A stretch of 51,010 nt of DNA from a virus: the IMG/VR virus record IMGVR_UViG_3300043219_000087, positions 1 to 51,010 of that record, one strand, 5' to 3'. A model generated the notes under the pieces. That model was given only the letters and a program-made list of their open reading frames with translations, searched no databases and was not told where the DNA came from. The position numbers and the translations under genes were made by a program. This document shows positions 1 to 51,010 of the stretch, one piece after another (the first letter of the stretch is position 1; every line of letters begins with the position of its first letter).

Positions 1-127
1 TACTTTACTCTATGTACTATCTATGTTACTACTATTACACTACTATGTTATTACTACTTCCATGTACTGTTATGCTACGCTTATTGCTCCAGATAGTAGG
101 GAGTAAGTAAGGTAGTATATTATCTGT
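1..127. repeat. 127-bp terminal direct repeat, left copy
   Basis: These 127 bases match the last 127 bases of the window exactly. Either the contig is a circular molecule whose ends overlap by an assembler word length (127 is a common maximum k-mer), or the virion DNA carries short direct terminal repeats as T7-like phages do. Both readings mean the genome is complete. The repeat lies in the gene-free hub and is AT-rich, with runs of TACT/TATGT-like words. Confidence 0.97.
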
Positions 128-263
128 CAATTAGTAGTAAATAGAGTATAAGTATAGTAATAATAACAACTTACATTAATATATTATCCATAAATATCCA
201 TAAATACCTGTTTTTAACCTGTAAATACTCTACTGTTGATAATCGTTCTCAATAAGGAATGCG

Positions 264-634
264 GGTTGTAACGATTGTAACGATTATGGATTTCTTGGAC
301 CTCCACCACACCCACACCCACTTGTACTAATGGTCAAGATGAGTACGATTATACCAGTTGTAACGATTGTAATGGTTATAGTACTCGATTTACGTGTAGT
401 GCTATAATCAGAACCGCGTGATATTATAGGCATGTCATGATTGTAACGATTATGCCGGTTGTTGTAGTGGGTGTGGTGGTGCAATCGCTACAACCTGCAT
501 AGTCCGCGTCCTATATCACCTGACACGCGGACGTACCACGCGTAGGATGTAGGGCATATCGGACATGGTGCGTGTATTATAGGACATTGTAGCCGTTATA
601 ACCTGCAATACACCTGAGTAATCGTTACAACCGC
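264..634. repeat. cluster of GTTGTAACGATT iteron-like repeats
   Basis: The best copy, at 264-287, contains GTTGTAACGATTGTAACGAT, itself two TTGTAACGA units. Related forward copies lie at 356-379 and 439-454. Inverted copies lie at 483-495 (AATCGCTACAACC), about 594-603 and 619-632 (TAATCGTTACAACC). Further copies occur at 44046-44069, 50288-50311 and 50614-50637. Repeated short units in both orientations inside a gene-free hub suggest binding sites for a replication initiator or transcription regulator. No matching DNA-binding protein can be named. Confidence 0.7.
502..532. other. 8-bp inverted repeat (hairpin or operator)
   Basis: GTCCGCGT (502-509) and ACGCGGAC (525-532) are exact inverted repeats separated by 15 bases. 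The stem is clearly richer in G+C than the surrounding hub. It sits among the GTTGTAACGATT repeats, so it could be a dimer-binding operator or an extruded hairpin near an origin. Nothing in it resembles a terminator T-run. Confidence 0.5.
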
Positions 635-1200
635 ACCTTGTGAATGCTGTAATTATAGGACCACATGGATAATATGTGCGATAACATGCTGTGAGTGCGA
701 CTATTATCGGCAGGGCAGGGTGTGACCCTTGACGCGTGGCATGCGGGAGCGGGTCCCATCAGGTACTAAGAAGCCTGTAGACAACACCTTTTAGCTTTTG
801 AGAGGTAAATGTCAAGCTCATTCTGAAAAAATATAATATAAAATTTTTGAGAAACCCCATTATTCGTTAGTTTTGACAGACCTGGAAGGGTATTATGGGT
901 AGACCCCTATTAAGAGGCGGCAGGCTGCACCAGATGCGAACGCACGCTAATCCCCACACTGATGAGTTGCGGGACAGGATCGGTTAGCCAGCACCGACTT
1001 TTTGTAAAACATGAAGGGGCATGTGGTGAAATACGCATAAATGGAATTTGCGACTGCCCTCACTTTGACATCAACATGGTTGGTCCTACCAAGACCCCTG
1101 CCAAGCATGGCGTAGCACGTGAGAAACTATGTTAAGGGTAGCCAAAGGACCATAATGACTAAGTCTCGGACGCGAGACAGGGTTGTTGGTGCCAATTTTT

Positions 1201-1275
1201 GTAAAACGTGGTGTAGCGGCAGCATTTCGGATTGTGAGTCCGACGGCGTGGGTTCGAATCCCATCGTTTTTCCCA
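1201..1275 (+). tRNA. tRNA-His (GTG anticodon)
   Basis: The sequence folds as a full cloverleaf. The acceptor 5' strand is GTAAAACG, including the extra G(-1) of histidine tRNAs. The D-stem is GTGT/GCAT. The anticodon stem is TCGGA/TCCGA around loop TTGTGAG, giving anticodon GTG. The variable loop has four bases, the T-arm is GTGGG-TTCGAAT-CCCAT, the acceptor 3' strand is CGTTTTT, the discriminator is C73, and CCA is encoded. G(-1):C73 is the classic HisRS identity element. One U:U mismatch falls at the 1:72 position. It is the only tRNA I could find, and it lies just before the first late gene. Confidence 0.9.
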
Positions 1276-1314
1276 GAATTTGAGAAATGTGGAGCGAAGC
1301 TGGAGATTGAGGAA

Positions 1315-1560
1315 ATGACAAGAGACGAAGCGTCTAAAAGATTAGACAGGTGTTCAAAGAATTTGGGCATTGGGGTTAATAGAAGTGAATGGATGACACA
1401 CCGCTGCCAACTTCACACTTTTTTATCATATGTTGATTTTGCAGTGGCAATAGACCTGGTAGAAGTGGAAAGAACCCTAACAGATGAAATGCTGACAAAT
1501 TTGATAAAGGAGCGGATTAAATACAAACTACGAACTGTGTTGGATAAATTGGAGGATTGA
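1315..1560 (+). CDS. small hypothetical protein (81 aa), first late gene
   Basis: The open frame extends further upstream, but that part overlaps the tRNA. The ATG at 1315 follows a clear ribosome site (GGAGATTGAGGAA) and gives 81 residues starting MTRDEASKRL. The protein is mostly helical and charged, with two cysteines and no motif I recognise. It starts the plus-strand operon, and the next gene follows after two bases. Translation is likely from the transcript that also carries the tRNA. Confidence 0.7.
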   Translation: MTRDEASKRLDRCSKNLGIGVNRSEWMTHRCQLHTFLSYVDFAVAIDLVEVERTLTDEMLTNLIKERIKYKLRTVLDKLED

Positions 1561-1562
1561 GA

Positions 1563-1724
1563 ATGTGGAAAAAATTTAAGAAGTGGCGGGAACGAAAACA
1601 GGCTTTAAGGCAGTTTAGAAAATTTAATGAATATCATGCACAGCAAGCAAAAGCATTTGGTGCGTGGGTTGGTTCACAATCTCCTTCAAAGTTTATGGAG
1701 GTTAAAAATGTGGAAACGAATTAA
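1563..1724 (+). CDS. small basic protein (53 aa), paralogous N-terminus with next gene
   Basis: A 53-residue frame starts MWKKFKKWRERKQ, directly behind TTGGAGGATTGAGA, a ribosome-site form seen repeatedly in this genome. The N-terminus is strongly basic and tryptophan-rich and closely resembles that of the next gene (MWKRIKKWWKRK). The DNA is also similar over the first dozen codons. The two genes overlap by 17 bases. A partial tandem duplication is the simplest explanation. Function is unknown; the basic aromatic N-terminus could touch membrane or nucleic acid. Confidence 0.6.
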   Translation: MWKKFKKWRERKQALRQFRKFNEYHAQQAKAFGAWVGSQSPSKFMEVKNVETN

Positions 1725-2352
1725 GAAGTGGTGGAAGCGAAAAACACCAAAACATAAGCCTATTACACTGGATGAATTGCTGTCAGCACCAATGTATGAT
1801 CCCGGTCGTCGTGGAGTAACTGCATGCCGTGATAAATTTTCAAAACTTAACCAGCCAGAACCAGAACTGCCAAAAACGTGTCCACAATGCGGTTCAACAG
1901 TAGCCGCGTCTCGTATAGATGACAGGGTTGTGGGTTGCAGGCGGTGTAACATAATGTTTATGACAAAAGAGGCACATGATGACCCCAATATACAGCGTGA
2001 CATTACACACGCTAATGCAGGAGTGACACCGAAGCAGAGGAAGATAATAGCTGGTGGGCCTATAGATCAAGGCATGGTTAGTGAGGCGATACAACACATC
2101 CGCGATAGAGAGATAGAGAATGCCAGGATGTTTGGTGAAGGCTACACGCGTGGGAAGTATGGGATGTCGAGGGCTGAGTACAACGCAACAGCGGAAATGA
2201 ATGTGTGTTGTTGGAAGTGTCACAAACACTACACTGTTCCAAGACCAGAAAAAACAAGTATGGTGACATGCGTGTGTCCCGATTGTGGAGACGAGTTTGA
2301 TACAGAAATTCATGGTATGCGAGAAAATTTGGAGAATAAAAATGAACTATGA
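1708..2352 (+). CDS. zinc-ribbon protein with basic N-terminus (214 aa)
   Basis: The start at 1708 is chosen because TATGGAGGTTAAAA lies just upstream; an in-frame ATG at 1627 lacks such a site. The protein begins MWKRIKKWWKRK. It then has a first zinc ribbon (CPQC ... CRRC) near residues 57-80 and a second (CCWKCHKHY ... CPDC) near the C-terminus. Two CxxC pairs per module suggest structural zinc and possibly nucleic-acid binding. I recognise no family. The 3' end overlaps the GroES-like gene by 11 bases, implying coupled translation. Confidence 0.75.
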   Translation: MWKRIKKWWKRKTPKHKPITLDELLSAPMYDPGRRGVTACRDKFSKLNQPEPELPKTCPQCGSTVAASRIDDRVVGCRRCNIMFMTKEAHDDPNIQRDITHANAGVTPKQRKIIAGGPIDQGMVSEAIQHIRDREIENARMFGEGYTRGKYGMSRAEYNATAEMNVCCWKCHKHYTVPRPEKTSMVTCVCPDCGDEFDTEIHGMRENLENKNEL

Positions 2353-2764
2353 ACCTTTGGAAGATTGTGTTTTAGTTGAGAAGACTGAGAGTGAGAATGA
2401 TATGTCACCTGGTGGCATCGCATTGCCGGATAGCGTTAATGAGAGGCCGGTCATGGCTAAGGTTCTTGCTGTCGGACCAGGTGTGAAACTTGAAACAGGT
2501 GACAGGTTTCCGATGACACTGAATGTGGGTGACACTGTGTTGTTCCCAAGAAAAAGTGGAGACCATTTTTTGATTGATGGTAAAGAATTAATTGTGATAC
2601 CTGAAAGGTATATTCTGATTAGGGTAGCGAACAAAGAAGAACATTCTGGGCCACCTTACGATCTTAGTGACACGGTTGAAAACAGGAGAAAACTTGAAAT
2701 GTATGCCGATGGTGAACTTGTTCCTACTGACGGTATTGGGAATATAATAGAGAAGAAGGAGTAA
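2342..2764 (+). CDS. GroES-like co-chaperonin (Cpn10 family)
   Basis: The 140-residue protein opens MNYEPLEDCVLVEK, matching the first beta-strand of GroES. A mobile-loop segment with GGIALP (residues 24-29) follows. Next come VLAVGPG (42-48), NVGDTVLFP (61-69) and KELIVIPERYIL near residue 90, all typical Cpn10 core elements. A C-terminal extension of about 40 residues goes beyond the usual 95-100 residue length. Phage co-chaperonins such as T4 gp31 replace host GroES on GroEL to fold the capsid protein, and the place ahead of the virion genes suits that role. The ATG at 2342 follows TTTGGAGAATAAA. Confidence 0.88.
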   Translation: MNYEPLEDCVLVEKTESENDMSPGGIALPDSVNERPVMAKVLAVGPGVKLETGDRFPMTLNVGDTVLFPRKSGDHFLIDGKELIVIPERYILIRVANKEEHSGPPYDLSDTVENRRKLEMYADGELVPTDGIGNIIEKKE

Positions 2765-2766
2765 AG

Positions 2767-3126
2767 ATGCAAGACACTAATCTAAACAGAGCCTCTACAG
2801 ATGAAAGAATAGACCCCGCTACCGAGAATTTGCAGCAGGCACTATTAACAGAGTTTGCGAGAAATTCAAAGAGAAGTACAGAGGATGTAAAATTTCAGTT
2901 GCTCACACTGGCGGCAAGTTCAGTAGTAGGGACACCTGAAGTGGGTCACGGCTGCAATTCCGTTAAATTCTGGACAGCTATGAGTGACTGTTATGTTGGA
3001 GACAAAGATAGTCAACCTGTCTTGCTCGTTGCAAGTATTTGGACCGAGCTTCCGCTCAACAACGTAGGTCAGTTGCGATTCAAGTCAGCGACAGGTGGTG
3101 CGATTTACATAATATCAAGTAATTGA
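2767..3126 (+). CDS. hypothetical protein (119 aa)
   Basis: The ATG follows GAAGAAGGAGTAAAG three bases after the GroES-like gene. The N-terminal half is polar and helical; the C-terminal half (from about FWTAMSDCYVGD) alternates in a beta-strand pattern and ends GGAIYIISSN. No signal peptide or catalytic motif is visible. Its position between the co-chaperonin and the protease suggests a late accessory role, which is inference only. Confidence 0.7.
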   Translation: MQDTNLNRASTDERIDPATENLQQALLTEFARNSKRSTEDVKFQLLTLAASSVVGTPEVGHGCNSVKFWTAMSDCYVGDKDSQPVLLVASIWTELPLNNVGQLRFKSATGGAIYIISSN

Positions 3127-3137
3127 GAATCGAGAAG

Positions 3138-3290
3138 ATGAGACGTATAAAATGTCCAGAATGTGACGCACAGCAACCACATCAAATACCAAGTGATTAT
3201 GAACCAGTAACTTGCCGCAAATGTAGTGGTAAAGGCTGGATTGACGTTTTGGAGGATTGCGAAAATGTTGACACTACAAGAGAGTTTTAA
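3138..3290 (+). CDS. mini zinc-ribbon protein (50 aa)
   Basis: This short frame encodes MRRIKCPECDAQQ followed by CRKCSGKGW, a two-pair cysteine ribbon like a minimal DnaJ-type zinc finger (CxxCxGxG). The upstream GAGAATCGAGAAG is a modest ribosome site. The frame overlaps the next gene by 26 bases and carries that gene's GGAGG site. It is one of many tiny zinc-ribbon proteins in this genome. Function unknown. Confidence 0.55.
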   Translation: MRRIKCPECDAQQPHQIPSDYEPVTCRKCSGKGWIDVLEDCENVDTTREF

Positions 3291-3474
3291 TAATGTGAAG
3301 ATAATCTGTGATGAGGCGTTGATGAGTAAAGTACAGCGTACTGCTGTTGACGAGTCGCTGGGCAATATTGCCAGCAATTTGCAGGCACATGAAGTGATGC
3401 TTCAGGCGGCAAAAAATGAAGCAAAAGCAGATAAAGAGAAACCACAGCCGGAGGACGAACCTGATGAAACTTAG
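3265..3474 (+). CDS. small acidic helical protein (69 aa)
   Basis: The ATG at 3265 is preferred over an upstream in-frame start because TTTTGGAGGATTGCGAAA precedes it. The product (MLTLQESFNN...) is helical, with an acidic lysine/glutamate/proline tail ending EDEPDET. It overlaps the protease gene by 11 bases, and the GGAGGA inside its tail serves that gene, so the two are likely co-translated. No family recognised. Confidence 0.65.
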   Translation: MLTLQESFNNVKIICDEALMSKVQRTAVDESLGNIASNLQAHEVMLQAAKNEAKADKEKPQPEDEPDET

Positions 3475-4318
3475 AACAGTAGGTTATATTTTGGCGTGTA
3501 CGTTGACATTGTCTATGGTAATTTGTTTGCTCACGCCAAAAACTTTTTATGCAGACTACCGTACAATAATTGTAGAACCGTCAATAGTAGACATTATTCC
3601 CAGAATAAAAGCGGGTGTCGTGCATATAAGCACAAAGTCTTGGCAGGGCAGTGGTTTTGCGATTGCACCTAATATTGTTATGACTGCTCGTCACTGTGTA
3701 GAGAACGTGACAGATTTTACTATTACGACAGACGATGGGCACGAGTTGCATGCAACCAGAGCTATCTCCAGCAAGAAGCATGACATTGGGTTTATTTATA
3801 TTGATGATCATACATGCGTGACTGAAGGATGCGAATTTGAATACCCGTGTGGTAAAACAGCACTGCAAGGAGGGCATAAAGTAGAATTACAGCCGCTAAA
3901 ACTCGGCAGCATTACAGAGTGCCAACTCGGAGAGAAAGTAGTAACAATAGGTTCGCCCTACGGTAAGGTTAATTTTAACTCAGTGACATTGGGCATTATA
4001 TCAGGATTGGATAGGAATTATGACCCACTTAATGATTCTTATAGCGGTGATTACGGTTGGAGTATTGCGTTTCAAACCGATTCCCCTGGGCATCCAGGCA
4101 ATTCTGGTTGTGCTATTTTTACTACTGACGGTGTTGTTAGAGGCATATTGGTGGGCGGCTTTACGCCAAGCCTTATTATTGCTATGCCTGTGGATGTTGT
4201 CCTGGAAGAAATTGAACTTGTCAAACAGAAGTTCATAATGGACAAGTATTACAAAGAAGAAACACCTGAAGACCCGTATTACAACTATCGTGAGGACACT
4301 GAGTATTACACACTATGA
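3464..4318 (+). CDS. signal-anchored trypsin-like serine protease (HtrA-type fold)
   Basis: With the ATG at 3464 (site CCGGAGGACGAACCTG) the protein has 284 residues. Residues 5-24 form a hydrophobic segment behind MKLR, a signal peptide or membrane anchor. The chymotrypsin-fold triad is clear: His77 in TARHC, Asp107 in KKHDIGF, and Ser214 in PGHPGNSG, as in HtrA/DegP-like proteases. No PDZ domain follows; the tail is acidic and tyrosine-rich. Phages more often use ClpP-like or herpesvirus-type prohead proteases, and those carry no export signal. Possible roles are envelope attack, processing of surface proteins or exclusion. The neighbouring GroES and terminase leave a maturation role open. 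Confidence 0.88.
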   Translation: MKLRTVGYILACTLTLSMVICLLTPKTFYADYRTIIVEPSIVDIIPRIKAGVVHISTKSWQGSGFAIAPNIVMTARHCVENVTDFTITTDDGHELHATRAISSKKHDIGFIYIDDHTCVTEGCEFEYPCGKTALQGGHKVELQPLKLGSITECQLGEKVVTIGSPYGKVNFNSVTLGIISGLDRNYDPLNDSYSGDYGWSIAFQTDSPGHPGNSGCAIFTTDGVVRGILVGGFTPSLIIAMPVDVVLEEIELVKQKFIMDKYYKEETPEDPYYNYREDTEYYTL

Positions 4319-4761
4319 GTGACATTGAAGAAAGGCAAAAGAAGTTGACAGAACTGGGTGCCAAATGCAGGGCTGGTCAACTGATGACAACTTTATTCCG
4401 AGCAGTGGCTTCAGAAAAAACAGAACTAATGCAGTTTAAGGTTCCAGGTGACAACACCGGAAAAATGCAAACTCGATTGGTATCAAAGGCTGAAGCCATT
4501 GTAAGGGATATTATACAGAAGGCACTTCCTGTTGTGGAAGGTGTAGATGACCTTACTGATGCAAAGGTGCGACTTGAATACCGCAAACTTATTTTAGACC
4601 GCGTAGATGGTAGAGCCGGTGCAATAGGTGAAGACAATAAGAGTCGTGGTGAATCAGTGCCCAATAAAATATCGAGATTAAATAAGGACTTCCTGAATGA
4701 CCAAGCCAAAAGCACAGAAAAAGAAAAAGCGAAAACGAAATCCCGTCCACCTAAAGTATAA
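4315..4761 (+). CDS. candidate small terminase subunit (148 aa)
   Basis: The gene starts in an ATGA overlap with the protease stop. It encodes a helical, charged 148-residue protein with a lysine-rich tail (KEKAKTKSRPPKV). It lies one short frame upstream of the large terminase, where the DNA-recognising small subunit usually sits, and its size fits. I see no clear helix-turn-helix signature, so the call rests on position and composition. A scaffolding or unknown accessory role is equally possible. Confidence 0.45.
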   Translation: MSDIEERQKKLTELGAKCRAGQLMTTLFRAVASEKTELMQFKVPGDNTGKMQTRLVSKAEAIVRDIIQKALPVVEGVDDLTDAKVRLEYRKLILDRVDGRAGAIGEDNKSRGESVPNKISRLNKDFLNDQAKSTEKEKAKTKSRPPKV

Positions 4762-4870
4762 GTGTGCTTCTGATGGCAAGTTGTGTGCTGGTGAGTGTAG
4801 AGACACTAATTTGTTTCGCAAGAGAAGCGACCCTGAAATGATTTGTCCTTCAGCTAATGTGGAGAAATAA
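4697..4870 (+). CDS. basic cysteine-rich mini protein (57 aa)
   Basis: This frame overlaps the end of the preceding gene by 65 bases and stops two bases before the large terminase. It encodes a very basic N-terminus (KKKKRKRNP) and then five cysteines (YKCASDGKLCAGECRD ... MICPS) suggestive of a small metal-binding module. The codons are sensible through to the terminase start, whose ribosome site (GTGGAGAAATAAAT) lies at its 3' end. Function unknown. Confidence 0.5.
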   Translation: MTKPKAQKKKKRKRNPVHLKYKCASDGKLCAGECRDTNLFRKRSDPEMICPSANVEK

Positions 4871-4872
4871 AT

Positions 4873-6831
4873 ATGCTGGGAGAAGGTTTTATTCAGAAAC
4901 CAGTTCTTGCTGAACCATTTCCGGTAGATAGAGAATTTTGGACGTGTCCTAAAACTGGTCTGGTTGTACCAAAGCGTTATGAAGCCAATCTGTTGTATCG
5001 TGAAAAAATCCTAAGAGCAGCAGAGAATGATCCAGTTTTGCAGCGTGATCTCAAGGCTGCTTGCAAGCTGAGTTCTCTATATTGGGTGAATACATTTGCA
5101 TTCACCAAACACGAGTTTGAAGTTGACCTCACAACTAAATCAGGCAGACGACCATCAACACAGACTCACTGGCCGTTTATTACTTGGCAAATTCAAGATG
5201 AGTTATTTGAGTGGTTTGAAGCCCACTTTTATGGTGGTGAGAGTGGTCTTGTAGACAAGTCGCGTGACATGGGTGCGAGTTGGTGTGGTGTGGCCTTTCT
5301 TCATTGGTTGTGGATGTTCCGGCCCAACACTGAAATACGTGAAATGTCACGGTCTGAGATATATGTGGATAGCCCTATTGCCAAGAGTCTGTTTTATAAA
5401 CATGACTATCTGAACATTTGGACGCCGGAATGGATGCGGCCTCCCGGTGTGATGCAAAAGGGGCGTGATAATAGAACTTCAATGAGGATTTATAATGCGG
5501 AAATTAATTCGACAATTGCAGGTGAATCTACTACAAAACATGCTATGTCTGCTGATAGGTGTTCTATTTTGTTTCTTGATGAGTTTGCTAAAGTTGACAA
5601 TGGAACCGACATCAGAACAGCGACTTATGATGTTAGTCCCTGCCGTATCGTTAATTCTACTGTTGCTGGTCCCGGCACTGAGTTTAGTAGATGGAAAAAC
5701 AGTGGACAAATAGATGTGTTCTCAATGATGTTTTGGGACCACCCCATGAAGGGCAAGGGGCGGTTCATTTTGCAGGACGAGATCACAAAGACATACAAAA
5801 TTTCTTCTCCGTTTATTGAGAAGGTTCTTGAGGAATGTACGCAGAAGGCTGTGGCCCAGGAATACTATGCTATTGACCTTGAAGCTGGTGACTTGTTCTT
5901 TGACTTGGGCGAGCTTAATAAACATATCGCGTTTTACGCCCGGCCTCCAATCTCACGACATAATATTATTTTGAAACCTGGAATTGCTGACGATGAACTG
6001 CCAAAACTCATTCAGGCAAAAAGCACAAAATGCTATACTATCAAAGAAGTTGTTGACGGCAAACTCGAAGTCTGGACAGAACTCATTGAAGGACGGCCAG
6101 ACCAAAGTTTCACATATATCTTTGGGATCGACACATCAAAGGGAATGGGAGCTTCTGAGTCAGTCGTTTCCATCAAATGTAAACAAACTGGTGAAATTAT
6201 TGCCCGTTGGGTGTGCAGAAACACACCTGTGCATGAGTTCAGTAGAATCGTTGTTGCTTTGTCTTTATGGTGTGGTGGAGCTAACCCACAAAGACTCCCA
6301 TATCTCAAGTGGGAAAAGAATGGAGACCCAGGATGGGACTTAGGCCGCTTGCTGGTTCACACATTTCAGTACCCGCATTACTACATCACTAAAACACTCG
6401 GTGCTGTGGTTGAGAAGACAAAAGGCACTAAAGGCGAAATGCAGAAGTATGGCTACCAAATGACGCATGAGGGCAAAAGCCTTTTGCTTCGTGCCTATGA
6501 ACGTGCATTGAAGACCTGCAAGACCATCAACCACTGCAAGGCCGGTCTTGAGCAGGCCAAACAGTATATTTATACTAAAGATAATCGTATTGAACCTGCT
6601 GAACTGGTTGAAGCTACTGCTGCTGAAAGAAAACTACACGGTGATAAGGTAATAGCAGATGCTTTAACTACTGAAGATGAAGAAGTATCTAATCCAAAAC
6701 CCAAAAGACCAGCTACTCCGCACAACTGTTGGGGTGCTCGGTATGATGGGTGGAAGAAAAAGAAAAAACGAAAGAAAAGACAAGATAAACGTGGGTGGAG
6801 TCAGGTTTATGATTACACCAAGCGTAAATGA
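4873..6831 (+). CDS. terL: terminase large subunit (TerL)
   Basis: This is the packaging motor: an ATPase that drives DNA into the prohead and a nuclease that cuts concatemers. The 652-residue protein has a phage-type Walker A variant KSRDMGAS (residues 129-136) and Walker B ILFLDEF (232-238). The nuclease domain starts around residue 413 with the acidic strand YIFGIDTSKG (Asp420). The C-terminus is a lysine-rich tail (KKKKKRKKR) that may contact DNA or the portal. Length and domain order match tailed-phage TerL proteins. It is followed by a small zinc-ribbon gene and the portal. Confidence 0.92.
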   Translation: MLGEGFIQKPVLAEPFPVDREFWTCPKTGLVVPKRYEANLLYREKILRAAENDPVLQRDLKAACKLSSLYWVNTFAFTKHEFEVDLTTKSGRRPSTQTHWPFITWQIQDELFEWFEAHFYGGESGLVDKSRDMGASWCGVAFLHWLWMFRPNTEIREMSRSEIYVDSPIAKSLFYKHDYLNIWTPEWMRPPGVMQKGRDNRTSMRIYNAEINSTIAGESTTKHAMSADRCSILFLDEFAKVDNGTDIRTATYDVSPCRIVNSTVAGPGTEFSRWKNSGQIDVFSMMFWDHPMKGKGRFILQDEITKTYKISSPFIEKVLEECTQKAVAQEYYAIDLEAGDLFFDLGELNKHIAFYARPPISRHNIILKPGIADDELPKLIQAKSTKCYTIKEVVDGKLEVWTELIEGRPDQSFTYIFGIDTSKGMGASESVVSIKCKQTGEIIARWVCRNTPVHEFSRIVVALSLWCGGANPQRLPYLKWEKNGDPGWDLGRLLVHTFQYPHYYITKTLGAVVEKTKGTKGEMQKYGYQMTHEGKSLLLRAYERALKTCKTINHCKAGLEQAKQYIYTKDNRIEPAELVEATAAERKLHGDKVIADALTTEDEEVSNPKPKRPATPHNCWGARYDGWKKKKKRKKRQDKRGWSQVYDYTKRK

Positions 6832-6843
6832 GGGTTGAGAAAA

Positions 6844-7047
6844 ATGAAGATAGTTATGGTAAAGTGTCAAAACAAAGCGTGTGATAATTCTGGCATACCT
6901 GTAACTTTTAATTTATCTGATTTCAGATGGGATGTTGAGTGTAGTTCAGGTGACAAACCTGGTGATATGTTTTATAAATTACCTGGTGAAATACACTGCC
7001 AAAAATGTTTTTATGTATGTTCAGTAGAAGTAGTGGACATAGGTTAA
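6844..7047 (+). CDS. small zinc-ribbon protein (67 aa)
   Basis: The ATG at 6844 gives MKIVMVKCQNKACDN; a TTG nine bases upstream in frame is less likely. Four cysteines in two pairs (CQNKAC and CQKC) plus a C-terminal cysteine suggest a zinc ribbon. It lies between terminase and portal, nine bases before the portal start. The ribosome site is the AGGG overlapping the terminase end. Function unknown. Confidence 0.65.
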   Translation: MKIVMVKCQNKACDNSGIPVTFNLSDFRWDVECSSGDKPGDMFYKLPGEIHCQKCFYVCSVEVVDIG

Positions 7048-7056
7048 GGAGTAAAT

Positions 7057-8877
7057 ATGCCAGTTGAACTTTCTGCATCTGATGTGAGCGAACTTGTAAG
7101 GAAGGGACACCAACGAGTAGAACACTACCGCAACGCTGCGGCCCAGTCGGTTAAGGATTATGTTGGCAATTACTACGTCAGACCGAGCGGCATGACTGGT
7201 GAGTATCCCATTAACCTTATTTTTGCCGCACTCAGAACTTGGGTGCCAAACCTTATAATGCAGGCAGGCATGAATAAGGTCTTAACACCGCTGGTTTCTC
7301 AGTCTGACTACGCATTCATGCTGGGTGAGGCACTGAATGAGCTTCATAAAAAAATTAAGATGAAGAACGTAATACGGGCCGGTGTGGTCAATATGATTCT
7401 TTGTGGCCTTGCGGTTTTTAAGACTTCAATTTTTGCAAGTGGAAATCTAATACCAGATGGGCCTAATGAATATATTGATCCCGGCCAGCTTTACACTGAC
7501 CTTATAAGTATTGATGATTTTTTCTTTGATCCTTATTGCGTTGCATTAAATAAATCGACACTAACCGGCCACTTTACCACTGTGAGACGGCAAGATTTAC
7601 TTGATGACGAGGGGTGGGATGAAAAACTGGTTAGGCGACTTCCGAACGCGTGGGATGGCGGTGCCAACGACAACAACAAAGCAAGGTTGTTAACACGCAA
7701 TCCATCTTTAACGCTTGAAATGATTAATGCTCAGGACTATGTTAGAGTTGGTGAGGTTTACTTGCCTGAAGCTAATGCTATAGCATACGTGCCTGATCCT
7801 AAACAAGCAACATACGATAACTTTCTAAAGGTTCAAGACTATTATGGCCCGTCAACTGGCCCTTATACGTTTGGTTCTATAACACCACCAGTACCGGACA
7901 ACCCCTTTCCAGTCGCTCCAGCATCTATATGGCGTGACTTAAATCTGATGGCCAACAGCCTGTTTACTAAACTTATGAATCAGGCTGATAATCAGAAGGA
8001 TGTTCTTCTTTATAAGCCGGGCATGGAAGACGTGGCTGACGCTATTGCTTCTGCGGTTGATGGACAACAGATAAGGACACCTGATCCACAAGGCGTAGAG
8101 GTAAAATCTTATGGCGGCGGCAATCCCAGCAACGACAAGATGACGCAGGAATTGCAGTTTTGGTTTAACTACATGTCTGGCGGTATTGACCAGATGAGTG
8201 GGCTGAAAACTGGTGCGGGGTCAAAGACTGCTACTGCTGTTAAGACGCTGCAAAACAACGCCACTATTACACAAGAAGATGCACGCAGCATGGTTAGTGA
8301 CACACAGGCTGACATAAGCGAAAAGCAAGCTTGGTTTATACACAACGATCCGTTTTTGAATGCACCGCTTACTATTCGCAGCACAGGCAAAAGCCCACAA
8401 CAGGTGGTTCTTACTCCTGAAGAAGTGCGTGGTGATTTTCTGAGCATGACTTTTACAATCGTTAAGCGGTCAATGCAGGGGGTAGACCCTGAACACAGGC
8501 GGCTGGCACTTGAAAAAATGCTTGTAAATATTATTCCCGGCACTGCTAACGCTGCTGTAATGTTTCAGCAAATGGGACAAGGATTCGATGCAGGACTACT
8601 TTTAACTAACGCTGCTGAAGAATTGGGCATAACCGAACTTTTTGCTGGGGTGTTTAATGACCCAGACTTCCAACGAAGATTACAAATGGCGGCACAAGCT
8701 GCTGGTCTTGACCCAGGCAAAGCAGGCAAATCAGGTGGGGCGTCACCTGCTGGGGCGATGCAGAACAATGGTAATCCGCAAGCTGTTCCTGTTAAGAATG
8801 AACAACAGGGTTTTAATCAGCAGGCACAGGCGGGGGCTAATCAGGCACAATCAGAAATTGCTGGAGGATTTGGATAA
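7057..8877 (+). CDS. portal protein
   Basis: The 606-residue protein directly follows the packaging genes and precedes a scaffold and capsid pair. It contains segments usual in podovirus-like portals: an N-terminal helical wing, EYIDPGQLYTDLISIDDFFFDP (about 145-170), where portals read the site-of-injection fold, and a long helical region (ASIWRDLNLMANSLFTKLMNQ) near residue 290. The tail is low-complexity and rich in glutamine, alanine and glycine. Portals form the dodecameric DNA channel at one capsid vertex and dock TerL. The call rests on size, context and general resemblance. Start site: TTAAGGAGTAAAT. Confidence 0.82.
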   Translation: MPVELSASDVSELVRKGHQRVEHYRNAAAQSVKDYVGNYYVRPSGMTGEYPINLIFAALRTWVPNLIMQAGMNKVLTPLVSQSDYAFMLGEALNELHKKIKMKNVIRAGVVNMILCGLAVFKTSIFASGNLIPDGPNEYIDPGQLYTDLISIDDFFFDPYCVALNKSTLTGHFTTVRRQDLLDDEGWDEKLVRRLPNAWDGGANDNNKARLLTRNPSLTLEMINAQDYVRVGEVYLPEANAIAYVPDPKQATYDNFLKVQDYYGPSTGPYTFGSITPPVPDNPFPVAPASIWRDLNLMANSLFTKLMNQADNQKDVLLYKPGMEDVADAIASAVDGQQIRTPDPQGVEVKSYGGGNPSNDKMTQELQFWFNYMSGGIDQMSGLKTGAGSKTATAVKTLQNNATITQEDARSMVSDTQADISEKQAWFIHNDPFLNAPLTIRSTGKSPQQVVLTPEEVRGDFLSMTFTIVKRSMQGVDPEHRRLALEKMLVNIIPGTANAAVMFQQMGQGFDAGLLLTNAAEELGITELFAGVFNDPDFQRRLQMAAQAAGLDPGKAGKSGGASPAGAMQNNGNPQAVPVKNEQQGFNQQAQAGANQAQSEIAGGFG

Positions 8878-8987
8878 TGATTTCAGAATTTTGGATGCCG
8901 TTTGGTCTTTTATTTATAGCTGTATTTATTTGGTATTCTTGGAGTAGGCTATAATGCCAAAGAAAAAGAGAAATTGCTGGAGGATTT
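8853..8987 (+). repeat. short tandem duplication at the portal-NinG junction
   Basis: AGAAATTGCTGGAGGATTT occurs at 8853-8871 and again at 8969-8987. ATGCCAAAGAAAAAGA occurs at 8954-8969 and again at 9056-9071. The inner pair is joined head to tail, so the sequence reads as the start of the NinG gene fused to the end of the portal gene. That is the expected scar of a tandem duplication of about 110 bases. It left two membrane micropeptides and a dead 19-codon NinG start at 8954. Confidence 0.75.
8877..8954 (+). CDS. 25-aa membrane micropeptide A
   Basis: The ATG overlaps the portal stop (TAATG) and follows CTGGAGGATTTGGATA. The peptide (MISEFWMPFGLLF...SWSRL) is almost entirely one transmembrane span with a short basic end. 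A similar peptide, with the same flanking DNA, follows about 115 bases later, so this looks like a duplicated membrane micropeptide. It could be a holin-like or membrane-anchoring peptide. Very short frames can be accidental, so confidence is moderate. Confidence 0.45.
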   Translation: MISEFWMPFGLLFIAVFIWYSWSRL

Positions 8988-8991
8988 TAAT

Positions 8992-9051
8992 ATGTTTGTA
9001 CCCTGGTGGGTAATATTAGCGATAGTAGTAGTTTGGTGTTGTTGGGATTGA
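8992..9051 (+). CDS. 19-aa membrane micropeptide B
   Basis: The peptide (MFVPWWVILAIVVVWCCWD) is a single hydrophobic span behind a strong site, GCTGGAGGATTTTAAT. It resembles micropeptide A in order (F-x-P, hydrophobic core, then W and S/C near the end). The 19 bases around its ribosome site repeat exactly those in front of peptide A. Conservation of a strong ribosome site and a membrane span after duplication argues for real expression. Confidence 0.4.
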   Translation: MFVPWWVILAIVVVWCCWD

Positions 9052-9055
9052 GAAA

Positions 9056-9532
9056 ATGCCAAAGAAAAAGAAAAATGGGAAGGTAAAGAAGAAAAAGAAA
9101 AGACCAGAACTGGAAGTTGTGAAGACACAGTGGACCCCACTGATTGATTGGCTGTGGCCTGTGTTTTCTAAATACATTCGCACGCGGGACTGTATCAAAA
9201 CTTCTGGGTCGCCACTGCATGGGCGGTGTTGTACATGCAAGAGACTTTATCCAATTGGCAAACTCCAAGCAGGCCATTTTATGCCAGGTCGATACGACGC
9301 AATCTTGTTTGACGAAGAACAGGTTCACGCTCAGTGCTATCGCTGTAACTGTTTGCTTCAGGGTATGTGGCATAAATATTATCAGTTCATGCTGGATAAC
9401 GGACACACACACGATAGCATCCAAGAAATGATTGCACACTGCAACGATCCTGTGGAGTTTTCGAGAGAGTGGTTTGAGCAAACTTATGAATACTACATAA
9501 CTGAAACTGAGAAAATGTTGGAGGAATTTTGA
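9056..9532 (+). CDS. ninG: NinG/Rap-like recombination nuclease
   Basis: This 158-residue protein has the NinG (lambda Rap) signature: YIRTRDCIKT (40-49), a zinc pair CCTC (58-61), LQAGHFMPGR (70-79) and VHAQCYRCN (90-98). The His and Cys residues (Cys46, Cys58/59, Cys61, His74, His91, Cys94, Cys97) form the metal-binding HNH-like core. Rap is a Holliday-junction endonuclease that promotes recombination. The N-terminus is an added lysine tract. The gene is unusual here in lying inside the virion operon, right after the portal, so it may resolve branched DNA during packaging. Confidence 0.88.
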   Translation: MPKKKKNGKVKKKKKRPELEVVKTQWTPLIDWLWPVFSKYIRTRDCIKTSGSPLHGRCCTCKRLYPIGKLQAGHFMPGRYDAILFDEEQVHAQCYRCNCLLQGMWHKYYQFMLDNGHTHDSIQEMIAHCNDPVEFSREWFEQTYEYYITETEKMLEEF

Positions 9533-10038
9533 TGTTGATTGAATATTATGAATGTGATTGTAGTTATAAAGTAACAAGAGACGATATTGATACTGAGAAG
9601 ATTGTATTGGCAAGTCACATGGTTAACGAAGTGATAGAGGTAATTTGCTATGAATGTGGTGGGCCGTACGGAAAAAGGGTTCAGACTAAAAGGTATATAT
9701 GTCCAAACCCGAAGTGTGGAAAAGATTTGGTACTTAAAGAAGAATCTATTGGCGATGATGTAATTTGTGTGAATAAAATTGGTAATGTACTACAAGTTAT
9801 GGGTACACCCTACACGACACCAATACACTCAGACGCACTTGCACTAACACCTGAGAACGTGGCTGAACACAAGGAAAAGTTTCCTGATATTGAGATAGAC
9901 AGTGAACTTAGACCAGTATTCACAAACGCAAAACAGCACGAAGATTATATGAACAAATGTGGAATTAGAAAACAAACACAAAGAACTGGCCGGAGCAAGA
10001 GTAAAATTTATTCTTATCCTGGTAGTAAATGTTCTTAA
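9532..10038 (+). CDS. zinc-ribbon protein (168 aa)
   Basis: The ATG at 9532 overlaps the NinG stop (TGATG) behind TTGGAGGAATTT. The protein begins MLIEYYECDCSY and has cysteine pairs at CDC, CYECGG and CPNPKCGK in its first 70 residues, then a charged, likely folded region. These are rubredoxin-like zinc ribbons, possibly a pair of knuckles. Coupling to NinG may mean a shared role in DNA processing. No family recognised. Confidence 0.7.
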   Translation: MLIEYYECDCSYKVTRDDIDTEKIVLASHMVNEVIEVICYECGGPYGKRVQTKRYICPNPKCGKDLVLKEESIGDDVICVNKIGNVLQVMGTPYTTPIHSDALALTPENVAEHKEKFPDIEIDSELRPVFTNAKQHEDYMNKCGIRKQTQRTGRSKSKIYSYPGSKCS

Positions 10039-10055
10039 TTTTTGGAGATTGAGAA

Positions 10056-10346
10056 ATGACGCTTAAAGAGCTTTTAGAGTTGGGAGTAAAAGAAGGCATT
10101 ATTGTAGAAGAAAAACCAGACTTAATTGAAGGCTTTAAGGCTGATGCAGTTCCTGATAACACAGTGCTTAGGAATTTTACAGCAAAGATTGAGTTTTGTT
10201 TTTCAGAAGATGAGTTGGCAAATACATCTATGACTGAACTTGAGGCAGAAAAGTTTTTAATGAGTCGCATGTCAGAAGCGGGTGGAAGTGTTGGATGTAT
10301 TATTGTCTGGGGGTCAGAAGGAGCGATAAAGTTAACTAATCCTTAA
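10056..10346 (+). CDS. hypothetical protein (96 aa)
   Basis: The ATG follows TTTTTGGAGATTGAGAA, the genome's standard ribosome-site form. The acidic 96-residue protein alternates helices and strands (LKELLELGVKEGIIVEEKP ... VGCIIVWGSEGAIKL). No catalytic or membrane signature is visible. It is the last gene before a hairpin and the scaffold gene, closing the packaging sub-block. Confidence 0.7.
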   Translation: MTLKELLELGVKEGIIVEEKPDLIEGFKADAVPDNTVLRNFTAKIEFCFSEDELANTSMTELEAEKFLMSRMSEAGGSVGCIIVWGSEGAIKLTNP

Positions 10347-10354
10347 AAGCAACT

Positions 10355-10372
10355 GTCAGCACGACTGCTGGC
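10355..10372 (+). terminator. intergenic hairpin before scaffold gene
   Basis: GTCAGCA and TGCTGGC pair through seven base pairs (one G-T) around a CGAC loop. A short CTTACCC follows rather than a T-run, so it is not a textbook intrinsic terminator. Similar hairpins precede or follow later virion genes, suggesting RNA processing, stabilisation or partial termination between abundant transcripts. Confidence 0.45.
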
Positions 10373-10398
10373 TCTTACCCTTTATATAGGAATCTAAT

Positions 10399-11577
10399 AT
10401 GAGTGAAAAAGGTGCACAAACTGGCGAAATCATGGACACAGACGATGCAAAGCAATACAATAGTCCAGAGGTTTTAGCCGCAACAACAGAAAGGTTGAAG
10501 AAGCTTGGTGGCAACCCGCCGCCAGTAGTAACGGCTGTGCCTGAAGTCATTAAGGAAGTTGATGGCAGTGATGTCACTCCTACCCCTGAAGATGACAATC
10601 AGGATGACAGCAACCTTGAAGTTGACAACAACACGGATGGTGATGAGGATGACGACGTTAAGGACGGCGATGACATTAAGGATGGTGGAGAAGAAGCAGT
10701 AACAATACCCGATAAGTTGTATAGAGCCGCTATCCACAATGAGTGGACGCCTGAACAGATTGTTGACCTTTGGAAACGCGAACCAGAGTTAGCCAAAAAG
10801 ACTTTGGAAAAGATGCACACGGATATGGTCAACACTAATAACGTCTACGCGGAACATGGGCGTGCAGCTAAACAACTTGAAGCACAGCGGACTGAAGCTT
10901 TACGGCAAGTTCCTGTGGTGCCAGACCCTCCAAAGGACTTTGTTGACATTAAACAGGCCGAGGAAGAATTTGGTGCGGGTGCTGCTGCTATAATCAAACA
11001 GCTTAATGACGCTTTGGTCAATGTGACGACACAACAACAGACACAACAACAGACACAGCAACAGCAGACGCAAGCACCCAGTGTGGTGCAGCAACCTGCC
11101 CCAGCCGCAAAGACTGAACAAAATTTAGCTGTAGTTCAACAGATGGGCCATTGGTTTGCTGATCCTGGTCTCAAACCTTACGAAGAATTTTATGGTGAGG
11201 CAACGGATTCAAATGGACTTATGCTTTTGACCAGAGATCATTTGACTCCTGTACAAAGGCAGAATAGAGAAGACCTGGTCAATTTGGCAGAGGATATTGA
11301 AGCGGGCGTGTTAATTCGTGCAGGCACTATAAGTGTAGCTGACGCGTTGACGGCTGCTCATGTTAATCTGACAAAGGATATGCAAACTGAAATCGTTCGC
11401 AAGGGAATTATGAAAAAGGCGAAGAAACGGGCAGATGGAGTGACGCTGCGGCCTGCTGGTAGTACAATTAAACCTAAAGAAGAACTCAAACCTGGAGAAA
11501 AAATATCAGAGAAGCAGGTTACTGTGAACGCAACCAGGCGGCTTGCACAGTTAGCTGCTGGCAAGCAAATGACATAA
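10399..11577 (+). CDS. scaffolding protein (putative)
   Basis: The 392-residue protein lies directly before the capsid gene, the usual scaffold position. Its N-terminal 110 residues are strongly acidic (long D/E stretches such as DDNQDDSNLEVD). The middle is helical, with a glutamine run near residue 212-225 (TQQQTQQQTQQQQTQ) and likely coiled coil. The C-terminus is basic (KKAKKRADG, ATRRLAQL). An acidic, elongated protein with a basic capsid-binding tail is typical of tailed-phage scaffolds. No protease domain is fused to it. Confidence 0.75.
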   Translation: MSEKGAQTGEIMDTDDAKQYNSPEVLAATTERLKKLGGNPPPVVTAVPEVIKEVDGSDVTPTPEDDNQDDSNLEVDNNTDGDEDDDVKDGDDIKDGGEEAVTIPDKLYRAAIHNEWTPEQIVDLWKREPELAKKTLEKMHTDMVNTNNVYAEHGRAAKQLEAQRTEALRQVPVVPDPPKDFVDIKQAEEEFGAGAAAIIKQLNDALVNVTTQQQTQQQTQQQQTQAPSVVQQPAPAAKTEQNLAVVQQMGHWFADPGLKPYEEFYGEATDSNGLMLLTRDHLTPVQRQNREDLVNLAEDIEAGVLIRAGTISVADALTAAHVNLTKDMQTEIVRKGIMKKAKKRADGVTLRPAGSTIKPKEELKPGEKISEKQVTVNATRRLAQLAAGKQMT

Positions 11578-11606
11578 CACAGGCTTCTCGGAAAGAAGGT
11601 TGAACA

Positions 11607-12713
11607 ATGAGCACTGGCGTAAAAATGAGTGAGTTAGGCGATTTTATTTCTTTGACTCTTAATGATTTGCCGGATAACCACTTTGAGGTTAACTGGACTA
11701 ATCAGGACTATGAGTTCACCCGTATTTATCAGAGTGATCGAATGGTCGTTGATGGTGGAAATGAGATCGAGAGAAAGATTATGTTTGACAATAGTGGGCA
11801 CGCTCGGTATCGTTACAATTACGACACTGATGAGCCTTCAGTTGAAGATTTGATGTCTACTATTAAGGTTCCCTGGGTTCGCTTAGGAACCTATTATGGT
11901 TGGGACGACCTTGAGTTGCGGCGAAATTTGAATAACGCTGTGCGGATAGTGGATATAATGAAGGAGCGGCGGGTTGATGGTAGTTGGGCATTGGCTGACT
12001 TGATTGAAAGCCGGTCTTGGTTGACACCCACGAACGCAAGTGATACGCTTTATCCTTATGGCGTTCCCTATTACCTCAATCACATGACTTCCGGCTTAAG
12101 TGCCGATGGTTTTGTTGGCCAGACTATTACCTACCAGGATGGCTCAACTGGCACTGTTTGTGCCAATATTGACGCTTCGACTGCTGAGAAGTGGCGTAAC
12201 TACGTTGCGTTGTATAGTTCAATCAACAATGCTTTCCTCAAGAAGATAAGGATTGCAATGTGGAGTACAAAGTTTAAACCTCCGGTTATTCTTAACGATC
12301 CTTCACAAGCAGAGCGTACAGCACAGAAGCGTTTCTATAGTGATATAGAAACTGTTGCTGAAATGATGGATTTCGCTGATGCTAAGGATGACAACCATAG
12401 TGGCAAAGAAGTGCTTGGTGGTTTGATCGTGGACGACACTGGCCTTGTTTTGCTGAACCGGATGCCTGTTGTGCCTATCGCAAACTTAGCAGGTGTGACT
12501 GATCCTGAATCTGGTATTGCTACTGCACCAATTTATTGCGTTGACTTTAGTTACTTCGTGCCGTTTGTTCACGATGGTTATTGGATGATTGAGTCTGAGC
12601 CGATGACTGACCGGACTCAGCATACCTCTTATACTGTCTTTCTTGATGGTGCTCATAACAATGTTTGCACTAACAGAAAGAAAGCCGGATTTGTAATGCA
12701 CAAATCTCATTAA
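11607..12713 (+). CDS. major capsid protein (putative)
   Basis: The 368-residue protein follows the scaffold gene and is flanked by hairpins, as strongly expressed genes often are. It begins MSTGVKMSELGDFISLTL. It has segments that look like HK97-fold capsid regions: an N-terminal arm, RIYQSDRMVVDGGNEIERKI as an extended loop (about 35-55), and a C-terminal beta region (VPIANLAGVTDPESG ... CVDFSYFVPFV). No Ig-like insertion is evident. The call is by position, size and overall pattern. The start follows AAAGAAGGTTGAAC; a second in-frame ATG 15 bases on is possible. Confidence 0.8.
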   Translation: MSTGVKMSELGDFISLTLNDLPDNHFEVNWTNQDYEFTRIYQSDRMVVDGGNEIERKIMFDNSGHARYRYNYDTDEPSVEDLMSTIKVPWVRLGTYYGWDDLELRRNLNNAVRIVDIMKERRVDGSWALADLIESRSWLTPTNASDTLYPYGVPYYLNHMTSGLSADGFVGQTITYQDGSTGTVCANIDASTAEKWRNYVALYSSINNAFLKKIRIAMWSTKFKPPVILNDPSQAERTAQKRFYSDIETVAEMMDFADAKDDNHSGKEVLGGLIVDDTGLVLLNRMPVVPIANLAGVTDPESGIATAPIYCVDFSYFVPFVHDGYWMIESEPMTDRTQHTSYTVFLDGAHNNVCTNRKKAGFVMHKSH

Positions 12714-12732
12714 TTTGTAACCAATTTTAACT

Positions 12733-12760
12733 GTGGTGGGGGGACCGAAACCTCCACCAC
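12733..12760 (+). terminator. G+C-rich hairpin after capsid gene
   Basis: GTGGTGGGGG (12733-12742) pairs with CCTCCACCAC (12751-12760) over ten base pairs, including one G-T, around an eight-base loop. No long T-run follows. Placed 20 bases after the capsid stop, it may protect the capsid mRNA 3' end or reduce read-through. Confidence 0.6.
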
Positions 12761-12798
12761 TTGCGGCGTGATCGCAATCATGCCAAAGGAGAAACAGA

Positions 12799-13635
12799 AT
12801 GAGTGTACAAGAATATGGTCGTGCTGGTAATGCTGCCCAACCGAGTCCTAATATTTGGAAAGACTTTCCTATGGGTGCGGTTAATAAGAGTCCTGGGTGT
12901 TTCGTTCATATCTGGGAAGATTTTCTTGGTAATTTCACTGATAATGATGTGCAGAATGTAGGAAGCAATCAGTTGCTGGTGGCTGGGACGAGTCCTGACA
13001 CAGCTAATGTTGCTGATGAGGCAAATGGTGTTATTAATCTGAGTGGAAGTGGTGGTGGTAATGATGAGGTTATCATCGGTGCCAACCTTCTGCAAGATGA
13101 GCTTATTAAGTTAAACAGCGGATTACGATGCTGGTTTGAAACGCGACTCAAGATGGATGACACTTCTGCCGATGTTTCGATTCTTGTTGGTCTTGGTGCC
13201 ATTGAACTTCTGGCTGCTGATTTCATTGACAATGAAGGTGCTACCAGAAATAACATAGCTGATTATGATTTTATTGGTTTCCACACTGATAACGATGGAA
13301 CTAATCAAGGTGCTATGGAGACAGCCTATCATCAAACTGGTGACGGCGGCGGGCTTACTGCTATTCAAGCTGCGATTCGCACGTTTGGTGCCGGTACTAC
13401 TTATGATGACGTTTACATGAAACTCGGTTTTAGGTTTGACGGCAAGAAGACTGTCACGTTTTACCTTGATGGTGCACAGCTTGGAACCAAACTTGATATT
13501 GATGATCTTACTGGTAACAAATTTGACGCCCCGCTCACCATTCTTGCGGGTCTCAAGGACTTTGCTGGTGGTAATGACGATCTCAAGGTTGACTGGATTC
13601 GTTACGGTGCGGAAAAGTTTGCAAGTGGTATTTAA
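12799..13635 (+). CDS. lectin-fold virion protein A (278 aa)
   Basis: This protein and the product at 15229 share the order VHIWEDFLGNF, CWFETRLKMDD, VGLGAIELL, DFIGFHTDND, MKLGFRFDGKKTV and FYLDGAQLGTKL. Alternating strands of this kind fit a concanavalin/LamG-like jelly roll. It sits right after the capsid gene between hairpins, so it is probably an abundant virion component such as a capsid decoration or glycan-binding spike. No signal peptide. The start follows AAAGGAGAAACAG. Confidence 0.7.
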   Translation: MSVQEYGRAGNAAQPSPNIWKDFPMGAVNKSPGCFVHIWEDFLGNFTDNDVQNVGSNQLLVAGTSPDTANVADEANGVINLSGSGGGNDEVIIGANLLQDELIKLNSGLRCWFETRLKMDDTSADVSILVGLGAIELLAADFIDNEGATRNNIADYDFIGFHTDNDGTNQGAMETAYHQTGDGGGLTAIQAAIRTFGAGTTYDDVYMKLGFRFDGKKTVTFYLDGAQLGTKLDIDDLTGNKFDAPLTILAGLKDFAGGNDDLKVDWIRYGAEKFASGI

Positions 13636-13643
13636 GAACAATA

Positions 13644-13666
13644 GGGGTGGGGGATGTCTCCACCCC
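13644..13666 (+). terminator. G+C-rich hairpin after lectin-fold gene A
   Basis: GGGGTGGGG pairs with CTCCACCCC over nine base pairs (one G-T) around loop GATGT, followed by ATTTTAATT. This is the closest of the series to an intrinsic terminator, though the T-run is interrupted. It starts about eight bases after the gene's stop codon. Confidence 0.6.
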
Positions 13667-13685
13667 ATTTTAATTCTGGAGAACA

Positions 13686-13868
13686 ATGATGGCAGATGAA
13701 AGAAGTCACTGTGAGGAAAAGAAAGTCCTCATTAGTTTTGAATCTGGACACTACAAGACAGTAAAAGGCAAATGGACAGGTGACTCTGTTTGGACGCATT
13801 TTGTAAAACCTGATGGTAAATTGGTGCATGTTAACAAAGATAAAGTTGAGTACTACGAAGACCTGTAA
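13686..13868 (+). CDS. small hypothetical protein (60 aa)
   Basis: Two adjacent ATGs follow TTCTGGAGAACA; either gives about 60 residues. The product has short strands and turns (KVLISFESGHYKTVKGKW ... KVEYYEDL) resembling a small SH3-like or beta-barrel fold, and it ends acidic. It is 11 bases upstream of the adaptor-like gene and probably co-translated. Function unknown. Confidence 0.65.
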   Translation: MMADERSHCEEKKVLISFESGHYKTVKGKWTGDSVWTHFVKPDGKLVHVNKDKVEYYEDL

Positions 13869-13879
13869 AGGGGAAAATT

Positions 13880-15181
13880 ATGGCCGAACCTACTTCAGCC
13901 TACAGTGTTTACGGTTTGATATTGCTGGTTGCTAAGGCTGCTAAGATTGCATATTTTGGCAGTGACGCCCAGCAGGAAGCTATGGTGCCAGTGAACTACC
14001 ACGATTTTGATCGCTGTCTACGGGTGGTCAATAATGGTATTAAACAATTCATAAGTGACGCACCGGCTGATGGTTGGAAGTGGCAAGAGCAATTAGCCAG
14101 GATAACATTTGGCATTGTAGAAACCACAGGCACTGTTGATTCAGGTGACGCTACATCGCTGGTTGATGATGCACTTGAATCCACATACGACACTGATGAT
14201 GAGTTGATTGGTTACTATGTTTATGACACGACTAAAGAGATTCAAGCAGTAATCACAGCTTATACAGCTTCTGGCGGTGACATCACCGTTGGAGCTTGGC
14301 TGGATTATTTTGGTAATACAGTATCAGCAACAACAGTTCCTGCTGCTGGTGACTCTTATTCGATTACAGACGTAAAAACAGTTGAAGGCGACAAGTCAAG
14401 GTACTTCCTGCCGGATAACTTTGGCGAGATAGCTGGAGAAATTGAATACCAAAGGCAGTCAAACGTCGGTCATATATCGTGGATAAGTGAAACTGAAATC
14501 AGACAATCCTATGCTGTTAGCACTTCTCTTGGAAATCCTATTGTAGCTGCTATTAGGTCTTTTCGTAGAAGGTTGTGGGAGCTTATAACATATCCATCAC
14601 CCTCTGCTGTAAAGACTGTGGAGTTTCCTTACCGCATAGGTTTTGATGGGCTTAAAGCTTTGTCTGGTACGGCATCAGGTGGTTCTGGTGTCACACTTGT
14701 AGATAGCAGTTTTGCCAATGTTTATCCTGATGACTATTTCAACGGACAGTTTATAAACACACTTGACGGAACTGGCAAGAATGGTTATGCAGTAGTGACA
14801 GACTTTGCTGGTGCTACATGCACGTTTACTGTGGATGACTGGCTTTCAAGTTCAGATGAGTCCACAGCCGCAGCTACTGATCCCACAGATGGCACAAGCT
14901 ATTTTGTCACTGATAGGATAAAACACCCTGCTGGTCAGATGTTTGACGTTGCAATTAAGTCGGCTATCATGTCTGAAGCGGCAGAAGAATTTGGGCCGCT
15001 GCAATATAATGCAGTGGGAAAATATTTAGAAGTTGATCTCCCGCGTGCACACGCTATGGACGCACGTATGCGGCCAAGAAAGACTGGCGTTATGAAGTCT
15101 GGCAGTCCACGCGGCAGGTTTTACAGGGGTGCACATCAGCCACGCCAACATCGTAGTTGGACTGATGTTACCTACAATTAA
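13880..15181 (+). CDS. head-tail adaptor/connector-like protein (433 aa)
   Basis: The protein has a helical N-terminus (SAYSVYGLILLVAKAAKIAY, then DFDRCLRVVNNGIKQFIS) like phage adaptor proteins that sit below the portal. Beta-rich segments follow, with a RYFLPDNFGEIAGEIEY motif near residue 175. The C-terminus is arginine-rich (MDARMRPRKTGVMKSGSPRGRF) and could contact DNA or the portal. The place after the capsid and before the nozzle-like protein supports a connector role. The exact family is uncertain. Confidence 0.6.
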   Translation: MAEPTSAYSVYGLILLVAKAAKIAYFGSDAQQEAMVPVNYHDFDRCLRVVNNGIKQFISDAPADGWKWQEQLARITFGIVETTGTVDSGDATSLVDDALESTYDTDDELIGYYVYDTTKEIQAVITAYTASGGDITVGAWLDYFGNTVSATTVPAAGDSYSITDVKTVEGDKSRYFLPDNFGEIAGEIEYQRQSNVGHISWISETEIRQSYAVSTSLGNPIVAAIRSFRRRLWELITYPSPSAVKTVEFPYRIGFDGLKALSGTASGGSGVTLVDSSFANVYPDDYFNGQFINTLDGTGKNGYAVVTDFAGATCTFTVDDWLSSSDESTAAATDPTDGTSYFVTDRIKHPAGQMFDVAIKSAIMSEAAEEFGPLQYNAVGKYLEVDLPRAHAMDARMRPRKTGVMKSGSPRGRFYRGAHQPRQHRSWTDVTYN

Positions 15182-15196
15182 ATTTTCTTTATACTA

Positions 15197-15212
15197 CGCC
15201 GGTTCTCCGGCG
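15197..15212 (+). terminator. short hairpin before lectin-fold gene B
   Basis: CGCCGG and CCGGCG pair perfectly around a TTCT loop, about 15 bases after the adaptor stop. The purine-rich ribosome site of the next gene follows (GGGAAAGGGAAGAAAAG). It could serve as a processing or stability element between genes. Confidence 0.5.
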
Positions 15213-15228
15213 GGAAAGGGAAGAAAAG

Positions 15229-16236
15229 ATGCGATTTAGATGGAGTGATATTAGGGACGCAGTGTTTCCGACGTCTGGAAGCACAAGAACCATTATCAAT
15301 AGTGGTAGTGGGAAACTCAAAGTTTATGGCACAGTGGTTCCGGCCAATGGAATTGCTGGATTTGCCAAAGGTTGTAAGTTTATTGATACAGCCTATGGTA
15401 GTGATTACGTCAACAAAGGATCGAACACAAGTTGTGAGTTCCACGAATTAGCGGCTGTTCCAAACTATGCTGAGACTGCTGCTGATCGCGGTCCAAGTCC
15501 TTTGATTTGGGATAGCTGTCCAATACTGGAGTACACATTTAATCCAGTAAAGGGTTCGCATTACTTTGAGGACTTTAAGGGTGACATTCTTAGTGTGACT
15601 AACAGCACAATGAAGAACAGTCATCTGGGCTTTTTCAATTCTAATGGTCCTACTCACCAGATTACGAATGATGACGTACACGGTGTGCTTCGGATCGAAG
15701 GCAACGACGCTGACAATGATGAGTCCTACATGAGTTATGGTGGTGAAGGCGGTGTAATGGCACCGACAGCAGGCAAAAAGTTTTGGTTTGAAGCTCGTGT
15801 GAGGCGGGACACTGTAACTGATAATGAACTTGCAATGTTCATTGGTCTTGCGGAAGAAGGTCTTTGTGCAACAAATTCACTTGATATTAACACCGGCGAC
15901 CTTCTTGTCGCTAAAGACTGGCTCGGTTTTCATGTTGATCACGGCAATGGTAACGCCATTGACTTTGTTCACGGTGACGGTTCTGGTGAAGCTGTTGTAG
16001 CAGGGGCTGATGTTTGTACGCCAACTGCGGGAGCATTCAACAAACTTGGCTTGTACTGTGATGGTGTAACGGTATTCGCATATTGTGATGGTGTGTTGGT
16101 AGACTCCATATTGTTGTCGGCTTCTGATATGCCCCTCAATGAAGAACTCGGCTTGTATCTCCTGTTTAGGAATGGCGGCACTTCCACCGAGTTCAAAGGT
16201 TCTATCGACTGGTGGAGAATTGCAGTAGAATATTAA
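15229..16236 (+). CDS. lectin-fold virion protein B (335 aa), paralogue of A
   Basis: Residues about 100-335 parallel virion protein A: YFEDFKGDI, FWFEARVRRDT, MFIGLAEEGL, DWLGFHVDHGNG, NKLGLYCDGVTVF, AYCDGVLVDSI. The first 75 residues form an extra module (GIAGFAKGCKFIDT, YVNKGSNTSCEFHEL) like a recurrent phage surface/fibre module of the form AKG-x-FID...YxNxG. So B is an A-like jelly roll with an added N-terminal attachment domain. The pair probably arose by duplication, followed by insertion of the adaptor gene or relocation. Likely a virion surface protein. Confidence 0.7.
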   Translation: MRFRWSDIRDAVFPTSGSTRTIINSGSGKLKVYGTVVPANGIAGFAKGCKFIDTAYGSDYVNKGSNTSCEFHELAAVPNYAETAADRGPSPLIWDSCPILEYTFNPVKGSHYFEDFKGDILSVTNSTMKNSHLGFFNSNGPTHQITNDDVHGVLRIEGNDADNDESYMSYGGEGGVMAPTAGKKFWFEARVRRDTVTDNELAMFIGLAEEGLCATNSLDINTGDLLVAKDWLGFHVDHGNGNAIDFVHGDGSGEAVVAGADVCTPTAGAFNKLGLYCDGVTVFAYCDGVLVDSILLSASDMPLNEELGLYLLFRNGGTSTEFKGSIDWWRIAVEY

Positions 16237-16243
16237 AATTAAC

Positions 16244-16261
16244 GCGGCTCTATCTCGCCGC
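16244..16261 (+). terminator. short hairpin after lectin-fold gene B
   Basis: GCGGC (16244-16248) pairs with GCCGC (16257-16261) around an eight-base loop. It is weaker than the others in the series but sits in the same intergenic position, just after one virion gene and 22 bases before the next start. Confidence 0.4.
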
Positions 16262-16282
16262 TAAAACAAAGGAGAGAAACGA

Positions 16283-17224
16283 ATGAGTGCAAACAGAGCA
16301 AATATTAATTGGCATCTAATGAACATGATTGGTGGCAGACCAGTGCCTACGCGTGGACAAGGCGGCTTTATACCTGGTGCCGCGATTTTTAAGACAGATG
16401 GCCGCATTGGTCTTGGGCTATACATCAACCGAGGCACAAAAGATGAGTGTGACTTCCGAGGCGAAAATGGACAGTCACCCATACTTGAAGGCGGTGCTGA
16501 GCAACTTCTTTATGAAGAAGACCTTACGCAAAACTATGATATTGGTGCCATAGAAAAATTACCTGACGGTAGGGTGTTTCGTTATTGTAAGTCTACTGGT
16601 GCTGGCGTTTTAATGCCTAAGCGTGGTATGACTTTTACTGATACTGGCTACATTCCTTACACGTCTTTTGTTGTTGCTGCGGCTCAAGGGGTTTCAGAAA
16701 TTACGATCCCTGCGGCAACTCATGCGACTTTGCTTAAAGACCAACTAAGGGGTGGCTATGTTGTTATATTTGATGGTTCAGCGGTTAATGACGTAACCCA
16801 TGAAATAGTTGGGAACGACGCGGCTGAGTCAGGTGCATTGTTTAAGGTTAGATTGGCTACACCGCTTTCAGTAACAATTTCAACCGCTGACGCGGCTGAA
16901 GTTTATAGTAATCCCTGGGCTGCAATAGCCGCACCAACTGGTGTGACGCTTCCTTTTGTCGGTGTTCCTATGTTTTCAGTCACTGCTGCGGCAACTCATT
17001 TTTGGTTGCAAACAAAAGGTATTAGGTTTGTAGACCCGCAGAATGGTGTTGGTGCTGATAATGGTGGCCTTATTGCTAATTGGCGACATGACGGTACAAT
17101 GCAAAAGGGTGAAACTGCTCTTAATATCACTGTGCCTGGTAACGACTCTATACAACAGGCTGGAATTGTTGTGGCCGGTAGTAAGTCTGGTAATGGTCCG
17201 TTGGTTAATTTAACAGGTTTTTAA
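16283..17224 (+). CDS. virion structural protein (313 aa)
   Basis: The start follows AAAGGAGAGAAACG. The protein has an N-terminal segment with repeated glycine turns (RPVPTRGQGGFIPGAAIFKTDG) and a YDIGAIEKLPDGRVFRYCKSTG motif. A long alternating strand pattern with many valine, threonine and alanine residues runs to the C-terminus. This composition, and the hairpins on both sides, suggest an abundant beta-rich virion component such as a decoration protein. No precise family can be given. Confidence 0.65.
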   Translation: MSANRANINWHLMNMIGGRPVPTRGQGGFIPGAAIFKTDGRIGLGLYINRGTKDECDFRGENGQSPILEGGAEQLLYEEDLTQNYDIGAIEKLPDGRVFRYCKSTGAGVLMPKRGMTFTDTGYIPYTSFVVAAAQGVSEITIPAATHATLLKDQLRGGYVVIFDGSAVNDVTHEIVGNDAAESGALFKVRLATPLSVTISTADAAEVYSNPWAAIAAPTGVTLPFVGVPMFSVTAAATHFWLQTKGIRFVDPQNGVGADNGGLIANWRHDGTMQKGETALNITVPGNDSIQQAGIVVAGSKSGNGPLVNLTGF

Positions 17225-17252
17225 GATTTGATCTTCCACATTTTCTCGATCA

Positions 17253-17274
17253 GGGGAGGGGACGGCCTCTCCCC
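17253..17274 (+). terminator. G+C-rich hairpin after structural gene
   Basis: GGGGAGGGG (17253-17261) pairs with CCTCTCCCC (17266-17274) over nine base pairs, including one G-T, around an ACGG loop. GTTATTATAA follows. The geometry matches the hairpins at 12733 and 13644. Confidence 0.6.
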
Positions 17275-17292
17275 GTTATTATAAGGTAAATT

Positions 17293-17508
17293 ATGAAACT
17301 TACATTTCCAAGTAGAGGCAAGAATGTGGGCCGTCGTTCTGGTCAGCAGCCGCCACTCACATCAAGGGATTTGAACAATGTGCGGCCCTGGTACGATGGA
17401 CGTGGTGCTGGTGGACAGCGGGACGGATTAGCTAAACGATATTCTCAACAGGGGGCTGGTGCGGCTACACCTGTTGTTGCAATCACAACTGTTACTACGG
17501 TGAGTTAA
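17293..17508 (+). CDS. small tail-associated protein (71 aa)
   Basis: The motif DLNNVRPWYDGRGAGGQRDGLAK..YSQQ (residues about 26-52) resembles the opening of phage tail-nozzle or stopper proteins, where an extended arm carries NVRPY and RGGQRPG-like words. Here it is a separate gene whose stop is two bases before the large nozzle-like gene. It may be a split N-terminal arm of that protein. The start follows ATAAGGTAAATT. Confidence 0.6.
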   Translation: MKLTFPSRGKNVGRRSGQQPPLTSRDLNNVRPWYDGRGAGGQRDGLAKRYSQQGAGAATPVVAITTVTTVS

Positions 17509-17510
17509 TA

Positions 17511-20111
17511 ATGGCTACAAGACAATTTTATATTACTGGTGACACGAATAGTGAAAAAGTTGGTGGCACCAATTATGAAGCACAAACTTTTACAGTAGAA
17601 ACCACACACCGCATAATGGCGGTATTATTAAAGATCGGTGAAGTTTCGGCTTCCGACTATGCTGTTGAAATTGCAATACAGGCAGTTGATGAAAATGGCA
17701 AACCTGATAATACAGATTTAATATTGTCTGAAAACACTTATGAAATAGCTGGGCCGGGATTTGGTGGAAGTGGTTCAGCCGGACAGTGGATTGAATGCAG
17801 CTTTGGTGCCGGTTACGTTCTCACGGCTGGTGTTACATACGCCATTGTGCTTAGAGTACCAGATGGCAATACTACCAGTGAATATTGGATTTGGCGACGT
17901 GATGCTACATCCCCCACATACGCTGGTGGGTCACGGTTTCATTCTGCAAATAGCGGAACAGCTTGGACAGAAGACACCACTAAAGATTATATGTTTGCAG
18001 AGCGTGATGGCAGGCGTCTCCACACCCACATTGATGATGCTTTGGGCAGTGGAGAAACCTTAAACGATCAAGACTGGTATAGTCAGTCATTCATACCAGG
18101 TGAGGATTTTACTCTTTATAGTGTTGCCATACCATTATATATAGGTGCTGCTGATACCCCAGGTGCGTTAACTGTTGACATTTATGCCGCTGATGTAAAT
18201 GACCGGCCAACGGGTTCTGCACTCGCTACTGGCACACTGTCTGCTGCTTATATTAATGCACTAACTTCTACTCCATCCGCAGCCGTGTGGTCTGAGGTAA
18301 CATTTTCCACGCCGCTTGATGTGACAAGTGGAACATCATACTGTATAGTTGCCCACGCAGACGATGCTGGTGTCGGTGAAGACGTGTTTTGGAGCGGCAC
18401 AATAACCGCTTCAAGTTTTCCTACATTAGAAGGGGCGTACAGTGTAAACGCCGGTTCTGCTTGGACTGGAGACACGTCAGTTGCTTCTTTTCGTTGTTAC
18501 GGTGCAAATTTCCAAGCTCCACTCTCAGATCAAAAAGTAGTTACTCGAATTGTTGAAGCAGTTGGAAATGAGATATGGTACGGCAGCGGTGAATCACTAC
18601 AGCGTTTAGACGCGTCTGTTGGCGAACTTGATACCAGCCTTCCAATTCAAATGTTTGAGTTGGACGGAAAGTGTTTTATTGCTAACGGAACAAATCTTAA
18701 AGTTGCTGATTTTGTTAACATCAAAATTACTTCAACTAATGTTGGGTCACACCCGCCTGACCATCAAACTGTTTTAACTGGTGGAACGTCAGGTGCACAA
18801 ATGGTTGTGGATTATATAGACGCTGTATCTGGGGCAGTTGTTATTTACGGCAAATTGATGACGACTGCTGAGTTTGAAGCTGAAACCGTGACCGGAACAG
18901 ATGATGATGGAAACTCTATATCGTTCACTGGTACGGCACAAGTAACTGGACCACATTGGTATGATTGGACTGTGTGGGGTGGTAGTTCTGTATATGGCGT
19001 TATGCCAACACAAGCCACACTGGGCAAAGCTTGGCGTGGTCGCCCAGTATTAACTGGTGACAAGGATTACCCGCAATACTGGTATATGGGAAGACAAGCT
19101 AATCCTTATGATTGGAACTATATTTCATTGGATTCACAATCTCCAGTAGCAAGTGACAACGCAGATGCAGGACAGACGGGTGAGCCAATTATTGCCGCAG
19201 TTCCATACAACCGTGATCGGTTTATCTTTGGCTGTACTAATTCAATATGGTTCCTTCAAGGTGATCCCGCTGATGGCGGTAGTTTGCTGACACTCGATGA
19301 CTCGGCTGGATTCTTGGCTGCTGAAGGGTGGTGCTGGGACAAGCGTAATGATTTATACGTGATTGCCACAACCGGCATTCTCAGGATACCAAATGGTTTT
19401 GGTATTCCAGAGAATATTACTGCCGAATCATATCCAGACTTCATCGAAGACTTGAATTATGACAGCACACTGCACAAACTTACATGTGGTTATGACAGAC
19501 TCAAAGACGGATTCAAAATTTGCAAGACTGTGCTGGCTACTGGTGTAAATGAAAATTGGTGGTTTGACATCCGTAAGAAAGGGTTGTTTCCTGAGACCTA
19601 TCCTACTCAGTGTGGGGTTTACTGCCTCCATTGGTATGAAGCACTTGATCCAGACTATCGTTGTTTGTTGCATGGTAGTGCTGACGGTTTCATTAGGTGG
19701 GAAGATCCAACAGCAGTTGATGACAATATAGGTGATACCGACCAGGCAATAAACAGTTATGTCACGTTCGGTCCCTTTGCTTTGTCTAAAGAAAACAGAG
19801 AGGGTGTCATTACAGATATAACGCCAGTTACTGTTGGTAGCAGACTTGGTACGTTGTTAACTGACTCGTCTGCTGTGACGCTCAAAGTGTGGGCTGAATT
19901 GGCTGCTGATGATATAGTTGAACGCTTTAATTCCAATGCCTTACCGAAATTAGCAGCAACTGTTTCTGCTCCAGGCCGAGGCAGGGGGCAAACGATAAGG
20001 CGTGAGGTTCGCGGTGCATATAGTGGTTTGAGATTGGGCAATAGCACCGCTGCTCAAACCTGGGGTTTGGAAGAATTAATACTCAATAGCAGGGATGCAG
20101 GAAAGGTATAA
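17511..20111 (+). CDS. tail nozzle/beta-propeller-like protein with two jelly-roll modules (866 aa)
   Basis: Residues 1-165 and about 178-340 are two similar modules. Each runs QxFxxxxxxxxYSVAI/IMAVLLKIG, then DENGKPD or NDRPTGS, a W-[IS]E-[CV]-x-F strand, LTAGVTYAIV or VTSGTSYCIV, and GSAWT near its end: a carbohydrate-binding-like jelly roll. The rest is rich in WxxG and DxxYW blades (KAWRGRPVLTGDKDY, YWYMGRQANPYDW, GCTNSIWFLQGDP), suggesting a propeller as in podovirus tail nozzle proteins. The protein likely forms the distal tail tube and binds surface glycans. The fusion of lectin modules to the nozzle is notable. Confidence 0.68.
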   Translation: MATRQFYITGDTNSEKVGGTNYEAQTFTVETTHRIMAVLLKIGEVSASDYAVEIAIQAVDENGKPDNTDLILSENTYEIAGPGFGGSGSAGQWIECSFGAGYVLTAGVTYAIVLRVPDGNTTSEYWIWRRDATSPTYAGGSRFHSANSGTAWTEDTTKDYMFAERDGRRLHTHIDDALGSGETLNDQDWYSQSFIPGEDFTLYSVAIPLYIGAADTPGALTVDIYAADVNDRPTGSALATGTLSAAYINALTSTPSAAVWSEVTFSTPLDVTSGTSYCIVAHADDAGVGEDVFWSGTITASSFPTLEGAYSVNAGSAWTGDTSVASFRCYGANFQAPLSDQKVVTRIVEAVGNEIWYGSGESLQRLDASVGELDTSLPIQMFELDGKCFIANGTNLKVADFVNIKITSTNVGSHPPDHQTVLTGGTSGAQMVVDYIDAVSGAVVIYGKLMTTAEFEAETVTGTDDDGNSISFTGTAQVTGPHWYDWTVWGGSSVYGVMPTQATLGKAWRGRPVLTGDKDYPQYWYMGRQANPYDWNYISLDSQSPVASDNADAGQTGEPIIAAVPYNRDRFIFGCTNSIWFLQGDPADGGSLLTLDDSAGFLAAEGWCWDKRNDLYVIATTGILRIPNGFGIPENITAESYPDFIEDLNYDSTLHKLTCGYDRLKDGFKICKTVLATGVNENWWFDIRKKGLFPETYPTQCGVYCLHWYEALDPDYRCLLHGSADGFIRWEDPTAVDDNIGDTDQAINSYVTFGPFALSKENREGVITDITPVTVGSRLGTLLTDSSAVTLKVWAELAADDIVERFNSNALPKLAATVSAPGRGRGQTIRREVRGAYSGLRLGNSTAAQTWGLEELILNSRDAGKV

Positions 20112-20112
20112 A

Positions 20113-20865
20113 ATGGCAGCTATAAATGAAGCAGCTTTAAGAGACTTGTTTAGTTCATTCAAAGGGGAACACAAGTCGGGCATAAATCTTCTGAAGAAGG
20201 TGATTGCTATGTTTGATAAGTCAAGCGTCACAGGTGCCGAAAAGAGGACGCAAGCTAAGTTTGCTCAGAGTGCCACCAGTAGGGGCTTGGCTGGAAGCAC
20301 TGTTGCTCCAGCTATAAGTGCTGGGCTTAGCAAAGAGTTTGAGGACATCCGCGTTGGGAGACTAAGTGAGGCAATGAATAACCTTGCTAATTTCTTTGCC
20401 AGTCCAGGCACCATTGCACATGTAGCTACAGGTGGGTTTAGGGGTGATCCAGAACCAACTGGTGCGGTAATACCTGGATACAACACAGGTGCCGACCCGT
20501 TCGGCGGTAGTTACGTGGCAAGTGGGAATCAGCAGGGGCAGGGCTATCAACCCCCGCAGAATTTTGGGGGAACACGCTCAAATTTTAACAGTGGCCCTGC
20601 GGGATCACGTTTCCGACAGGGTGCTGCAAGTGGTAGTGCTTCTGGTGACGGAAGTGCTTGGGGTAGCACTGCACTTGGTATTTCACAAACACAACAGGAT
20701 GTTAATAGGCGAGCACCAACTGTTGCCGGTATGGAAGCGAATTATGGAATTTTAGGCGAAACAAGTTTGGGACCAGAACCAGATTGGCTCAGAGCGGGAA
20801 CCACCCCAGATTGGGCAGAAGCAGCCGAAGCTGAACAGGCGTATCAAGGTGGCTGGACAGGATAA
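20113..20865 (+). CDS. hypothetical virion-associated protein (250 aa)
   Basis: The ATG at 20113 follows GCAGGAAAGGTATAA; an in-frame ATG at 20095 overlaps the previous gene and lacks a site. The first 100 residues are helical (FKGEHKSGINLLKKVIAMFDK ... ISAGLSKEFEDI). The rest is low-complexity, rich in glycine, serine and glutamine, with an acidic C-terminus. The pattern resembles small internal or tail-assembly proteins of podoviruses. No enzyme motif. Confidence 0.65.
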   Translation: MAAINEAALRDLFSSFKGEHKSGINLLKKVIAMFDKSSVTGAEKRTQAKFAQSATSRGLAGSTVAPAISAGLSKEFEDIRVGRLSEAMNNLANFFASPGTIAHVATGGFRGDPEPTGAVIPGYNTGADPFGGSYVASGNQQGQGYQPPQNFGGTRSNFNSGPAGSRFRQGAASGSASGDGSAWGSTALGISQTQQDVNRRAPTVAGMEANYGILGETSLGPEPDWLRAGTTPDWAEAAEAEQAYQGGWTG

Positions 20866-20876
20866 AGGAAAACAAA

Positions 20877-21158
20877 ATGGCTAAAGATGTATATAAGAAC
20901 GCAGAAAAGAATTTGAAGAAGTTACACGCTGGTAAACTTGGTCGAATCGCTAAGCTTAAACGCACAGCAAAAGAGTTAATAATGGGTGAGAAAACTTACC
21001 TTCCTAAAAGTGCTGGGGCTAAGCGGGGTAAGAAACAAATTGACAAACAACGATATGAGACTCGCAAAAAGCAAGCAGAAGTTAAAAAACAGATTGAAGC
21101 GTCTGACAAAGCTTTTAAGAAAAGAGAACCAATGCGTAGGCGGTTAGGAATAAGTTAG
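20877..21158 (+). CDS. lysine-rich helical protein (93 aa)
   Basis: A very basic, helical protein (KNAEKNLKKLHAGKLGRIAKLKR ... EVKKQIEASDKAFKKREPMRRRL) with a probable coiled coil in its second half. It sits between two virion genes behind AAAGGAAAACAAA. It may be an internal virion DNA-binding or assembly protein. No family recognised. Confidence 0.65.
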   Translation: MAKDVYKNAEKNLKKLHAGKLGRIAKLKRTAKELIMGEKTYLPKSAGAKRGKKQIDKQRYETRKKQAEVKKQIEASDKAFKKREPMRRRLGIS

Positions 21159-21168
21159 AGGAAAAATT

Positions 21169-21618
21169 ATGGCTTTAATACCTTCTATACAACCTGGAGA
21201 TTGGGATCAGGTTGACAGGAATTTCAAGAAGATAGTGAAGTTCCATATTGGTCCAGATGCAGTCCCGCAATACACGGGTCTAACTTTAACTGGACTCACA
21301 GCTAATTCTTTAATATACCCAGACAGCAACAAACTACTTACGTCTCTTGGTGTGGCTTCTGATGGGCAGCTTCCTATAGGTTCAACGGGTGCAACACCCG
21401 TGCTGGCTACTCTAACCGGCACAGCTAAGCGTGTTATTGTTACTAATGCAGCAGGGTCTATTACACTGTCTGGCCCTCAAGATTTGGATACAGTGGATAG
21501 TCCTACATTCGCTGGTTTAATCATAAGCACTGTAGACTCTCTGCCGGGAACAGTAATAGACGGCAAGATAATTAGACTATCCACCGATAGCAATTTATAT
21601 TTAGGAAAATCACCCTAA
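21169..21618 (+). CDS. short fibre-associated protein (149 aa)
   Basis: Residues about 36-108 (TGLTLTGLTANSLIYPDSNK, LGVASDGQLPIGSTGATPV, then VTNAAGSITLSGPQDL) closely match a module inside the next, large fibre gene. The N-terminal 30 residues (IQPGDWDQVDRNFKKIVKF) could be a virion attachment segment. The stop overlaps the fibre start (TAATG), implying coupled synthesis. It may be a baseplate-proximal fibre part or a chaperone-like partner. Confidence 0.72.
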   Translation: MALIPSIQPGDWDQVDRNFKKIVKFHIGPDAVPQYTGLTLTGLTANSLIYPDSNKLLTSLGVASDGQLPIGSTGATPVLATLTGTAKRVIVTNAAGSITLSGPQDLDTVDSPTFAGLIISTVDSLPGTVIDGKIIRLSTDSNLYLGKSP

Positions 21619-24600
21619 TGGCTAACGACTTTTCAATGGACACTAATTGTAAAGCACTTTGGAGGTTTGAGAACGGTGCGTTAACAGTCGATTCTAAAGG
21701 CAGTAATACGCTCTCTGTGACGGGTTCACCGACTGCTAATTTAGTTGACTTCAAAGAAGGTGGAGCAAGTGCCGATTTTGAATTAGGCTCTCCCGATTAC
21801 TATACAGTAGCTGATGCAAGTTTAGATGCTGGCTTTCCTCTGAAAAATGGCGATACGAACAAGAAAATCTCTGTATGTGCTTGGTTGCGGATGGAAAGTA
21901 TTCCAACCTTCGGTATCAATTTTTTCGGCAAATGGGGAACGGGAACACGCAGTTTGCTCTGTCAAATTACAGGCACATCCGGTGGCCTTGACTTCCGTAT
22001 CCTTTTGGGTCATAATGGTGGATTATCCAGTGAAACAATAATCGAGACAAGCATAGCAGCTTTAACTGGCCGATGGTATCATTTCGGATTCACATATCAG
22101 GATTCGGATAAGTCGTGGAAGCTAAGGATTTGGGACGATACCGCAGGTGCAATCTATTATTCCAACACCGGCCACACTACAAATAACATCAACATCGAAA
22201 ACGCCACCCTTTATGTAGGAGGATACCTGTCAAATTCACACGATGGGGAAATGGATGAAGTGGTTGTCTTTGATGATATTCTTACAAATGATGAAATAGA
22301 CGCGATACGTGCTGGAACATACTCTGGTCTCCAGTGGGCAAAAATACTTACAGCTAATCCAGTTAATATTGCTGATAACGAGTATTGCAAATTAGCTACA
22401 AATGATGTAATAGGTAGGAATTATGCTGAAGTTAAAACAGATTTGGGTTTAAGCACAGGAGACAGTCCTGAATTTACTGGACTTACTCTGTCTGGGCTAA
22501 CAGCTAACTCTTTGATCTATCCAGATGGTAATAAACTACTTACATCTTTGGGAGTCGCTGCTAATGGTAAAATACCTATAGGCTCTGCAGGAACTACTCC
22601 TGTATTAGCTGAGATAACAGGTACTGCTAATCAGGTTATATCTACTGCTGGGGCTGGAAGTATTACTTTGTCTACGCCACAAGACATTCACACTGGAGCT
22701 ACAGACTTTGAAGTGGCTGGCCTTAAAGTGATCAATAAAATCACTGAGTTTTCTACTGATGGAACTATGGGTGGAGATTCAGATAGTGCCGTTCCAACAG
22801 AGAAGGCTACCAAATTATATACTGATACATTGCGGTCAGACCTTGCTTCTGTAGCTAATGCAAAGGGTGCTTCTCTTGTTGGTGTAGAAGACGCTATGTC
22901 TTTATATACTGCTACAGATGTAGAGGCTGCACTTGAAGAAGTAATGGATAAAGTAACCCCTGTCACTTATTCTGCAAATGCTATTTCTACAGTAGGTGGA
23001 ACGCCCTCTGGTAGTGTTAGTGACATTCAGACTATTGATGACGGAAATGAGTACATAGTTACAGAAACTACTGGTGCTCCTAATCCTAATTTTACTACTA
23101 CTGTTACATTTACTGGCATCACAACCGGACACGAAGCAAATAAAATTCAGGCTCACTATTCTTATGATGGCAATCACACAATCAATCTTGACATAGAAAA
23201 AGCTCCTTTTGACGGTAGTGCTTGGGACAATGTTACAAGTATCACGAATACTGGTGGCGTGCTTGCTTGGTTATCTATTGATATACCTGGTAGCATCACA
23301 GACTACAACAACAGCGGTACAACAAAAATAAGATGGCTTCACGATGCTGTCGGCAATGTAAACCACGATTTTGTGGTAGACTACAACATCATCAAAGATG
23401 ATTCTTCTGGGGGCGGCGGTGTAACTGAACATGGTGCACTAACTGGTCTTGGGGATGATGACCACGCTCAGTATCTTTTAGCTGATGGCACAAGAGCATT
23501 GGCCGGTGCTTGGGATATGGGAAGTCAGGCTCTTACTAATGTTAATATAGATAGTGGTGCGATTACAGGCATTACTGACCTTGCTATAGCCGATGGTGGT
23601 ACAGGGCAATCAACTGCACAGTTAGCTATCAACGCTCTTAGTGCTGTTGCTGGTGCTACAAATGAGCATGTGCTTACAAAGGATACGGGCACAGGTAATG
23701 CTATATGGAAAGCTGCTGCTGGTGGTGGTGGAGGAACTTGGATAGATTTAACTGACACCGATCCTGCTAACTTTACGGGAAGTGCTGGAAAAATAGTAAG
23801 AGTAAATTCAACTCCAGATGCTTTAGAGTTTTTCACTGTAAACGATTTAGTTACGGATGTTGCCCCACAAGCTGCGGCTGATTATGTAATGATTTATGAT
23901 ACTACTGCTTCTGCACATAAAAAAGTTTTATTAAGCAATCTTCCTGTTGGGGGCGGTATTGGTTATACAGGTTATGTTAAACTTTCGGATACTAAAGCAC
24001 AGAATACAAGTGGTGGCACGGCTACATCGGGAGCTTGGCGAACAAGGGTATTAAATACTGAAGATATTGATACTGATAATGATTGTTCTCTTGTGGGCAA
24101 TCAGATAACACTTGCTGCTGGGACTTATGATTGTTTGATTTCGGCTCCGGCTTGGTACGCTGGGAGGCATCAAGCAAGACTATATAATACTACAGGGGCC
24201 GCAGTTGTTTTAATAGGAACATCAGAATTTGCTCAAAGTGGCATAGGAGATAACAAAGACCAAACCCGTAGTATTATTAGAGGTCGATTTACGATTGCTG
24301 CTTCTCAAGTATTGGAGGTTCAACACCAAGTTACAATAACACGGGCAACTCATGGTTTTGGGGTTGAGTGTAATTTTACTTCGGAAATTTATACAATAGC
24401 TGAATTTTGGAAAGCAGCAACTACTTCTGATGAATTAATAAAGATAGATGCGGCAGCAACCGCAGGATACTTAGGTGCTGCATCAAACGACGGCGTACTA
24501 AGAACAGGTGTCGGTTTAACATACACGGACGGCGGTAATTTTGTGACGCTTGCTGTTGACGGGTTCAGTGCTTATACTTCTGAGGATTCCGACACGGTTG

Positions 24601-24890
24601 ATATGCTTGTGGCTCATGCCTATCTCGCACAGACAGATGGATTTGTTAGTGCTAATATTATTGCAGACAATGATGAAGTGTTAAGGGCACATGTAGGGGA
24701 TACTAATGATCCCGAAGGTGCAGGGGATATAATATGCCTTACAAAATCTGCATCTGTTGGTGGTAGGATAAATTGTAGTTTTATGGTTCCTTCAGGTAAG
24801 TATTTTGAACTTACAACTACTTCTGCGGAAGTTGCCAACATATTCTGGATGTCAATGGGAGCATTGCAAAAACCTGTAGATCAAGATTAA
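21618..24890 (+). CDS. tail fibre / receptor-binding protein (1090 aa)
   Basis: Domains in order: a LamG/concanavalin-like lectin domain (about 8-235, ALWRFENG ... GEMDEVVVFDDILTNDEI); a repeat of the TGLTLSGLTANSL module (about 287-355); a helical VPTEKATKLYTDTL segment; a jelly roll (about 460-590); fibre shaft words EHGALTGLGDDDHAQYL and LAIADGGTGQSTAQLAINAL (about 600-680); a C1q-like trimer head (KLSDTKAQNTSGGTA ... ARLYNTTGAAVVLIGTSEF, about 790-930); and a final beta domain. These are standard parts of phage fibres that bind surface glycans. No intramolecular chaperone cleavage site or depolymerase signature is obvious. Confidence 0.88.
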   Translation: MANDFSMDTNCKALWRFENGALTVDSKGSNTLSVTGSPTANLVDFKEGGASADFELGSPDYYTVADASLDAGFPLKNGDTNKKISVCAWLRMESIPTFGINFFGKWGTGTRSLLCQITGTSGGLDFRILLGHNGGLSSETIIETSIAALTGRWYHFGFTYQDSDKSWKLRIWDDTAGAIYYSNTGHTTNNINIENATLYVGGYLSNSHDGEMDEVVVFDDILTNDEIDAIRAGTYSGLQWAKILTANPVNIADNEYCKLATNDVIGRNYAEVKTDLGLSTGDSPEFTGLTLSGLTANSLIYPDGNKLLTSLGVAANGKIPIGSAGTTPVLAEITGTANQVISTAGAGSITLSTPQDIHTGATDFEVAGLKVINKITEFSTDGTMGGDSDSAVPTEKATKLYTDTLRSDLASVANAKGASLVGVEDAMSLYTATDVEAALEEVMDKVTPVTYSANAISTVGGTPSGSVSDIQTIDDGNEYIVTETTGAPNPNFTTTVTFTGITTGHEANKIQAHYSYDGNHTINLDIEKAPFDGSAWDNVTSITNTGGVLAWLSIDIPGSITDYNNSGTTKIRWLHDAVGNVNHDFVVDYNIIKDDSSGGGGVTEHGALTGLGDDDHAQYLLADGTRALAGAWDMGSQALTNVNIDSGAITGITDLAIADGGTGQSTAQLAINALSAVAGATNEHVLTKDTGTGNAIWKAAAGGGGGTWIDLTDTDPANFTGSAGKIVRVNSTPDALEFFTVNDLVTDVAPQAAADYVMIYDTTASAHKKVLLSNLPVGGGIGYTGYVKLSDTKAQNTSGGTATSGAWRTRVLNTEDIDTDNDCSLVGNQITLAAGTYDCLISAPAWYAGRHQARLYNTTGAAVVLIGTSEFAQSGIGDNKDQTRSIIRGRFTIAASQVLEVQHQVTITRATHGFGVECNFTSEIYTIAEFWKAATTSDELIKIDAAATAGYLGAASNDGVLRTGVGLTYTDGGNFVTLAVDGFSAYTSEDSDTVDMLVAHAYLAQTDGFVSANIIADNDEVLRAHVGDTNDPEGAGDIICLTKSASVGGRINCSFMVPSGKYFELTTTSAEVANIFWMSMGALQKPVDQD

Positions 24891-24905
24891 ATAAGGAATA
24901 TTATT

Positions 24906-25100
24906 ATGTTGGGACGAAAATATTTATATAGAAGTTTTGGAGCTAAACTGGTTGACGCTCTTTCTCAAGTAATATTAGACGAAGTAAATATTCTTAGAGA
25001 AAACACAGGATTGCCCCCAAGAACTAATACACAGTTAGCTGACGCAATATTAAATAAATTAGAGAATATTCCTGATTACGAATGGATGAAGGAGTTGTAA
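24906..25100 (+). CDS. small helical protein (64 aa)
   Basis: The product (MLGRKYLYRSFGAKLVDALSQVIL...) is amphipathic and helical, with no membrane span or cysteine. It follows the fibre gene by 15 bases and its stop overlaps the start of the next gene (TAATG). Probable small assembly or internal virion protein; function unknown. Confidence 0.65.
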   Translation: MLGRKYLYRSFGAKLVDALSQVILDEVNILRENTGLPPRTNTQLADAILNKLENIPDYEWMKEL

Positions 25101-26104
25101 TGGCCGAATCAAGATTAATGTGGACTGAAAGTGAAACTGGGACACCCAAACTTGTTGAACGACCCCAAGAACCGAGAATGCCGTCTGTTGATGAAACAAT
25201 ACAACGAAACGATAAACAGGCTGCACAACAGTTACAGCAGCAGTATAAACAAGCCAAAACAATTATAGACCGTCAAATCGCACAGGGACGCCAGGCAATC
25301 CTCAATCAGTATGAAATCAGACGCAATGACATGAAGCGAAAGTATGATGCGGAAACTGATCCGAAACGGAAGCAAACAATCTTGGACCAAACCATGTCCG
25401 CAAGATCACAAACTGAGGCAAAAATCCAAGCGTTAGTTGATAAACACGCTCCAGAAAATCAAGAACTTGATGCCAGGATGCAGGCCGAAGTTCAGAAATT
25501 GACGCAACAGGCTCAGATGAGAAACACCAGACTTCAAGCTGTCAGAGACTTAACTACATCAGGAATCATAACTGACCCTGCCGTGGCTCAACAGGCTGAG
25601 TATAAAGCAGCTTATGGCGTGACTATTCCGCTATCTCGGTTCAAGCAACAAGGCCCGTCTCCAGAACAAAAGAAGGCACAGTTGGTGAGGGACATTAGGA
25701 GTTTAGACGCGAGGCTTAAACAATTCACACCTTCAGAGAAAGGTTGGTTGCTTACAACAAGATCAAAAATCATTGACCCTTCTACTGGAGAAGAAAGAAC
25801 ACTTAAAAAAGAAAACCCCGAAGATGCACAGATAATTGCAACTATGGACGCTCTGGATACAGCAAGAAATGATATGATAAAAGAGCTTCAAAGCATTTAT
25901 ATCGCACAAAGTCCAACACTCAGAAAGAAGCTTGAAGATATTCAGCGGTTCAGGGATGCTAAAAAAATAATTGCTAATGGTGGGAACTTAAACATTGAAG
26001 GATCAATTCGTAAGAAGATTGGGGAGCAAAGTAAAGGAAAGAAGCCTGCTACAGATTATTCATCTATGAGTAACGAGGAATTGAGAGCAATAGCTGGGAG
26101 ATAA
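25100..26104 (+). CDS. coiled-coil internal virion protein, candidate (334 aa)
   Basis: The ATG at 25100 lies in a TAATG overlap behind AAGGAGTTG; an earlier in-frame ATG lacks a site. Residues about 35-145 form a long glutamine-rich charged helix (KQAAQQLQQQYKQAKTIIDRQ ...) predicted to coil. A second helical block runs from residue 190 to 300. It immediately precedes the very large internal virion candidate, as paired ejection proteins do in podoviruses. No enzymatic motif visible. Confidence 0.6.
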   Translation: MAESRLMWTESETGTPKLVERPQEPRMPSVDETIQRNDKQAAQQLQQQYKQAKTIIDRQIAQGRQAILNQYEIRRNDMKRKYDAETDPKRKQTILDQTMSARSQTEAKIQALVDKHAPENQELDARMQAEVQKLTQQAQMRNTRLQAVRDLTTSGIITDPAVAQQAEYKAAYGVTIPLSRFKQQGPSPEQKKAQLVRDIRSLDARLKQFTPSEKGWLLTTRSKIIDPSTGEERTLKKENPEDAQIIATMDALDTARNDMIKELQSIYIAQSPTLRKKLEDIQRFRDAKKIIANGGNLNIEGSIRKKIGEQSKGKKPATDYSSMSNEELRAIAGR

Positions 26105-26107
26105 GTC

Positions 26108-29100
26108 ATGCCAATAACACCTGAACAAGCACAGGCAGAATTAAATCGTCGAACGGCACAAGCTGAACTTAGCAGGAGAAGTGCACAGGCAGAACTTGAT
26201 AAGAGAGCGAGTGTGCCCAGTGTTGGGACGCCCCCCAAAGCCAGAGTCAGAGACGTTCCCGGCATAGTTGGCAGAGGCGTTGTCAGTGCAGAGCTTGGTG
26301 TTGCTAAGGGTTTGATTGGAACTATTGATGCTACATTGAACATGGCACCATCTAACAGAGCACTTGGTTTTGGTGCTCCCTTTGCACCGCAGTTGACTGA
26401 AGCCCAAAAAACAAAGATGGCTAAAGAAACAAGAGAAGTTACTGCACCACTCCGAGAAGCCAAACGCAGAATTGCTTCAGCCCAAAAGAAATTTGGTGCT
26501 CGGTATTCTGGTGCACTCGCTTGGACTACCCGCACTATATCCGAAGCCGTTCCTTACATGGCTAATGCACTGGCTGCTGGGGTTGTAGCTGGTCCTGCTG
26601 GTGCTGCCACTGTTGGTTTTGTGGTTGAAGGTGATAACGCTTATGATGAGGCCAAAGCAAGTGGGGCCACTGAAGAACAGGCACAACGAGAACGTGTGGT
26701 AGTTGGATCATTGAATGCAATTATAGAAGCCGTGCAGATTGGCAGAGTTATGAAGTTTGCCAAAGGCGGGAAACACTCACTCAAGAATTTTGTTAAACTG
26801 GCACGCACAAAAGGAATGAAACACGCTGGCAAGGAACTTAAAGGCTGGGGTGGTGAAGTAGCACGCTTATCTATTGAGGAAGCACTTGAAGAATTTTCAC
26901 AAGAAGGTGTGTCGCTTACTGTTCCTGCCGTCTTTAGGGGTGAATACCCGCGTAAGGCTGACGGTTCACCTGACTATTTAGCCATCGGTGAGCGTCTTGG
27001 TGAGGCTGCTTTGGGCGGTGCTGTGGCTGGTCCGGTGCTTGGTGGTGCTGGTAGATTGATTACTGGAGTTAGTCCAGAGACTGATGTTGCAGCAGAACAA
27101 CCTCCACTGCTTGGCAAGGAAGGTATCAATGTTTACAAAACAGTTTCTGACAGCAGAACTGGCATAACAGAAGAAGAAGTTGTTCGAGAAGGTGATCGGT
27201 ATGTTGATTCTGTAACTGGTGAAGACGTTGTTTTAGACGCTAAAGCCAGCGGCAGCGGAATACAGGACGCACCCAAGAGCGAAACAGCAGACTTCCGGCC
27301 CGTAGAAACCGAAGCTGAAGTTGGCGTTGGCGAACCAGAATTAGTAAAAGGGAAGCATGCCGGTCTTGGACAAGCAATGCAGACTTTAGTAGATGAAGGG
27401 ATGACCTGGGAAGACGCACAGACTGTGGTTCGTGGCCAACAGGAAGGTCGTGCTGCTACAGTGGACATCACTGAATCTAAAGAAGCACAGAAGCAGTTGT
27501 TAAAAGTAGACGCGGCTATTGATGCAAATGAAGAAACTCCCAGTGAAATCACACAAGACGACAAACTGGAAGAACCAGAGTTTAATGAACCGGGATTGCT
27601 TGCATTGTTCACCAACAAACGTAAGGTAATGGACCGCATTGGTGCATTTAAGATTAAAGGCTTTACAGAATTGTTTAGTGGTTTTGAAAGGATGCAACAC
27701 CTTAAAGGCAGTTTGAATAAAGTAGTCAATAAAACTATTCGTGCATTAAATAAACAGGCAATACTTGGGGATAAGATTGCCAAACGCGTTATGAAGCGGC
27801 AGACTAAACCCGTTGAGCGTATGGTGGATTTACTTGACACCTATGAAAGACTTCCTGATGAAGTGACTGATAAATTGTCTGCTACAGATGTAGAAGCATT
27901 CAATGTTATGCGTGACATGACAAAGTGGTTGTTGGAACGAGCCAATGTAGCCCGTAAGAAAGCTGGGCAAAACCCAATTAACAATCTCAGAGCTTACATT
28001 CCACACTGGACCAACGCACTTGCTGACGAGATTATGAACGGAACTTATATTTATAACTCTGGATTTTTGGGCCAGCTTATGAATAAGGTTCCTAAGAAAA
28101 TCGACAACCCAACAGCGTACCACAGAAAACTTAAACAACAGATTCAAGAGCACATGGAACGTGATCTTGGAACACTGATGCGTGGCCTAATCAGATACGA
28201 TCTTCACGATATAATGCTGGCTCAACCGCTGGCTGAAGTGTGGGATGAGTTACGTAAGATTCGTGACCATAAGACAGACAAGGGTGGAAAGATAATCAGT
28301 GATAGGACATTTAATTATATTACTGACTATCTTAATTATGATGTTCTTAAAAAGCAGACCACTATTGACAAAGTATTCAACGATGCAAGGGTCGTTAAAA
28401 CCCCTACGCAACTGATTAACAAAGTTCTGCGACCACTCAATAGAGAGATTTCTAACCCAGCAGCCTTTTACTTCGGCGGGATGCGTAAACTGTTTCATGC
28501 TGCTTTTTTGCCTGGAAGACTGCGTCCCATCACCAGAAACTTTGGTCAGCGTTTGCTTAACCTGTCGTTCCACAGGGGCAGGGATTTAGGGCGTGCTCAA
28601 TTTGGCAAACAAGATGTGATTGAGCACCCGACAACTGGCAAACCAATAAAAATACTGAACTATATCAGAGAACAAGACTGGTATAAATTAACCAAGCCAG
28701 AAGATACACTGGACGACAATACGCTACTGTCGAACCTGACAAAATACGGCATGATAGGCTTCAAATTATCACATGTCGGTAACCGATATGTCAGCAATGT
28801 TGATGTGACAGCATTATCAAGCTACTATGACTGGAAGCACAGATTCCAAGAATCACACACCCAGAGTTCAAAACACTATAAGTTTATTGTTAAAGAAAGC
28901 AAACGCACCGGCATACCTATTGAACAACTTCAGACGCAAAAAGAAGATATGCTACATGATGTTCGTGACGGTGTTGCAATGACGCAGTGGGAGTATATGT
29001 CGCACGCTATGCCTACCATTTTTAGAGGCCAGACCGTGCGTGCGGCTGCTGCTTATCAATCTTGGTGGATGAACTACTTTACTTCTTTCCTTGCAGAAGG

Positions 29101-29557
29101 GTACAACAGGTTGATGACCGGCAGAACCAGAGTGCGTAGCGATGGCACAGGTGGGCGGTTGCTAACTCCTTATGCCAGACTTCGCACAATCAAAGGATTA
29201 GGTGGGATTTATGGAATAGCAAGAATTGCTGAATCAGTGTTTGGCGTGGCTATGCTCGGTGCTCTTTGGATGCCCGACCCTACCAGTGGACTGCCTCCAC
29301 TTCTTAGCCTGGCGGTTAATATGGCACGTTTGGTGCTCGGCTTCAACAAACCTGAGCAGCGTAGACAAGCGTGGAAAGACATGGGCAAGACTGCCAAGCG
29401 TATGCTGCCGTTTAGCAATGCGGCACGCGAGATAGCAAAAGTTGGTGATGATTGGACGCTTAAAGATTATGTTTTCTATACTGACAACGATGAATGGAAA
29501 CAAATTTGGGTTAAGGTTGAACAGGAAACAGCTAACAAGAAAGGAAGCGGCTTCTGA
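26108..29557 (+). CDS. large internal virion / DNA-ejection protein, candidate (1149 aa)
   Basis: The N-terminus has three tandem AQAELxRR units (residues about 8-35). Hydrophobic alanine/glycine-rich segments follow near 148-178 (VPYMANALAAGVVAGPAGAA) and 295-320. The middle is acidic, and a large helical region (about 500-1020) precedes a final membrane-like stretch near 1035-1080 (FGVAMLGALWMP ... LLSLAVNMARLVLGF). In podoviruses such long proteins leave the capsid and form an ejection channel across the envelope. A tape-measure role is less likely because no tail-tube gene is present. No lysozyme or transglycosylase motif was seen. Confidence 0.6.
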   Translation: MPITPEQAQAELNRRTAQAELSRRSAQAELDKRASVPSVGTPPKARVRDVPGIVGRGVVSAELGVAKGLIGTIDATLNMAPSNRALGFGAPFAPQLTEAQKTKMAKETREVTAPLREAKRRIASAQKKFGARYSGALAWTTRTISEAVPYMANALAAGVVAGPAGAATVGFVVEGDNAYDEAKASGATEEQAQRERVVVGSLNAIIEAVQIGRVMKFAKGGKHSLKNFVKLARTKGMKHAGKELKGWGGEVARLSIEEALEEFSQEGVSLTVPAVFRGEYPRKADGSPDYLAIGERLGEAALGGAVAGPVLGGAGRLITGVSPETDVAAEQPPLLGKEGINVYKTVSDSRTGITEEEVVREGDRYVDSVTGEDVVLDAKASGSGIQDAPKSETADFRPVETEAEVGVGEPELVKGKHAGLGQAMQTLVDEGMTWEDAQTVVRGQQEGRAATVDITESKEAQKQLLKVDAAIDANEETPSEITQDDKLEEPEFNEPGLLALFTNKRKVMDRIGAFKIKGFTELFSGFERMQHLKGSLNKVVNKTIRALNKQAILGDKIAKRVMKRQTKPVERMVDLLDTYERLPDEVTDKLSATDVEAFNVMRDMTKWLLERANVARKKAGQNPINNLRAYIPHWTNALADEIMNGTYIYNSGFLGQLMNKVPKKIDNPTAYHRKLKQQIQEHMERDLGTLMRGLIRYDLHDIMLAQPLAEVWDELRKIRDHKTDKGGKIISDRTFNYITDYLNYDVLKKQTTIDKVFNDARVVKTPTQLINKVLRPLNREISNPAAFYFGGMRKLFHAAFLPGRLRPITRNFGQRLLNLSFHRGRDLGRAQFGKQDVIEHPTTGKPIKILNYIREQDWYKLTKPEDTLDDNTLLSNLTKYGMIGFKLSHVGNRYVSNVDVTALSSYYDWKHRFQESHTQSSKHYKFIVKESKRTGIPIEQLQTQKEDMLHDVRDGVAMTQWEYMSHAMPTIFRGQTVRAAAAYQSWWMNYFTSFLAEGYNRLMTGRTRVRSDGTGGRLLTPYARLRTIKGLGGIYGIARIAESVFGVAMLGALWMPDPTSGLPPLLSLAVNMARLVLGFNKPEQRRQAWKDMGKTAKRMLPFSNAAREIAKVGDDWTLKDYVFYTDNDEWKQIWVKVEQETANKKGSGF

Positions 29558-29742
29558 TGGATTGTTTTCATAAACCAGTTAAAGAAATGACAGACAGAGA
29601 ATTAATTCTTTTCAATATTGGCGAAACCAGGTGTATTAAGAAATTACTTAACAATCATTTACAACACTGTTGGCAGGTGGTTATAGCTTTGGTTGGAGTT
29701 GCTGGGGTTGCTGTTGTCTCACTTCTTGTTGCCTTGCTGTGA
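29557..29742 (+). CDS. small one-span membrane protein (61 aa), holin candidate
   Basis: The ATG overlaps the preceding stop (TGATG). The protein has a soluble, charged N-terminal half (MDCFHKPVKEMTDRELILF) and a C-terminal span (VVIALVGVAGVAVVSLLVALL) that ends the protein. This C-terminal anchoring at the end of the late operon suits a holin, pinholin or spanin-like factor, but it could anchor any partner. It is the last plus-strand gene and overlaps the converging minus-strand gene by 24 bases. Confidence 0.6.
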   Translation: MDCFHKPVKEMTDRELILFNIGETRCIKKLLNNHLQHCWQVVIALVGVAGVAVVSLLVALL

Positions 29743-30042
29743 CATTTCTTCAATAGCTTGGGCCATTTCAGTAATCCAACTACACGTTAATGCTGGGTTG
29801 TGCCACGCGAGATCAAACTTAGGACTAAAAGGCATGTCATTGGATTCCGCATGTTTTTGCCGGTCTTTGATATTGCTCACTATGTTTTCTATTCTTCGTT
29901 GAGAAATCCAACAATACAATCCATCATTATTCCACAAAATAGGACGCGGCTGTTGCAACAACGCTTCAGCCGTCTTGCCTGTAAGCTTGATCGAAAAGCT
30001 GTTTTTTATAATTATCAAGGGAATTTTTGAACTTTGTCCCAT
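29719..30042 (-). CDS. hypothetical protein (107 aa)
   Basis: On the minus strand the ATG follows AGAAAGGATGAGCG, a fair ribosome site. The product is mixed (IPLIIIKNSFSIKLTGKTAEALL ... YCWISQRRIENIVSNIKDRQ) with tryptophans and cysteines spread through it and a polar tail. The gene overlaps its upstream neighbour by 77 bases in another frame and the last plus-strand gene by 24 bases. It is probably the end of the early transcript. Function unknown. Confidence 0.5.
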   Translation of the reverse strand: MGQSSKIPLIIIKNSFSIKLTGKTAEALLQQPRPILWNNDGLYCWISQRRIENIVSNIKDRQKHAESNDMPFSPKFDLAWHNPALTCSWITEMAQAIEEMSQQGNKK

Positions 30043-30262
30043 CGCTCATCCTTTCTAAAAACTTATCTATCTGTTTGATTGTAGTAAACTTCCTGCTCTT
30101 TGAAAAACTTTCACCCAGCGGATACACTCGGAGGATGAGTTTTCTTTTTAACCACTGGTGGACCTGCCGCACGCTCACCCGTAATCCTGTTCGGTTTAAT
30201 ACATACAGGGGCACATCTTTTGATTCGATCAAACCTTCCCGTAGTTTCTTTTTCCTTCCCAT
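29966..30262 (-). CDS. putative DNA-binding protein, excisionase/MerR-like (98 aa)
   Basis: The start at 30262 sits behind GGGGATGAGA; an ATG six bases earlier lacks spacing. The order VPLYVLNRTGLRVSVRQVHQW, then KLILRVYPLGES, then RKFTTIKQIDKFLERM is that of small winged-helix excisionase-like proteins: a helix-turn-helix, a wing, then a helix. The N-terminus is basic. It may regulate transcription or bind phage DNA. The first half overlaps the neighbouring 151-codon frame by about 150 bases. Confidence 0.55.
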   Translation of the reverse strand: MGRKKKLREGLIESKDVPLYVLNRTGLRVSVRQVHQWLKRKLILRVYPLGESFSKSRKFTTIKQIDKFLERMSDGTKFKNSLDNYKKQLFDQAYRQDG

Positions 30263-30566
30263 TCTCATCCCCGCCTATAAGCACATCATCATCTGGTCCC
30301 TGCCATGTGTCCCAGGATACACGATCTGTAACATACCAACGACAGGGCCGGTCCAAATGATCCTGAACCACAGCAATCAAATCCTCTCTCTTGCGGTATG
30401 TTATTATCTTCACAAGCCACCCAGGTCTGACACTGCCTGGAAGCGGGTTGAACAATCCAAGTAATTCAACCCGACTCCCAGGGTGTCTGAAGGCGTTTTG
30501 CAAGAGAACATCTTGGGTGCTGTTGTTGATTAGCCAGTTAATTAGATGGTCTCTACAGTGGATCAT
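30111..30566 (-). CDS. hypothetical protein (151 aa), long out-of-frame overlap
   Basis: The ATG follows GTAAGGTGTGAT two bases after the upstream gene's stop. Residues 1-105 look like a folded protein (HRDHLINWLINN-like helix, RVELLGLFNPLPGS, WLVKIITYRKREDL, RWYVTDRVSWDTW). The last 45 residues (after about GGDENGK) are low-quality, and the same DNA encodes the DNA-binding-like neighbour. Either this is a true overlap, or a frame disruption lengthened this frame. No family recognised. Confidence 0.45.
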   Translation of the reverse strand: MIHCRDHLINWLINNSTQDVLLQNAFRHPGSRVELLGLFNPLPGSVRPGWLVKIITYRKREDLIAVVQDHLDRPCRWYVTDRVSWDTWQGPDDDVLIGGDENGKEKETTGRFDRIKRCAPVCIKPNRITGERAAGPPVVKKKTHPPSVSAG

Positions 30567-30567
30567 A

Positions 30568-31059
30568 TCACACCTTACTCATACATTCATTTCTCACTGC
30601 TGTCTTAGCAGCAACCACAATTTCTTGATGCTCTGCGGGTGTTAGATCATTCTTACGTTTCTGCATCCGGCCCACCATCAAACTAATACCACCCACGCCA
30701 AGCAACCCCATTATGCTCATCGGGTTGTCAACACTACCAACTACAATATCCTGAAAGTTCATTGAATCTGTGATGTTAGTATCAATGAACCTTATAGCAT
30801 CACCGTGTTCAAACTTGCTGTCCTGGGCCAATCGTTTCAAACTAAGCTGTTCCACACGGTACTTGATCGTAATGCGTTCTCGTATCTGCTTGGCTTCATA
30901 CAACGTCATAATGCCCAGCGGTGGGAACTCACGGTCTGCGTAAGCCATTGACTGTTCTGTTACCTCACATGGAGTGAAGCGGTCAATGAACCCTCCACAT
31001 GAAACGCCAGCAAGACAAACCAAACACAATATTATTAGTGCTACATTTTTGTAGTCCAT
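30568..31059 (-). CDS. exported/membrane protein (163 aa), lysis-module candidate
   Basis: The N-terminus (MDYKNVALIILCLVCLAGVSC) is a signal sequence or membrane anchor with a cysteine that could be a weak lipobox, although the -3 residue is Gly rather than Leu. A second hydrophobic segment (SIMGLLGVGGISLMVG) lies near residues 114-129, followed by RMQKRKND. The middle is soluble and charged. Such a layout could belong to a spanin, a holin or an inner-membrane accessory protein. The ribosome site is GGGAGATAGAAT. Confidence 0.55.
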   Translation of the reverse strand: MDYKNVALIILCLVCLAGVSCGGFIDRFTPCEVTEQSMAYADREFPPLGIMTLYEAKQIRERITIKYRVEQLSLKRLAQDSKFEHGDAIRFIDTNITDSMNFQDIVVGSVDNPMSIMGLLGVGGISLMVGRMQKRKNDLTPAEHQEIVVAAKTAVRNECMSKV

Positions 31060-31062
31060 ATT

Positions 31063-31278
31063 CTATCTCCCAGGAATAATTTTAACTGCTTTGCCGTTTT
31101 TGTCTATTTTTACTTTGCGAACAATATCGGTATCAAGTTTACCAGAATGTGTCCTGGCTGTTTTTCGTGTACTGAATACCTCAGCCTGTGAAATATCAGC
31201 CAGGCTGTCAAATTCTTCAGTTACAAAACCACCATTCTCTGTGTCTTCAAACACCCAACCATGTGTTTTAGTTTTCAT
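31063..31278 (-). CDS. small protein of the STRKTAR family (71 aa)
   Basis: The product contains EVFSTRKTARTH and ends VRKVKIDKNGKAVKIIPGR. The gene at 44781-45005 has the same order (VFLTRETARQDKRKY, then IYQVELNSKNRPKRIIKKVR), so the two are paralogous. The form is typical of small phage proteins in which a helix is followed by a basic hairpin; its role is unknown. The start overlaps the previous stop (ATGA). Confidence 0.7.
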   Translation of the reverse strand: MKTKTHGWVFEDTENGGFVTEEFDSLADISQAEVFSTRKTARTHSGKLDTDIVRKVKIDKNGKAVKIIPGR

Positions 31279-31583
31279 TTTTTCCTTTCTGTTTTAACCT
31301 GCAATGCTTCAGCTAATTTGAACTCCAGTTTTTCAACAAATCCATCCACATCTGTTCCATCCCCAATCCATTCTTGTAGATCGGCAACTCGTAAACCCAG
31401 TATATAACTGGGGTTACGCATTTTTGGCAGTGTTGAATTTTCAACCAAGAATTTTACTGCAACTATGCCCACATCATCAAACAATTCAACTGCCTGGAGC
31501 TTGCGTGCTATTAATTCATTTTCTACAAATATATCAGTGATGGTGACTGTCACTAACTTGACTATTTGTTCTTCTTTAATCAC
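31275..31583 (-). CDS. hypothetical protein (102 aa), GTG start
   Basis: The first codon is GTG, well spaced behind GGAGGACAAATA. The protein alternates strands (VKLVTVTITDIFVENELIA, VGIVAVKFLVEN) and ends in a charged helix (VEKLEFKLAEALQVKTERKK). No motif recognised. It is transcribed with, and ATGA-coupled to, the STRKTAR-family gene. Confidence 0.6.
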   Translation of the reverse strand: MIKEEQIVKLVTVTITDIFVENELIARKLQAVELFDDVGIVAVKFLVENSTLPKMRNPSYILGLRVADLQEWIGDGTDVDGFVEKLEFKLAEALQVKTERKK

Positions 31584-31584
31584 A

Positions 31585-31809
31585 CTATTTGTCCTCCAGT
31601 TCTGCTTTTAGTCTCTCCCGTACTACACAAGCTATATAGTCCCAATCATCGTCTTCCATTTCTCTATACCAAGATAAGATTTCTTTATAGGCAGCACGCC
31701 AACCAGTTGCTCTTTCACATCTTTCACAACTATTATGGATAGGACAAACTCTGTCACTACTATTACAATTTGGAACCGATAAATTTTCCCACTTCTCAAA
31801 TGCTTTCAT
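31585..31809 (-). CDS. small cysteine-containing protein (74 aa)
   Basis: MKAFEKWENLSVPNCNSS is followed by VCPIHNSCERCERATGWRAAYKEIL, a Cys/His cluster that could hold a metal ion, and then an acidic helix. The start is directly behind the primase-helicase stop (GGAGGTTAAATG), so the two are translationally coupled. Function unknown. Confidence 0.65.
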   Translation of the reverse strand: MKAFEKWENLSVPNCNSSDRVCPIHNSCERCERATGWRAAYKEILSWYREMEDDDWDYIACVVRERLKAELEDK

Positions 31810-34077
31810 TTAACCTCCCAAATATCTTTTCCTTGCTGATTCCGTCACACCCAACCCCCACCAGCCACGCTCATTGTTGTGTCTGGTTTCTTTGAGTTTA
31901 GAAAACCCTGACGCTGCCTCGCAGCACCTACGTCTGAACTTTCTGTAGCCAACCGGATTTTTTACATGTTCTTCTTCACAGATTGCTTCATACAAAGCGT
32001 ATAACTCTTGCTTTGAAACCCACAAGTCTGCTTCCCAACCAACATAGTGGTTGAGCATATATCGTATTGGGCTGGATTCTTCTTTTAAGTGGTCAACTTC
32101 TACACACGATATTGAAGGTTGTGTAAACTTACCGCCGTTGTTTAGCAACCGCTTCAACCCTTCAACAGCCCAAGCTGCAATTCCTTGCCGCTCTTTCTGT
32201 AATTCCAGATACAAAGTGACGTTGGGATCGCGGCTGAATACCATATTGAAGTTTAATAAGTTGTATCTTCTGAAAAGAGATTGCGTTTCATCATGGAACA
32301 CAGGCAACGAATTACTGCTATAGGTTATCTTACAAAATGGTTCGCCCTCTACAGCAGTCTTGTGCATTCGCCTGATGGGAACAGCATCGTTGCCAGTTAT
32401 CTTTTTCATAATGGTCAGCAGCTTCCGTGCCTGTGTGTTGGAAACAGTGTCTTCCTCAGAGATAAACATTGCATACTTGCCAATCAGCGGTGCAAGACCA
32501 AACTGATCTTTGGTTAGCTGATCTACAGTAGCCGGTGTTGAGTTCCCGTCCAACAAATGTTTCAACACTCTTGTTGCCGTGGATTTTCCTGATCCAGACT
32601 CACCATAGATGAACATAAGTTGTTCTAAATAGTTTGACGTTATCATGTTGTAGCCGAACCATTCTTGAAGCAGTGCGATGCGTTCATCATCTTCTTCAAG
32701 CCATTGGTGTATAGTGGACAGCCACAAATCACACTGAGCGTGTGGCGTGTAGCCGTATGACAGCGTAGCAGTGGTGAATAGGTTATTGCTGTGCGGCACC
32801 AACTCACCAGTCAACACATTCAACATGCCGTTTCTAAACAAGATCACATGACTGCTGTCAAAGGTCTTGCCTGAACTTATAAGGCACGGCTCAAGCACGC
32901 TGTTTGGAACTTTGGTTAAAACAACATTCCGTGTCGCCGCTATTACTTCTCTTATGAAATAACTGTTTATTGTAACCGGCTTAACTTTTTCTGTCGCGTC
33001 ATCAAAATATTCAAAACCATGAAAGGTTTCAGATACTTTTGCATCTAATGTCAGTGGGTTAACTGCTTCGTATTTTCCTTTGTTATACTGCCACCACTCG
33101 TCATGGTGGTAGACAAGTCGATGTTTGCCGCCAACAGTGTAGCCGTTGTTATTGATAAATGTTTCAGCAAGATTAACAAAATCAAGCACTCCATGAATCA
33201 GTTTACTGGCGTCACTCTGTTCGCCTTTCTGTTCTGTCCATGATGCAAATTCTTCTGGAGTTGGTTTCCATTTTCGCAAATCTTTGTGGGCCGCAGGAGG
33301 TAGACATTTGGTTACCCCTTTAAGTCTTGCTTTGCATTGGGTGAAGCACCTATTCATTCCCCTGATTCCAGCACCGGCGTCGTTGTCACCCATGATGATA
33401 GCAGTTTTGCCCTTCAATAAAGATGCTACTAATAGAGAACCGCTTTCAGCCGACGGCCTGCCGATACCAACATACCCCAAGTCCATTGCAGCGAGAACGT
33501 CAGATGCACCTTCCACCACGACATACGGCTTATCTGAAACTGGTATGACCGATGTATTAGAGACACTTTGTTCCCCGCTATGCAGTCTATGCAAGTAACC
33601 TGAGTCTTTAATATATTTGACAGAGCCTTGCTCAATTCTTGGGCATATTGCCGATGACGGATTGTTGGGATCACTCCGAGAAACCATACACCAGTCTTCT
33701 TTTCCACATACCGGGCAATCCACACCTGCTGACTTGACAGATACGAATCCTGAATTTGTGTAAACTCGCCCCTTCTCAACCGTGTTAACACACTCATAAA
33801 TCAATCCTCGTTTTGAACCTTCAATCATAAATTTCGATCCATCATGGTAACGCTTGCTCAATCCTATAATCTGTCCACGATCATCCCGTTCAGCAAATAT
33901 CCAACACTGTTCTTCAAAGCAGTAGCCCACACCGAGTCTGTTAATTGAAGCGGCTGTCACTCCAAGTTCTTCAGACAGTGCTTCAACCATTGAAGGCCAG
34001 ACGTTAGACTGATAGAGTATGTACAGCCTCTCCAATTCATCTGGCTTCAAGGGTTCTGGCCTTGTTGGTTTTTTCAT
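31810..34077 (-). CDS. primase-helicase: zinc finger, TOPRIM and SF3/D5-type helicase (755 aa)
   Basis: Residues 45-95 form an N-terminal fold, and a zinc finger follows (CPVCGKEDWC at 121-130 and Cys145). TOPRIM comes next: VVVEGASD (187-194, Glu189) and IIMGDNDAGAG (227-237, Asp231, Asp233). The C-terminal half is a superfamily 3 (D5-like) helicase: Walker A GESGSGKST (492-500), MFISEED (537-543), sensor YSSNSLP (586-592) and FRRY arginines (602-605). It would unwind the fork and lay down primers. A structured leader precedes it, and AAGGAGCCACT is its ribosome site. Confidence 0.9.
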   Translation of the reverse strand: MKKPTRPEPLKPDELERLYILYQSNVWPSMVEALSEELGVTAASINRLGVGYCFEEQCWIFAERDDRGQIIGLSKRYHDGSKFMIEGSKRGLIYECVNTVEKGRVYTNSGFVSVKSAGVDCPVCGKEDWCMVSRSDPNNPSSAICPRIEQGSVKYIKDSGYLHRLHSGEQSVSNTSVIPVSDKPYVVVEGASDVLAAMDLGYVGIGRPSAESGSLLVASLLKGKTAIIMGDNDAGAGIRGMNRCFTQCKARLKGVTKCLPPAAHKDLRKWKPTPEEFASWTEQKGEQSDASKLIHGVLDFVNLAETFINNNGYTVGGKHRLVYHHDEWWQYNKGKYEAVNPLTLDAKVSETFHGFEYFDDATEKVKPVTINSYFIREVIAATRNVVLTKVPNSVLEPCLISSGKTFDSSHVILFRNGMLNVLTGELVPHSNNLFTTATLSYGYTPHAQCDLWLSTIHQWLEEDDERIALLQEWFGYNMITSNYLEQLMFIYGESGSGKSTATRVLKHLLDGNSTPATVDQLTKDQFGLAPLIGKYAMFISEEDTVSNTQARKLLTIMKKITGNDAVPIRRMHKTAVEGEPFCKITYSSNSLPVFHDETQSLFRRYNLLNFNMVFSRDPNVTLYLELQKERQGIAAWAVEGLKRLLNNGGKFTQPSISCVEVDHLKEESSPIRYMLNHYVGWEADLWVSKQELYALYEAICEEEHVKNPVGYRKFRRRCCEAASGFSKLKETRHNNERGWWGLGVTESARKRYLGG

Positions 34078-34092
34078 AGTGGCTCCTTAAAA

Positions 34093-34155
34093 TAGTGTGG
34101 ACAGGCAGGTGTGACTCACCGTGCTTTTGATCGGACTGTGCCGCTGCCCACACTA
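34093..34155 (-). promoter_or_regulatory. structured leader upstream of primase-helicase
   Basis: The arms 34093-34104 and 34144-34155 pair over 12 base pairs (one G-T). On the minus strand they read TAGTGTGGGCAG and CTGTCCACACTA. Inside lies a smaller hairpin, GGTGAGTCACACC. The structure fills the gap between the 369-codon gene and the primase-helicase and ends 13 bases before AAGGAG. It could regulate read-through or translation of the primase-helicase. Confidence 0.6.
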
Positions 34156-34167
34156 ATACACACGGGA

Positions 34168-35277
34168 TTAACTCTCGTCTATCACTCGCTCTAACACCTT
34201 TGTTCTAACCTCAGACCAAATTTTGTTGGCTTCAACAGCATCAGTGTCACCGAAAAACTCTTGTATCACTTCTGTCCATGTCTCAGCTAATGTCTCAGCC
34301 TTAGACGCGTGAGCGTTGGTTTCGCAGGCTTCCCATGCTTCTTCTTGCGTGCAGGAAGCGGGTAGGTCAAGATCATCGATTGTTTCTTGCATAGCAGAAG
34401 CTACTGGTTCCTCAAGGGGGGCTACTGGTTTTGTTACAGTCGGAATCTTTGGTTTTGTAATCCCAGCTTTTGCCGCAGCTTTTGCCTTGAGTGCTTCGGC
34501 CTTTTTCTTTTTGTTGAATGCTTTCTTTTCCGCAGGTGACATAGCGTTGTACTCTGCTTCTGCCGCACGACTTTTTTGGTCTTCTACTGAAGCCGCAGCC
34601 ATGTCCTTCATTAGCTCTTTGTTGGTTGGTTCCTCAACTACACTATCTGAAGGTCCAGTATCTTCGTCTGCTTCAACATTAACAGGTTCTCCAGCTTCTG
34701 ATACTTGAGTTTTCGTTCTGGGCACCACAGGCTTTCCAGCAGCCTTCTTCTTCTCTGCCACTTTCTTAGCAGCCGGAACAGCCGCAGGTTTGTCGCCGCC
34801 ATTCAACTCGCGGAAAGCAGCAGCGTACTTGGCATCGAGAGCATCCACTGTAGCATCATCTGCCTTAGTGACTCCACCGCCGTAAAGCGTGCCGTCCACA
34901 TTGGTAATTTCTGTAACTTCAAATTTCTTCTTACCTTTGTACTCACGTTCCTCAACACGAAACTTAATTGGGATTTCACTGAGGTCTGTGTCATTAAGTT
35001 TGCGTGTTGACATTGGGGTTATTGTTGGGTACGCTTCTTTTACTTGCTTAGCACTGGGCAGTATTGCATTATCCTTACCGAACAAAACAAAATAACCTGT
35101 AATCTCAACTTCTTCAACGTCAGTAATATCTATGAATTCTTGACTATCAGGATCAAGTTCCTGAACAGCTTGAAGTTGAGCCACAAACTGCGGGTAGCTG
35201 TTGGCTTTAGTCTTGCCCATGCCAGACTGCATTGCATAACCTACAAAATCGCCTTCTCTGTTTATTTTCTTGCCCAT
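34168..35277 (-). CDS. lysine/alanine-rich replication accessory protein, ssDNA-binding candidate (369 aa)
   Basis: Residues 1-145 look like a folded beta-rich domain (VEEVEITGYFVLFGKDNA, IPIKFRVEEREYKGKKKFEV, LYGGGVTKADD) such as an OB-fold. The rest is a low-complexity linker rich in K, A, E and P, with a helical end (TWTEVIQEFFGDTDAVEANKIW). An OB-like head with a disordered tail is the layout of many phage single-strand binding proteins. Its place between primase-helicase and recombinase supports that. The family is not certain, and no conserved acidic tip is seen. Confidence 0.55.
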   Translation of the reverse strand: MGKKINREGDFVGYAMQSGMGKTKANSYPQFVAQLQAVQELDPDSQEFIDITDVEEVEITGYFVLFGKDNAILPSAKQVKEAYPTITPMSTRKLNDTDLSEIPIKFRVEEREYKGKKKFEVTEITNVDGTLYGGGVTKADDATVDALDAKYAAAFRELNGGDKPAAVPAAKKVAEKKKAAGKPVVPRTKTQVSEAGEPVNVEADEDTGPSDSVVEEPTNKELMKDMAAASVEDQKSRAAEAEYNAMSPAEKKAFNKKKKAEALKAKAAAKAGITKPKIPTVTKPVAPLEEPVASAMQETIDDLDLPASCTQEEAWEACETNAHASKAETLAETWTEVIQEFFGDTDAVEANKIWSEVRTKVLERVIDES

Positions 35278-35281
35278 AAAA

Positions 35282-35629
35282 TTAAGCCTCCAAAATTATA
35301 TTTGATTTCTTTTCTTGTTTAGTTTCTGGTTTAGGTTTTTCAACCTTTTGTAATACATATTCACAATTTGGACACAAAGGCAAATTACTAATCTTGCCTT
35401 TATTTGGTGTGTCAGTGCCCTGCTTGCAGTCTGGACACATGAAGTCATAAGGCTCAAGCCCACGTTTTTTGCGTTCTTCTTTAACAAGTTTCATCATGTA
35501 AAGCTGTGCTATCTGATTGCAGACCTGTAGCTTTTTGGGGTCACCGTGGCAGTACTTTTGTTTCAAGCCTGATTCACATGGGCACAATTCATTTCTGGTT
35601 TTGTCACTTAGTTTTGATTTAATTGCCAT
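35282..35629 (-). CDS. SEC-C zinc-binding protein (115 aa)
   Basis: The start at 35629 (MAIKSKLSD) follows AAGGATAAAATCA; a longer frame begins 30 bases upstream. Residues about 15-28 are ELCPCESGLKQKYCHGD, the SEC-C motif known from the SecA C-terminus, which binds zinc. A second ribbon (CPDC ... CPNC) lies near residues 65-92, and the tail is lysine-rich. In phages such proteins are uncharacterised adaptors. It lies next to the Sak4-like ATPase. Confidence 0.75.
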   Translation of the reverse strand: MAIKSKLSDKTRNELCPCESGLKQKYCHGDPKKLQVCNQIAQLYMMKLVKEERKKRGLEPYDFMCPDCKQGTDTPNKGKISNLPLCPNCEYVLQKVEKPKPETKQEKKSNIILEA

Positions 35630-35816
35630 TGATTTTATCCTTAAACTCAAAACTTTCAAATGAAAGCTTTTCTGCCCAATATTTTGCCCAGCGTTTCGCG
35701 TTGCTTAATGTTTTGTAATTACTGCCAATGCCACCAATATATAGACCAGTTGGACAGTGTAAGTCTAAGAAAAACAACGTACTATAATTTTGATTTATTC
35801 TAATCGTGTACATCAT
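35619..35816 (-). CDS. hypothetical small protein (65 aa)
   Basis: The ATG overlaps the ATPase stop (ATGATG) behind GGGGGTGA. The product begins MMYTIRINQNYSTLFF and includes GLYIGGIGSNYKTLSNAKRWAKYWAEKL, a strand pair followed by a helix, a layout common in small phage proteins of unknown role. It overlaps the SEC-C gene start by 11 bases. Confidence 0.6.
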   Translation of the reverse strand: MMYTIRINQNYSTLFFLDLHCPTGLYIGGIGSNYKTLSNAKRWAKYWAEKLSFESFEFKDKINGN

Positions 35817-36700
35817 TCACCCCCATCAAAAAGCAGACGCCAGATTGAATCGTCCGTTTTATCCTTAAACTCAACACAAGGATAGTCTTCCTTTGAAATG
35901 GTGCGGGATTTAGCTATGAATTTAGCATCACCATGAATATATACAGCACGTTGTGTCCCACCTGAAACCTTTTTCTTTTTATCAACCTCAATATTTGTGT
36001 AACCAACTCTAAAGACGTGATCACACCATTGAACCACTAAATTGAGAATTGAGTGTTTGTCGTCGTGATAAAGGTCAGGTGTAACTCTCTTATAATCTTC
36101 ACCATATTCATTAGTTATTTTGGTTCCGGTAGACTGAGCTAACAAAATAATATTTTTACCCTTGCGTACCCACCTGTTAAGATCACACAGCAGTAATTCC
36201 ATTGTTTCAAACCAATGACGATAGCCTTTGTGGAAACCATAATCCTCAAGATTAACAGCAGTGTCACCGCCTTGTTTTTTAATGGTTTCAAACATGTATT
36301 GTGGCATCCAGCGTTGAACCTCAGTAATAGTGTCAACCACTATATCCTCATGTGAATTAAATATGTCTGAATTAAGGGCGTCACGAATGTCGCGGTAGTC
36401 TTCAATACCCTGTACTACTTTCAACTTTTCACCAGTAACCGGATGCCGCATGATGCCGCCGCCGTCATCTGTGCCAATAAATGCTGGATTATTCAGTAAC
36501 ATAGCAAGTGTAGTTTTGCCCATGTCAGAATCACCATATATCATTATTTTTCTTCCAGCACGATCCCAATCCACAATCTTAAAGTCCTTTGGCACCCGCT
36601 TTATAGTCAATGCCTCTTTGCCAGCGACCTTCACCACAGGTTTTTGTGGCTTGGGTGGTGCTGGTCTCTGTGGTTTGTTTTTGACTTGTGGTGCTCTCAT
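35813..36700 (-). CDS. Sak4/RecA-like recombination ATPase (295 aa)
   Basis: After a proline/lysine-rich leader (1-30) the ATPase core starts at KIMIYGDSDMGKTTLAM (Walker A Gly56-Thr64) and continues with Walker B DIVVDTIT (119-126). This fits the AAA_24/Sak4 group of single-strand annealing or recombination mediators in phages. It would load on single-strand gaps together with a binding protein and the nearby nuclease. The C-terminal half keeps the RecA-like strand order (KNIILLAQSTGTK, VVQWCDHVFRVGYTN). The stop is fused to the next gene's start. Confidence 0.82.
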   Translation of the reverse strand: MRAPQVKNKPQRPAPPKPQKPVVKVAGKEALTIKRVPKDFKIVDWDRAGRKIMIYGDSDMGKTTLAMLLNNPAFIGTDDGGGIMRHPVTGEKLKVVQGIEDYRDIRDALNSDIFNSHEDIVVDTITEVQRWMPQYMFETIKKQGGDTAVNLEDYGFHKGYRHWFETMELLLCDLNRWVRKGKNIILLAQSTGTKITNEYGEDYKRVTPDLYHDDKHSILNLVVQWCDHVFRVGYTNIEVDKKKKVSGGTQRAVYIHGDAKFIAKSRTISKEDYPCVEFKDKTDDSIWRLLFDGGE

Positions 36701-37083
36701 TAAATTTTCTCCTTAATGTTGAAAAGGAAGGTGGCACCCTTAAGGTAATGCTCAATTTCACTATATGGGCACGTGTCACAACTTACATAAACCACGAATG
36801 GTGTTCTTTTGCCATAGCTTTTTTCTGGGTGAAGGTACATCATAGTTTGTCCGTGATCCGCACCCTTAGATGCAAATACATCCCCATGCTTCCACACATG
36901 CTTTGGCTTGGGATAGAACTTATCCAGAACTTTTTGGGCGGCTTCTTTTGATTCAAAGTATTCACACACATTAATGACCCTGCCGTCACAATGCAGATAC
37001 ATATACCCAATATCCGCACCACTCACAAAACGATCACGAATAAAGAAATGACTATTTTCGTAATTTGATCCTACTGTAAACAT
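36700..37083 (-). CDS. hypothetical protein (127 aa)
   Basis: Located between the ATPase and the nuclease, with TAATG overlaps on both sides, so translation of the three is coupled. The product has an alternating pattern (GYMYLHCDGRVINVCEYFE, KHGDVFASKG, FVVYVSCDTCPYSEIEHYL). Its single CDTC pair is too little for a zinc ribbon. Probably a partner in the recombination complex; family unknown. Confidence 0.65.
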   Translation of the reverse strand: MFTVGSNYENSHFFIRDRFVSGADIGYMYLHCDGRVINVCEYFESKEAAQKVLDKFYPKPKHVWKHGDVFASKGADHGQTMMYLHPEKSYGKRTPFVVYVSCDTCPYSEIEHYLKGATFLFNIKEKI

Positions 37084-38318
37084 TAATTATCCTCCAATTT
37101 TCTTTTTGCCAGACTCTCAGCATCCAGCGTAGTTCTATAACCTTCCGGTGCCGTTTCAACGTCACAAGGGAAGTCCTTATTATCATGACACGCGTCATAA
37201 AAATCACATTTGCCAGGGTTCTTACACCCTTTAGAATCTCTAATCCACAAATTTTCTTTTTCAATATGTCTGATGGTCTTGACCAGCTTGACACAGTTTG
37301 CTGCAAAATCTTGCAGTTCAGTTTCGCCCACAGGTATTTCTTTGCGAGCGAAGTAGAAGTCAGGACGTGCTGTGATGTCAGCAAGCAAGCGTTCGGCGTA
37401 CATTTCTGGGGTTTCGCGGATGGTGAAGGTTCCTTCTTTTGCTCCTGATTCAATATCTGCTTGTCTCCCATTAACAGCTATTACGCCAACATCACCATCA
37501 GATTCAGTTTTAATCTCAAACTTCTCACCATAATACTCACCAGTAACCTTGAACTTTTTACTATCAGCCATCGTCAACTTCTTAGGTTTAGTCTGTGGCT
37601 TGTGCCACACATCATACACCGGCTGCACAATCACTGCATCGCTGGGCGTCAGTCCATACTGCTTGAGTGCCCCGCCAATCCATAGCATCCACAGTGCGTA
37701 GGAATAAGTCTGAACTTGGCCGCTAACTTTTAATGTGTCCCAGTATTCTCCATCTTCTAAACCACTGCTGGTTGACTTCTGTTCACCAATAACTATGCGG
37801 CCTGTCTCTTTGTGCCTCCATATCTGGTCAATCACGCCATCCAATCTGCACTTTGGAAGTTTCTTCCCAGTGACCGGGTCAATAATCGGCAAGCTAAATG
37901 GAACCTCACCCGCGACCACTTCATATTCATCTTGCGGGTACTTCCACTTATAGCCACAAAATGAAAATAGCAGTGTGAGTTTTTCTGTCACCCACTGTTC
38001 CTCATTAAAGTGTGTTGGCATATCTGCATAACTCATTTCAAGGTAGCGTCCTATTGCTGCTTGGTTTTCAGTGCCCATTGTCCCGCTGCCTTCACAGAGA
38101 TAGCAGTCAGCATCAACAAATCTGTTTTTGGTGCATTCGGAGCACAACTCTCCAGGCTTCAATGATGAAATTTCCTGGCACTTGGCCCAGTGACCTCCTA
38201 TTCTAAACACATCCTTCTTTTTCTCTGGCCGCCAGCCAAGCACGTACTTCAAGAAAAATGACCAGTTGCAATTCTGGTACATTTTGATTGAAGTTGCTGA
38301 TAAAACTATGTCTCTCAT
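37083..38318 (-). CDS. Cas4/RecB-type PD-(D/E)XK nuclease with iron-sulfur and zinc cysteines (411 aa)
   Basis: The start at 38318 follows TATGGAGGACGAAGA. The core motifs are CRLDGVID (157-164, metal-binding Asp160 and Asp164), GEQKSTSS (178-185, the E-x-K pair Glu179 and Lys181) and QTYSYAL (203-209). An early cysteine at residue 17 and a C-terminal cluster CKNPGKCDFYDAC would bind a 4Fe-4S centre, as in Cas4 and AddB. A DnaJ-like zinc loop (CSEC ... CYLC, 59-75) is inserted after motif I. The role is likely 5'-3' resection feeding recombination or replication. Confidence 0.85.
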   Translation of the reverse strand: MRDIVLSATSIKMYQNCNWSFFLKYVLGWRPEKKKDVFRIGGHWAKCQEISSLKPGELCSECTKNRFVDADCYLCEGSGTMGTENQAAIGRYLEMSYADMPTHFNEEQWVTEKLTLLFSFCGYKWKYPQDEYEVVAGEVPFSLPIIDPVTGKKLPKCRLDGVIDQIWRHKETGRIVIGEQKSTSSGLEDGEYWDTLKVSGQVQTYSYALWMLWIGGALKQYGLTPSDAVIVQPVYDVWHKPQTKPKKLTMADSKKFKVTGEYYGEKFEIKTESDGDVGVIAVNGRQADIESGAKEGTFTIRETPEMYAERLLADITARPDFYFARKEIPVGETELQDFAANCVKLVKTIRHIEKENLWIRDSKGCKNPGKCDFYDACHDNKDFPCDVETAPEGYRTTLDAESLAKRKLEDN

Positions 38319-38476
38319 TCTTCGTCCTCCATAATTTTCTTCCGCACAACCTCGAACTTCATTTGGCACGCATCACATATTTCTTCAACACATTTGTAAC
38401 CCACAGCGGTACTTTCTATGATGTTGGCTGTACCTTGTTGATAAGTTCCACACCAATCACATTTGAATACTATCAC
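38315..38476 (-). CDS. mini zinc-ribbon protein, GTG start (53 aa)
   Basis: The only in-frame start with a ribosome site (GGAGGGCAAATA) is GTG at 38476. The product (MIVFKCDWCGTYQ ... CDACQMKFEVV) is a two-pair zinc ribbon. Its stop overlaps the nuclease start (ATGA), so it is coupled to that gene. It could be a small partner of the recombination nuclease. Confidence 0.55.
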   Translation of the reverse strand: MIVFKCDWCGTYQQGTANIIESTAVGYKCVEEICDACQMKFEVVRKKIMEDEE

Positions 38477-38666
38477 TATTTGCCCTCCTATTCATTTCAA
38501 TTTCCAACCTATTTTCCTGAATAAATTCTTCATCCTTACGCCGTTCTTCTTCTTGCTTGTTGAACGCTGCTGTAAGTTTAGCATGTAGCCGTTCAGGTAT
38601 GTTGCTAATCGCAGCCTTGATCATGTCCTTGTGTTTCTTGTATCTTTTTGATTTTGGTCTTTTCAT
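38457..38666 (-). CDS. basic helical protein (69 aa)
   Basis: MKRPKSKRYKKHKDMIK opens a very basic helix that continues to a charged, arginine-rich end. The start follows GCGAGGTATA. It lies between two small zinc-ribbon genes and overlaps both neighbours slightly. Possibly a DNA-binding helper; no family recognised. Confidence 0.6.
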   Translation of the reverse strand: MKRPKSKRYKKHKDMIKAAISNIPERLHAKLTAAFNKQEEERRKDEEFIQENRLEIEMNRRANSDSIQM

Positions 38667-38769
38667 TATACCTCGCATAAAAATGTGTTAACGCCCCATC
38701 TAAAAACCTACGAAACGCCTGGATTTTTCTGCATCGAAATAGTTCTTTTTGTAGGTCTGGATTTTTCAT
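38605..38769 (-). CDS. small basic protein (54 aa)
   Basis: MKNPDLQKELFRCRKIQ starts a 54-residue basic, helical frame coupled by an ATGA overlap to the zinc-ribbon gene upstream. It overlaps the next basic gene by 62 bases in another frame, so one of the two may not be translated as drawn. The ribosome site (GGTGAAAAC) is weak. Confidence 0.4.
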   Translation of the reverse strand: MKNPDLQKELFRCRKIQAFRRFLDGALTHFYARYNEKTKIKKIQETQGHDQGCD

Positions 38770-38885
38770 GTTTTCACCACTGTAACATAGTGCCCACCAC
38801 ACATAGGACATTCAGGAAAAGCTTCATATTCTTTTTCAGTCATTTTATACTTACAGTTATCGCACTCAATCATTTTTCTTTTCAT
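38766..38885 (-). CDS. mini zinc-ribbon protein after the DNA polymerase (39 aa)
   Basis: Starting in the ATGA overlap with the polymerase stop, the 39 residues read MKRKMIECDNCKYKM ... ECPMCGGHY. The CxxC ... CxxC spacing of a rubredoxin-like knuckle is intact. It is a polymerase-coupled microprotein and possibly a processivity helper, which is inference only. Confidence 0.6.
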   Translation of the reverse strand: MKRKMIECDNCKYKMTEKEYEAFPECPMCGGHYVTVVKT

Positions 38886-40885
38886 TTACAATACCTTTCA
38901 CTTAACTGTCCCTCCACTGTTATAGGCAGACCAGATGCCCAGTCCGGTATAATTTCCATAATCTTAATCGCTTCAGCCAAATCTTCTTCGGCTGTTTCTT
39001 TGGGCAAAACCAATACATTCTCATCGTGCACATGGAGTGCAACCCAGAAACCAGCCTGGTCCAACCGCAATATAGACTCAGCCAGGATGTCACGCGATTC
39101 AGACTGGATAATGTTCTCTACTAAATACCCACCCCAAATCCCTTTGGCATATTTATAGGACAAGTCACCCTTGCCTGTTACCTTAGCACCTGGATACCTG
39201 ATGTATCTGCCAGATGGCAGTTCAATAAATGTAGCGTGATCTTTGTGATAGAATCTAAGGTTGTCGTTCACAATGCGTTCTTCACTTTTGAACTTAGTGA
39301 CAAATCGCCATGCTTTTTCAACGTCACGCCAGAACTCTGGTATTTTTGAGTATTTTGTACGGTAAAGTTTAATTAGTTTATCAATAAATTCCCAATTATA
39401 TTTTCCTGAGTCAAAGAACGGCCTGAGTGACGGGTTGATGTAACAGTTTGCATAAAATTTAAGTGAACCCATGCCATATCCACAACCAAGTATAGCATCT
39501 TTGCCAAAACCGCGTCTGAGTTGATACAAGTCGCGTAGTGGTTTGGGGTCTGTATCTCTTGGTTTTCTGACATGAGCCTTAAATAGCTCTGTTGCAAATG
39601 CGGAATAGATGTCAGCACCTGTAGCAAACATCGCAGTAAGGTCGTCTTGTCCGGCCTGCCAAGCTAAGTTGCGAGCCTCGATAGCTGCAAAGTCAGGGAT
39701 GCCCAAAATACACCCTATGGGAGCTTTATATATCTGCCGCACTTCAGAAATCAAAGGGTGTGTGCCCCTGCCAGCACGACCGCGACCACCCATGTTATGC
39801 TGATTAATCCCGCCAACACCACCCCACCGCCACGTTTTGCCGCGACAGTAGCCCAGTTGACCGCTCATCATGCCGCCTCTGGCTTTGGCCTGAAGCACAG
39901 TGTTTTTCACCTTTTTGATGTGTCCAGGCCAACCACCCACAGCTACTTTGGCTTCAGCTAATACACGAATTTCTTCAATGGGATTGTGCAGCAATTCTTC
40001 CATCGCTTGATCGGTTTTTGCAAGTGCCGGAATTAATTTGTTCTTGTCATTTTTCTTCATCGGCAATTTCTCACCGTGCTTCTCAAGAATCGCCTTAAAC
40101 ATGGGCACGAATATGGTGGGCTTTGATATATCATCGTGTCCAAAATCCTCACCAACTACTTTACCTGCACGCGTAATTGCAGCAGCTAACTCCAACAGCA
40201 TTCTTTGTTGCACTATACCGGCACGCGGAATATCAATCTCAAATGATTCATTCAAGAACATGTGGAGCGTGTGTGTGGCAAGTGGTATCTCAATTTCAGG
40301 CCGGGCCATAATTGCTGGGAGCATAACCTGTATTAGAAACTTAGTTATATCAATGTCGCCACCGCAATATTCTGACATCTTTTTATAATCTATGTCCTTA
40401 GCGTGAACACCTTTGAACTGGTTGGTGTCACCCTTTGACACAGGTGCCCCCCACTCGTTGCCCATCTTATCCAAACTATGCGGGGCTTTAGGATCGTGCA
40501 TATTGCCCAGGTCCAGCAAATCAACTGTGTACTTGGGCACAATGCCAAACCTTTTCTGAAGAATCAGACAATCAAACTTCAGGTTCTGACCAGCCAACGT
40601 GACCTTCTCAAACTCAAGTCCATAAGCTATCCGTGCAGCATCAAAGTATCGCTGCAATTCATCAGGCTTAAAAAAATTAGTTGGGCCAACAGTACCAGTG
40701 TCACTAATGAATGCGTCACCCATTCCAGTAAATTCAAACCTGTCATCACACACGTACTCAATAAGTGAAATTGAATCTTTGAATTTTCCCATACGGTAGC
40801 CGACAGCAAAAAAGCTCTCAAAATCAAGCACTAATGTTGCGGCAGGGTAACCGGCTTGAATTAGGATTTCTTGGAATGGTTTCAT
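38882..40885 (-). CDS. family A DNA polymerase with 3'-5' exonuclease (667 aa)
   Basis: Proofreading motifs are all visible: Exo I LDFES (Asp21, Glu23), Exo II NLKFD (Asp105) and Exo III YCGGD (Tyr173, Asp177). Polymerase motif A is DFAAIEAR (398-405). Motif B is RRGFGKDAILGCGYG (457-471). Motif C is HVHDE (618-622). There is no 5' nuclease domain. Phage polymerases with DFAAIEAR are replicative. The neighbouring primase-helicase and deoxynucleotide enzymes support that. The ribosome site is GGAGAACAATAAA. Confidence 0.92.
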   Translation of the reverse strand: MKPFQEILIQAGYPAATLVLDFESFFAVGYRMGKFKDSISLIEYVCDDRFEFTGMGDAFISDTGTVGPTNFFKPDELQRYFDAARIAYGLEFEKVTLAGQNLKFDCLILQKRFGIVPKYTVDLLDLGNMHDPKAPHSLDKMGNEWGAPVSKGDTNQFKGVHAKDIDYKKMSEYCGGDIDITKFLIQVMLPAIMARPEIEIPLATHTLHMFLNESFEIDIPRAGIVQQRMLLELAAAITRAGKVVGEDFGHDDISKPTIFVPMFKAILEKHGEKLPMKKNDKNKLIPALAKTDQAMEELLHNPIEEIRVLAEAKVAVGGWPGHIKKVKNTVLQAKARGGMMSGQLGYCRGKTWRWGGVGGINQHNMGGRGRAGRGTHPLISEVRQIYKAPIGCILGIPDFAAIEARNLAWQAGQDDLTAMFATGADIYSAFATELFKAHVRKPRDTDPKPLRDLYQLRRGFGKDAILGCGYGMGSLKFYANCYINPSLRPFFDSGKYNWEFIDKLIKLYRTKYSKIPEFWRDVEKAWRFVTKFKSEERIVNDNLRFYHKDHATFIELPSGRYIRYPGAKVTGKGDLSYKYAKGIWGGYLVENIIQSESRDILAESILRLDQAGFWVALHVHDENVLVLPKETAEEDLAEAIKIMEIIPDWASGLPITVEGQLSERYCK

Positions 40886-40886
40886 T

Positions 40887-41114
40887 TTATTGTTCTCCGT
40901 TACAATCAGGGCAGGGTTTGCTGCAGGGCAAATCTCCTGGGGATAATTCCTGAAAATATTGGGATTCTATTTGGTTGGTGCCCTTGCAGGTCTCGCAGGG
41001 AAGGAGGGCGAGGGCTTCCTCCATAGAATCAATAGTGTCAAAACAGCAATGATCTTCCTGTAATTTTTGAATCGCTGATTGGAGAAGTTGGCGAATTTGG
41101 GCGGCGTTTTTCAT
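40887..41114 (-). CDS. DnaJ-like zinc-finger microprotein (75 aa)
   Basis: The N-terminal half is a helix (MKNAAQIRQLLQSAIQKLQED). The C-terminal half holds PCETCKGTNQ and PCPDCNGEQ, the CxxCxG pairs of DnaJ-type fingers. The start overlaps the preceding stop (TGATG), and it ends just before the polymerase. It may bind a replication partner through its zinc finger. Confidence 0.65.
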   Translation of the reverse strand: MKNAAQIRQLLQSAIQKLQEDHCCFDTIDSMEEALALLPCETCKGTNQIESQYFQELSPGDLPCSKPCPDCNGEQ

Positions 41115-41587
41115 CAAGTCAACCCATAACCTTTCTGCAATCCCAAATAGTATCCATTCCGGTCATCACCCTTAACCTTAAAATTCTTCAATCCGTTCGC
41201 ACCCAACGCCCGAAGCCCTGCAAGTTGTGATGTAATTTCCTTTTCTTCAACCTGACCTGCTTCAAACTGGTGAAGATAGTACACCAACACTACCGCAGTG
41301 AACATAATACAATCATGCTTCTTAGTAGAGCGGCATCTGGGGGTCGCTGAAAGGCGTTTGTGTGCCCCCCATTCAAATGCCGCACTTACTTCAGTATGTT
41401 TTTCAATCTGACCATGTAGCAACATTAAGTCTCTGGACAGAGTGCCATTGACCAAAACCAACTGCCGCAGTGCCAGGATTGCTTCCCTGATTTCTTGTTT
41501 GTAGCATTTTACTAAGTCGCCCCGTGTTATGTCTGGGACATCAAGTTCAAAGTCTTCTGATTTATTTACTTTTGGCGGTCCAGCCAT
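41114..41587 (-). CDS. hypothetical replication-region protein (157 aa)
   Basis: Located between a small acidic protein and the zinc-finger microprotein, with overlaps on both sides and a strong site AAGGAGGATGACTG. The product is helical (YKQEIREAILALRQLVLVNG) with a basic middle (TPRCRSTKKHDC) and ends with a GYYLGLQKGYGLT strand. No known family seen. Context suggests a replication or nucleotide role. Confidence 0.65.
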   Translation of the reverse strand: MAGPPKVNKSEDFELDVPDITRGDLVKCYKQEIREAILALRQLVLVNGTLSRDLMLLHGQIEKHTEVSAAFEWGAHKRLSATPRCRSTKKHDCIMFTAVVLVYYLHQFEAGQVEEKEITSQLAGLRALGANGLKNFKVKGDDRNGYYLGLQKGYGLT

Positions 41588-41730
41588 CAGTCATCCTCCT
41601 TTTCAAACTCGTTTTCTTCGCCCCAGTATCCTACAAGAGCATCAAAGCATATATCTCTATCTGTTTCTTGCACAAATGATGCTATTCTTTTTCTTGTTTT
41701 GGGGACAGCAACAGTTATATGATATTCCAT
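41587..41730 (-). CDS. small acidic protein (47 aa)
   Basis: MEYHITVAVPKTRKRIASF begins a short strand-helix protein with an acidic end (EENEFEKEDD). The start follows AGGAGGTAAC nine bases after the metallophosphoesterase gene, and its stop overlaps the next start. The form suggests a small partner protein; function unknown. Confidence 0.55.
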   Translation of the reverse strand: MEYHITVAVPKTRKRIASFVQETDRDICFDALVGYWGEENEFEKEDD

Positions 41731-41738
41731 GTTACCTC

Positions 41739-42431
41739 CTAAAAATTACTATCATGATATTTCTCCCCGCGTCCACATGGCATGGGTTCAATGTATGGTA
41801 CGCCGTCAATGATAACAGCGGCACTAATAATGCTTCGCTGTTTGTTGTGTTTACTATAAGCAAATGCCATAGCTTTATCATCAATACCGCACCCTGTGTC
41901 GCAAGCAAAAATCCGCTGTTTGGGGTTCGCGTACCACTTAATGCCTGATGCAGAGTGATTATGTCCGAGCACACAAGACATGAGCATTTTGCGAACCGCG
42001 TTGCATGCTGGATATACACCGCCTTGTCCAGTACCGTGATAATAATACACGTTGTCAATTACGTGGTCCCACTTCCAGTCCCACCCAGGCGTGCCCCAGT
42101 CTTTTTCAAAACTCGGCAATCTACTTTCTGAAATGCCCACAGTGCTGGCTAAACGAATCAATCGTTCATCGTGGTTTCCTATTGTTACTACTGCGTCTGG
42201 AAAACGCTTATACCACCTGGCTACAGCTTCTTTCGTCAACTCGTATTCTAATTTTGATCCAGGCATATCTGGGTGTTTCATGTGGAATGAGACATTGTGT
42301 GATTCCACAACATCACCAATGAGCACTACTTTATCACAATCATATTCTTCATAAAGATCGCAACAAAATTGAAAGTATCCAAGTCGCTCCCAACGAAGAT
42401 GAAGATCGCCTATTGCTAAAACTCTCGCCAT
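41739..42431 (-). CDS. metallophosphoesterase (230 aa)
   Basis: The calcineurin-like motifs are in order: GDLHLRW (8-14), LIGDVVES (37-44), TIGNHDER (83-90) and LGHNH nearer the C-terminus. The first motif ends in H-L rather than the usual H-G. Family members cleave phosphate diesters or monoesters, including nucleotides and DNA ends. The start follows CTGGAGGAAATATA. It sits next to the HAD nucleotidase, so a nucleotide-processing or DNA-end role is likely. Confidence 0.85.
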   Translation of the reverse strand: MARVLAIGDLHLRWERLGYFQFCCDLYEEYDCDKVVLIGDVVESHNVSFHMKHPDMPGSKLEYELTKEAVARWYKRFPDAVVTIGNHDERLIRLASTVGISESRLPSFEKDWGTPGWDWKWDHVIDNVYYYHGTGQGGVYPACNAVRKMLMSCVLGHNHSASGIKWYANPKQRIFACDTGCGIDDKAMAFAYSKHNKQRSIISAAVIIDGVPYIEPMPCGRGEKYHDSNF

Positions 42432-42958
42432 TATATTTCCTCCAGTTCTTCTAACACGTAATTCAATGTGTTGTCACTCTCTGTGTGTAGTGAGTTCCAC
42501 ATTCGCGGGACTAATATAATTTTTCCTCCAGCAGCATAAAAATCTGCTGTGTTATCCCCGTTGTCATCAATTAGCAACCTATCAGGCGTAGCAAACAATG
42601 ACTTTGATGCCGGGGTTATGATGGTTCGCTTTTCAAAACCGGGATAGTATTTGCTCAACCACTCTAATTTGCCACTGTATGATTCCACACTGGGCATGGG
42701 TGTTGTGAGAAAATAAATCTGTTTTTTTCCAAACTTGCAGAGCACTGCATTAAAAATATCAAACCCATCTTTAGTACGAGGAAGATTGGCCCAGAAATCA
42801 TGGGTGCAAATATTATTAACCATTTCAAATGTCACCCCATGCCAGTCTTCCCAGAATAACCATTTTTTTGTTGTTTCAGCAGTTGGCCGATCTAACGCGT
42901 TGCACACTCCCTGTCGAAAATCAGCCAACACACCGTCAACATCAAGAAACACTTTCAT
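42431..42958 (-). CDS. HAD-type 5'(3')-deoxyribonucleotidase-like protein (175 aa)
   Basis: The start at 42958 follows TTTTGGAGGAAAATGTA; the upstream extension in frame is not used. MKVFLDVDGVLADFR carries the DxDG catalytic pair (Asp6, Asp8). FLTTPMPS is the second HAD motif and LLIDDNGDNTADF the acidic third. The motif set matches phage and mitochondrial 5'(3')-deoxyribonucleotidases, which dephosphorylate dNMPs. It likely adjusts the dNTP pool. Confidence 0.85.
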   Translation of the reverse strand: MKVFLDVDGVLADFRQGVCNALDRPTAETTKKWLFWEDWHGVTFEMVNNICTHDFWANLPRTKDGFDIFNAVLCKFGKKQIYFLTTPMPSVESYSGKLEWLSKYYPGFEKRTIITPASKSLFATPDRLLIDDNGDNTADFYAAGGKIILVPRMWNSLHTESDNTLNYVLEELEEI

Positions 42959-43104
42959 TACATTTTCCTCCAAAACACAAGCATCTGTACTATTCCCAGC
43001 AAAATGGACGCAACACCGCTTCGCCAATGTCGGGCAAAAAGGTCACACGCACCGAGGCCAAAAAATGAACCTACCATCATGCAGAAAAATAATATTCTAA
43101 ACAT
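42958..43104 (-). CDS. small two-span membrane protein (48 aa)
   Basis: Between the diphosphohydrolase-like and nucleotidase genes, with TAATG overlaps on both sides and site GGAGGAAAGTA. MFRILFFCMMVGSFFGLG is a first span and VASILLGIVQMLVFW a second, with an arginine- and histidine-rich loop between. This is holin-like in size but placed in a replication block. It may tether the enzymes to the membrane or be a lysis candidate. Confidence 0.55.
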   Translation of the reverse strand: MFRILFFCMMVGSFFGLGACDLFARHWRSGVASILLGIVQMLVFWRKM

Positions 43105-43550
43105 TACTTTCCTCCTATTTCATGGTCAACTTCAGTGAAGGGTGGTACACAGTCTGGATACTTTTCAATCACGGTTGCCACTGCTGGATTATTCCTCATT
43201 AGTTTATTAGCATGTGGATAGCGTGGTGGCCTATCATCAATCCAGTTTTCCATCATCATTGAATCACGCACAACAGCTATACATGCCATAGCTTTTGCAA
43301 GGTGGTGAAGCCCGCTAACAGGATCAACATCTTCACCTTCCCACCACGCTGTTAAGTGCCCCATTGCGGCATCATAATAAACTGAAGCTTTGACACCCAT
43401 CACTCTATAGTTGTGGCGACCATACTTCCTTGCTCCTTCTAACATAGCCAACGCTACTTCATACATCGGCCCAGTAGGAAGCGTGGACAGTGGTGCCTTT
43501 TTAATACCAAGTGCGTCTTTTGGGTTGGTTGGTTTAGTTTCTGGATTCAT
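43104..43550 (-). CDS. dATP/dGTP diphosphohydrolase-like protein (DUF5664 type, 148 aa)
   Basis: The signature is NPKDALGIKKAPLSTLP (9-25), GARKYGRHNYR (39-49), YYDAAMGHLTAWWEGEDVDP and GLHHLAKAMACIA (60-93), with HLTAWWEGE resembling the metal-binding ExxE region of MazG-like all-helical enzymes. The family hydrolyses dATP or dGTP to the monophosphate and pyrophosphate. In 2-aminoadenine phages a member (MazZ) feeds base Z synthesis, but no PurZ is seen here, so a general purine pool role is likelier. Strong site: CAGGAGATAAAG. Confidence 0.75.
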   Translation of the reverse strand: MNPETKPTNPKDALGIKKAPLSTLPTGPMYEVALAMLEGARKYGRHNYRVMGVKASVYYDAAMGHLTAWWEGEDVDPVSGLHHLAKAMACIAVVRDSMMMENWIDDRPPRYPHANKLMRNNPAVATVIEKYPDCVPPFTEVDHEIGGK

Positions 43551-43622
43551 CTTTATCTCCTGTCAATTTCTTAACCTCTTGTTTTATCCACGCTTCATTG
43601 ATTCGGGTCAAATCCTGACTAA

Positions 43623-43919
43623 TTATGCTGGCAGGTCTGACCCCGAACAAAAAAGATGCGGAAAAACCCGCCTCAGTTTTTGCATTCTCCATTTGATTTC
43701 GTCTCTTGAAATATCCAGGTGCTGTGTGAGTTCGTCGTAAGTAAGTGCGTTATGACTTGCCCAATTCACATAAATCACAACATCTATTTTAGACAAGCCC
43801 AGGTCGCACAGCCGCTCGTATAGTTCCTCGTCTGCCTCCATGTAGGTTGTGTCAAGCATTTCGGCTGCTGTCTGGACTGTAGCTTCGTATGGTTTTATTA
43901 ATGGCAGTATTGCCGACAT
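43623..43919 (-). CDS. helix-turn-helix protein (98 aa)
   Basis: The C-terminal half (NALTYDELTQHLDISRDEIKWRMQKLRRVFPHLF) has a clear helix-turn-helix of the sigma-region-4 or winged-helix type. The N-terminal half is helical and acidic. The start is behind GGGAGGACATTTTA. As a small DNA-binding protein early in the replication block it is a candidate regulator, possibly of the late genes. Target unknown. Confidence 0.65.
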   Translation of the reverse strand: MSAILPLIKPYEATVQTAAEMLDTTYMEADEELYERLCDLGLSKIDVVIYVNWASHNALTYDELTQHLDISRDEIKWRMQKLRRVFPHLFCSGSDLPA

Positions 43920-44015
43920 TAAAATGTCCTCCCATAATACAATGAAAGTCTGTCATAACTACCCCAAAAACGGGGGTGACTAAAATATTTTTTCCACAAA
44001 CTGAAAATTTTTGGT

Positions 44016-44237
44016 TCAGTCTGTACTGGTGGTAACGGGTTTAACGGTTGTGACGATTGTAGCGATTGGTTGTTTGTGCCTTCGTCTGTCCCACAAGCTC
44101 TGGTGGGTGTAATCAAACTTCACTGCATTCCCATTGCTCCATTCATCAATATACCTGAACACAACCTGCGGCTGCTTGATGCGGTTGCCGAGGTTGGCTT
44201 TCTTTTGAGCATCAGCGATTGCTTGTGTCCTGGTCAT
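44016..44237 (-). CDS. small protein with a repeat-derived C-terminus (73 aa)
   Basis: MTRTQAIADAQKKANLGNRI begins a protein with a strand-rich middle (QVVFRYIDEWSNGNAV). The last 17 residues (PIATIVTTVKPVTTSTD) are encoded by a GTTGTGACGATTGTAGCG repeat, a member of the hub's repeat family. The repeat has either been captured as coding sequence or serves as a binding site overlapping the gene. Site: GTGGAGTTTAAA. Confidence 0.6.
   Translation of the reverse strand: MTRTQAIADAQKKANLGNRIKQPQVVFRYIDEWSNGNAVKFDYTHQSLWDRRRHKQPIATIVTTVKPVTTSTD
44046..44069. repeat. GTTGTAACGATT-family repeat inside a gene
   Basis: The 24 bases match the hub repeat unit except for a few G/A changes (GTTGTGACGATTGTAGCGAT). 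It is far from the hub, inside the 3' end of the 73-codon gene. It could be an additional binding site or a transposed copy. Confidence 0.65.
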
Positions 44238-44377
44238 TTTAAACTCCACGCTGCACATGTTTTTGCGTAATCTTGCCCCGTATGCCATCCAGCTTGAATG
44301 TATGCGAATACAAAACCACAAAGCATTGGCACAATACAAACCACAAAAACGATGCTGTCTATTAAGCGTCTTTTCAT
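44234..44377 (-). CDS. small one-span membrane protein (47 aa)
   Basis: MKRRLIDSIVFVVCIVPMLCG leads into one transmembrane helix, followed by an extracytoplasmic or periplasmic tail (AGWHTGQDYAKTCAAWS). The ribosome site is ATGGAGAATTGAA, and its stop overlaps the next start (ATGA). A host-membrane effector or holin-like factor is possible; no family recognised. Confidence 0.55.
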   Translation of the reverse strand: MKRRLIDSIVFVVCIVPMLCGFVFAYIQAGWHTGQDYAKTCAAWSLK

Positions 44378-44398
44378 TTCAATTCTCCATTTCAAAGT

Positions 44399-44554
44399 TT
44401 AACCCGAAGATGCAGTTAAAAATTTGTGCATGACTAATTCAACTTCTGTAAGCATTTGATATATGAATTCCTGTTCTGGAATTCCTTCAGTTTGATAAAA
44501 ACTTACATGCCACCCATTGATTGTTTCTGTGATTGTTACTATTCTCTTATTCAT
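44399..44554 (-). CDS. hypothetical protein (51 aa)
   Basis: MNKRIVTITETINGWHVSFYQ begins a strand-rich N-terminus followed by a helix (EFIYQMLTEVELVMHKFL). The start follows AGAGGAACTTAAAT. The protein is small, uncharged overall and unknown. It is one of a run of early genes likely made soon after infection. Confidence 0.5.
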   Translation of the reverse strand: MNKRIVTITETINGWHVSFYQTEGIPEQEFIYQMLTEVELVMHKFLTASSG

Positions 44555-44588
44555 ATTTAAGTTCCTCTACTCTGCTAACTGGTTAATA

Positions 44589-44777
44589 TTAGTTTTCAAG
44601 CAAATCTGCGGCCTGCGATCTTGTAGCAAACCCCACAGTTCTGCCATAATAATTATACATGATAGGATCGTCACCCTCACGCGGCCTGCGGTGGCGATGT
44701 TTCCAGGCGTTGAACATTCCGGTGCTGCTTTCTGAAGTCCATGCCAAACGCTCTGTATTTGAATACATTTTTAACAT
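44589..44777 (-). CDS. small tyrosine-rich protein (62 aa)
   Basis: The start at 44777 follows TGAGGTAAATA. The product (MLKMYSNTERLAWTSESS ... YYGRTVGFATRSQAADLLEN) shows the phage-typical end GFATRSQAADLLE, like a conserved short helix after a strand. Function unknown. Confidence 0.55.
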   Translation of the reverse strand: MLKMYSNTERLAWTSESSTGMFNAWKHRHRRPREGDDPIMYNYYGRTVGFATRSQAADLLEN

Positions 44778-44780
44778 TAT

Positions 44781-45005
44781 TTACCTCACTTTCTTGATAA
44801 TCCGTTTTGGTCTGTTTTTGCTGTTCAGTTCAACTTGATAAATTTCTTGTTTTGTCGCCGCCGTAATATGCCGATATTTTCTTTTGTCTTGCCTTGCTGT
44901 TTCGCGGGTTAGGAACACCGGTGCATCACTAAGTGTTTTACCGCCAGCATAAGCATTAGGCACACCATATAGCCTAATCACATAACCTATTTTCACCTTT
45001 TTCAT
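44781..45005 (-). CDS. small protein of the STRKTAR family (74 aa), paralogue
   Basis: With the start at 45005 (site AAAGGCGAGAAAG) it reads KIGYVIRLYGVPNAYAGG, then VFLTRETARQDKRKY and IYQVELNSKNRPKRIIKKVR. The C-terminal two thirds parallel the 31063-31278 product. The family is small and basic and may bind RNA or a host protein. Two copies in one phage suggest differentiated roles. Confidence 0.65.
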   Translation of the reverse strand: MKKVKIGYVIRLYGVPNAYAGGKTLSDAPVFLTRETARQDKRKYRHITAATKQEIYQVELNSKNRPKRIIKKVR

Positions 45006-45157
45006 CTTTCTCGCCTTTCCTTTTTTAACTTTTTTTCCAGTTCGTCCAACAGCTTGTCTCGATTCCAAGCTCCATGCCTACAAGTCCAATCATTCCAAAT
45101 TCGAGCAAATTGCAGGTGCATAATGCGTTTGCGTTCTATCGGTTTTATTCTAATCAT
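45002..45157 (-). CDS. small charged protein (51 aa)
   Basis: MIRIKPIERKRIMHLQFARIW is followed by WTCRHGAWNRDKLLDELEKKL. It is helical and strongly basic, with a single Cys-x-His pair. Start site GTGGAGGTATTAAA; its stop overlaps the next start (ATGA). Function unknown. Confidence 0.55.
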   Translation of the reverse strand: MIRIKPIERKRIMHLQFARIWNDWTCRHGAWNRDKLLDELEKKLKKERRER

Positions 45158-45306
45158 TTTAATACCTCCACAACCATAAATTTCGGATCACTAATAAATG
45201 TCATGTCCACCCGCAATGTAATCTGCTTTCCCTCAAACGCTGTTTTGAGCCTTGCGTTGTTGGGCAGTGAAATGACAGTTTTCTTTTTCACTTTTGGCGG
45301 TGGCAT
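45154..45306 (-). CDS. hypothetical protein (50 aa)
   Basis: MPPPKVKKKTVISLPNNARLK begins a small protein with a strand pair (ITLRVDMTFISDPKFMVVEV). The start follows GAAGGAGTAAA. Its end overlaps the next gene's start by 4 bases, and its GTGGAGG serves as that gene's ribosome site. No family seen. Confidence 0.55.
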   Translation of the reverse strand: MPPPKVKKKTVISLPNNARLKTAFEGKQITLRVDMTFISDPKFMVVEVLK

Positions 45307-45419
45307 TTTACTCCTTCAGTGGTAATCTTAGTTTCTTCAAATATGCCATGTCCCTGACAGTATTTGTTATTTCGCCACGTATCCTCTTTAATGGGTTTAC
45401 CACATATTTTACACTTCAT
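45288..45419 (-). CDS. mini zinc-ribbon protein (43 aa)
   Basis: MKCKICGKPIKED carries one CxxC pair, and a later Cys-x-x-His (CQGHG) completes a possible zinc site. The start follows GGGGGTGCCAGG. It overlaps the adjacent 50-codon gene by 19 bases. Short but with consistent features. Confidence 0.45.
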   Translation of the reverse strand: MKCKICGKPIKEDTWRNNKYCQGHGIFEETKITTEGVKCHRQK

Positions 45420-45616
45420 CCTGGCACCCCCTCACTCTTTGCATGACAAACCCCCTGTTCAATTAGTGCCGCAGCCGTCCGGCCAAACCAACCCTGTAGT
45501 GTCCAGCACATGCCAGTGTCGATTAGGTGCTGCCAAGCATCAATCTGCTCTTCTTCAGTGGCATTCTCACCACCGCAAAAACCTTCTGCTATAGATACTG
45601 CTGTGAAGTTATCCAT
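45416..45616 (-). CDS. small conserved phage-type protein (66 aa)
   Basis: The start at 45616 follows TTTTGGAGGATTAAA. EEEQIDAWQHLIDTGMCWTLQGWFGRTAAALIEQGVCHA is a recurrent form of small phage protein: a helix pair with the LQGWFGRTA core. Similar sequences occur in many unrelated phage genomes; the role is unknown. Its stop overlaps the next start by four bases. Confidence 0.7.
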   Translation of the reverse strand: MDNFTAVSIAEGFCGGENATEEEQIDAWQHLIDTGMCWTLQGWFGRTAAALIEQGVCHAKSEGVPG

Positions 45617-45644
45617 TTTAATCCTCCAAAACATTTATCATTAA

Positions 45645-45752
45645 CTACATAAAACCCCCGCTACCATTGTCTGAATTACTAATCCAGCCTAAAATCCAAC
45701 CAAACATAGCAAACCCACAGCACAATAACAGACACCATTCAATACTGATCAT
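45645..45752 (-). CDS. 35-aa membrane micropeptide
   Basis: MISIEWCLLLCCGFAMFGWILGW is a single hydrophobic span, followed by a polar glycine-rich tail. The start follows GGAGGTATATTAAA just after the neighbouring gene's stop. Short length limits confidence. Confidence 0.45.
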   Translation of the reverse strand: MISIEWCLLLCCGFAMFGWILGWISNSDNGSGGFM

Positions 45753-45753
45753 T

Positions 45754-45954
45754 TTAATATACCTCCATTTTGGTTATATAACCTGTTGACACTTCATTTG
45801 AACCATTTATTAAATAGAACGGAGTATAGTCATTAATAGTGTGCCCGATAACGTATCCAGCCCTTTTTAACGTCTTTGTGGCCTTTGCTTTTGTCTTGAA
45901 AACTTGTCGAACATTTCCAGTATTAGTTATGATCAGCCAAACATGCATTTTCAT
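45754..45954 (-). CDS. hypothetical protein (66 aa)
   Basis: MKMHVWLIITNTGNVRQVFK opens a strand, then helix TKAKATKTLKRAGYVIG and strands (YLINGSNEVSTGYITKMEVY). The fold layout (strand, helix, strand pair) is common in small early phage proteins. The ribosome site TTGGAGGATTAAG is strong. Function unknown. Confidence 0.6.
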   Translation of the reverse strand: MKMHVWLIITNTGNVRQVFKTKAKATKTLKRAGYVIGHTINDYTPFYLINGSNEVSTGYITKMEVY

Positions 45955-45971
45955 CTTAATCCTCCAATTCT

Positions 45972-46274
45972 TTAGAACGGCACAGTGGCATGTTGCCGCC
46001 GTGCATTCACTTCATTAGTCACGATCTCCAGATTCTCTTTTCGGCAGTCCAGTCTATCACGGTTAAGATGGTCCACCGTCAAATCCGAAAAGCAATACAT
46101 CACCAAACGATGCAGCCGTAAAGTCAAAACTCGATTCCCAACCCGCACACTGGTACACGGATATTCACCGTGTCTGCTATCTTTGGCAAACCAACTAAAC
46201 CGGCTTAGCCATTCATAATCTTCATTGTCTACCAGCACAAGGAAATCACGATTTGAGAGTTTTATTTCTCGCAT
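45972..46274 (-). CDS. HNH homing-type endonuclease (100 aa)
   Basis: The start at 46274 follows CGGAGCAAATAAC. MREIKLSNRDFLVLVDNEDYEW with FSWFAKDSRHGEYP is an N-terminal DNA-binding part. LHRLVMYCFSDLTVDHLNRDRLDCRKENLEIVT holds the HNH metal motif (His in LHRL, DHxNxD, then NLxIVT). Such genes are mobile, often free-standing in phages. It may cleave a target in related genomes and spread itself. Confidence 0.8.
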   Translation of the reverse strand: MREIKLSNRDFLVLVDNEDYEWLSRFSWFAKDSRHGEYPCTSVRVGNRVLTLRLHRLVMYCFSDLTVDHLNRDRLDCRKENLEIVTNEVNARRQHATVPF

Positions 46275-46275
46275 G

Positions 46276-46533
46276 TTATTTGCTCCGATGTGGTTTGTGT
46301 ATGGTCTCATTGCAGCGTCTTTGGTCTTTGCAATCAAGACAACTTACACTACAATTCCAGGGAGCGGGAAGCTCGTCCTCCAAACCATACTCACTTTGGA
46401 TTTCAACATCTGGCTCAACGTCAGGAATTATATCCTTGCCATGAGTTTCACCGGCTTCAAACCCATCCTTCGGGATTAGATTCCCATGACTATCTTTGTC
46501 AAACTTGTTTTTATCAAAATCAATATCATTCAC
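46276..46533 (-). CDS. acidic zinc-associated protein, GTG start (85 aa)
   Basis: The first codon is GTG, behind TTTTGGAGAAATAAA, so the frame starts MNDIDFDKNKFDKD rather than at the upstream ATG. The product is acidic (PDVEPDVEIQSEYGLEDELP) and ends with WNCSVSCLDCKDQRRC, a four-cysteine cluster that may bind a metal. The start overlaps the preceding stop (GTGA). Function unknown. Confidence 0.6.
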   Translation of the reverse strand: MNDIDFDKNKFDKDSHGNLIPKDGFEAGETHGKDIIPDVEPDVEIQSEYGLEDELPAPWNCSVSCLDCKDQRRCNETIHKPHRSK

Positions 46534-46925
46534 TTTATTTCTCCAAAATATGTTAATGCCGTATGTATTCGCCATTCTGATTCACCAAGAATTTTTAGAG
46601 AATCGCTGCTTGATAGTTGAGCAGGCCAGCCATCATTCCGTTGGCCTTTTGTTAACAATGGGACTTTACATGTTTTGTTCAAAAACGGGTGGTTAAGAAT
46701 ATTGGCGAACAATAACGCGGTTTTAAGCCCACGAGCAAAACTCCATCCAATTTTTAGCCCACCTATTCCAGTTTTATAATTCCACCATTCAATCTGTTTA
46801 ATAGTCTTAATGGCAAAACTATAAAGCTTTTTGGTTTTTAGAAAACAAATATAGCATAGTGGATATATTCCTGATTCTTGTAAAGCCCATCGCATCTGAC
46901 ATTTTTTACACAAACAGGCTTTCAT
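46530..46925 (-). CDS. zinc-knuckle protein (131 aa)
   Basis: MKACLCKKCQMRW and LCYIC form a first-30-residue zinc knuckle. The rest is helical and aromatic (IEWWNYKTGIGGLKIGWSF) with a polar C-terminal part. The product is larger than its neighbours. It starts directly after the next gene upstream (TAATG overlap). Function unknown. Confidence 0.6.
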   Translation of the reverse strand: MKACLCKKCQMRWALQESGIYPLCYICFLKTKKLYSFAIKTIKQIEWWNYKTGIGGLKIGWSFARGLKTALLFANILNHPFLNKTCKVPLLTKGQRNDGWPAQLSSSDSLKILGESEWRIHTALTYFGEIK

Positions 46926-47182
46926 TATAAAACCTCCACTTTCTGTTTAGTCATCAACACTGATTCCTGCTTATTGTAGCCTTTTATTTTCAGGGCTATT
47001 AGCTGCAAATAGTGTTCGGCTGCTGGATTATCTGTGATGATTTCAAACACTATAGATTTTTCACCTACACCATCATAACACCCATTTGTATCATACAATG
47101 TGTAGTTTGGAAAGTTTTCAAAAATAATACATCGCATCCATTCAACATTTATTCGTTCTGTGTAAATTCGATATATGTTCAT
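46925..47182 (-). CDS. hypothetical protein (85 aa)
   Basis: The start at 47182 follows ATTGGAGGATGAA. The protein alternates strands and helices (NIYRIYTERINVEWMRCIIFE ... EKSIVFEIITDNPAAEHYLQLIALKIKGYN) in a ferredoxin-like pattern. Its role is unknown. The stop overlaps the next gene start. Confidence 0.6.
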   Translation of the reverse strand: MNIYRIYTERINVEWMRCIIFENFPNYTLYDTNGCYDGVGEKSIVFEIITDNPAAEHYLQLIALKIKGYNKQESVLMTKQKVEVL

Positions 47183-47195
47183 TTCATCCTCCAAT

Positions 47196-47459
47196 TTATA
47201 TTTTCTCAAATACTCCAACATGTGCTTGAAATTGTCCTACTTCTGTCACGCCATAGAAAAGGCCAACTTTCATTTTCTCAAGAAATTGACCTATTGTTAA
47301 CGCCATTTCTCCACGTTGACCACAACCGGAGCTATCGACAAACAAGCTATCAATTTCACGGTAGCCTTTTATCGGCTTATCGCCAACAAAAGGAATTTTT
47401 GGTAAACTTTCCATGTCCATGCCGTCTACTTCTGCTATCATTGGCTTTTGTTTTTTCAT
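47196..47459 (-). CDS. hypothetical protein (87 aa)
   Basis: The start at 47459 follows AATATTTTGGAGAATTGAAA, the genome's recurrent ribosome box. MKKQKPMIAEVDGMDMESLPK leads into FVGDKPIKGYREIDSLFVDSSGCGQRGEM and a final FLEKMKVGLFYGVTEVGQFQ stretch. Strand-rich and small; no family recognised. A 122-base gap separates it from the next gene upstream (47582); I see no gene or clear promoter in it. Confidence 0.6.
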   Translation of the reverse strand: MKKQKPMIAEVDGMDMESLPKIPFVGDKPIKGYREIDSLFVDSSGCGQRGEMALTIGQFLEKMKVGLFYGVTEVGQFQAHVGVFEKI

Positions 47460-47581
47460 TTTCAATTCTCCAAAATATTTGTCAACTCTATCAAGACGGG
47501 AATCCGACTGACTACGTTCTGCTATTCCGGTCATTCCCTATACCGGCAGGTTGGATTAAAGCACCATTCTACATCATATGA

Positions 47582-47911
47582 TTACAGTAACATCGGTTGT
47601 TTCTTTGCTGCTTTGGCTTTTGGGTCATTCAGGTTGTTTAGAGACTTTTGTAATTGCTCTAACAGTTTTGTTTCGATGACATTCACCTGTTCGTCAGTGT
47701 GTTCATAACCATCGCCGACACAATTCCCAAGTAATTCGATTGCATAGATGGCCCGATGCAGCCTTGCGTTTGCGACACGCTTGAAATGGTTTATAGCTGT
47801 TTCTGTTTTGGTTGTTGCTTTGGTTTTTGTTTCTGTTGCCATAGTTTTATTTCCTTTTAATGAATTAATATAATCACTTGTTTTTTGGCCGACGATATTT
47901 TTTACGTTCAT
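47582..47911 (-). CDS. helical protein with lysine/threonine linker (109 aa)
   Basis: The ATG at 47911 follows ACGGAGATTGTAAT; a second in-frame ATG (MATETKTK) has its own AAGGAAATAAAACT site, so a shorter form may also be made. The middle is helical (INHFKRVANARLHRAIYAIELLGNC), and an acidic stretch precedes a final helix (VIETKLLEQLQKSLNNL). Function unknown. Confidence 0.6.
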   Translation of the reverse strand: MNVKNIVGQKTSDYINSLKGNKTMATETKTKATTKTETAINHFKRVANARLHRAIYAIELLGNCVGDGYEHTDEQVNVIETKLLEQLQKSLNNLNDPKAKAAKKQPMLL

Positions 47912-48093
47912 ATTACAATCTCCGTTTTGGTTTTAACACGATGGTAATGCCCACAACTACCGCAACACACTACCAGCATTTCCTTTGCTTTATAATAGCC
48001 GATTTGCCCGTTGTATAGTATATTGTGGTTAACATCATTTGAACCTGCATAACTACCTAAACTTTCATATTGTTTTTTGGTTAACTTTTTCAT
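47908..48093 (-). CDS. hypothetical protein with CCGSCGHYH (61 aa)
   Basis: MKKLTKKQYESLGSYAGSND begins the protein. It ends in VVCCGSCGHYHRVKTKTEIVI, where the Cys/His cluster may hold a metal. The start follows AAGGGCTAAATT. It overlaps the next gene start by four bases. Function unknown. Confidence 0.6.
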   Translation of the reverse strand: MKKLTKKQYESLGSYAGSNDVNHNILYNGQIGYYKAKEMLVVCCGSCGHYHRVKTKTEIVI

Positions 48094-48096
48094 AAT

Positions 48097-48255
48097 TTAG
48101 CCCTTATTAAATTTATTTTTAATACCGAACAGCTTAAACAATTTCGGCATTATATCTGTTGTGAAGTAAAACCCAGCTTTATAGTGACAGTAGGAATCAT
48201 AAATTAGCATTGTACTGCTTACTAAGATTAGAACACTCAATATTATTATTTTCAT
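48097..48255 (-). CDS. small one-span membrane protein (52 aa)
   Basis: MKIIILSVLILVSSTMLIYDS is an N-terminal membrane span or signal, followed by a basic, aromatic tail (HYKAGFYFTTDIMPKLFKLFG). The start is a little distant from AAGGTG. It may act on the host envelope. Function unknown. Confidence 0.5.
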   Translation of the reverse strand: MKIIILSVLILVSSTMLIYDSYCHYKAGFYFTTDIMPKLFKLFGIKNKFNKG

Positions 48256-48264
48256 CAGCACATT

Positions 48265-48417
48265 TCACCTTAAATTTAATAGCAATTCCGGTTTATTCCG
48301 CAACAAAGAATATAATTCAGGGTGTTCGATTCTCTTGTGCGTGTTTATGCTCTTTAGGTTTATTTGTTTGCTGTTGCGGACACGTCGTCTCTTTTTTGTG
48401 GGTTTTATCATCCTCAT
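48265..48417 (-). CDS. very basic small protein (50 aa)
   Basis: MRMIKPTKKRRRVRNSKQINL is arginine/lysine-rich, with a helical end (ELYSLLRNKPELLLNL). The start follows AAGGTGAAAAT. Likely to bind nucleic acid by charge alone. Function unknown. Confidence 0.5.
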   Translation of the reverse strand: MRMIKPTKKRRRVRNSKQINLKSINTHKRIEHPELYSLLRNKPELLLNLR

Positions 48418-48436
48418 ATTTTCACCTTAACCTGTT

Positions 48437-48601
48437 TTAATCAATATAACAAAGAAACAACTTGTCCGACACTGTTTTGTATTTAACAACAACGCCGAAC
48501 CGCCTGTCATCTCTAATTATAACTTGTTTAATAATTCCATTCCTAAACTTGTCACCTACCCCAACAGGGCTTTTAAGTTTATAGTGTTTGGTCATTTGCA
48601 T
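48437..48601 (-). CDS. small beta protein (54 aa)
   Basis: MQMTKHYKLKSPVGVGDKFRNG begins a strand-loop pattern continuing GIIKQVIIRDDRRFGVVVKYKTV. This resembles a small SH3-like or KOW barrel. The start follows TTGGAGTAAATAAA. Function unknown. Confidence 0.55.
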   Translation of the reverse strand: MQMTKHYKLKSPVGVGDKFRNGIIKQVIIRDDRRFGVVVKYKTVSDKLFLCYID

Positions 48602-48619
48602 TTTATTTACTCCAATTTA

Positions 48620-48856
48620 TTATCCTATTTGTCTATGTTTCTTGCCGGACGGCACTGCAAACCCATCAAGCATATATGTAAAGTTTATTCTTGGGGCTTT
48701 CAATGCAAGCTTGTTATGTTTGATAATTGCTATGCCTTGCGTTTCGGCCAATTTTTCATCAACACTAAAAAGCGTTATGCTCTTTGTATCTTGTTTTATA
48801 CGATTTGCCAATGCAAGTTTACGCTTTGCGTTGTTAGACTTTTTGCGTCTTAACAT
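48620..48856 (-). CDS. basic helical protein (78 aa)
   Basis: The start at 48856 follows AATATTTTGGAGAAACAAA. MLRRKKSNNAKRKLALANRIK is strongly basic; the second half includes LAETQGIAIIKHNKLALKAPRINFTYMLDG, a beta pattern. It is the first gene after the promoter at 48922-48949, so it would be among the earliest expressed from that start. Confidence 0.6.
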   Translation of the reverse strand: MLRRKKSNNAKRKLALANRIKQDTKSITLFSVDEKLAETQGIAIIKHNKLALKAPRINFTYMLDGFAVPSGKKHRQIG

Positions 48857-48921
48857 TTTGTTTCTCCAAAATATTTGTTCGGTCAACATTCCATTGTCGA
48901 CGTCTAATTGTCTCTATATAA

Positions 48922-48949
48922 AGTATAACACATATTTTTAAGAATGCAA
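48922..48949 (-). promoter_or_regulatory. sigma70-like promoter (TTGCAT-N16-TATACT)
   Basis: On the minus strand the -35 is TTGCAT (48944-48949) and the -10 is TATACT (48922-48927), 16 bases apart. The upstream box AAGATTTTACTTGCATT is shared with the promoter at 50207-50235. Both discriminator regions start with TATATAG. It would fire into the gene at 48856 and onward. Confidence 0.75.
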
Positions 48950-48963
48950 GTAAAATCTTTTAT

Positions 48964-49116
48964 TTATTTTCTTTTAGGCTTAAAGCATGTGTCACAACGA
49001 TATTTATTTTTTCTTTGTTTGCCATTTATAAGCAATGTTTTACATTCAACACAAAATTCTTGTGTCGGTTTTCGATTTTTAATGTAAAGTAGCGTACCAT
49101 TTATATTATATATCAT
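48964..49116 (-). CDS. mini zinc-ribbon protein (50 aa)
   Basis: MIYNINGTLLYIKNRKPTQEF leads to CVECKTLLINGKQRKNKYRCDTC, a full two-pair zinc ribbon, and a basic end. The start follows AAGGATAAAGAACT. Its stop lies just upstream of the promoter at 48922. Function unknown. Confidence 0.6.
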   Translation of the reverse strand: MIYNINGTLLYIKNRKPTQEFCVECKTLLINGKQRKNKYRCDTCFKPKRK

Positions 49117-49286
49117 AGTTCTTTATCCTTATGCAATTTGTCAACAGCAAAAAGCTTGTTAAATGCATTGATGCTATAACTACCTGTCTGAAGTTTTACG
49201 CGTTTGTCTCTTTGCTTGTTCCCTATTCTTGACAATGCTTCAGCTTCTGCCAATGCATCTGCTTCGATTTGTTCTTTATATGTCAT
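49113..49286 (-). CDS. hypothetical helical protein (57 aa)
   Basis: MTYKEQIEADALAEAEALSRI opens a long charged helix, then a basic stretch (KQRDKRVKLQTGSYSINAF). The start follows AAGGAATACCACAA, and the stop overlaps the zinc-ribbon gene start (ATGA). Function unknown. Confidence 0.55.
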   Translation of the reverse strand: MTYKEQIEADALAEAEALSRIGNKQRDKRVKLQTGSYSINAFNKLFAVDKLHKDKEL

Positions 49287-49298
49287 TTGTGGTATTCC

Positions 49299-49496
49299 TT
49301 ATAATATTTCGTCTCTAATATATTCATAAAGCATAGTAGTACAAACATTGACCGGATTATTTGCTTTCCAGTTGTTCGCACAAATATCATCTACTATCCG
49401 CGTATCAAAATCTACATGTCTACATATAACATCCTCATTAAATCCTTTTGCCCATAATTCTGTTAAGGCTTTGCTTCGATATTTTGTAAAACACAT
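49299..49496 (-). CDS. small protein with HTH-like pattern (65 aa)
   Basis: MCFTKYRSKALTELWAKGFNE is followed by HVDFDTRIVDDICANNWKANNP and a helical end. The order could form a helix-turn-helix, although no residues prove it. Site GTAAGGAGCAGATAAA. An early regulator is possible. Confidence 0.5.
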   Translation of the reverse strand: MCFTKYRSKALTELWAKGFNEDVICRHVDFDTRIVDDICANNWKANNPVNVCTTMLYEYIRDEIL

Positions 49497-49508
49497 TTTA
49501 TCTGCTCC

Positions 49509-49643
49509 TTACATTAGATTTAGTATAATCAACGTTGGACACTGTTCGTCCCGCCCAGAATTGCAAGGCATCATATCGCCCAATAATTCTTTACAATTCC
49601 TGCAAATCTCATCTATCATTTTTTCTTCTGTTTCTATGTCCAT
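49509..49643 (-). CDS. small cysteine-rich protein (44 aa)
   Basis: MDIETEEKMIDEICRNCKELL has a CxxC pair, then PCNSGRDEQC supplies two more cysteines, so a metal site is possible. It ends in a short hydrophobic stretch (TLIILNLM). The start follows AAAGGAGCAAATAAA. Function unknown. Confidence 0.5.
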   Translation of the reverse strand: MDIETEEKMIDEICRNCKELLGDMMPCNSGRDEQCPTLIILNLM

Positions 49644-49676
49644 TTTATTTGCTCCTTTTCTAATTAAGGACTACTC

Positions 49677-49853
49677 TTAGTTAATTATTTCAAAATTAAC
49701 ATCACAAATAACGCCAGCAGCACCTACATAAAGTACAATAGTTTCATCATCGTATAATGTGCGAACATAATCTATTGCTTCATCATTAGTTACGATACCA
49801 TCAGGCACTTCGATTACTTTTTGTGTAGTTTCTGTTATTTGTACTCTTTTCAT
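49677..49853 (-). CDS. small beta-alpha protein (58 aa)
   Basis: The start at 49853 follows ATTGGAGAATAAA. MKRVQITETTQKVIEVPDGIV and IVLYVGAAGVICDVNFEI give a strand-helix-strand order (helix TNDEAIDYVRTLY). It is the first gene after the promoter at 49940-49968. Function unknown. Confidence 0.6.
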   Translation of the reverse strand: MKRVQITETTQKVIEVPDGIVTNDEAIDYVRTLYDDETIVLYVGAAGVICDVNFEIIN

Positions 49854-49939
49854 TTTATTCTCCAATTCATTTATAGTAGTGCGATATATGCAAATAGTGT
49901 TAACCATAGTATTATTTTGTAGTCTTTCATATAACCACC

Positions 49940-49968
49940 ATTGTACCATAAATCTATTTACTTGTCAA
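49940..49968 (-). promoter_or_regulatory. consensus sigma70 promoter (TTGACA-N17-TACAAT)
   Basis: On the minus strand the -35 is TTGACA (49963-49968) and the -10 is TACAAT (49940-49945), with the ideal 17-base spacer. An A-run lies just upstream of the -35, as in strong UP-like elements. It drives the gene at 49853 and those downstream. This is the best-matching promoter in the window. Confidence 0.85.
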
Positions 49969-50168
49969 GTGTTTTTTTTTTCAAATAAAAGGTTGTTTCT
50001 CTTTGCAGCCAAAAACCCATTTAATTCTTGTATCAACGCTGATTCTGTTTGCTGTAGTGCCTTGATTTGTTTTCGGATTTGTTTTAACTCGTGTTTAGTA
50101 TCACAAGCTTTGTTATGATAGTAAGTGGATGATGTACCTTCTGGTGGTGTTATTGACGATTTTTCCAT
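49965..50168 (-). CDS. coiled-coil protein (67 aa)
   Basis: The start at 50168 is best spaced behind TTGGAGATATGAAG. The product (MEKSSITPPEGTSS...) has a long charged coiled coil (TKHELKQIRKQIKALQQTESALIQEL) and a basic end. It lies between two promoters and may dimerise through the coil. Function unknown. Confidence 0.6.
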   Translation of the reverse strand: MEKSSITPPEGTSSTYYHNKACDTKHELKQIRKQIKALQQTESALIQELNGFLAAKRNNLLFEKKNT

Positions 50169-50206
50169 CTTCATATCTCCAATATAGTTTCTCATTGACT
50201 ATATAT

Positions 50207-50235
50207 AGTCTAACACACAAACAACAACAATGCAA
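50207..50235 (-). promoter_or_regulatory. sigma70-like promoter (TTGCAT-N17-TAGACT)
   Basis: On the minus strand TTGCAT (50230-50235) and TAGACT (50207-50212) are 17 bases apart. The same AAGATTTTACTTGCATT box precedes the promoter at 48922. It lies 39 bases upstream of the start at 50168. The -10 has one non-consensus G but keeps T1, A2 and T6. Confidence 0.7.
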
Positions 50236-50287
50236 GTAAAATCTTTGGAATTATCAAGTATTTATGAATATTCTCATTTACTGTTCT

Positions 50288-50311
50288 GGTTGTAATGATT
50301 GTAGTGGTTAT
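50288..50311. repeat. GTTGTAACGATT-family repeat
   Basis: GGTTGTAATGATTGTAGTGG lies at the end of the first early gene, between two early promoters. It belongs to the hub repeat family and shows that the repeats extend into the promoter region. Confidence 0.7.
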
Positions 50312-50481
50312 TCTTTGTTGTGAATGTCAATCCACTCTTCTGGTGTAATATCATCCATTGGTTCTTGCATTAGTTGCTGTCGTTGGCATTTAAGGCAAAA
50401 GAATCGTCCATGTGCTTTGCTGATAGGTGTTCGGTGAATATGACATATTAGCACGCCATTTTCATATTCTGTGTTATACAT
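50308..50481 (-). CDS. zinc-ribbon protein, first early gene (57 aa)
   Basis: MYNTEYENGVLICHIHRTPIS is followed by HGRFFCLKCQRQQ: one Cys-x-His and one CxxC pair, a probable zinc ribbon. The end is acidic (DDITPEEWIDIHNKE). The start follows ATTGGAGTAAGACC, 42 bases downstream of the promoter at 50523. As the first early gene it may be a host-takeover factor. Confidence 0.6.
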   Translation of the reverse strand: MYNTEYENGVLICHIHRTPISKAHGRFFCLKCQRQQLMQEPMDDITPEEWIDIHNKE

Positions 50482-50522
50482 GGTCTTACTCCAATTTAGT
50501 AGCAGAATTACTACCTATACAA

Positions 50523-50551
50523 ATTATACACTATATTGATACGCAATGCAA
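50523..50551 (-). promoter_or_regulatory. sigma70 promoter (TTGCAT-N17-TATAAT), first early promoter
   Basis: On the minus strand the -35 TTGCAT (50546-50551) and perfect -10 TATAAT (50523-50528) are separated by 17 bases. It lies at the edge of the hub and faces the first small early gene at 50481. A repeat of the GTTGTAACGATT family lies about 65 bases upstream. Confidence 0.85.
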
Positions 50552-50613
50552 ATACAATCTTATGATTATTCGATATTTTCTAAGTTTCTCAACAATTTAT
50601 CCAGCATTATTCT

Positions 50614-50637
50614 GGTTGTATCAATTATAACGATTGT
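50614..50637. repeat. GTTGTAACGATT-family repeat upstream of the first early promoter
   Basis: GGTTGTATCAATTATAACGA followed by TTGT is a diverged copy of the hub repeat. Its location just upstream of the 50523-50551 promoter fits a regulatory binding site. Confidence 0.6.
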
Positions 50638-50883
50638 ATAAGGTGACATTTGTGTTTGTCCCTATATTGTGACATTTGAGTATAAAGCTTGTAAGTGCCA
50701 TACAATAGCTTTCAACGAATTCGGACGTGGCGTTATTAGGCTTGTAATGGGTGTTGCCAGATAAATTTGCATAGTTGTAGGATAATACCAGTAAAATTCG
50801 GCTAAATAATGCTTGTTTTGTATGATTCAAGCTTGTTATCCATGATATTATACTCATTGCCAGATAAACGGATAAATTTAACT

Positions 50884-51010
50884 TACTTTACTCTATGTAC
50901 TATCTATGTTACTACTATTACACTACTATGTTATTACTACTTCCATGTACTGTTATGCTACGCTTATTGCTCCAGATAGTAGGGAGTAAGTAAGGTAGTA
51001 TATTATCTGT
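50884..51010. repeat. 127-bp terminal direct repeat, right copy
   Basis: Identical to 1-127. Together the two copies close the circle, leaving 50,883 unique bases, or mark short direct terminal repeats of a linear virion genome. Confidence 0.97.

Follow-up and report, generated by a model that had tools for sequence, protein, structure and literature searches.

A predicted exported, HtrA-type serine protease lacking a PDZ domain, encoded beside the terminase genes in a lineage of uncultured phages

The protease gene and its surroundings

The window, that is, the whole stretch of DNA analysed, is an entire virus record of 51,010 bases from IMG/VR. A tRNA-His gene (GTG; 1202-1275, + strand) lies near its left end, just before a block of forward-strand genes. 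The features considered here are as follows.

2336-2764, +: GroES/Cpn10 homologue (Pfam Cpn10, 1.2e-22), upstream of the protease gene
2767-3126, +: "c5", a conserved 119-aa protein found beside the protease in many relatives
3451-3455, +: GGAGG, Shine-Dalgarno-like, directly 5' of the protease ATG
3464-4318, +: serine protease of HtrA type (S1C-like, PDZ-less) with a predicted signal anchor, 284 aa; catalytic residues H77, D107 and S214
3479-3535, +: codons of the hydrophobic stretch at the N-terminus (residues 6-24), predicted to serve as a signal anchor or signal peptide with N-in/C-out topology
3647-4147, +: Trypsin_2 domain (Pfam; residues 62-228)
4229-4315, +: C-terminal tail from about residue 256, acidic and tyrosine-rich, without PDZ, of low model confidence
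4315-4761, +: putative small terminase subunit (TerS), by position and conservation, overlapping the protease stop by 4 nt
4873-6831, +: large terminase subunit (TerL; PHROG terminase, 1.6e-08)
7057-8877, +: portal protein, SU10-type, below the Pfam cut-off, conserved after TerL
10399-11577, +: putative scaffold, inferred from position and acidic character
11607-12713, +: putative major capsid protein (MCP), by position and conservation

The protease was read from the ATG at 3464 to the stop codon at 4316-4318; an alternative in-frame ATG at 3416 has no comparable Shine-Dalgarno-like site. As a preliminary description of this DNA had it, the gene stands next to GroES and the terminase, with the Cpn10 homologue upstream and TerS and TerL downstream on the same strand. 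The AlphaFold2 model of the putative MCP (pLDDT 41) was uninformative on fold, and a profile search of the PDB gave no capsid match for this protein. Neither the portal nor the putative-MCP segment was matched among GenBank phages. Further along the structural region, two mutually similar late proteins of the same BLAST cluster (12799-13635 and 15229-16236, both +) represent a gene duplication.

Catalytic domain and N-terminal segment

The triad H77, D107 and S214, the serine lying within a GNSG motif, was found intact at the positions given in the preliminary description. Pfam Trypsin_2 (clan PA) matched the protein with E = 1.8e-18 over positions 1-144 of its 144, at 68.1 bits against a curated cut-off of 27.6, and it was matched by all 33 of the diverse relatives as well. 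Loss of the triad was looked for in the relatives and was not seen: it is kept in 17 of 17 close complete homologues and, together with GxSG, in 69 of the 70 wider homologues in which the triad region is present. The sole exception, L068, reads HGCSGG and looks like an alignment slip.

A 33-member profile of the protease matched HTRA1 at 2.7e-46. The AlphaFold2 model, made with 17 relatives, had a mean pLDDT of 73.6, with a well-predicted core (blocks near 90), an N-terminal helix at residues 2-23 and, beyond about residue 258, a tail modelled with low confidence. Foldseek with this model matched MucD at 2.6e-12, and HtrA1, DegQ and DegP were also among the fold matches (Foldseek/VIA-align). 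In VIA-align, DegP gave Z 23.6 (rmsd 2.8, 183 aligned) and DegS lacking PDZ gave Z 21.8 (rmsd 3.0, 177 aligned). By profile and predicted fold the catalytic domain is of the HtrA (S1C) type. A domain search found no PDZ match in the window protease or in 33 relatives; only a short stretch follows the catalytic domain, and the PDZ domain of a full-length HtrA/Deg (S1C) protein is absent. None of the NCBIfam HtrA subfamily cut-offs was reached (degP_htrA_DO, 67.6 bits against 416.2; DegS, 24.4 bits against 422.95). The protease is accordingly placed with S1C-like protease domains and lacks the PDZ domain that marks complete HtrA proteins; the HtrA assignment made previously stands for the catalytic domain and falls for the protein as a whole.

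DegP/DegQ/MucD and HTRA1, which the catalytic domain matches best in sequence and fold, differ from the protease, which has no PDZ domain. As judged from sequence and model, the protein resembles an anchored DegS without its PDZ. DegS, which is inner-membrane anchored and periplasmic, likewise joins an anchor at its N-terminus to an HtrA-type trypsin-like domain, but the two are about 21% identical in structural alignment, and the protease is phage-encoded, has no PDZ and carries the acidic, tyrosine-rich tail. Two phage families annotated "protease", PHROG 11383 (1.3e-18) and PHROG 9683 (6.5e-14), share the trypsin-like domain with it, with partial coverage of the profiles.

The hydrophobic segment described earlier as implying anchoring or export was recovered: residues 6-24 average 2.13 on the Kyte-Doolittle scale, and K2 and R4 lie before them. 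Soluble relatives were sought, but a strong N-terminal hydrophobic segment was present in all 64 complete homologues (17-residue mean at least 1.89), while only 5 of 540 background ORFs (+ strand, at least 180 aa, from the same loci) reached 1.85. Identity between relatives averages 19% in the segment region against 64% in the catalytic part; that hydrophobicity is universal despite such low identity points to selection on the physical property. For dN/dS among homologues three pairs were usable; dS was saturated for several, and two L015 pairs were misaligned. The mean charge of homologues is +1.9 before the segment and +0.1 after it, and N-in/C-out is favoured over the reverse by charge in 47 cases against 10. 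Under the positive-inside rule the more positive side of a segment predicts the cytosolic side, and the catalytic domain is therefore predicted to lie outside; a reverse (C-in) anchor is formally possible. By hydrophobicity and charge, the protein thus has the N-terminal hydrophobic segment and positive n-region of an exported or membrane-anchored protein.

Among the relatives, L003 has a lipobox-like LTGC and L013 has ASGLAQ, which resembles a cleavable, signal-peptidase-like site; the common outcome would therefore be export and not anchoring. Four others (L007, L008, L012 and L016) have a long stalk between segment and enzyme that, judged by eye, looks like a coiled coil. From hydrophobicity, charge asymmetry and these lipobox and cleavage-site look-alikes we infer that the protease is exported. 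A disulfide was also considered as an argument for a periplasmic location and was set aside: every member of the close family has C153, but C118, which might pair with it, varies.

The likeness to DegS raises the idea that an anchored, PDZ-less DegS-like protease cleaves an anti-sigma factor (e.g. RseA) and so switches on the host envelope-stress response. Anchor and S1C domain together match DegS, as does the fold of DegS lacking PDZ, and in the relative L078 residues 2-205 align to DegS model positions 5-214, almost from the N-terminus. Substrate specificity, however, is not readable from sequence, the presence of RseA would depend on the host, and a relative bearing a lipobox or a cleavable signal would not sit anchored in the inner membrane as DegS does. 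This role is considered very improbable.

Occurrence among relatives and inheritance with the head genes

IMG/VR was scanned twice for relatives, with the protease protein and then with an alignment, and the second scan yielded 22 related protease loci. In nearly all loci found through the protease, the gene adjoins TerL or portal, mostly upstream of TerS/TerL; in five (L007, L010, L011, L014 and L017) it directly follows portal, and in one exception (L008) BLAST clustering gave no TerL or portal match. The reverse test, with TerL and portal as bait, gave 90 distinct TerL loci, 61 of them with at least 1.5 kb upstream. A protease homologue was present in 50 of these 61, always upstream of TerL and on the same strand, with a median gap to TerL of 677 nt. 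Across the lineage the genes are repeatedly arranged as c5 - protease - TerS - TerL - portal. The arrangement had been called unusual; in this lineage it is instead the rule.

Matches to the protease among GenBank phages were weak (41% or less, over part), and searches of the literature found this phage family nowhere described. An annotated GenBank record taken as a candidate cultured-phage relative carries bacterial cytochrome-maturation genes and was set aside as what seems to be bacterial DNA under a wrong label. A recent transfer of the gene from a bacterial host was likewise rejected, a single pattern-based scan of GTDB genomes, which reaches near relatives only, having found no close relative. 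One protease homologue lies on a contig of a MAG labelled Neptuniibacter, and a contig of a MAG labelled Planctomycetota has head genes and no protease nearby; such labels alone are no proof of host.

Most of what is known of proteases encoded by phages concerns capsid maturation. The protease might accordingly be a prohead maturation protease that cleaves scaffold or capsid during head assembly, its N-terminal segment holding assembly at the membrane. Like the prohead maturation proteases of tailed phages, it lies within the head gene block, its adjacency to head genes is conserved, the position directly after portal in five loci is the usual prohead-protease slot, and no other prohead protease was recognised among the window ORFs scanned. 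Unlike them, it has an HtrA fold and, in all complete homologues, an export-type N-terminus, and relatives carrying the same putative capsid genes lack it. In eight TerL loci that extend 3.5 kb or more upstream, no protease homologue was found there or in the rest of their records, which are possibly incomplete; all eight keep TerS, TerL and portal, and also the putative scaffold and MCP where the contig extends far enough. The putative MCP has about 14 residues before its conserved core whether or not the phage has the protease, which gives no sign of a propeptide to be removed.

On a tree of 81 TerL rows, presence and absence of the protease required five changes, at least four of them forced by well-supported branches. 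Nor does the protease track the terminase: identities to the window for protease and TerL are 70% and 23% in L007, 65% and 24% in L010, and 29% and 62% in L036. The correlation of the two identities (rho 0.01) is biased, as some loci were found through the protease and others through TerL, but the discordant pairs are safe despite this. Apparently, the protease has been exchanged horizontally between phages. The discordant identities, together with protease-less relatives that keep their head genes, argue for an accessory function that is independent of any one capsid.

A prohead protease would lack an export signal and be inherited with its capsid (here assigned by position and conservation), and neither was found. 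On the MCP N-termini, the absences and the TerL discordance, the prohead role was judged quite unlikely, which bears out the earlier view that this is not a typical prohead protease. Since the protease occurs with unrelated heads, as far as MCP and scaffold can be assigned by position and conservation, it is more likely host-directed than capsid-directed.

Two interrupted genes were noted among the packaging loci. In L018 (8765-11040) the terL homologue is split by a 144-aa HNH-endonuclease-like ORF (9522-9956) between two TerL fragments; no Rfam intron was found there at gathering score, and an intron, intein or homing insertion is possible. The portal homologue of L002 (4124-5891) is in two ORFs, perhaps through a frameshift or a split gene.

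Possible roles at the host envelope

The reading we prefer, and hold to be probable, is that the protein is an exported, host-envelope-directed phage protease, exchanged between phages and probably made late, as its position in the operon suggests. The N-terminal segment would take the HtrA-type catalytic domain through the inner membrane, acting as a signal anchor in the window protease and, in some relatives, apparently as a lipoprotein signal or a cleavable one. Once outside, the domain would cleave host envelope proteins, its presumed substrates, late in infection. Having no PDZ, it would lack the peptide-sensing switch of DegS/DegP and may be active by default or gated in another way.

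The purpose ranked first, still tentatively, is the clearing of misfolded or damaged envelope proteins, which would sustain the envelope during late production. A role in maintaining or degrading the envelope owes its leading place to recurrent neighbours with proteostasis or membrane functions, namely GroES, HflK-like Band_7 and HExxH proteins. By hand count from the gene-order list, about 22 distinct loci have a Band_7/SPFH (HflK-like) gene in this region and the protease accompanies it in 19, while small HExxH proteins occur in about 17 distinct loci. In protease-less relatives this region holds Band_7 genes as well as genes for acetyltransferase-like and small lipoprotein-like products, which suggests a variable slot, and the Band_7 and GroES neighbours may be passengers of one such slot. 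Band_7/SPFH genes lie beside packaging genes in L003 (2171-2701) and also in L010, L011, L127, L134 and L153. Small HExxH proteins near the protease or packaging genes were seen at L012 5842-6138, L007 5826-6089, L016 4522-4788 and L133 4877-5230, the last with a weak resemblance to SprT-like proteins.

Release of progeny by cutting envelope proteins was ranked second and is somewhat less probable. As a lysis factor, the exported protease would cut outer-membrane or cell-wall-linked proteins and supplement or replace a peptidoglycan hydrolase. The export-type signal and the position in the packaging operon fit this, and no endolysin or holin was recognised with PHROGs or Pfam among the window ORFs scanned; many window ORFs are unannotated, however, and may hide lysis genes, the sole PHROG "endolysin" match is a dATP/dGTP diphosphohydrolase by Pfam, and the protease is missing from some relatives. 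We regard a lysis factor as doubtful. The match in question (43104-43550, - strand) is to PHROG 2252, "endolysin; inhibits RNA polymerase", at 2.9e-62, against 3.9e-26 for the Pfam dATP/dGTP diphosphohydrolase N-terminal domain, and the PHROG label looks wrong.

Ranked third, and less probable again, is removal of a surface receptor or a block to superinfection, in which the protease would strip the phage receptor or prevent entry of other phages. Export and apparent horizontal exchange between phage lineages suit a gene of inter-phage competition. Exclusion genes are usually early or lysogenic, however, unlike a gene in the packaging block, and that so large a share of the lineage keeps it points to a more general advantage; this role is rather unlikely.

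For the preferred reading of an envelope-directed protease, the wider distribution suggests that phages of this group attack or manage the host cell envelope late in infection. It is possible, though we would not lean towards it, that a lineage-wide, near-core, horizontally swapped PDZ-less HtrA-type protease sent to the host envelope, often with HflK-like Band_7 or GroES nearby, constitutes, in this large lineage, a module for remodelling the envelope that differs from both holin-endolysin-spanin lysis and capsid proteases. If an exported protease is retained by most of a diverse group of uncultured phages and occurs in phages with very different terminases, envelope proteolysis would be a standard step of infection. 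The protease provides a concrete enzyme with which lysis, envelope-stress and superinfection functions can be tested.

Elsewhere in the window, a 163-aa ORF (30568-31059, - strand) has a lipoprotein-like N-terminus, LAGVSCGG, and is a possible second envelope protein.
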